Shown here: piece after piece, positions 1 through 23,097 of the stretch
How positions within the stretch are numbered: position 1 is the first letter of the stretch
How the letters are laid out: the number at the start of each line of letters is the position of its first letter
From: a virus
Length of the DNA stretch: 23,097 bases
Virus record (IMG/VR): IMGVR_UViG_3300032293_000868
Coordinates: 1 to 23,097 of that record
Reading direction: 5' to 3' (one strand)
Notes under the pieces: generated by a model
Database searches by the model: none
Told to the model about the DNA's origin: nothing
Seen by the model: the letters and a program-made list of their open reading frames with translations, nothing else
Translations under genes and position numbers: made by a program

Positions 1-468
1 ATACTGCCCTGCTGGAACAGGAGTAGGAGTTGGTGTTGGAGTAGGTGTTGGCGTTGGCGTTGGAGTAGGTGTTGGAGTAGGTGTTGGCGTAGGTGTTGGG
101 GTGGGATCTGGAGTACCACCTTCTGATGTATTAACAACAGGTGTCCATTGAGCCCAAAAAGTTATATTAGAGATTGGATTATATGTTGCTCCAACATCTG
201 TTACCTGAACATCAAATACATAATCACCTGCAGCTAAAGTTCTACCTACTGTAGGAGTGATCTTGCATCTCACAGTTGATGGAAGAAATGCTTCTGCTGT
301 TGCCGATACCTGCGTTCCAGTAGATCCTCTTTTATTAGCAATTTTAAATATAACATTTTCATATAGCGCTAAGTCAAAGTCTGTTCCGTCTTGGTTTTTT
401 AAAACAACATCAAATTCATATGTATCACCACGATAATACTCAAAATTATGGGTCACTGGAAATGGCAT
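1..468 (-). CDS. Phage tail/baseplate-type protein with Pro-Thr repeat linker (3' end outside window)
   Basis: Open reading frame of 156 codons running off the left edge, starting at the ATG at 468 with AGAGGAC upstream and a TGA-TATAAT promoter at 491-499. Residues 1 to about 112 look like a beta-rich N-terminal domain (YYRGDTYEFDVVLKNQDG, then a W-rich end). This resembles the 'W-x-x-x-x-GD-(T/S)-x-x-F' start of the proteins at 19415 and 21415, which suggests a BppU/baseplate-like fold. Residues from about 118 are a run of about 17 Pro-Thr pairs built from GTTGGA/GTTGGC-type hexamers, a flexible linker that usually leads to a receptor-binding or enzymatic C-terminal domain. The tail role is inferred from these features and not from a named family match. 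Confidence 0.75.
   Translation of the reverse strand, partial: MPFPVTHNFEYYRGDTYEFDVVLKNQDGTDFDLALYENVIFKIANKRGSTGTQVSATAEAFLPSTVRCKITPTVGRTLAAGDYVFDVQVTDVGATYNPISNITFWAQWTPVVNTSEGGTPDPTPTPTPTPTPTPTPTPTPTPTPTPTPTPVPAGQY
22..101 (-). repeat. Hexanucleotide repeat encoding a Pro-Thr linker
   Basis: Near-perfect 6-bp units (GTTGGA/GTTGGC/GTAGGT on the + strand) encode alternating Pro and Thr in the leftward gene. The copy number could change by slippage in steps of two residues, altering linker length without a frameshift. Confidence 0.8.
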
Positions 469-483
469 TATGTCCTCTTTTCT

Positions 484-499
484 ACACTTGATTATATCA
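484..499 (-). promoter_or_regulatory. Extended -10 promoter for the leftward tail gene
   Basis: Reverse strand reads TGA-TATAAT (TATAAT at 491-496). The start predicted 7 bases downstream is at about 484, giving a 16-base leader with AGAGGAC before the ATG at 468. Confidence 0.6.
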
Positions 500-573
500 T
501 GATTTAAAGTTCGGCGGAAAATAGAAGTAACAAACCACCCCCTGCCCTACACGGGCAACATTGGTTAATATAC

Positions 574-783
574 TTAGTAGTTCCTATGCTTCCAATTTAG
601 CAGGGAATATACCAAAGACCCATACCAAGTCTTACTACAAACCTTAATACCTTCTCCCCCATAATGATCCATCATAAACAGGATTAGCCTGGTTTTGTTA
701 TTTGTTCTAATGAATTTGCCACAGTCAATACAGCATTCAAATATATATTTAGATAAAGGTTTGTCAAAGTTTACATTATTCAT
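574..783 (-). CDS. Small Cys-containing protein, unknown function
   Basis: 69 residues. The start overlaps the end of the HNH gene by 8 bases (ATGAATAA), the coupling expected of a co-transcribed downstream gene. Visible features are a CC-x2-C cluster near residue 18 and one further Cys near residue 49, a possible partial metal site, with a hydrophobic/basic middle (KTRLILFMMDHYGG). I do not recognise a family. Position and overlap are the main support. Confidence 0.55.
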   Translation of the reverse strand: MNNVNFDKPLSKYIFECCIDCGKFIRTNNKTRLILFMMDHYGGEGIKVCSKTWYGSLVYSLLNWKHRNY

Positions 784-1441
784 GTATCAAGGGTACCAGA
801 TTTTGGGCGGTATGTAAAGACAAGTACTCAATGGCACTAGTAAGAAGGATAATATCATCCTCAAAACTACCTATACCCATATTGCAACGGTTGCACAAAA
901 GACCTCTAATCTTTCCTGTAGTATGGCAATGATCTATATGTAAGGTTTTATCACCAGGATTATTGCATATAGCACACATGTTATTTTGACTCAAAATCAT
1001 ATTATTGTACTGTTCTTCATTCAAGCCATACACCCTGCGCCTATGGTTTATCAGCTGGCGTTTTATAAGTTCTTCTCTATTATCTTTATTATATATTTTA
1101 TTCTTTAAATTAGCGCAGTCTTTACATAAGGAATTGAGATATTTTTTATTTTTATTGTATCTACGGAGTGCCACTGTGCCATTGCTATAAAAATCCTCAA
1201 AAGGCCTAATAGCTTTACATGCAGTACACATCTTCATTGTTGGCATCTCATTGTAGGTATATCTAAGTTTTTTAACTGCCTCTAGGACCTTTTGCTTCGT
1301 CTCTGGAATTACAACTTCAGGACGGTTAAATACATTAGCAACAGTGGCAACGCTAACTCCAGCCTCTTTTGCAACTAAGGCATTAGACCCTTTTGTTCCA
1401 TCGCTTGCCTTAAACCAAACTCTTTGCTTCCACTCTTCCAT
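776..1441 (-). CDS. LacI-type HTH fused to endonuclease VII-like HNH nuclease
   Basis: 221 residues. Residues 23-62 match the LacI-family DNA-binding headpiece (VAKEAGVSVATVANVFNRP, then ETKQKVLEAVKKLRY). Cys72/Cys75 and Cys106/Cys109 form a probable zinc finger. Residues 138-195 match recombination endonuclease VII: structural zinc Cys156, Cys159, Cys183, Cys186, the HIDH core with Asp170/His171, then RGLLCNRCNMGIG. There is no LacI sugar-binding domain. Such nucleases cleave branched DNA or act as free-standing homing-type enzymes; here the LacI headpiece probably directs binding. The -10 (GATAAT at 1448-1453, preceded by TGA) lies six bases before the ATG, so the mRNA is probably leaderless. 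Domain assignment is strong; biological role is inferred. Confidence 0.88.
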   Translation of the reverse strand: MEEWKQRVWFKASDGTKGSNALVAKEAGVSVATVANVFNRPEVVIPETKQKVLEAVKKLRYTYNEMPTMKMCTACKAIRPFEDFYSNGTVALRRYNKNKKYLNSLCKDCANLKNKIYNKDNREELIKRQLINHRRRVYGLNEEQYNNMILSQNNMCAICNNPGDKTLHIDHCHTTGKIRGLLCNRCNMGIGSFEDDIILLTSAIEYLSLHTAQNLVPLIHE

Positions 1442-1447
1442 TAAACC

Positions 1448-1456
1448 ATTATCTCA
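1448..1456 (-). promoter_or_regulatory. Extended -10 giving a leaderless transcript of the HNH gene
   Basis: Reverse strand TGA-GATAAT; the ATG at 1441 is exactly 7 bases from the last -10 base, the expected +1. Confidence 0.5.
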
Positions 1457-1493
1457 AATTTTTCGGGGGAAGTCAAGAAAGGATCATAATCCC

Positions 1494-1595
1494 CTATAAG
1501 AATATAGACCCAAGTACAGTTGCTACTAATAGGATAAGGAATATAGATTTCAAACATTTAATGTTAAAATCAATGTCTTTTCTGTTCATGTCCAT
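1494..1595 (-). CDS. 33-residue single-pass membrane peptide
   Basis: Polar N-terminus (MDMNRKDIDFNIKCLK) followed by a hydrophobic stretch of about 17 residues ending at the C-terminus (SIFLILLVATVLGSIFL). The ATG is exactly at the predicted +1 of a TG-TATAAT promoter (TATAAT at 1602-1607), so it should be translated leaderless. No family recognised. The precise promoter-start geometry, shared with its neighbours, is the best evidence that it is real. Confidence 0.55.
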   Translation of the reverse strand: MDMNRKDIDFNIKCLKSIFLILLVATVLGSIFL

Positions 1596-1646
1596 ATAGC
1601 AATTATACACTATATGCCAGATAGCCAGAGATTTGAATACCCTGAA

Positions 1647-1838
1647 TTATTTGCATACTAGGCAGTAGAAAGGTGTTCGTAGCTCTTCTTCAGGAATGAC
1701 TATATGCTGAGAACATCTTGAACATTTGGCTGTAATTAGTCCATGATCATCAAACTCTGGGATATGGATGTATGGGTCTCTGGTGTAGAAAAGCTTAGTT
1801 AAATACCATGTTAGGGCGATAAGAATTATTGTTGTCAT
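1647..1838 (-). CDS. Membrane-anchored zinc-ribbon protein
   Basis: 63 residues. Residues 2-17 are a hydrophobic anchor (TTIILIALTWYLTKLF). The C-terminal half holds a Cys4 ribbon: CSRC near residue 40 and CLVC at the end, separated by about 20 residues. The ATG sits six bases after a TGC-TATGCT -10 (1845-1850), a leaderless start. Such small ribbon proteins are usually RNA, DNA or protein binders; the target is unknown. Confidence 0.62.
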   Translation of the reverse strand: MTTIILIALTWYLTKLFYTRDPYIHIPEFDDHGLITAKCSRCSQHIVIPEEELRTPFYCLVCK

Positions 1839-2265
1839 CAGTCAAGCATAGCATATGAAGGTTAATAGAATGTCCGAATTGGGTGGTTTGATAGGGTTTG
1901 ATAGTATAATAAATCTTACTGATATTTTTTAGATTTACCTTTCGTGGAGGAAAGTGGAGAGAAGTGGAGTATTGAGCCCTTAGACAGATGGCGTCGTAAT
2001 GTCCAACGGGGCCAAACCTCCTACCACAAACCTTTCCTTTTGTCAAACCTTCTTTTCTGGCTTTATAAAACCTTGCATTATACTGCCCAAACCTCTATTT
2101 GTCAAACCTTTATAGCTTAAAAACCCCTATAAAAACCTAGACAAAATGCTCCAATTTGTCCAATAAATATATAAAAAGGTTTGATAAATATCTAAAAACC
2201 AGGAGAAAAGGTTTGATATCGTAATGTTTTATATAGGGGTTATTTTATAGTGGTTTGTCTAGCTC

Positions 2266-2296
2266 CCCCGCCAAAAAGCGGGGACGCCAAAGGCGT
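2266..2296. terminator. Two tandem GC-rich hairpins
   Basis: CCCCGC-caaaaa-GCGGGG (2266-2283) is directly followed by ACGCC-aaa-GGCGT (2284-2296). It lies about 50 bases past the stop of the leftward membrane protein. There is no clear T-tract, so it may be a U-less terminator or a processing/stability structure. Confidence 0.45.
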
Positions 2297-2342
2297 GATC
2301 GTAATGTCTGACAGGATTATTTAACACGTTATGGCGGGGTAA

Positions 2343-2513
2343 TTAAAGAAGATAAAGAAAAGTACCTATAGCAGCTAGTGTAATAACAAACCCTGATAGT
2401 ATCAAATAGAAGAAACCTTTGTCTGGTTCATTATAAGGTTTGTCAGCATGCCTAGTAACTCCATCATTCATGAAGTAAGGTCCACCATGCTTTGAAAAAT
2501 AGTTTCTTCCCAT
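2343..2513 (-). CDS. Small membrane protein with C-terminal transmembrane helix
   Basis: 56 residues: polar N-terminal 33 residues (MGRNYFSKHGGPYFMNDG...) then a hydrophobic helix to the end (FFYLILSGFVITLAAIGTFLYLL). The ATG is at the predicted +1 of a TGT-TATAAT promoter (2520-2525), so leaderless. It stands alone between repeat-rich gaps. It could be a phage membrane or superinfection-type protein, but no family is recognised. Confidence 0.6.
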   Translation of the reverse strand: MGRNYFSKHGGPYFMNDGVTRHADKPYNEPDKGFFYLILSGFVITLAAIGTFLYLL

Positions 2514-2519
2514 ATAAAG

Positions 2520-2528
2520 ATTATAACA
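2520..2528 (-). promoter_or_regulatory. Extended -10, leaderless start
   Basis: Reverse strand TGT-TATAAT with the ATG (2513) at the predicted +1. Confidence 0.55.
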
Positions 2529-2680
2529 TGGTTTTAAGGTTTGACAAATAAGGTTTGATAAGCTAGAATAGGAGATTTTTTTTGAGCTCTCGTAATGTCA
2601 AAAACTGGGAAAAATTTGGACATATCGTAATAAGGTTTGATAGAAAGGTTTTGGTGGTCGGGCCCCACAAGGGGGGTTTG

Positions 2681-2941
2681 TCAAATTTTTACAATTTCCT
2701 CTAAGGATGTAAAACCAGTATCCTCAATCTCTAAAAGTTCTAATAGATCAGCGAATGTTACATCTATGATTTCTATTGCAAGAGGGGTTGCCTCTACTAT
2801 ACCGTTGCAAATAAAATATGCCATAGGCAAACCCAAATCGTTAATCTCAATGAAGTCTTCAAACCATTCATTCTCAGAATGGTTGATCCAGATATCATTT
2901 AAGATATCACATTTGCTAGCGAGTTCTGTAGTTGTAGTCAT
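2681..2941 (-). CDS. Conserved actinophage-type small acidic protein
   Basis: 86 residues, strongly acidic. The pattern 'ILNDIWINH..NEWFEDFIEINDLGLPMAYFICNGIVEATP' followed by 'DLLELLEIEDTGFTSLEE' resembles a small protein I associate with many actinobacteriophages; its function is unknown. It overlaps the 3' end of the upstream 69-residue gene by 26 bases, so the two are co-transcribed. The start MTTTTEL is typical of neighbouring genes. Confidence 0.8.
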   Translation of the reverse strand: MTTTTELASKCDILNDIWINHSENEWFEDFIEINDLGLPMAYFICNGIVEATPLAIEIIDVTFADLLELLEIEDTGFTSLEEIVKI

Positions 2942-3125
2942 GATGTTGCCCTTCCTTTTCTGCTTCTGCTGAATCTGTTAATATGATTAAACGATTGTAA
3001 ATTACATTAGGTGATAGTCTTACCAGATAAGTACCAATCATGTCAAGGTCAAGGCGAAGGTCTGCCAAGATATTGCATAATTGGATTGCTACCTTTTCTT
3101 CCTTCGTGACTAGTTTTTTTCTCAT
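2916..3125 (-). CDS. Small basic protein, unknown function
   Basis: 69 residues with a mostly helical middle (VAIQLCNILADLRLDLDMIGTYL) and polar ends. Strong ribosome site AAGGAGA eight bases before the ATG. Promoter TGA-TATAAT at 3142-3150 with a leader of about 10 bases. It heads a two-gene operon with the DLGLP protein. No family recognised. Confidence 0.68.
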   Translation of the reverse strand: MRKKLVTKEEKVAIQLCNILADLRLDLDMIGTYLVRLSPNVIYNRLIILTDSAEAEKEGQHHDYNYRTR

Positions 3126-3141
3126 GGTTCTCCTTATCTAC

Positions 3142-3150
3142 ATTATATCA
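3142..3150 (-). promoter_or_regulatory. Extended -10 promoter of the 3125/2941 operon
   Basis: Reverse strand TGA-TATAAT, immediately following the T-tract of the upstream terminator. Confidence 0.6.
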
Positions 3151-3196
3151 AAAAGAGGAGAGGGGCGCAACCCACCACAAATTGCGCCACCTCTAG
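3150..3196 (-). terminator. Rho-independent terminator of the 4541-3209 operon
   Basis: In the leftward direction AGAGG-t-GGCGCAA pairs with TTGCGCC-c-CCTCT around an 11-base loop, then CCTCTTTTT. It lies directly after the stop at 3209. Confidence 0.8.
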
Positions 3197-3208
3197 TGTA
3201 GGGTGTAT

Positions 3209-3595
3209 TTATACCCCTACGTGCTCAGTCAAAGCAACTGGTAGGTAGGCTTCAATAAACAATTGCCAGTCAAGTACATTGCCCTGGTTATCAATGATAG
3301 TTTCTTTAGAGATATCAATCACTACCGTCGTATCTCCTAGGTCCTCGTTAATATCATTAATAGCATAGATACCAAAACCTGTGTCACTGAATACAGAGTC
3401 TTGCATAAGCCAACTCATGATCATACGAGTAAAGTAACTGGCGTCGCTCCACCTAGGTTTAGCATGTAGCAGCGCCTGTGCTAGGTCCCGCTGCCACTCA
3501 GTCTCACCCCAGTGGCTATATAGGACCACATGGGAAGCTGGCTCGCCTACTGCAGCCTCTACATCTTTAAATATATAATTAATCCGTGCTCCCAT
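3209..3595 (-). CDS. Phage protein of unknown function, 128 residues
   Basis: Starts at the TAATG shared with the upstream stop (1-base overlap), so translationally coupled. Features: SHVVLYSHWG near residue 20, a run with EWQRDLAQALLHAKPRWSDASYFTRMIMSWLM, and an acidic middle containing GIYAINDINEDLGDTTVVIDI. The composition fits a compact cytoplasmic protein and resembles hypothetical proteins of actinophages. Last gene before a strong terminator. Confidence 0.78.
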   Translation of the reverse strand: MGARINYIFKDVEAAVGEPASHVVLYSHWGETEWQRDLAQALLHAKPRWSDASYFTRMIMSWLMQDSVFSDTGFGIYAINDINEDLGDTTVVIDISKETIIDNQGNVLDWQLFIEAYLPVALTEHVGV

Positions 3596-3897
3596 TAGTC
3601 TTGCTCCTCTTCTTCTTGGTCTGGCTCTATAATGAATTCGTTCTCGTGCATCCAGTCTGTTACATCATCCCAGTGCTGCTCTGCCCCATACTCTAGAGAG
3701 AAGCCTTTGCCTGCGGCTACATCCTCACAGAGTTTATTCCATACAGTATCAAGGTTGACCTGTGCATGATATGTCTTGTCATCTAGTATATCTACAATGG
3801 CACTCCATGTCCATAGCCATACCATGGGTAGGCCTAGTTCTGTAGTGTGTAAGATCTCTAGACATTTGTGTAGTTTATCTTTATCTGCCGTTTTCAT
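3595..3897 (-). CDS. Phage protein of unknown function, 100 residues
   Basis: I choose the ATG at 3897 (MKTADKDKLHKC) over an upstream start at 3951. It has AGAGGT nearby and overlaps the preceding stop by ATGA. Sequence: helical N-terminus, LGLPMVWLWTWSAIVDIL, C-terminal acidic tail ending DQEEEEQD. No family recognised. Middle gene of a three-gene coupled set. Confidence 0.75.
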   Translation of the reverse strand: MKTADKDKLHKCLEILHTTELGLPMVWLWTWSAIVDILDDKTYHAQVNLDTVWNKLCEDVAAGKGFSLEYGAEQHWDDVTDWMHENEFIIEPDQEEEEQD

Positions 3898-4541
3898 TTT
3901 ACCTCTACTTTCGGTGGTAGTCCCATTAATTCTAACACAGGCCACTGACATGTAGGGCAGACCAACTCTTCGTGCTCTTCCATAAATAACTCATCAGGGT
4001 CGCCTGCATGGAGGTAGTCGCACTCTTGGCATTTCCAGTTATAACTCATACCTTCAAGTTGCTCACCTCTAAGGTACTCATGCTCTCCACCCCAGCCAGT
4101 CTCTTCCTCATATGATAGAGTAAATAATAAATCAGGGTACTGAGATGATAGATTAATTAGAGCCTCATCTGGAATTCCCCAAGGGGATTCAAAGTTATAC
4201 TGAATAACATAGTTCTCACCATTGACTTGCTCTCCACCAATGTAAGGATTGCTTGCATCCCATTTAACTCCCCAGTTACGACTGTTCCAAGAATACCAGT
4301 CATCACCTGCATATGGCTTATCTAATGAATGATCAGTTTGTTTAGGATATGCCTCTAGGTCAGTAGGGGCTATGATGTTCCAGTATGAGAAGATAGGGCT
4401 ATCGTTAGTTTCTATTTTTAATTCATTAGTCTTCCAGTCAACGACTGGTACAGAGATAGACTTGCCCACCTGCTCCTTTAACTTAAGGACAGATGACTCA
4501 GAGCCTTCTATGGTTAGTCCGTTATATACCCAGTTTGGCAT
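3894..4541 (-). CDS. Api92-like (DUF1281-type) ferredoxin-fold protein with zinc ribbon
   Basis: 215 residues. The opening MPNWVYNGLTIEG is the hallmark of the Api92-like/DUF1281 ferredoxin-like domain found in phages and plasmids. Aromatic-rich segments follow (FSYWNIIAPTDLEAY, NWGVKWDASNPY, WGIPDEALINLS). The end adds a Cys4 ribbon: CQEC near residue 171 and CPTC near residue 196. It leads a three-gene operon from a TTGACA-N17-TATTAT promoter. The biochemical role of the family is unknown. Confidence 0.85.
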   Translation of the reverse strand: MPNWVYNGLTIEGSESSVLKLKEQVGKSISVPVVDWKTNELKIETNDSPIFSYWNIIAPTDLEAYPKQTDHSLDKPYAGDDWYSWNSRNWGVKWDASNPYIGGEQVNGENYVIQYNFESPWGIPDEALINLSSQYPDLLFTLSYEEETGWGGEHEYLRGEQLEGMSYNWKCQECDYLHAGDPDELFMEEHEELVCPTCQWPVLELMGLPPKVEVK

Positions 4542-4572
4542 GATGTTTTCTTTCTAGTAGTGGTTTATATTA

Positions 4573-4601
4573 ATAATACAGGAATGCTATTGGTTTGTCA
4601 A
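4573..4601 (-). promoter_or_regulatory. Consensus sigma-A promoter
   Basis: Reverse strand TTGACA (4596-4601), 17-base spacer, TATTAT (4573-4578). The -35 lies in the last codons of the upstream gene. Predicted start about 4566; leader contains AGAAAG. Confidence 0.75.
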
Positions 4602-4832
4602 CTTAGCACGATCAGCAATAGCAAATGCTAACTGGTATGTTAATGCATATACCTCTGTATAAGCGTCAAGCTTACCTTGATGATATTTACCCTCTGGCTT
4701 ATGACGATTAAGAATCCAGTCTCCCTCAGCCTGTAGCATTAGGCCTTTAAGTTCTCCGTGCATGATGTCTGTGCCTGATTCACCCAGGTCTACCAATTTT
4801 TGTAAGCGAGGCGGTAGTTTAGTTGTGTTCAT
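4587..4832 (-). CDS. Small phage protein, unknown function (81 aa)
   Basis: Begins MNTTKLPPRLQKLVDLGESGTDIMHGEL; probably all-helical, with C-terminal AYTEVYALTYQLAFAIADRAK. The start overlaps the end of the 60-residue gene by 14 bases. The stop TAG lies inside the next promoter. No family recognised. Confidence 0.7.
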   Translation of the reverse strand: MNTTKLPPRLQKLVDLGESGTDIMHGELKGLMLQAEGDWILNRHKPEGKYHQGKLDAYTEVYALTYQLAFAIADRAKLTNQ

Positions 4833-5001
4833 CTAGATACTCCAATAGGTGGTTGCATGTTTCAATTGCTCCCTCAAAATAATCATCGGAAGGATGATAC
4901 TCAGAATCAATTAACTCTATGTTATTAATAGCGTCATCCCAATCCTGAGTCAGTGTGATTCTGTGAATTTTTATGTATTCTCTTAATGTGTTTAGGTTCA
5001 T
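4819..5001 (-). CDS. Small acidic protein (60 aa)
   Basis: MNLNTLREYIKIHRITLTQ..., an acidic probably helical protein with DDAINNIELID and EGAIETCNHLLEYLDEHN. The ATG is exactly +1 of a TATAAT at 5008-5013, so it can be read leaderless in addition to any read-through from the upstream operon. Unknown function. Confidence 0.65.
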   Translation of the reverse strand: MNLNTLREYIKIHRITLTQDWDDAINNIELIDSEYHPSDDYFEGAIETCNHLLEYLDEHN

Positions 5002-5004
5002 ATA

Positions 5005-5193
5005 TTAATTATAGTGAACTTTGCCAATAGAGTCAAGGTGATGTTCTGTGACTTCCGTCACATCATATCTGTTTATCCTAATAATGTTAGGCTGATCACA
5101 GATACAGTTGGGTTGAATCACCAGGTCATTGCTGGTTGTGATTTCAAAAAGGGTATCACAATTAGTACAAAGATACTCATGCTTAGTCCACAT
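5005..5193 (-). CDS. Zinc-ribbon microprotein (62 aa)
   Basis: I choose the ATG at 5193 (MWTKHEYLCTNC), which has GGAGAC eight bases upstream; a start at 5250 would extend over the neighbouring gene. Cys4-type pattern: CTNC at residues 9-12 and C-x-C near residue 30, then PNIIRINRYD. It overlaps the 33-residue gene upstream by 11 bases. Probably a nucleic-acid or protein-binding ribbon. Confidence 0.72.
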   Translation of the reverse strand: MWTKHEYLCTNCDTLFEITTSNDLVIQPNCICDQPNIIRINRYDVTEVTEHHLDSIGKVHYN

Positions 5194-5284
5194 ACAATGT
5201 CTCCATATCTTGTTCCTGATAACACTTCTTGCAAACCAGGGTAGAGTCAAAGAAGGTCACATATACATTACAACATATACTCAT
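5183..5284 (-). CDS. 33-residue Cys-rich microprotein
   Basis: MSICCNVYVTFFDSTLVCKK, then CYQEQ: adjacent Cys pair at 4-5 and C-x2-C at 18-21, a possible zinc-binding knuckle. The start is a TAATG overlap with the stop of the upstream gene. It is part of an unbroken chain of coupled genes from 5698 to 5005. Confidence 0.62.
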   Translation of the reverse strand: MSICCNVYVTFFDSTLVCKKCYQEQDMETLYVD

Positions 5285-5379
5285 TAGTCAAAGTCCCTTA
5301 TCTCAATTTCAACTTCAGGTGGGCATTCAGCAATATGCGCTACTCCACCAACTACATCAATAACTACTCTATAAGTCAT
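5284..5379 (-). CDS. 31-residue phage microprotein
   Basis: MTYRVVIDVVGGVAHIAECP then PEVEIEIRDFD. The pattern of a short beta-rich start, a 'CPPEVEIEIRDFD' middle and an acidic end resembles short proteins in many phages. Coupled on both sides by TAATG overlaps. Function unknown. Confidence 0.68.
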   Translation of the reverse strand: MTYRVVIDVVGGVAHIAECPPEVEIEIRDFD

Positions 5380-5537
5380 TAGTCAAAGTACCCTTCTGCC
5401 CATAGGCCTTGTAGGAAAGTGATAGTGTTATGAAGGTTTGTATGTAGCCATGGATCATCGTCAAAGTTGACGGTAGTTAGAGCAGACTCAACTGCTAGAG
5501 TCATAGCGTCTAACTCTTCTTTATCATATCCTAGCAT
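5379..5537 (-). CDS. 52-residue acidic phage protein
   Basis: MLGYDKEELDAMTLAVESAL..., a probably helical acidic protein ending WAEGYFD. Joined to both neighbours by TAATG overlaps, so translated by coupling. No family recognised. Confidence 0.65.
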   Translation of the reverse strand: MLGYDKEELDAMTLAVESALTTVNFDDDPWLHTNLHNTITFLQGLWAEGYFD

Positions 5538-5698
5538 TACTCACCCCAATACTTTAAGATAGTATTCATAGTCATATGGAGATTACAATCGCAATCCCCA
5601 CCATTCATGTTTTCCATGAAATCAAAGTGCGAGAAGTTGTCCTCATAGATTTCTTCTACGAGTTCGTGTATTGTGTATGGTTTATGTGTAGTGGTCAT
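5537..5698 (-). CDS. 53-residue protein with CDC motif, first gene of coupled operon
   Basis: MTTTHKPYTIHELVEEIYED..., with GGDCDCNLHM near residue 35. The ATG at 5698 is exactly the predicted +1 of a TTGATT-N17-TAGAAT promoter, so the mRNA is leaderless. Its stop overlaps the next start (TAATG). It heads a chain of five short genes down to 5005. Unknown function. Confidence 0.68.
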   Translation of the reverse strand: MTTTHKPYTIHELVEEIYEDNFSHFDFMENMNGGDCDCNLHMTMNTILKYWGE

Positions 5699-5704
5699 GT
5701 ATTT

Positions 5705-5733
5705 ATTCTACAGGAAAACTGGGAAAAAATCAA
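5705..5733 (-). promoter_or_regulatory. Sigma-A promoter, leaderless
   Basis: Reverse strand TTGATT (5728-5733), 17-base spacer, TAGAAT (5705-5710); +1 falls on the A of the ATG at 5698. A TTACGAGG word and an AAAACGGACATTT box (about 5780) lie upstream, after a GGGGCCCC box at 5804-5812. Confidence 0.75.
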
Positions 5734-5824
5734 GTCCTCGTAATAAAAAAATCCGTGAGTATTTATCTTAGCTTCTTAAATGTCCGTTTTGTACCATTTT
5801 GCCTCGGGGCCCCATTTACGCTTG

Positions 5825-5898
5825 CGATCCCTACGAGACTTGAACTCGCAACCTCTACCGTGACAGGGTAGCGCTCTAACCAATTGAGCTAAGAGATC
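5825..5898 (-). tRNA. tRNA-Asp (anticodon GTC)
   Basis: Full cloverleaf on the reverse strand. The 7-bp acceptor stem is GATCTCT/AGGGATC, with a T-G pair at 5-68. The D arm is GCTC/GAGC. The anticodon arm is CTACC-CTGTCAC-GGTAG, with GTC in the loop. The variable loop is AGGTT, and the T arm is GCGAG-TTCAAGT-CTCGT. G is the discriminator base, and no CCA is encoded. It lies immediately downstream of the DUF932 gene and its 3' hairpin. A lone phage tRNA can supplement host decoding or escape tRNA cleavage. Confidence 0.93.
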
Positions 5899-5902
5899 TT
5901 GC

Positions 5903-5923
5903 GAGCAGTTTTATATCATGCTC
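5903..5923 (-). other. 3' hairpin of the conserved 6-bp stem / 11-base loop family
   Basis: GAGCA/TGCTC stem with an 11-base A/T-rich loop, 13 bases past the DUF932 stop. See the matching elements at 7122, 7711, 8266, 10995 and 12650. Confidence 0.55.
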
Positions 5924-5935
5924 AGGATTATTTTA

Positions 5936-6952
5936 TTATACTAGTTGCAAGGTATTTTGTACAACCTTTAGCAAACGATTTTTCTCTGCGTTGATTGCAG
6001 GGTCAAATCCGCTTGCGCTTGCGAGCATGCTTTCATTGTTACCACCACGTGATGTGCGGTACCAGTCAAGGCGCTCAGTGAGTGCATTGAACGCACCCCA
6101 CGCATTACCAGCGATCATACCATTAAATTCGCCAGTGTAAATGTCGTTGATAACATCTACCTTGTTCTCCCACTTCTTTACGGCACCCTTAGCGTCTTTT
6201 TCTGGCTTAGGGTATGCAGCAAGAATGATGTCGTAGAAAGTTTTAGCACTGACTTCCTTCTCAATCATAGCCTTAGCCATGAGATCAAATTCGTCCATGT
6301 ACTTATTAGCCATGCCAAGAGTCTCACGTGCAATCTGCACCTTGCCATTGGCAGTCTGAGTGTGACGAATCTTGAATGATTGCTTGACACCATTCTTCTT
6401 GCGTGTGGTGTTAAGTGCAAGATTGAGAGTGTTAGCGCACACAACACGAACTGGTGTTATGCTTGCTTGAATTGCGATTGAGCCGTCATGTGATGTGTTG
6501 ATGAGCAAATAGGTCTTCACCTTATCTGCAACGCCACTAGGGTCTAGGATTGTTTCACGCTCTAGTGCAAGGGCACCAAAGACAACACGTCCACCCTTGA
6601 TTGAGCCAGCAGTCTCCCAACGGCCACCGCCGTCTAGGATGTTATCACCAAATGAGAATAGATCCTCATTCTGCAATACGTGATAGCGTTCACCAACGAC
6701 ACCAAGAATATCAGTCTGGGCGCTATCAGTGGGATTGGTACGCACGACATATTGGTATTCCTTGTCGCTTGTTAAGTGTGCAGGGGTAGGTAGATCTTCA
6801 AGACGAACGTTCCAACCATTAAGGCTTGCAGCCTCTAGCATTTCTGCGGTTGTTTTTTCTTCTGTAAAGACAGTACCCAATCCATGCCATGCAGGTTCAC
6901 GGAAAGATGCAAAAGATGTTTTTCCGTTTTGTATTTCTAGGTCATGTGCCAT
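5936..6952 (-). CDS. DUF932 / TIGR03299 phage-plasmid-like protein
   Basis: 338 residues, close to the usual size for this family. Recognisable blocks: PAWHGLGTVF near residue 20, LGVVGERYHVLQNEDLFSF near residue 83, TYLLINTSHDGSIAIQASITPVRVVCANTL near residues 147-176, and a C-terminal AWGAFNALTERLDWYRTSRGG. Start at 6952 with AAGGAG eleven bases upstream. The family is widespread on phages and plasmids; no enzymatic function is established. It is driven by a TGTCAG-type promoter with a perfect Crp-like palindrome about 100 bases upstream of +1. It is followed by a hairpin and tRNA-Asp. Confidence 0.92.
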   Translation of the reverse strand: MAHDLEIQNGKTSFASFREPAWHGLGTVFTEEKTTAEMLEAASLNGWNVRLEDLPTPAHLTSDKEYQYVVRTNPTDSAQTDILGVVGERYHVLQNEDLFSFGDNILDGGGRWETAGSIKGGRVVFGALALERETILDPSGVADKVKTYLLINTSHDGSIAIQASITPVRVVCANTLNLALNTTRKKNGVKQSFKIRHTQTANGKVQIARETLGMANKYMDEFDLMAKAMIEKEVSAKTFYDIILAAYPKPEKDAKGAVKKWENKVDVINDIYTGEFNGMIAGNAWGAFNALTERLDWYRTSRGGNNESMLASASGFDPAINAEKNRLLKVVQNTLQLV

Positions 6953-6976
6953 GAGTTTTTCTCCTTATTGTTGTTG

Positions 6977-7100
6977 AGATTTAAGTATATCAGGATAGAC
7001 TGACAAATGCAAATCAGGCTAATTAGATATGGGGCAAATTGGACATTTTTTTAATGCCTCGTAAAGACACGTGTGATATTGGTCACATGGGGCCCGAGCC
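6977..7100 (-). promoter_or_regulatory. Modular control region upstream of the DUF932 gene
   Basis: In the direction of transcription: GGGGCTCGGGCCCC (about 7088-7102), TGTGA-N6-TCACA palindrome at 7072-7087, TTTACGAGG, AAATGTCC at about 7042-7049, TGTCAG (7000-7005), 10 bases, TGA-TATACT (6984-6992). Predicted +1 is about 6977. No -35 match at the usual place. Confidence 0.7.
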
Positions 7101-7121
7101 CCAAATTTTGCGGGAGCTGAA

Positions 7122-7144
7122 TAAGCAGTTTATAGATATGCTTA
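7122..7144 (-). other. 3' hairpin, compensated stem
   Basis: TAAGCA/TGCTTA stem with an 11-base loop, just past the stop at 7165. The stem differs from the TGAGCA/TGCTCA copies on both sides, so pairing is preserved. Confidence 0.55.
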
Positions 7145-7164
7145 GATCTATTAGTAGCCCCCTA

Positions 7165-7572
7165 CTAAATATCTATTCTGTCAACACTGGATGACAAATA
7201 AGTTACACCTTGAGGCTCTGACACTGAATCAAAATCAATATCATGAATTAAGTTCTGCGCTTCTTCTTCATTGACTGCATTAACTGTAATTGCATATGTA
7301 ACTGTAACTTCAACCTCAAATTCTGTTGTTAGTTCAAATCCCATAATTTCTGCAATTGCTTCTGCATGTTCTTGTGCAAGCGAAAGGTTTTCTAATTCGC
7401 TAAGAGTCCACTCTTTCATTGCCTCAATCATATGGTTTTTGTTAGCAGAATCAACATATGATCGCTGAGTTACTTTCTGAATCTGCTCCTCTAGTTGTGC
7501 AACACGAAGAGTTGCTTTTGCTAGGGAATCACGAAGAAAGTCTTCTGTTGCATTTATTACTGTTTGGTCCAT
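7165..7572 (-). CDS. Coiled-coil phage protein, unknown function
   Basis: 135 residues. Residues 1-75 are a heptad-rich coiled coil (DFLRDSLAKATLRVAQLEEQ ... LSLAQEHAEAIAEIM). Residues 80-135 look beta-rich and acidic (ELTTEFEVEVTVTYAITVNA...). Ribosome site AGAAAGAGG. It has its own TGTCAG-type promoter. Not a family I can name; the layout suggests an oligomeric cytoplasmic protein. Confidence 0.75.
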   Translation of the reverse strand: MDQTVINATEDFLRDSLAKATLRVAQLEEQIQKVTQRSYVDSANKNHMIEAMKEWTLSELENLSLAQEHAEAIAEIMGFELTTEFEVEVTVTYAITVNAVNEEEAQNLIHDIDFDSVSEPQGVTYLSSSVDRIDI

Positions 7573-7597
7573 TGGGGGCCTCTTTCTGTTTGTTGGT

Positions 7598-7626
7598 TAG
7601 TTTAATTGTACTAGGTACCACTGACA
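7598..7626 (-). promoter_or_regulatory. TGTCAG-type promoter
   Basis: Reverse strand TGTCAG (7621-7626), 10 bases, TACAAT (7605-7610), predicted +1 7598, about 25 bases before the ATG at 7572. Confidence 0.6.
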
Positions 7627-7700
7627 AATTGGGTGCCACTCCCCCAGGGGACTTTAGCCAAATGAATGGATTAGATCCATAGTCTTGGATTGAACTCAGG

Positions 7701-7767
7701 GGGAGAGGCGTGAGCAGTTTAGCGACTTACTCAGGTCGTTAGGGTTCAGGACTTTAACTGCCCCCCT
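7701..7767 (-). ncRNA. Candidate structured RNA between two leftward genes
   Basis: Nested pairing on the reverse strand: outer GGGGG/CCCCC, middle GCAGTT/AACTGC, inner CGAC/GTCG. The 3' hairpin family is embedded (TGAGTA/TGCTCA, 11-base loop, at 7711-7733). It lies directly after the 142-residue gene. It may be an elaborate 3' end or an independent small RNA; it does not fold as a tRNA. Confidence 0.35.
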
Positions 7768-7774
7768 AAGTTAG

Positions 7775-8203
7775 TTAGAGATAACGAGCAACTGCTTGAT
7801 AAGTTGATGCTGAAACTGTTTCCTCATCTGTCATCTTTAGAATACGAATTGCGTTTTCCATTTCTTGCTTTTGCTCACGATAAGTGTGATGTCCAATAGA
7901 CTCAAAATCTCTAGTTGGCTCTTTTGGTAACGCTGACTCTGAAAGACCTGTTAGGTCAAAGTCAATGTTAAGTGTTCCGTTCCAAGAACGAAATGATGTG
8001 CGGAAGTTTTCTGCCTTCTTGATGTTTGCTACTGCATAGTCAATAAGTTCCTTCTGATAAGCCTTGCGATCCTTCTCATACTTTGACTCAAGTGCATCTT
8101 GTAGCAAGTAGTCTGCTTCTAGTTTAGCAAGTGATGCTTCTAGTGCCTTGATTACCTTTGGTGTTGCGATCTTTACTGAGATGGATTTGCTTCTTGTTGC
8201 CAT
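7775..8203 (-). CDS. Lys/Glu-rich helical phage protein, unknown function
   Basis: 142 residues. Residues 1-75 are helical and charged (KVIKALEASLAKLEADYLLQ, then KYEKDRKAYQKELIDYAVANI). The middle 'FRTSFRSWNGTLNIDFDLTG' is beta-like. The end is helical with 'REQKQEMENAIRILKM'. Own TGTCAG-type promoter and no neighbour overlap, so a single-gene unit. Family not recognised. Confidence 0.75.
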   Translation of the reverse strand: MATRSKSISVKIATPKVIKALEASLAKLEADYLLQDALESKYEKDRKAYQKELIDYAVANIKKAENFRTSFRSWNGTLNIDFDLTGLSESALPKEPTRDFESIGHHTYREQKQEMENAIRILKMTDEETVSASTYQAVARYL

Positions 8204-8230
8204 TTTTATTTTCTCTTTTCTTTGGTGGGT

Positions 8231-8259
8231 TATTTATATTATAGTAGGTGGGACTGACA
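8231..8259 (-). promoter_or_regulatory. TGTCAG-type promoter
   Basis: TGTCAG (8254-8259), 10 bases, TATAAT (8238-8243) preceded by TAC; predicted +1 8231, about 28 bases before the ATG. The 3' hairpin of the next gene upstream (8266-8288) abuts it. Confidence 0.65.
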
Positions 8260-8265
8260 TTAAGT

Positions 8266-8288
8266 TGAGCCTTTTTAATTCATGCTCA
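8266..8288 (-). other. 3' hairpin family member
   Basis: TGAGC/GCTCA stem (one mismatched closing pair next to the loop) with an 11-base loop, 20 bases past the stop at 8308. Confidence 0.5.
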
Positions 8289-8307
8289 GGAATGACTGTC
8301 TAACTAG

Positions 8308-8475
8308 TTATGAACTAGCCTTCCATGTTGTCCAGCGTGTCATGCCATTTACATCTAACTTAACACGAACTGTGTCATTTGCGGTTGGTGAGATTTCCAA
8401 GATTGTTCCTGTTACCTTTGACTTCTGTGAAGTGTAGAGGTCGCCCACCTTGTATGTTGCTGTTGATACTGTCAT
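8308..8475 (-). CDS. Small beta-rich (SH3-like?) protein, 55 aa
   Basis: I choose the ATG at 8475 (MTVSTATYKVGDLYTSQKSK) with AAGGAGA seven bases upstream; the longer form from 8541 would span the promoter. Short strands 'YKVGDL', 'VTGTILEI', 'TVRVKLDVNG', 'RWTTW' suggest a small barrel. It is similar in layout to the 65-residue protein at 14242 and to the 74-residue protein at 11915. Probably a nucleic-acid or protein-binding accessory; unproven. Confidence 0.75.
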   Translation of the reverse strand: MTVSTATYKVGDLYTSQKSKVTGTILEISPTANDTVRVKLDVNGMTRWTTWKASS

Positions 8476-8499
8476 TTGTTTCTCCTTTGTAGTTGGTAC

Positions 8500-8582
8500 T
8501 ATATTAAGTGTAGCAAAAAATCTAAGAAATATCAAATCCATTTCCTAGAAATCTCACTATTTGGACTGTGATATAGGTCACA
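8500..8582 (-). promoter_or_regulatory. Sigma-A promoter with perfect Crp-like palindrome
   Basis: TTGATA (8530-8535), 17-base spacer, TACACT (8507-8512), predicted +1 8500. TGTGATATAGGTCACA at 8567-8582 is a perfect TGTGA-N6-TCACA centred about 74.5 bases upstream of +1. Confidence 0.75.
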
Positions 8583-8654
8583 CTATTTTTTTGTTATGGT
8601 GAACAATAATAGCCCTATGAAAGATAAGACTACATATATGTCCATTTATCCCCC

Positions 8655-9377
8655 TCACTTTTTAGTGGCTGAGAATACAATGTCGCTCTTTGAGTATACA
8701 CACAATGAGCAAGATACGCAAGCGGAGCCCTTTTGAGAGATAAGGGGAATAGCCTTGAGATTCTCAGGGCACTTAGCACCAGGGCGACCAATCATCTCTT
8801 TCATATCTGCCTGCCCTACCGCAAAATTCTTAGCAAGGTAGGCAAGCTTTACGCCATGATCTTTTTTCAGGGTAAGGCCAATAGGCTTATTCTCGCTATC
8901 TGTAGAATAGTATAAAGATAGATTAGGAATATCCTTAAGGATAAGCGCTGCAGACTTAACACGTGTATATACCCAGAATTGAATATCTGGCTGCTCTTCA
9001 ATTACCATGCGCCATGCGTTAGTGTAGTCGTCGTTAAAGAAATCTCCGTCCCAGTGGATACGAAATAACTTAGGTGCATTCTTCTTTACGCATTCCGCCT
9101 TGAATTCTGCAATCATTTCTGAAAGTAGCGAATACATTCCTTGAAGATCTTCATCCTTGAGCAATGCCCAGTTATGCAATAGGTTTTTCTTTACACTAGG
9201 GAATACCTTTTCTAGTTTTCCTGCATAGCATACACTCTCGCATACACTAGTAGCGCCAGGGCATGAATATGCTTTTCCTGCGGGAAGACCAAAAGTATTA
9301 GCCATGCTAGCCTGCTTACCATTAGGGGTAACAACGTTTGCTACTTTTCTATCTTTTGATCTAAGTAATTTTGTCAT
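8655..9377 (-). CDS. GP88-like Cys-rich phage protein
   Basis: 240 residues. Start at 9377 (MTKLLRSKDRKVANVVTPNG) because the longer start at 9425 lies upstream of the promoter's predicted +1. Conserved features: CPGATSVCESVCYAGKLEK, giving three Cys in C-x6-C-x3-C; FRIHWDGDFFNDDYTNAWRM; FWVYTR; LYYSTDSE; and a C-terminal group KCPEN...CVSCSLCVYSKSDIVF. This matches my memory of the phage 'gene product 88' family, whose Cys pattern suggests a metal or iron-sulfur cluster. No activity is established. Rather well conserved for this region. Confidence 0.78.
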   Translation of the reverse strand: MTKLLRSKDRKVANVVTPNGKQASMANTFGLPAGKAYSCPGATSVCESVCYAGKLEKVFPSVKKNLLHNWALLKDEDLQGMYSLLSEMIAEFKAECVKKNAPKLFRIHWDGDFFNDDYTNAWRMVIEEQPDIQFWVYTRVKSAALILKDIPNLSLYYSTDSENKPIGLTLKKDHGVKLAYLAKNFAVGQADMKEMIGRPGAKCPENLKAIPLISQKGSACVSCSLCVYSKSDIVFSATKK

Positions 9378-9382
9378 GGGGG

Positions 9383-9529
9383 TTACTCGCTTTCTTTCTT
9401 TAATTTTAGCATGTAGGACTGACATTTCTTTCTGTCATATTTTTTTTTGTTGGGGATAGCTGAGGCAGCATTAGATCTACGTAACTCCATAAGGATACGT
9501 AATTGTTCAGGGGTCTTTTTCTGGCTCAT
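9383..9529 (-). CDS. Small basic protein (48 aa)
   Basis: MSQKKTPEQLRILMELRRSN then AASAIPNKKKYDRKKCQSYM..., about a third Lys/Arg, probably nucleic-acid binding. The 'KKTPEQL...RRSNAAS.IP.KK' pattern resembles a small protein common in actinophages. The ATG is exactly +1 of a TTGATA-N17-TAAGAT promoter, so leaderless. The TGTCAG promoter for the next gene lies inside its coding region, five bases separate the two genes. Confidence 0.75.
   Translation of the reverse strand: MSQKKTPEQLRILMELRRSNAASAIPNKKKYDRKKCQSYMLKLKKESE
9396..9424 (-). promoter_or_regulatory. TGTCAG-type promoter inside the basic-protein gene
   Basis: TGTCAG (9419-9424), 10 bases, TGC-TAAAAT (9403-9408, TGC 9409-9411), predicted +1 9396. 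Confidence 0.6.
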
Positions 9530-9604
9530 ATAATAATCTTACCAGATATGGGGAAAAATATCAAATCTCGTAAATGTGATCTACATCACAGGGGGCTCGG
9601 GCCC
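9529..9604 (-). promoter_or_regulatory. Control region: GGGCCC box, Crp-like palindrome, sigma-A promoter
   Basis: GGGGCCCGAGCCCC box at about 9592-9604, TGTGA-N6-TCACA at 9575-9590, TTTACGAG, TTGATA (9559-9564), 17 bases, TAAGAT (9536-9541), +1 on the ATG at 9529. The palindrome is centred about 53.5 bases upstream. Confidence 0.75.
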
Positions 9605-9608
9605 CATT

Positions 9609-9854
9609 TTAGTCTAGGTAAACGTACCAATCAACTTCTTCATCAAAATCAAAGTCAACTGTTTGTGTTTCACCAAAGTCGTTGCTAACTTGAATGCTAT
9701 ATACATCGCCAGTAGAATCAACATCAATAGCAATTACTTCAACGATATCATCGTCAAAAGAAATCAGATCACCAATTTCTAATGCATCTGCAGTTAGCAC
9801 GTCAGCTTTTATTAGTTCCATGATCTTTATTGTATCATCAGTTTTATCTTCCAT
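9609..9854 (-). CDS. Very acidic beta-rich protein (81 aa)
   Basis: About a third Asp/Glu. Strands 'ALEIGDLISFDDDIVEVIAI', 'DVYSIQVSND' and 'TVDFDFDEEVDWYVYLD' suggest a small barrel. It starts inside the end of the 21-residue membrane peptide gene (ATGGAAGATAA, 11-base overlap); an alternative internal start is MELIK at 9821. The composition fits a DNA-mimic or inhibitor type protein, but that is only a suggestion. Confidence 0.65.
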   Translation of the reverse strand: MEDKTDDTIKIMELIKADVLTADALEIGDLISFDDDIVEVIAIDVDSTGDVYSIQVSNDFGETQTVDFDFDEEVDWYVYLD

Positions 9855-9909
9855 CTGAAATCATCTTTACTGCAAATAAAACTGCGACTGCAGTCAATAG
9901 TATTGCCAT
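9844..9909 (-). CDS. 21-residue membrane peptide
   Basis: MAILLTAVAVLFAVKMISDG then R: one hydrophobic helix with a charged end. Strong AGGAGGAG ribosome site six bases upstream. Its ATG overlaps the preceding stop (TAATG), and its stop overlaps the next start. Both couplings and the ribosome site support a real gene despite its size. Confidence 0.55.
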   Translation of the reverse strand: MAILLTAVAVLFAVKMISDGR

Positions 9910-10193
9910 TAGTACTCCTCCTCTGGTAGCCAAAAGTGTAGGTGGTGTTGTTGAATAATTGCGCTGGCAGGTGCCTGTGTTGAGCCACGATAAGTGATCT
10001 GAAAGTCACCAACCATAGGCATATCAATCATGCGGTGATAGTCCTCATCATAGTAGGCATCAATAGCCTCAATACATGGCGTGACCATCTCTGCAGGTAC
10101 TGGAGGATAGTGATTACCCTTGAGGTGATAAAGAATCTGAGTTTCCAAATCCAATACTGTGTCCTGAATTCCTAGTGCGGTTACTGATCCCAT
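9909..10193 (-). CDS. Phage protein of unknown function (94 aa)
   Basis: Start at 10193 (MGSVTALGIQDTVLDLETQI) in a TAATG overlap; the longer form from 10208 is not needed. Pattern 'YHLKGNHYPPVPAEMVTPCIEAIDAYYDEDY' followed by a beta-like 'GDFQITYRG...QQHHLHFWLPEEEY'. The 'hLrgNhyPPvp' stretch resembles a short phage protein motif I have seen in actinophages. Function unknown. Confidence 0.75.
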   Translation of the reverse strand: MGSVTALGIQDTVLDLETQILYHLKGNHYPPVPAEMVTPCIEAIDAYYDEDYHRMIDMPMVGDFQITYRGSTQAPASAIIQQHHLHFWLPEEEY

Positions 10194-10336
10194 TACATTC
10201 CCTTCCAATCTTCAACTACTCCGTCAATAGCATCCTGAATATCTGCGTGGAATATTGCTAACTCATCTTGAGTCATTCCACCTATAAAAGAATTCTGATA
10301 ATTAGGCTTCCAAATAATTACTTCTGCATCTATCAT
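10193..10336 (-). CDS. 47-residue phage protein
   Basis: MIDAEVIIWKPNYQNSFIGG then a helical segment (DELAIFHADIQDAIDGVVED). Overlaps the upstream stop by ATGA and the next start by TAATG, so fully coupled. No family recognised. Confidence 0.62.
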   Translation of the reverse strand: MIDAEVIIWKPNYQNSFIGGMTQDELAIFHADIQDAIDGVVEDWKGM

Positions 10337-10542
10337 TTTACTGATACCTTTCCATCACGATAAAATACCTTAGTGTACATTTTACCCATAGGGTCTGACA
10401 TATTGTAGGTTGCATATTCGTTAGCAATCCCAAAGTCTACGCACTTATTCCATGCGTTTACAACTTCTAGCATATCCGTACTACGCAGGGTATGTACAAG
10501 TGTGCCATCATATGAAGTGGTGAGTGAGTAGTTATATTCCAT
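10333..10542 (-). CDS. 69-residue phage protein, unknown
   Basis: MEYNYSLTTSYDGTLVHTLR then EVVNAWNKCVDFG and a beta-like C-terminus (MYTKVFYRDGKVSVK). Starts immediately after the previous stop (TAAATG). Looks like a small alpha/beta protein; similar in outline to the 69-residue protein at 13353. Confidence 0.72.
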   Translation of the reverse strand: MEYNYSLTTSYDGTLVHTLRSTDMLEVVNAWNKCVDFGIANEYATYNMSDPMGKMYTKVFYRDGKVSVK

Positions 10543-10674
10543 TTATTCTGTCCAATCTAGTGTAAGTTCTGAGTCTACCAGTTCTGAGTAATAGGTGTCA
10601 ATTCCACAATCCCAGCAATAGAATCCGTCAATGTGCAGATCCTCATTACATAAAACGCATAAGGCTTCAATCAT
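10543..10674 (-). CDS. Zinc-ribbon microprotein (43 aa)
   Basis: MIEALCVLCNEDLHIDGFYC then WDCGIDTYYSELVDSELTLD: C-x2-C at 6-9 and C-x2-C at 20-23, a compact Cys4 zinc ribbon. One base separates its ATG from the previous stop. Very acidic C-terminus. Probable metal-dependent binding protein, partner unknown. Confidence 0.7.
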   Translation of the reverse strand: MIEALCVLCNEDLHIDGFYCWDCGIDTYYSELVDSELTLDWTE

Positions 10675-10675
10675 A

Positions 10676-10807
10676 TTACCCAAAATACTCACCCATATTC
10701 TTTTCATCTTGCCAGTCACGATAGTGTGGCTCGCATAGTTCGTTGATCTTGATAGATATTGCAGAGATACTCATACGCTGAGCAAAACATACTTTGCATT
10801 CGTTCAT
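10676..10807 (-). CDS. Small Cys-containing protein, operon leader gene (43 aa)
   Basis: MNECKVCFAQRMSISAISIK then INELCEPHYRDWQDEK. C-x2-C at 4-7 plus Cys25 and His28 would complete a zinc site. Ribosome site GAAGGA. First gene of a seven-gene coupled operon (10807 to 9609) from a TGTCAG-type promoter. Confidence 0.65.
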   Translation of the reverse strand: MNECKVCFAQRMSISAISIKINELCEPHYRDWQDEKNMGEYFG

Positions 10808-10837
10808 AGGGGGTTCCTTCTTTCTTAATTAACTTGA

Positions 10838-10986
10838 TATAAATATCCTACACTATGGGGCTGACATGAGCAACTCTTAAAGTCACTTAATCTCAAAATA
10901 TGAGAAAATTTGGGTGTGAGTAATATCACAACGTAAAGCCTGTGGATAACCTGTGGACGACACGCCGTGGGGGTCGGGCCCCATTT
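10838..10986 (-). promoter_or_regulatory. Control region of the 10807-9609 operon
   Basis: In order of transcription: GGGGCCCGACCCCC (about 10969-10983), degenerate DnaA box (10952-10960), perfect DnaA box TTATCCACA (10941-10949), TTTACG, TGTGA-N6-TCACA at 10915-10930, TGTCAG (10861-10866), 10 bases, TAGGAT (10845-10850). The palindrome is centred about 84.5 bases upstream of +1 (10838). Confidence 0.7.
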
Positions 10987-10994
10987 TTGAAGGT

Positions 10995-11017
10995 TGAGCA
11001 GTTTTAAATCTTGCTCA
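10995..11017 (-). other. 3' hairpin family member, perfect stem
   Basis: TGAGCA/TGCTCA with an 11-base loop (GTTTTAAATCT on the + strand), 11 bases past the stop at 11029. On the + strand it is followed by GGATTTTTT, so it could also terminate rightward transcription. Confidence 0.6.
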
Positions 11018-11028
11018 GGATTTTTTAT

Positions 11029-11154
11029 TTACTTTCGCAAATCGTTTTTGATTTCTTGCAAGTCAGCTTTTAAATCTTGCCACATTAAACGAAAGCAAGA
11101 AAGCACTCCAAGAAATAAAACTATCTGCACGATTGTTGTGATAAATCTACTCAT
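11029..11154 (-). CDS. 41-residue membrane protein with coiled-coil tail
   Basis: MSRFITTIVQIVLFLGVLSC FRLMWQ: hydrophobic helix at residues 4-20, then DLKADLQEIKNDLRK, a short charged helix. Overlaps the upstream stop by ATGA. No family; layout is like small holin-type or membrane-anchored phage proteins. Confidence 0.6.
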   Translation of the reverse strand: MSRFITTIVQIVLFLGVLSCFRLMWQDLKADLQEIKNDLRK

Positions 11155-11333
11155 GCACTTACCTCCACTTTATAGCAAGCCTCAGAAAATTTACCTTCAT
11201 GAAATCTTGGATTATCAGCAAGGAACCATTCGCTAAATTCAAAAACTAAATCTTGAAAAACGTGAGGGTCCATATAGTCAAGAAATCCATTTAGAATTTT
11301 TGCGGTTTCTACATAGTCTTTTCTAGTCATCAT
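11151..11333 (-). CDS. Conserved small phage protein (TRKDYV... type)
   Basis: 60 residues: MTRKDYVETAKILNGFLDY..., FEFSEWFLADNPRFHEGKFS then EACY. The pattern 'TRKDYV.tA.iL......f...fs..f..dNpRF...kF..AC' is common among phage small proteins. Function unknown. Two adjacent ATGs; the first overlaps the preceding stop (TAATG). Confidence 0.8.
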   Translation of the reverse strand: MMTRKDYVETAKILNGFLDYMDPHVFQDLVFEFSEWFLADNPRFHEGKFSEACYKVEVSA

Positions 11334-11494
11334 TATAGTTGCACCAACTTTTCTACATGTGCAGAAATTTGATTATATGCATTAGCGCAATCATAGCAAT
11401 ATGTTTCAGTAGGGATTCCACCTAGCATGAATGCGTCAATTCCAGAATATACAAGTGCAGTTGATTCGCAATTAACTATTAAACAAGTTTTCAT
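11333..11494 (-). CDS. 53-residue Cys-containing protein
   Basis: MKTCLIVNCESTALVYSGID, then TETYCYDCANAYNQ: Cys at 4 and 9 and C-x2-C at 33-36, a probable zinc site. Coupled to both neighbours by TAATG overlaps. Unknown target. Confidence 0.65.
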   Translation of the reverse strand: MKTCLIVNCESTALVYSGIDAFMLGGIPTETYCYDCANAYNQISAHVEKLVQL

Positions 11495-11700
11495 TATTCT
11501 GCCACCTTTAGCGTTGCATATGAATTGCCTGCGTTGAGTTCATCTAGTGCAGGCTGAATGCGTGGAGTAAGTAATTCTTTTAGCATTGCCTCAAGCATAG
11601 CAACCTGATCTATTGTAGGTAGTGCAAGCAATTGCTTAGCGACTGGATGTGTTTCGTCTAATTCAGTTACGAATTGTAGAGAGTGGTTTATTGTTATCAT
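11494..11700 (-). CDS. 68-residue phage protein, unknown
   Basis: MITINHSLQFVTELDETHPV then a helical leucine-rich segment (LPTIDQVAMLEAMLKELL). Ribosome site AGGAAA. TAATG overlap with the next gene. Not recognised. Confidence 0.68.
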   Translation of the reverse strand: MITINHSLQFVTELDETHPVAKQLLALPTIDQVAMLEAMLKELLTPRIQPALDELNAGNSYATLKVAE

Positions 11701-11718
11701 TATTTTATTTCCTATTCT

Positions 11719-11913
11719 TTAGTTTGATTTTGTTAGTGTTAAACTGCCACGAAGTGTGCCAGTAATTCCAAGAGTGTCGCAAGCGACTTTTACGGATACG
11801 CCAACTGGTAACTGAGTTGGGTAAGTGTTGATGAATTGTGCAACTGCACCTTTTGATGGTAGCGAAATTGTTTTGACCTCTCCGCTAAAGGTTTCTAGTT
11901 TGATCTTGTACAT
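11719..11913 (-). CDS. 64-residue phage protein; paralogue of the gene at 14570
   Basis: MYKIKLETFSGEVKTISLPS ... INTYPTQLPVGVSVKVACDT. It aligns along nearly its whole length with the 58-residue rightward protein at 14570 (shared K-I/V, SG..K.I.L, V..FI, L....V.V.C..L.I.G). Start one base after the previous stop. Small alpha/beta fold, unknown function. Confidence 0.72.
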   Translation of the reverse strand: MYKIKLETFSGEVKTISLPSKGAVAQFINTYPTQLPVGVSVKVACDTLGITGTLRGSLTLTKSN

Positions 11914-11914
11914 A

Positions 11915-12139
11915 TTAGTTTTCCTTTCTTACTGCAAGAGTTGCCCAAAACTCATCACGAATGAGATCAGTTCTGGAATAATTAGGGCGTACACGCACAC
12001 GATAAGCGTATGTGTTTTCACCATACCAAATCTCGTCTGCAATTTCTGCATGAACGATTGTGCCCTCAATTTTGCGAGAGCGTGATTTGTAGGACTGGCC
12101 TTCTAGTAGGCTTGAGATTGTGTAGATTTGTGCTGACAT
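11915..12139 (-). CDS. 74-residue beta-rich protein
   Basis: MSAQIYTISSLLEGQSYKSR, KIEGTIVHAEIADEIWYGEN, YRVRVRPNYSRTDLI and FWATLAVRKEN suggest a small barrel, similar in outline to the 55-residue protein at 8308 ('VTGTI...VRVKL..RWTTW'). GAAGGTGAC before the ATG. Leads a six-gene unit running to 11029 from a TGTCAG-type promoter. Confidence 0.7.
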   Translation of the reverse strand: MSAQIYTISSLLEGQSYKSRSRKIEGTIVHAEIADEIWYGENTYAYRVRVRPNYSRTDLIRDEFWATLAVRKEN

Positions 12140-12171
12140 TGGTTGTCACCTTCTTTTCTTGTTTTTTGTTA

Positions 12172-12254
12172 TGTATTTATTTTAGCAGATTGGACTGACA
12201 TTAGCCAATCCAAAAACGGACATTTAGGACATTGGGAATGTGACCTTGGTCACT
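12172..12254 (-). promoter_or_regulatory. Control region with Crp-like site and TGTCAG promoter
   Basis: TGTGA-N6-TCACT at 12239-12254 (one mismatch), AATGTCCTAAATGTCCGTTTTTGG-type box at about 12212-12236, TGTCAG (12195-12200), 10 bases, TGC-TAAAAT (12179-12184), predicted +1 12172. The palindrome centre is about 74.5 bases upstream. Confidence 0.7.
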
Positions 12255-12429
12255 ATGGGCTGACCTTCCAGTCAGTCCACATAGGGAGACGATCAGGGTC
12301 AGTATCGTTATACCAACGCTCAATGTTATTTTCACATTCCATGCAGAATGTAAATTGTGTATCTGCAATTTCTGAGATAGCAGATTTCATAGGTTTATGC
12401 TCAACGCATTTTGTAGTTAATGTAGTCAT
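12253..12429 (-). CDS. Zinc-binding small protein (58 aa)
   Basis: MTTLTTKCVEHKPMKSAISE ... QFTFCMECENNIERWYNDTD. Cys8, His11 and CMEC at 29-32 form a likely zinc site, then an acidic, W-rich tail. AAAGGTGG ribosome site identical to that of the 14242 gene. Single gene with its own TGTCAG promoter; its stop lies in the next control region. Confidence 0.72.
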   Translation of the reverse strand: MTTLTTKCVEHKPMKSAISEIADTQFTFCMECENNIERWYNDTDPDRLPMWTDWKVSP

Positions 12430-12457
12430 TTTTGACCACCTTTCTTTTTTTGTTTAT

Positions 12458-12642
12458 ACCTAGTATTATAGCAGGGGGGTCTGACATTTGCTCATGTTAT
12501 GTAAAGTAGATTATCACCATAAACTATACCAAAATGGACATTTGGGATATGTGATCTGCATCATGTGGATAAATCACGCTCATCTTAAACTGTGACGTAA
12601 ATCATGTGGATAAACCTGTGGATAACTTTTTGGGGCCCGACC
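12458..12642 (-). promoter_or_regulatory. Control region with three DnaA boxes and two Crp-like/DnaA composites
   Basis: In order of transcription: GGGTCGGGCCCC (about 12630-12641), DnaA box 12617-12625, DnaA box 12605-12613 fused to TGTGA-N6-TCA (12591-12606), ATCACGCTCA word (12573-12582), second composite 12550-12572, AAATGTCC (about 12537-12544), TGTCAG (12481-12486), 10 bases, TGC-TATAAT (12465-12470), predicted +1 12458. Confidence 0.72.
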
Positions 12643-12647
12643 CAAAA

Positions 12648-12671
12648 AATCGCAGCTTTTTATTTCTGCGA
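12648..12671 (-). terminator. Intrinsic terminator of the 13562-12682 operon
   Basis: Reverse strand TCGCAG-10 bases-CTGCGA followed by TTTTTT. The stem differs from the TGAGCA family but has the same size and position, and this copy has a T-tract. Confidence 0.7.
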
Positions 12672-12681
12672 CATTTTGTTT

Positions 12682-12780
12682 TTATTTTATTTTTTCTAAA
12701 AGTTTTTCTAATTCTTTTAGTTGTTTTAAATTTAAGTGATCAAGCTGAATTGCTTTTTCAAATTCAAAAATGTCTTTCAT
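12682..12780 (-). CDS. 32-residue coiled-coil peptide
   Basis: MKDIFEFEKAIQLDHLNLKQ then LKELEKLLEKIK: a leucine heptad helix, half charged residues. The start overlaps the previous stop by ATGA. Could oligomerise or bind a partner helix. No family. Confidence 0.58.
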   Translation of the reverse strand: MKDIFEFEKAIQLDHLNLKQLKELEKLLEKIK

Positions 12781-12950
12781 TGTTCTAACATCTCACTTTC
12801 TTTTTCATTTAGCATTTCCAAAATTATTGCTAAATCTTTTTCATCAAGAAAAACCCTAGCGGTAGCCCAAAGAAATATTCTAGAATTTTCCCCATATTGT
12901 TTTTCAGCAAGGGCATTAATTGTTTTGATCATTTCATCTTTTGTATTCAT
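12777..12950 (-). CDS. 57-residue helical protein
   Basis: MNTKDEMIKTINALAEKQYG, then RIFLWATARVFLDEKDLAII LEMLNEKE. All helical with charged ends; unknown. Its ATG is in a TAATG overlap with the 32-residue membrane reading frame and four bases from the end of the Cys-rich frame. Its stop overlaps the next ATG. Confidence 0.65.
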   Translation of the reverse strand: MNTKDEMIKTINALAEKQYGENSRIFLWATARVFLDEKDLAIILEMLNEKESEMLEQ

Positions 12951-13048
12951 TAGTTAGTATCCTTTCTTACATGTTGTACAAATTGAATGGTTAGTGCAAT
13001 AGCAAGAATTGACATCGCTAATGCGTTCATTTTCATAGTAGTCGTCAT
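12950..13048 (-). CDS. 32-residue membrane peptide nested over another gene
   Basis: MTTTMKMNALAMSILAIALT IQFVQHVRKDTN: one hydrophobic helix (about 9-24) between charged ends. It lies almost entirely inside the 33-residue Cys-rich frame, in another phase. Its stop forms TAATG with the next start. No obvious ribosome site of its own. It could be the real gene, a second product of the same segment, or chance. Confidence 0.42.
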   Translation of the reverse strand: MTTTMKMNALAMSILAIALTIQFVQHVRKDTN

Positions 13049-13055
13049 ATGACAT
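12954..13055 (-). CDS. 33-residue Cys-rich microprotein
   Basis: MSYDDYYENERISDVNSCYC then TNHSICTTCKKGY: C-x-C at 18-20 and C-x2-C at 26-29, a small zinc ribbon. Strong AAGGAGGT ribosome site and TAATG overlap with the upstream stop. Overlaps the nested membrane peptide frame. Confidence 0.62.
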   Translation of the reverse strand: MSYDDYYENERISDVNSCYCTNHSICTTCKKGY

Positions 13056-13219
13056 TACTTTACCTCCTTATAGAGAAAGTCCCACGCCTTACGGCAGATT
13101 AAAATGGAATTGCAATTGTCGCAACAAATTGCACCTTCAGGGTTAAAGTTTACATCATATGCATCTACATAGAAAGTATTCTTTCCGCAGATAGATTTAA
13201 GTGTATAGATAGCGTTCAT
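13055..13219 (-). CDS. 54-residue zinc-ribbon protein
   Basis: MNAIYTLKSICGKNTFYVDA YDVNFNPEGAICCDNCNSIL ICRKAW: Cys11, Cys32/33, Cys36, Cys42 could bind zinc. TAATG overlaps on both sides. Unknown target. Confidence 0.68.
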   Translation of the reverse strand: MNAIYTLKSICGKNTFYVDAYDVNFNPEGAICCDNCNSILICRKAWDFLYKEVK

Positions 13220-13353
13220 TAGTTTTCCTCATTTTCTTTTTGAGAGTGGATAAGTTCATTTTGCTTTTTAGCATTTGCAAGAATTGCCATAGCGTCAATG
13301 CGTGACATTTGACGCTTATCATTTACGAATTTTTTATATTCATTCATGTTCAT
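13219..13353 (-). CDS. 44-residue charged protein
   Basis: MNMNEYKKFVNDKRQMSRID AMAILANAKKQNELI: helical, strongly charged. GGAGGT ribosome site; TAATG overlap with the upstream stop and with the next start. No family. Confidence 0.65.
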   Translation of the reverse strand: MNMNEYKKFVNDKRQMSRIDAMAILANAKKQNELIHSQKENEEN

Positions 13354-13562
13354 TATTTTACCTCCAAAGGCTCAAAAACATTAACGGAAGTTTCAAGGAT
13401 TATCCAACCCTCAGAAACTTTTTGATCTAAGTAGTCGTTCATAGACTTTTCATCATTGAACAATCCACCTAAGTTAGATGAAGTGTAATTGCTAGAAGTC
13501 TGCAATCCAGACCAACGCAATTCATATTGTTTAGTAGTTACATTTACATTTAGTGAATTCAT
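13353..13562 (-). CDS. 69-residue phage protein, first gene of the 13562-12682 operon
   Basis: MNSLNVNVTTKQYELRWSGL, SSNLGGLFNDEKSMNDYLDQ KVSEGWIILETSVNVFEPLE VK. Small alpha/beta protein. AAAGGA ribosome site. Driven by the divergent control region 13609-13760. The following genes are coupled by TAATG. Confidence 0.72.
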   Translation of the reverse strand: MNSLNVNVTTKQYELRWSGLQTSSNYTSSNLGGLFNDEKSMNDYLDQKVSEGWIILETSVNVFEPLEVK

Positions 13563-13608
13563 TTGAATTCCTTTCTTTAAGAGGCTTACTTCTTTTTCAA
13601 CCTTCTAT

Positions 13609-13758
13609 ACCTAGAAGTATAGCAGAGGGGTCTGACATCTACTAGCCAGTAATCATACCAAAACGGACATTTTGAAATGTGATGTAGGTCATGTGGATAA
13701 CTTGAGCGTGATTTAAAGTGTGATCTATATCATGTGGATAACTTTTTGGGGCCCGAGT
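13609..13758 (-). promoter_or_regulatory. Control region of the leftward 13562 operon
   Basis: In order of transcription: CTCGGGCCCC (about 13747-13756), composite 13719-13741 (Crp-like plus perfect DnaA box), TGAGCGTGAT (+ strand, 13703-13712), composite 13678-13700, AAAATGTCCGTTTTGG (about 13658-13673), TGTCAG (13632-13637), 10 bases, TGC-TATACT (13616-13621), predicted +1 13609. Confidence 0.75.
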
Positions 13759-13764
13759 TATTTT

Positions 13765-13878
13765 GACTGGTCATGAGCGCATCAACCTAAGACTGGTCAT
13801 GAGCAGGGGAGCTCAAGACTGGTCATGTATTGGGGAACCTAAGACTGGTCATAAGCACATATGCACAAGACTGGTCAA
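13765..13878 (+). repeat. Five direct repeats with exactly 26-bp period (iteron-like)
   Basis: GACTGGTCAT at 13765, 13791, 13817, 13843 and 13869 (last copy ends AA instead of AT). The core AAGACTGGTCAT is followed by 14 variable bases. 26 is not a multiple of three, so it is not a protein repeat. It lies between DnaA boxes and the rightward promoters, so it is a candidate origin or operator array. Confidence 0.85.
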
Positions 13879-13879
13879 T

Positions 13880-13979
13880 AGGGCCCGACATTTTTTTGTG
13901 ACGGAGATCACACTAGAAATGTCCGATTTGTCCGTGTCTAAACTTGACTTTTTGAGATTTTTGTGGTAGTATTCTCTTA
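13880..13979 (+). promoter_or_regulatory. Rightward control region and promoter 1
   Basis: GGGCCCGA (13881-13888), TGTGA-N6-TCACA (13897-13912), AAATGTCCG (about 13917-13926), TTGACT (13944-13949), 17-base spacer, TAGTAT (13967-13972), predicted +1 13979. The palindrome is centred about 74.5 bases upstream of +1. The order is the same as on the left strand. Confidence 0.75.
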
Positions 13980-14057
13980 TACAAAATTAAATAAGGTTAA
14001 AAGGTCAATGAGCCTACCAAATAAGGCGAACAAATGTTCGCATGAGCGTAGCAAATA

Positions 14058-14130
14058 AGTGACCTATATCACACAAGATATGCGGCGTGTCGCCTTGACT
14101 TTTCAGGGAATGTGTGCTAGTATTACTACT
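14058..14130 (+). promoter_or_regulatory. Rightward promoter 2 with Crp-like site
   Basis: AGTGA-N6-TCACA (14058-14073, one mismatch), TTGACT (14095-14100), 17-base spacer, TAGTAT (14118-14123), predicted +1 14130. Promoter 1 is 151 bp upstream with the same hexamers and spacer. Confidence 0.72.
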
Positions 14131-14198
14131 ATAAAATTAAATAAGAAATCCTAAGTGAGCCCCTAGCAATAGGGCAAATAAATTAGGTCAAGGAAAGC

Positions 14199-14217
14199 GA
14201 TAGACACAAGGTCTATC
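14199..14217 (+). other. 5' leader hairpin
   Basis: GATAGAC-acaag-GTCTATC, 7-bp stem, between promoter 2 and the ribosome site AAAGGTGG of the 14242 gene. A second small hairpin, CCCTA-gcaa-TAGGG, lies at about 14161-14174. May stabilise or regulate the leader. Confidence 0.5.
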
Positions 14218-14241
14218 ACATTAAAAGAAAGGTGGTCTCAA

Positions 14242-14439
14242 ATGACTACACTATATAACTCAATCAAGATTGGTGATACCATCACCATGTCTAACTATTC
14301 TAACCTTGTTAAGTCAGGCATTATCTCATCTATTAGAAAGTGGAATGGATCTGCAATGCAGGTCACTTGCACCAATGGTGCGATTTTCCAATTAAATCGC
14401 TATACCTCAGATTTCTCACTAGCAAGCGAGGTGAACTAA
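14242..14439 (+). CDS. 65-residue small barrel-like protein
   Basis: MTTLYNSIKIGDTITMSNYS, LVKSGIISSIRKWNGSAMQV TCTNGAIFQLNRYTSDF. Similar arrangement to the 55-residue protein at 8308. AAAGGTGG ribosome site. First gene of the rightward operon under two tandem promoters. Confidence 0.75.
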   Translation: MTTLYNSIKIGDTITMSNYSNLVKSGIISSIRKWNGSAMQVTCTNGAIFQLNRYTSDFSLASEVN

Positions 14440-14440
14440 C

Positions 14441-14569
14441 ATGGGTAACATCATGGACGAACTAGGTTCTATCTTCATCTGCATAGAGTGTGACACACTC
14501 GCCACCGCTATCCGTCAGGGTAACACAATTACAATTAACCAATGCTCATGCACTAACAAAGGAAATTAA
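14441..14569 (+). CDS. 42-residue Cys-containing protein
   Basis: MGNIMDELGSIFICIECDTL ATAIRQGNTITINQCSCTNK GN: C-x2-C at 14-17 and C-x-C at 35-37, a zinc-ribbon pattern. It begins one base after the previous stop, and the next ATG follows its stop directly. Confidence 0.68.
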   Translation: MGNIMDELGSIFICIECDTLATAIRQGNTITINQCSCTNKGN

Positions 14570-14746
14570 ATGAAAGTAACAATAACGACAATGTCAGGCA
14601 ATACTAAGAACATCAACCTCATGACTAAGCAAGAGGTATACGATTTCATTGAGGTATTTCAATCAACGCTACTCCCTAACCAACGTGTAAAAATTACATG
14701 CGAACTATTATGTATTGACGGATACATGCAGGGGGATACCTTTTAG
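14570..14746 (+). CDS. 58-residue phage protein; paralogue of the gene at 11719
   Basis: MKVTITTMSGNTKNINLMTK, VYDFIEVFQSTLLPNQRVKI TCELLCIDG. Aligns with the leftward 64-residue protein at 11719. The two copies face opposite directions on either side of the control region. Function unknown. Confidence 0.75.
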   Translation: MKVTITTMSGNTKNINLMTKQEVYDFIEVFQSTLLPNQRVKITCELLCIDGYMQGDTF

Positions 14747-14749
14747 ACA

Positions 14750-14945
14750 TGGCACTCCCCTACTGATTAAATACGGTAGGGGGTGGCACTCCCACTATGC
14801 CACTGGGTGGCACTACCCTATCAAAACAAAAAGGGTACTGGGTATCATTACAAAGATGGCACTGGGTATCATTACCAATTATTACAAAGGTGGCACTACA
14901 CTAAATTACAAAGCTGGCACTAGTGCTAGTTACAATGCAGGCACT
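14750..14945 (+). repeat. TGGCACT repeat array, mostly 24-bp steps
   Basis: TGGCACT starts at 14750, 14784, 14808, 14857, 14891, 14915, with AGGCACT at 14939 and a degenerate GGGTACT near 14832. Steps are 34, 24, 25, 24, 34, 24, 24. Most units are linked by ATTACAAAG-like sequence. The 34-bp steps break any reading frame, so this is not a coding repeat. Lies in the gene-free stretch after the 14570 gene. Confidence 0.75.
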
Positions 14946-15061
14946 CCCATAGTGTGCTCACTATTATTTTTTTATTTATTTTCTCATTATATGTATCATA
15001 CACATCTACAAAATATTCAGATTTTTGCTATTTTGGTTTTTACAAATTTTTTCAGATTTCG

Positions 15062-15076
15062 TGTATAATAGAAACC
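15062..15076 (+). promoter_or_regulatory. Extended -10 promoter, near-leaderless
   Basis: TG-TATAAT at 15062-15069; ATG at 15077 is +2. Confidence 0.6.
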
Positions 15077-15268
15077 ATGGGTATACTAGAGAACTTTGAA
15101 AACTGGCTTGAGGTAGATGAACCAAGATGGGCAAACCTCTCCACAAAAACTTTTTCAGAAACGGTATGTGAGAACTGCCAATGCAAAACCGAATCAACCC
15201 CTATTGTAGAAACAGACAATATGGGCAGAGACATATTCTGGCAAGATATATCTATAACAGACAAATAA
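15077..15268 (+). CDS. 63-residue Cys-containing phage protein
   Basis: MGILENFENWLEVDEPRWAN, SETVCENCQCKTESTP: C-x2-C-x-C cluster (31-36). Start at 15077, not the upstream start at 14954, because the promoter lies between them. Leaderless geometry. No family. Confidence 0.65.
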   Translation: MGILENFENWLEVDEPRWANLSTKTFSETVCENCQCKTESTPIVETDNMGRDIFWQDISITDK

Positions 15269-15285
15269 TTAAAATTGGGGTAAAA

Positions 15286-15477
15286 ATGGATAAAGCTCAA
15301 GCTGTTGCTTTGATGTTGGAAAAAATGAACAAAGAAACCACTGATATTTGTATTCAGAATAAAATGACAGATGAAGAGATCGCAGAACTTATGCATAGAA
15401 ATGCCCCAACAGTTGAATTTCTAATGTCTGAACTATATGACTTCATCCTACTAAACAATATATTTACAAATGACTGA
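15286..15477 (+). CDS. 63-residue helical acidic protein
   Basis: MDKAQAVALMLEKMNKETTD then KMTDEEIAELMHRNAPTVEF LMSELYDF. Real start at 15286 (GGGG upstream). The 'DEEIAELMHRNAPTVEFL' pattern recalls short HTH-like phage regulators or assembly proteins, but is too short to call. Overlaps the sulfotransferase start by 8 bases. Confidence 0.68.
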   Translation: MDKAQAVALMLEKMNKETTDICIQNKMTDEEIAELMHRNAPTVEFLMSELYDFILLNNIFTND

Positions 15478-16162
15478 AAATAAATACGATTCATTTTATT
15501 TTATTCACATACATAAAACAGCTGGTGGATTTTTTTTTAAATTTATACTGCCACCACTTATTCCAATTTTACAAAAAAATAATTTAAAGATACATAACTT
15601 GAGCACCAACGATCTAAATAAAGAATATAACACACATGAAGGTTGGCATCCAGACATATCAGACAAAACTTATATAACAACATTTTTTAGAGAACCAGTG
15701 AGTCAGCTAATTAGTTTTTATTTAGAAAATACTAAAAAAAATGAAACAGATATTTTTAAAATTAAAAACAACTTCATTAACTATCTATATGATTTAAAAG
15801 ACGAAGACTATATGTTTAACAATCAAAGCAAAAATTTTTTTAGATCTAAAGTATTAGATTATGACACACCAATTGATTCATTTACAATTGAGAGAGTAAT
15901 AGCAAAAATTAATAGAATAAACAGAATTTATACATTAGACAAACAAATTATTGTTAAGGAGTTTTTATACAATCTTACAAATGATCTTGGTCATCCAACT
16001 CCTATGAGCGACTTTGATTCTCCTATCCATAAAACTAACTATAAGTCTTTAGAGCTATACAATTCATTGTCAAAAAAAGATATACGATATATAGAGAGTA
16101 AATCTAAAATAGATATAGCTGCATACAAATATATTAAAAATGAAAAAAATAAATTTTTCTAA
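15470..16162 (+). CDS. Sulfotransferase-family-like protein
   Basis: 230 residues. FIHIHKTAGG (11-20) fits the 5'-phosphosulfate-binding loop of carbohydrate sulfotransferases ('HIPKTGGTS'). TFFREPVSQLISFYLEN (71-87) fits the 3'-phosphate-binding motif ('RDPVERLISAY'), with Arg74 and Ser82 in the expected places. Members move sulfate from PAPS to a sugar or similar acceptor. Very AT-rich (long A and T runs), unlike most neighbours, suggesting acquisition. Start ATG at 15470 overlaps the preceding gene. The substrate is unknown; a capsule or surface glycan, or a phage glycan, is only a guess. Confidence 0.75.
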   Translation: MTENKYDSFYFIHIHKTAGGFFFKFILPPLIPILQKNNLKIHNLSTNDLNKEYNTHEGWHPDISDKTYITTFFREPVSQLISFYLENTKKNETDIFKIKNNFINYLYDLKDEDYMFNNQSKNFFRSKVLDYDTPIDSFTIERVIAKINRINRIYTLDKQIIVKEFLYNLTNDLGHPTPMSDFDSPIHKTNYKSLELYNSLSKKDIRYIESKSKIDIAAYKYIKNEKNKFF

Positions 16163-16165
16163 AAG

Positions 16166-16849
16166 TTACTCATATTTTACATTAAGATTAATTTTATTTA
16201 CTTCGTGCTTACCAATTGTATTACCAGTGTGATCTATTGCTTTTTTATACATTCTTGGCTTTATATCTTTTTCGTGCATTCCATTTAAGTATTTAATATA
16301 TTCAGGGCTATCATGTACTATATCAAAAGGAAAAGTTGTATTTTTAAAAGTAACGACAGAATCTTGAATAGAGCCTAATGAGATAGGCAATATGCAAGCA
16401 ATGTTAGTTCCTGCGGGTATAAAGTATTCTTTGTTTGGAGTATCTAATCTCCATACTACAGAAAATTTTCCAGTGAAAAAAGAAGTTGAGAATACTGTAC
16501 TGACAACTTGTGCGCCTTCAATCGTCTGATTTGGTACAGGCATAGTTATGACGCTTGTATTTTCATCAGTTTTAAAGATTAGATTTGTTAGAAAACTTAC
16601 TGTGCCTTCACCTCTGCCAACCCAGATATTGTCTGCTCCAATTATTCCAACTGCTCCATCACCCCTTAATCCATTCCATATAAACGAGATATCTTCATCA
16701 AAGTAGATTCCGTAACCAAGCGTATTAGCCATTCCAACTGGATAGCAGTTATAGGTAGTTTCATGCATCCAGTCTCTTTGTATTGCAAGAGGTCTTATTT
16801 TTGCTGAAGGCCTTTCTGGATTACCAACATATACATCTAGTTTATACAT
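16166..16849 (-). CDS. DUF6065-like protein
   Basis: 227 residues. Blocks 'YNCYPVGMANTLGYGIYFDE', 'FIWNGLRGDGAVGI', 'VGRGEGTVSFLTNLIFKTDE', 'VITMPVPNQ' and 'FIPAGTNIACILPISLGS' match my memory of DUF6065, a phage-associated family without known function. Ribosome site GGGAGAG. Promoter TGG-TATAAT at 16897-16905. Converges on the sulfotransferase gene with a 3-base gap. Frequently found with oxygenase and sugar genes; a glycan or protein modification link is inference. Confidence 0.78.
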   Translation of the reverse strand: MYKLDVYVGNPERPSAKIRPLAIQRDWMHETTYNCYPVGMANTLGYGIYFDEDISFIWNGLRGDGAVGIIGADNIWVGRGEGTVSFLTNLIFKTDENTSVITMPVPNQTIEGAQVVSTVFSTSFFTGKFSVVWRLDTPNKEYFIPAGTNIACILPISLGSIQDSVVTFKNTTFPFDIVHDSPEYIKYLNGMHEKDIKPRMYKKAIDHTGNTIGKHEVNKINLNVKYE

Positions 16850-16896
16850 AAATACTCTCCCAAAACTCCATTAAATACTGTAAAGGTGCCTAGATC

Positions 16897-16905
16897 ATTA
16901 TACCA
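16897..16905 (-). promoter_or_regulatory. Extended -10 promoter of the DUF6065-like gene
   Basis: TGG-TATAAT on the reverse strand; leader about 40 bases. Confidence 0.6.
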
Positions 16906-16961
16906 AGAGGAGGCTTGCTTTATAAGCTTAATAAATAAAAAATATTTTTTTTAAAATGATG

Positions 16962-16997
16962 TATAATCTATTGTATATGTGGAAGAATTAGGGTAGG
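16962..16997 (+). promoter_or_regulatory. Promoter and ribosome site of the oxygenase gene
   Basis: TG-TATAAT near 16960-16967, AGGGTAGG at 16990-16997, eight bases before the ATG at 17005. Confidence 0.55.
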
Positions 16998-17004
16998 TAT
17001 CAAT

Positions 17005-17883
17005 ATGATGTTTTATGAAAAAGACAATTGCATACGTCTTTCTAGCTGGGTAGATGACTACGGCACCGAAAGCGGAATTTTTCTATTTAAAAATATGATT
17101 CCTGAAGACTTGCTAGCCTCTGTTGAATCTGGATTAGATAAGCAAGTTGCTGGAGATTTTGAATATTCTGATGGACTTATCTCTTGGTATGTAGACAAGG
17201 TTAGCCTACCAGTTGACGGTACACATAAGGTATGGGAAATTATAAGTGAACTTATTGGACCTACTTGGGTAATACATCCTCAAAACAATGTTCTTATTTT
17301 AAGACCAGGACAGAACGGAATGTTTACTCACTCTGACTCTCCTGGAAAATATCAGTGTCATCTTCTTTCTCAAATAGATGTGTGGTCAACCTGCTGCTTG
17401 CTAGATTATGGAGTAGTTGCCTATCTAGGTGATTGGGAAGGTGGAGAATTATTTTATCCAAATATAAATAAAGACGGCTCAATTAAAAAAGATGGAGAAC
17501 AAAGTGAAGATTGTTTTGAATATAAACCAGAACGTGGTGATATTCTAATTCATAGTGCTTTCCATCCTTATGATCATGGTGTTAGAGATGTAAAGTCTGG
17601 TATTAGATATGCTTTTTCAAACTTCTCTTTAAAGGCAGAAGATAATCCTGGAACATTCTACAATTATGGAACAAAGGAATATATTGAGCAGATTAAAGAT
17701 AAAAACTTTGTCAATGTTATGGAATGGACTAAGAGACTAAAAGAAAATCCACAATTCAGTAGAGACAAAGTAAAAGAAATGCAAGAATCTGGCCTTGAAG
17801 GTGAAGAACTTGCAGCTAAATACTTTGCTCCATTAGTTAATGATGAAGTCTGTGCTTGTGGAATCGTTCACCAGAAGAAATAA
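17005..17883 (+). CDS. 2-oxoglutarate/Fe(II)-dependent oxygenase
   Basis: 292 residues. Iron ligands His109 and Asp111 in FTHSD, then YLGDWEGGELFYP (140-152), and GDILIHSAFHPYDHGV (178-193) with the distal His most likely 191, followed by the 2-oxoglutarate Arg201 (GIRYAFSNF). This is the prolyl-4-hydroxylase-like fold common in tailed phages. The C-terminal 80 residues form an extra charged helical region with Cys-x-Cys near the end. The substrate is unknown: a protein or nucleic-acid hydroxylation is possible. Confidence 0.88.
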   Translation: MMFYEKDNCIRLSSWVDDYGTESGIFLFKNMIPEDLLASVESGLDKQVAGDFEYSDGLISWYVDKVSLPVDGTHKVWEIISELIGPTWVIHPQNNVLILRPGQNGMFTHSDSPGKYQCHLLSQIDVWSTCCLLDYGVVAYLGDWEGGELFYPNINKDGSIKKDGEQSEDCFEYKPERGDILIHSAFHPYDHGVRDVKSGIRYAFSNFSLKAEDNPGTFYNYGTKEYIEQIKDKNFVNVMEWTKRLKENPQFSRDKVKEMQESGLEGEELAAKYFAPLVNDEVCACGIVHQKK

Positions 17884-17885
17884 GC

Positions 17886-18083
17886 TTACCACTTACCAAT
17901 CGGACAAACAGCTTTTTCTAGCTTTGTCTTTAGCTTCATAAAACAGCCACACTTCTTACAAGTTTGATTGCCTTTACGAAAGAACTCACAGCCTCTACAA
18001 ATATCCAAACGGTATTCTTCAAGCTCTTCTGGACTACGAGGTGAACCATTAATTAAATCCCAAGGTCTTACTTCATCACTCAT
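17886..18083 (-). CDS. DUF6171-like zinc-ribbon protein
   Basis: 65 residues: MSDEVRPWDLINGSPRSPEE, CRGCEFFRKGNQTCKKCGCF MKLKTKLEKAVCPIGKW. Cys4 and further C-x-C plus the terminal CPIGKW match my memory of a small ribbon family (DUF6171) frequently near phage oxygenases and tail genes. Overlaps the preceding stop by ATGA; ends two bases from the convergent oxygenase stop. Confidence 0.82.
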   Translation of the reverse strand: MSDEVRPWDLINGSPRSPEELEEYRLDICRGCEFFRKGNQTCKKCGCFMKLKTKLEKAVCPIGKW

Positions 18084-18685
18084 AATATCTCCAATTTGGA
18101 CGGTAAACCAATAATATCACAATATACAGTAGTCCATAACTGATGAGACATAGTAGGACGTATAGTAGCAGACATCCCTGGTATCTCCATTATATATTTA
18201 TATCCAGTTCCATGCTTAGATTCTTTTCTAGACCAATGCTCAATTGAGTAATCAAGGTTTGAAGCTTCAAATACAAATAGGTAATAGGTTTTAGTCTCAA
18301 TTTTGGACGGTATAGAAGACCAATCCTGGTCTGCTTTTGCTAAACACACATAATAATCAGCATGTGTAGAAGCAACACTTTCAACCATCTTCTCCAATGT
18401 TTCATGTTTGCCTAGCCTGGAGCCAGAGATAACTAGAGTACCTTTTACTGGGTCATATCTTCCTGACTTGACGGATATAGATGTTCCTGACTCCAATGTC
18501 ATGTCTATACTGACGCTATGGCTTCTATCGGGCTTCCAATCGTTTGGCATACCGTTTTCATTTAGTGCATCAGAAACCAACTCTTCTAGAAATTCACTTG
18601 TACAAGGAAGTCTATATACAGAGTGATGTATTTTTAATTTATCCAGCAAACTGCCCAGTAGAATATTTTTTATTTGTTCACGCAT
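18080..18685 (-). CDS. Putative PD-(D/E)xK-like nuclease
   Basis: 201 residues. The N-terminal helix FLEELVSDALNENG contains Glu candidates; SHSVSIDMTLESGTSISVKS (55-74) gives Asp followed by S-x-K; SGRYDP follows. This order (helical Glu, Asp, xxK) fits restriction-endonuclease-like cores, with Ser replacing the usual Glu/Gln before Lys. The downstream YYVCLAKADQDW and TYYLFVFEA strands also fit. I cannot confirm activity. Promoter TGA-TACAAT (18695-18703) with ATG at +4. Confidence 0.6.
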   Translation of the reverse strand: MREQIKNILLGSLLDKLKIHHSVYRLPCTSEFLEELVSDALNENGMPNDWKPDRSHSVSIDMTLESGTSISVKSGRYDPVKGTLVISGSRLGKHETLEKMVESVASTHADYYVCLAKADQDWSSIPSKIETKTYYLFVFEASNLDYSIEHWSRKESKHGTGYKYIMEIPGMSATIRPTMSHQLWTTVYCDIIGLPSKLEIL

Positions 18686-18694
18686 AGTAAATCC

Positions 18695-18703
18695 ATTGTA
18701 TCA
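18695..18703 (-). promoter_or_regulatory. Extended -10 promoter, near-leaderless
   Basis: TGA-TACAAT; predicted +1 18688, ATG at 18685. Confidence 0.5.
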
Positions 18704-18859
18704 GACATGCTTGGATTGGTCAATCCATATGTTGTCTATGGATGGTTTGTATGTTCTCTATTTCGGCGACGACTTTAAAGAAATTTATGTACTGGCGAAA
18801 CTTAAAAGCAGTACTTTATTTTTTTGTATCCACCCGCCGAACTTTATCTTAAATAATGA

Positions 18860-18865
18860 TATAAT
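18860..18865 (+). promoter_or_regulatory. -10 element, near-leaderless
   Basis: TATAAT preceded by TGA (18857-18859); predicted +1 18872, ATG at 18875. Confidence 0.5.
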
Positions 18866-18874
18866 AATACCACT

Positions 18875-19090
18875 ATGACAATTCAAGACTGGGCTTCGTT
18901 AATTGTAGCAATTCTCACAATTGTATCGTCAATCGCTTTTGCAATTAAATGGCTTGTAAAACATTATCTAAGTGAGCTTAAGCCGAATTCAGGATCATCA
19001 TTAAAAGATTCTGTTAATCGTCTTGAGGAAAAGACTGACAAAGTGTTTGATCTTTTAATTGAGCACCTTAAAGATCATAACAATAAGTAA
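18875..19090 (+). CDS. Small membrane protein, holin-type
   Basis: 71 residues: MTIQDWASLIVAILTIVSSI AFAIKWLVKHYLSELKPN: one transmembrane helix (6-27) then a coiled coil (SVNRLEEKTDKVFDLLIEHL). The layout and 'KHYLSELKPN.GSSLKDSVNR' resemble small membrane proteins near actinophage lysis genes, often called holins. No lysis assay evidence; position 1.6 kb from the lysozyme-like gene is consistent. Confidence 0.75.
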   Translation: MTIQDWASLIVAILTIVSSIAFAIKWLVKHYLSELKPNSGSSLKDSVNRLEEKTDKVFDLLIEHLKDHNNK

Positions 19091-19336
19091 TCTAATTTTC
19101 CCATTTTTCATATATACTATATATAAACTATCTTTTAAAAACCTTGTTTAGATATAGTTCTTTTCTTTATATATTTTAAGTATACACTACTCAATACCCT
19201 GGCTAATTACCTATAACATAACAAAACGGACATTTAGGACTATAACAATTTGATAACGATTTAGAAGTATAACAATAAGTTATAATTAACGCACTTCCTG
19301 GCTATTTTAAATAATACAATGTTATAATTCATATGG
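19091..19336. other. AT-rich gene-free stretch
   Basis: No gene seen. Contains AAAACGGACATTTAGGAC (about 19223-19240), identical over 18 bases to the box in the 12172-12254 control region, but no Crp-like palindrome. Confidence 0.6.
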
Positions 19337-19397
19337 ATTGGTTCCTAGGTTGCTGCATAACCCACCCCACTGCCCCTAGGAGCCAATTCTTTTTATT
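19337..19397 (+). terminator. Strong intrinsic terminator before the tail genes
   Basis: ATTGGTTCCTAGG pairs with CCTAGGAGCCAAT (13 bp, one T-G pair) around a 25-base loop, followed by TCTTTTTATT. Directly followed by the promoter at 19399. Confidence 0.75.
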
Positions 19398-19398
19398 A

Positions 19399-19407
19399 TG
19401 GTATAAT
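19399..19407 (+). promoter_or_regulatory. Extended -10 promoter, near-leaderless
   Basis: TGG-TATAAT; predicted +1 19414, ATG at 19415. Confidence 0.6.
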
Positions 19408-19414
19408 CATTGAT

Positions 19415-19831
19415 ATGTGCTCACCTACCGTAGAAAAATTTGGGGCCACCCCAGCTAATATTCAATGGACTGTCGTTCGTGGAGACTCTTCCTCATTTAC
19501 AGTGTCTCTTCTTGAAAATGACGAAGTTACTGAATTTGATACAGACGGATGGGGATTTGCTGCAACGGCATATGATCCAAGCAGCGATATTCTTGACGAA
19601 CTAGAAGTTTCTATTAATGGATCAGTTATAACTGTAACTGCACCAGCCTCTGTAACAGAAAACTGGGGAATAAAATATAGATCAGTAGTTGCAGAGCTAT
19701 CTTTTGATCTACAGGCAATAGTGCCAGACGGAAACTCAACAATTACCTGGACTCCAGTTATTGGAACAATCTGTGTACTAGGAGATGTAACTCCAAGTGG
19801 TGTAAGAAATGCTATAGGAGGAGTATCTTAA
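19415..19831 (+). CDS. BppU-like tail/baseplate protein
   Basis: 138 residues. 'IQWTVVRGDSSSFTVSLLEN' near residue 15 opens a beta-sandwich-like domain, ending 'STITWTPVIGTICVLGDVTP'. It shares this frame with the protein at 21415 and, less closely, with the leftward gene at 468. Such domains form the N-terminal part of baseplate upper or receptor-binding proteins. No stalk or head follows here, so it may work as a separate small tail subunit. Confidence 0.72.
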   Translation: MCSPTVEKFGATPANIQWTVVRGDSSSFTVSLLENDEVTEFDTDGWGFAATAYDPSSDILDELEVSINGSVITVTAPASVTENWGIKYRSVVAELSFDLQAIVPDGNSTITWTPVIGTICVLGDVTPSGVRNAIGGVS

Positions 19832-19915
19832 ATGATTATTAAGATTAAAGATACTAATCCAAAACTTCCACCATTAATAAAAATTAATGGAACTGTTTTT
19901 AAAGTAAAGAAGTAA
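19832..19915 (+). CDS. 27-residue basic peptide
   Basis: MIIKIKDTNPKLPPLIKING TVFKVKK: about a third Lys, two beta-like segments. Adjacent to the previous stop; GGAGGAG upstream. Probably a real coupled gene between two tail genes; unknown. Confidence 0.55.
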   Translation: MIIKIKDTNPKLPPLIKINGTVFKVKK

Positions 19916-19919
19916 TGAT

Positions 19920-20654
19920 ATGGCCATATCAAAGAATATGGATGCTCCAAAAACAAAATATTCGGAAGCAGTTAAGTCTACAAAAAGCATAGAAGCAAAT
20001 AATACTGAGTATATTGCTGTTCCAGGAATCCAGGGCGAAAAAGGTGAATCTGGACCAATAGGACCGCCAGGACCAGAGGGACCAAGGGGTGAAAGAGGCA
20101 TTCCAGGTAAAGACGGTCCACAAGGCCCACAAGGGCCTAAAGGAGAGCCTGGCAGAGGCGGTGGAGAAGGATATGAAAGTCCTTCAGGTCAATACCCAGG
20201 TTGGGCATATTATGAAAATAAAAATAAAAAACCAATGCTACTTGGACCAGATAGAGGCGACGATGGCTGGGTAGATATTTTAATGGATGATGACCTAGAC
20301 AGAAACATTTTAAGATTTCTTCCAGTAGGAGCTGTATCACTCTGGAATTCTGTTACTCAAAGAATTAATTTTAAACAATTAAAAGTAGGGGCAAGAGTAG
20401 ATATCAGATATGATATAGCATTAACTACTGACACAAATAGTACTGAGGCTTGGATAAGAACATATATTCCAAAGGTTGAATCTCCAACAGGATATATCGG
20501 AATGCTTAAATATAAATATCCTTACGAGATGTCTATTAATCAAACCCTATATGTGGATCTTTCAAAAATTAGATCAGAGGGTGGAATAATTCAGGCAAGG
20601 GCAGATAATGAAAGCTCTATTATTCTTAAGGGAATGTATATCTCAATTTCATAA
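19920..20654 (+). CDS. Collagen-like tail fibre protein
   Basis: 244 residues. Residues 36-85 are about 16 Gly-X-Y triplets (GEKGESGPIGPPGPEGPRGE ...), a trimeric collagen-like shaft. The N-terminal 35 residues are polar and probably attach to the tail. Residues 90-244 form a beta-rich head starting with 'SGQYPGWAYYENKNKKPMLL' and ending 'SSIILKGMYISIS', a candidate receptor-binding domain. Starts five bases after the previous stop. Ends 45 bases before the convergent lysozyme-like gene, with a terminator between them. Confidence 0.85.
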   Translation: MAISKNMDAPKTKYSEAVKSTKSIEANNTEYIAVPGIQGEKGESGPIGPPGPEGPRGERGIPGKDGPQGPQGPKGEPGRGGGEGYESPSGQYPGWAYYENKNKKPMLLGPDRGDDGWVDILMDDDLDRNILRFLPVGAVSLWNSVTQRINFKQLKVGARVDIRYDIALTTDTNSTEAWIRTYIPKVESPTGYIGMLKYKYPYEMSINQTLYVDLSKIRSEGGIIQARADNESSIILKGMYISIS

Positions 20655-20692
20655 AAAAAATACCCCCAAGGCAAATAGCCAAGGGGGTATCT
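20655..20692. terminator. Bidirectional terminator
   Basis: TACCCCC...GGGGGTA outer stem with GGC/GCC inner pairs (20663-20691), A-run on the left and TCTTTAT on the right, between two convergent genes. Confidence 0.8.
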
Positions 20693-20699
20693 TTATAAA

Positions 20700-21272
20700 T
20701 TAGTGCGGAAACTTCTTCATCCAATTTTTAGTTTTTGGAGTTATCCCGTGCCAAGCAGACCAGTTTTCACCAGCATTGCTCATATGGTATGCAACCTGTG
20801 CATTGATAACAGGGTTTAGCAATTCACTATTAAAGTTTATGCCAAACTTGTCTTTGCGACTTTCCTTAAGCATTCCCAGCATATTTATCTGAAAAATACC
20901 ATAAGAGTTGTCACCAGTTTTTTCATTGCCATTGAAAGCCAAAGGCCTTCCGTTTGACTCTTTTTTAGCAACTGCCCAAGCCTTTACAAGCCCTTGTCCA
21001 CGAAAGCCAACAGCATGTAATAGTTCTTTTAGCTGACGATCTGTCAAGCTAACTGAGTCTTGATATTTATGTAGAACTTCTATGTTCTTTTTTACCTTTG
21101 TAAGACTCTTAGGTTTAGAAACCAAAAAAACCGCCTTGGCGGTTGAAGGTTCAGAAACTAAGGGTTTACTTAGATTATTTTCAGTACTTAAAGCATTAGC
21201 TGCATTTGTTAGTGGTGCAAGCAGCCCAATTGAAGCAAGGATTCCAATCCAGATCTTTTTATCTCTTCTCAT
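20700..21272 (-). CDS. Secreted lysozyme/transglycosylase-like muramidase
   Basis: 190 residues from the ATG at 21272, which has AGGAGG eight bases upstream (a TTG one codon earlier is less likely). Residues 6-27 are a signal peptide or anchor (IWIGILASIGLLAPLTNAAN). Residues 95-190 have the lysozyme-like fold: AWAVAKKESNGRPLAFNGNE with the likely catalytic Glu, TGDNSYGIFQINM, and NAQVAYHMSNAGENWSAWHG. It would cleave peptidoglycan outside the cell. The signal peptide suggests export by the host Sec system, unusual for a canonical endolysin. Confidence 0.85.
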   Translation of the reverse strand: MRRDKKIWIGILASIGLLAPLTNAANALSTENNLSKPLVSEPSTAKAVFLVSKPKSLTKVKKNIEVLHKYQDSVSLTDRQLKELLHAVGFRGQGLVKAWAVAKKESNGRPLAFNGNEKTGDNSYGIFQINMLGMLKESRKDKFGINFNSELLNPVINAQVAYHMSNAGENWSAWHGITPKTKNWMKKFPH

Positions 21273-21298
21273 CAAAATAACCTCCTAGAGACTAAAGA

Positions 21299-21332
21299 TG
21301 CTACCAGTTGGTAGCACTAACTAAGTATAACA
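21299..21332 (-). promoter_or_regulatory. Promoter and palindrome of the lysozyme-like gene
   Basis: TGT-TATACT (21324-21332), predicted +1 21317. Directly at the 5' end lies TGCTACCA-gt-TGGTAGCA (21299-21316), an 8-bp stem that could be a 5' stabilising hairpin or operator. Confidence 0.65.
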
Positions 21333-21399
21333 TGTGATTGCCACAAAAAGCAAGTTTTATAACATTTTTTTATTAAACTTAATAATTGTTATTTTCAAG

Positions 21400-21408
21400 T
21401 GGTATAAT
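21400..21408 (+). promoter_or_regulatory. Extended -10, leaderless start
   Basis: TGG-TATAAT; ATG at 21415 is exactly +1. Confidence 0.65.
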
Positions 21409-21414
21409 ATAAAA

Positions 21415-21828
21415 ATGGCAACTTATAGAGGACAGGGCGCATCATCATACGACATTGGTGAAGCACCACCATTTATTAACTGGACAATTGTAAAAGGTGA
21501 TACAGCATCCTTCCGTGTATATTTAACTGACGACGCCAAAGAGCCATTAACTATTTCTGACTGGGATATTGAAGCGGAATTTAAAAGACCGACTACCCCA
21601 GTAGATCCTCAAGTAATTACAGATACTGCAACACTAATTTTTACACTTACTCCAGAGCAAGATTTGGAAGATGAAGATGGTGAGTTTAAAGTTAACTTAA
21701 CTGCAGCACAAACTGCACAACTAAGAACAAATGATATTTTTGATATTGAATTACGTCTTCCACAAAACACACTTGTTTGGACAGTTGCTCAAGGGAAGAT
21801 TACTCTCCTTGAGGATGTTACAAACTAA
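21415..21828 (+). CDS. BppU-like tail/baseplate protein
   Basis: 137 residues. Real start at 21415; an upstream start at 21334 would place the promoter inside the gene. 'INWTIVKGDTASFRVYLTDD' near residue 20 matches the 19415 protein, ending 'LVWTVAQGKITLLEDVTN'. Repeats a beta-sandwich N-terminal baseplate-type domain. Overlaps the next gene by TAATG. Confidence 0.75.
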   Translation: MATYRGQGASSYDIGEAPPFINWTIVKGDTASFRVYLTDDAKEPLTISDWDIEAEFKRPTTPVDPQVITDTATLIFTLTPEQDLEDEDGEFKVNLTAAQTAQLRTNDIFDIELRLPQNTLVWTVAQGKITLLEDVTN

Positions 21829-22049
21829 TGGCAACAGTTGTTATAAGTAACAATGCCCCAGTTTTTACAAGAGCTGTTGAAAGAGTTTCTTTTCCAAATG
21901 TGCAAATTACCCAGCCAAATCGTGGGGTAAATATAAATTCAGTACTACCATTTAGAATAAGATTTACAGCAATACAGATACCAGCATCTATTGGTAATGT
22001 TCCAGCAATTCCTTTGCAGGTAATTGGTTTTTCTAACTATATACTTTAA
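21828..22049 (+). CDS. Small tail-associated protein (73 aa)
   Basis: MATVVISNNAPVFTRAVERV ... NINSVLPFRIRFTAIQIPAS ... QVIGFSNYIL. Beta-rich, ends hydrophobic. Coupled to the BppU-like gene. Often short proteins of this kind follow baseplate genes; function unknown. Confidence 0.7.
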   Translation: MATVVISNNAPVFTRAVERVSFPNVQITQPNRGVNINSVLPFRIRFTAIQIPASIGNVPAIPLQVIGFSNYIL

Positions 22050-22055
22050 AATGCA

Positions 22056-22064
22056 TGATATAAT
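22056..22064 (+). promoter_or_regulatory. Extended -10, leaderless start
   Basis: TGA-TATAAT; ATG at 22071 is exactly +1. Confidence 0.65.
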
Positions 22065-22070
22065 TCATCT

Positions 22071-22517
22071 ATGGCTAAACTATCAATCTCAAGCATAAAA
22101 TCTCTCTTTCAAACAGGAGACCGTCCAAGTCAAACAAATTATGAAGATTTGATTGATAGCACCTCTGCAAGATCAACAGATCTTGGTTCAGACGGTAACA
22201 ATGAAGTTACAATTAACGGCATTGAGAACTCAACAATTTTTGATAACTTTTTAGCAAGCGAGTGGAGATCTGTAAAGTACATGGTCTCAATTAAAAAGAC
22301 TTCTGGTGGTGCAAATAAGTATTGGGCCACAGAATTAACTATAGTCCCTGACAATACAGATGTAAGTGTTAGTGAATATGGAACAGTAGACAACGATGGG
22401 AATATTGGCACCATCTCCGTGTCTAGGGCAGGAGATACAGTTTCATTAACTGTAGTTCCAGTGGGTGGACAAACCCCTATAACCTTGCGCTATTTGCGTA
22501 TTGGTTTGAAGGCTTAA
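22071..22517 (+). CDS. Beta-rich tail protein (148 aa)
   Basis: MAKLSISSIKSLFQTGDRPS QTNYEDLIDS: the 'SLFQTGDRPSQTNYEDLIDS' opening is a motif I associate with phage structural proteins. Then beta strands to 'TPITLRYLRIGLKA'. Leaderless start. Probably a fibre or tail accessory part; function unknown. Confidence 0.72.
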   Translation: MAKLSISSIKSLFQTGDRPSQTNYEDLIDSTSARSTDLGSDGNNEVTINGIENSTIFDNFLASEWRSVKYMVSIKKTSGGANKYWATELTIVPDNTDVSVSEYGTVDNDGNIGTISVSRAGDTVSLTVVPVGGQTPITLRYLRIGLKA

Positions 22518-22531
22518 TCTAAGGAGATAAA

Positions 22532-23097
22532 ATGGCAACAGTAACAAAAGATTTTAGAGTAAAGGCAGGACTTGTAGTTGAAGGTACAACTGCGACTGTC
22601 AATGGAAAGAATATTATCACAGCAGGTGTCGTTGACGCTAAAGGTGATTTGATTGTTGCTAGCGCAGACGATGCAGTTGCTCGTTTAGGCGTTGGAACAA
22701 ACGGTCAAGTACTTACAGCAAATTCATCTGCTACATACGGCGTTGAGTGGTCAGCACCAGCAGCAGTTGGCGTATTTGCTTCTTCAATTTCATTTGAAGG
22801 TGCTACAGCAGATGATTACGAAACAACAATTGCAGTAACTGACCCAACAGCAGACCGCACTATCACATTCCCAGATGCAACTGGCACAGTAGCACTTACT
22901 TCAGATGTAACAACACACGCAAACCTTACAGAAGCCCATGGCGCAACAGGTGCAGTAGTTGGAACAACTAATACACAGACACTCACAAACAAAACATTAA
23001 CATCACCAAAGGTAAATGAAGATGTTGTTATGTCAGCAACTTCTACAGAACTTAACATTCTTGATGGTGCAACACTTTCAACTACAGAACTTAACTA
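22532..23097 (+). CDS. Tail fibre protein with repeated TELN motifs (3' end outside window)
   Basis: At least 188 codons, running off the right edge. MATVTKDFRVKAGLVVEGTT, NGQVLTANSSATYGVEWSAP, 'PTADRTITFPDATGTVALTS', 'TQTLTNKTLTSPKV' and 'STELNILDGATLSTTELN' are typical of long phage tail fibres, with repeats of 'TELNILDGAT'. AAGGAG ribosome site seven bases before the ATG at 22532. Likely the distal receptor-binding fibre. Confidence 0.85.
   Translation, partial: MATVTKDFRVKAGLVVEGTTATVNGKNIITAGVVDAKGDLIVASADDAVARLGVGTNGQVLTANSSATYGVEWSAPAAVGVFASSISFEGATADDYETTIAVTDPTADRTITFPDATGTVALTSDVTTHANLTEAHGATGAVVGTTNTQTLTNKTLTSPKVNEDVVMSATSTELNILDGATLSTTELN

Follow-up and report, generated by a model that had tools for sequence, protein, structure and literature searches.

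What is the function of five near-palindromic sequences, repeated with an exact 26-bp period, between two divergent sets of viral genes? The repeats lie in a 23,097-bp virus record from IMG/VR (such records may be incomplete), which was analysed over its full length and is called the window here. To our knowledge, little seems to be known of how early genes are switched on in uncultured actinophages. A comparison over dozens of genomes now places the repeats in a conserved divergent early-promoter hub, as what appears to be an optional operator array of variable copy number.

The array and its repeating unit

The array runs from 13765 to 13878 on the plus strand and is made up as follows:

13765-13774, plus strand: core copy 1, GACTGGTCAT
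13791-13800, plus strand: core copy 2, GACTGGTCAT
13817-13826, plus strand: core copy 3, GACTGGTCAT
13843-13852, plus strand: core copy 4, GACTGGTCAT
13869-13878, plus strand: core copy 5, GACTGGTCAA, one mismatch
13775-13868: linkers, 16 nt between cores, consensus (G/A)N(G)(C/T)N6(G/A)CN(T/C)A(A/T)

The first-pass annotation had these five starts and the exact period right, as well as the arithmetic that makes 26 bp about 2.5 helical turns. Its five repeats are four exact copies and a fifth, GACTGGTCAA, that matches at 9 of 10 positions, and the 14 bases it placed between cores should read 16 nt between 10-bp cores. Neither strand of the window has a further copy of the core, also when one mismatch is allowed, and a literature search with its letters returned no relevant paper.

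As a null model we used 60 second-order Markov simulations of the window, searched for 10-mers that match the next copy at 9 or more of 10 positions with a constant period of 11-60. The longest periodic run in the simulated windows was one step, compared with four in the array. Since no simulated run exceeded one step, the array is not a chance occurrence.

The core, GACYRGTC(A/T)T, forms a dyad centred on a pyrimidine-purine step. Complementarity between its arms averages 0.59 about this centre (4|5), with values of 0.07-0.43 for the other centres examined, and the central step is pyrimidine-purine in all 48 cores (TG in 40, TA in 5 and CA in 3). The linkers were compared using 23 distinct sequences from 13 records. 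Three bases are nearly fixed (G13 in 22/23, C22 in 22/23 and A25 in 23/23) and positions 11, 14, 21, 24 and 26 each carry only two bases. The conserved G13, C14, G21, C22 and A25 are mirrored about the core and extend the dyad to approximately 20 bp. We infer from these letters a full unit with the consensus GC-N-Y-A-W-GAC-Y|R-GTC-W-T-R-N-GC, of about 20 bp, together with six free bases. The bases between the cores had been described as variable; this holds for the middle six, which diverge, and not for the linker ends, which are partly conserved. Within one array, about half of the linker bases are shared and about half of the positions differ.

The half-sites of the extended dyad are one helical turn apart, as in common dimeric DNA-binding proteins, and successive dyads are separated by about 2.5 turns. 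The GC arms are absent from the outer sides of the two terminal cores and may therefore matter only between neighbouring units.

Several other identities were considered and rejected. There is no covariation across the linker, that is, no compensatory changes in paired arms. This argues against an RNA or cruciform hairpin, though the strand folds somewhat better than mononucleotide shuffles, and also against a series of RNA hairpins or an attenuator, for which the array is in addition misplaced, being upstream of the predicted promoters. It is not coding sequence (a 26-bp period is not divisible by 3, and an ORF that overlaps the array is conserved only together with the DNA). Nor does it look like a CRISPR array, as it consists of a 10-bp core and 16-nt linkers with conserved ends rather than long identical repeats with unrelated spacers.

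The divergent promoter region and an apparent leader RNA

The array is located in a 680-bp divergent intergenic region, with leftward genes ending at 13562 and rightward genes starting at 14242. The features of this hub are listed below; the promoters and the DnaA and CRP-like boxes are sequence or consensus matches only.

13616-13637, minus strand: leftward early promoter, with -10-like TATACT (13616-13621) and the conserved GTCTGACA signature (13630-13637)
13663-13669, minus strand: ACGGACA element of leftward early promoters
13678-13693: CRP-like site, TGTGATGTAGGTCATG, 2 mismatches
13692-13700, minus strand: DnaA-box 9-mer, TTATCCACA
13719-13734: CRP-like site, TGTGATCTATATCATG, 2 mismatches
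13733-13741, minus strand: DnaA-box 9-mer, TTATCCACA
13749-13756: array left-edge element, GGGCCCGA
13881-13888: array right-edge element, GGGCCCGA
13897-13912: CRP-like site, TGTGACGGAGATCACA, exact palindromic arms
13920-13934, plus strand: TGTCCG-N3-TGTCCG before the rightward promoter, the same element as ACGGACA
13944-13972, plus strand: rightward promoter 1, TTGACT-N17-TAGTAT, consensus match
14002-14065, plus strand: apparent leader RNA downstream of rightward promoter 1, three helices with repeated UGAGC/CAAAUAA internal loops
14095-14123, plus strand: rightward promoter 2, TTGACT-N17-TAGTAT, consensus match
14150-14187, plus strand: apparent second leader after rightward promoter 2, one UGAGC/CAAAUAA loop

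The promoter signatures recur over the relatives: TATACT, GTCTGACA and ACGGACA on the left, and TGTCCG, TTGACT and TAGTAT on the right. From the end of the array (13878) to the nearest -35 hexamer (13944) there are 66 bp and no overlap of operator and promoter, so the array is not an occluding operator. In all 14 arrays identified, a CRP-like TGTGAN6TCACA site (at most one mismatch) has its centre at a distance of 13-55 bp from one edge, on the early-promoter side. The distances from array to CRP-like site and from array to promoter vary; for the CRP-like site this means that there is no fixed phase.

Some of these elements are more widely distributed. Copies of GGGCCCGA border the array at both ends in the window and in the relative G004, and others are present at further promoters of the window (7090 and 12633 on the plus strand; 2665, 9604 and 10981 on the minus strand). 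AAAACGGACA(T), a candidate phage-specific promoter element, precedes early promoters in the window (13663, 12216 and 19226), in relatives and in a distant relative, G019 (18350 and 20933). CRP-like TGTGAN6TCACA palindromes number 393 in 1.3 Mb of relatives (L075-L151), and DnaA-box 9-mers about 400 in the same set, both far above control patterns. The CRP-like sites occur in intergenic regions of the window between 5047 and 13912 and are clustered in the early region of the complete relatives examined.

The stretch 14002-14065 covaries strongly and looks like an undescribed structured leader RNA, with a predicted fold that reads GGUCA-AUGAGC-CUAC-CAAAUAAG-(hairpin)-AUGAGC-GUAG-CAAAUAAG-UGACC. 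Over 16 distinct sequences, pairing holds in 91% of cells, and 43 cells are changed on both sides; shuffles gave 16 (none of the 500 reached 43) and slid versions no more than 6. A covariance model of the leader gave 77 matches in 89 sources, and most relatives carry the leader; its 56 distinct rows contain 107 doubly changed cells against 25 when shuffled, in an alignment that was fitted to the structure. Rfam contains no match to the leader: the only match at gathering level in the window is a tRNA (5825-5898), and a hit in the hub is at chance level. The second leader reads CCTAA-GTGAGC-CCCTA-GCAA-TAGGG-CAAATAAA-TTAGG. The leader RNA may be a more general feature than the array. Its apical hairpin (14026-14041, GCGAACAAATGTTCGC) also fits the actinobacterial LexA box pattern CGAACNNNNGTTCG, but is more likely an RNA stem since other relatives have TGTGAN6TCACA or unrelated stems at this position.

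Distribution in related viruses

Viral contigs, a set from which very close relatives may be missing, were scanned for two cores at 26 bp and for a degenerate dyad pair. The comparison of repeat number in relatives, proposed at the outset, gave 14 arrays of 2-6 copies each in the relatives examined, with core and spacing kept:

L009/G004: 5 copies
L011/L012 (G006/G007): 6 copies and a second array of 2
L006/L010/L013 (G003/G005/G008): 3 copies
G001 and G002: 2 copies each
L020: 5 copies and a second array of 2
L050: 5 copies
L308: 2 copies
L309: 4 copies
L310: 2 copies
G018/L073: degenerate core pair

The arrays occur at three different early promoters and always upstream: at the divergent hub, at the promoter next to its left (G006, L020 and G018) and at a third promoter (G001, G002 and L308). 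G001 (IMGVR_UViG_3300046787_000327) has a 127-bp direct terminal repeat that contains its two-copy array and marks the 112,951-bp contig as likely complete.

Most relatives have no array. Among 80 loci fetched with an L5-gp88-type protein, cores in an array were found only in L072, L073 and L074. A rule-based search recognised 39 orthologous hubs, of which 37 are without a dyad core. Array-less hubs retain an element of the ACGGACA type and between one and four CRP-like sites, and most also have DnaA-box 9-mers. The distance from CGGACA to the -35 hexamer is mostly 90-180 bp (a few are longer) in hubs without an array, compared with 304-319 bp in two hubs with one. Judging from the core-less hubs and these shorter distances, the hub is otherwise conserved, and the array is an optional piece of about 110-140 bp inserted into it. 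Relatives lacking the core or the spacing had been named as evidence against the first interpretation, and such relatives exist only in the sense that most have no array.

Searches further afield gave little. No nucleotide match to the window was found in an annotated phage collection. A genome scan for host copies, with two cores at 26 bp required, gave 8 records, of which none had an actinobacterium in its title; a scan with AAGACTGGTCATNAGC returned mostly loci with no second core nearby, and one for ACGGACA near the dyad returned 52 loci, about the estimated chance number.

The distribution bears directly on the main rival to an operator array, a replication origin in which an initiator bound to the repeats as iterons, and host DnaA bound to the two boxes, would open the DNA, as at P1 oriR or lambda ori. 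The arrangement is suggestive, in that a non-coding divergent region combines five tandem repeats with two exact DnaA-box 9-mers beside them, and the cumulative GC-skew minimum of G002 is near the hub, though gene direction flips there too. An essential origin nevertheless fits poorly: 37 of the 39 orthologous hubs are without the array and most of them keep their DnaA boxes; G006 and L020 have two arrays, and so not a single retained origin; in G001, G002 and L308 the array is at another promoter, and in the first two the nearest DnaA box of the exact type is kilobases away. No replication initiator was recognised by Pfam or PHROG among the window genes scanned. We therefore consider an iteron origin unlikely.

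Spacing requires more caution. Of 34 intervals in the arrays of relatives, 31 are 26 bp and three are 25 bp, the latter being the same first interval in G006, L020 and L050, inherited by descent. In a distant relative (L008/G019; 52% GC, DUF932 protein 61% identical), two exact cores are 22 bp apart and adjoin the ACGGACA element AAAACGGACA, so the 26-bp rule is valid for the family only. Duplicating a 26-bp unit in tandem yields constant spacing for free, and the earlier claim that spacing is under selection has to be qualified accordingly: core and period are conserved in relatives, but duplication may explain part of this. The arrays contain one indel only, despite linkers that differ at about half of their positions, whereas pairwise alignments of the flanking hub contain 31 gap events per 428 substitutions. 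At the hub rate the arrays should contain several indels, which supports selection on spacing, although the comparison is rough because repeat units are not independent.

The array could also be a by-product of slippage or unequal recombination, a promoter-distal site that was multiplied and is tolerated with little function. The copy number of 2-6, linkers about half identical within an array and the many relatives that live without one are all compatible with this. We regard it as improbable, since it is the middle linker bases that diverge and not the cores, central changes preserve the pyrimidine-purine step and independent arrays at three promoters share the 26 bp. Conserved cores and spacing, together with divergence of the middle six linker bases, are best read as an array of protein sites with constrained spacing.

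If proteins bind the cores, they might be titrated rather than regulate: as a decoy or sponge, the copies would draw a host regulator from its own targets and would not act on neighbouring promoters. Multiple copies of high similarity, their variable number, optional presence and the absence of a fixed phase to promoters would suit a sponge. Each genome has few copies (2-8), and the arrays are always beside early promoters, which a sponge does not need. This role seems decidedly improbable.

Candidate regulators, interpretation and known systems

The leftward genes of the window are small and of early type, and include a DUF932 protein and the L5-gp88-type protein. The nearest named relatives of the early proteins are from Streptomyces and Mycobacterium phages, all with less than 60% identity. 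All seven relatives tested (90-114 kb), with and without arrays, have a gene for WhiB, a protein known in actinobacteria and their phages, and the host is on this account most likely an actinobacterium.

The same seven relatives are without HTH_3 (PF01381), that is, without a CI-type HTH repressor of that family, and without a tyrosine integrase. They are also without ParB_N (PF02195) and ParA-type AAA_31 (PF13614), although four carry arrays. With the lack of an integrase, this makes it highly improbable that the array is a partition (parS-like) centromere for plasmid-type maintenance, even though actinophages with direct-repeat parS sites exist, such as RedRock with eight 8-bp repeats (PMC7157519).

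Two products of the window were considered as array binders and rejected. A LacI-type HTH domain is fused to an endonuclease VII domain at 776-1441 on the minus strand; this protein has no homologue in 12 relatives, most of them array-bearing, and is probably a mobile endonuclease. A 53-aa cysteine-rich early protein (11333-11494) is present in three array genomes, missing from three others and also found in loci without arrays. Among complete relatives, no gene has the same distribution as the array. The first-pass remark that no repeat-binding protein is obvious in the window thus holds, the LacI-type fusion included. A host regulator and a phage protein without a recognised domain are equally possible as the binder.

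The best explanation, to which we give about an even chance, is that the units are tandem operators for a dimeric DNA-binding protein through which early transcription is tuned, and that this array is an optional feature specific to the lineage. Each 26-bp unit would comprise one operator of about 20 bp (GCNYAW-GACY|RGTC-WTRNGC) and a 6-bp spacer. A dimeric sequence-specific protein, of phage or host, would dock on each dyad. Adjacent dimers, offset by half a helical turn, would sit next to one another on the DNA, perhaps binding cooperatively. The loaded dimers would then shape early-gene transcription from promoters 80-190 bp away, with the array acting between the CRP-like sites of two back-to-back promoters. 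The proposal of a protein chain that wraps the DNA receives no support here.

Support for the operator reading comes from the repeats and their dyad symmetry, from spacing that is conserved, a location next to early promoters and optional presence, from the lack of linker covariation, and from the two cores that are also beside ACGGACA in the distant relative. Features typical of operator arrays are present: repeated, closely adjacent dyads of roughly 17-20 bp, and a location between or upstream of early promoters (as predicted from consensus). The reading is weakened by the failure to find a binder, by the unfixed distance from array to promoter and by tandem duplication, which could explain part of the spacing. 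More specifically, and only tentatively, the array might be a movable enhancer-like cis module, in which regulator dimers every 2.5 turns balance two back-to-back early promoters; copy number would be adjustable and the promoters would carry sites that resemble those for the host regulators CRP/GlxR and DnaA. The remaining probability falls to something outside the explanations listed. In practical terms, the array provides a defined 114-bp DNA bait for the regulator, and hubs with and without it provide natural pairs for studying its role.

Among known systems, parS of RedRock-type mycobacteriophages consists of 8-bp direct repeats and is accompanied by parAB genes (PMC7157519, in which P1 and lambda are also mentioned). 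The array resembles it in having direct repeats in an actinophage, protein-bound in RedRock and putatively so here, and differs in its 26-bp units and in having no parAB. It also differs from a classical activator site, as its distance to the promoter is not fixed. The stoperators of Cluster A mycobacteriophages are short, phage-specific repressor sites, asymmetric and dispersed over the genome. The array shares with them short putative sites near early genes, but its sites are dyads in a compact array. Iteron origins of the P1 and F plasmids and the lambda ori combine DnaA boxes with nearby tandem repeats of about 20 bp, as the array does in the window; the array is however missing from most relatives, present twice in some and located at different promoters, with no linked initiator recognised among the window genes scanned. 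In lambda OR/OL, adjacent dyad operators of 17-20 bp, with centres spaced at 20-26 bp, lie between divergent early promoters. The array is similar in having adjacent dyads between divergent early promoters, on which dimers could bind side by side. It differs in that no HTH_3-type repressor is found in the relatives of the array phage, and in having up to six operators at a regular 26 bp, at least 66 bp from the nearest promoter hexamer.
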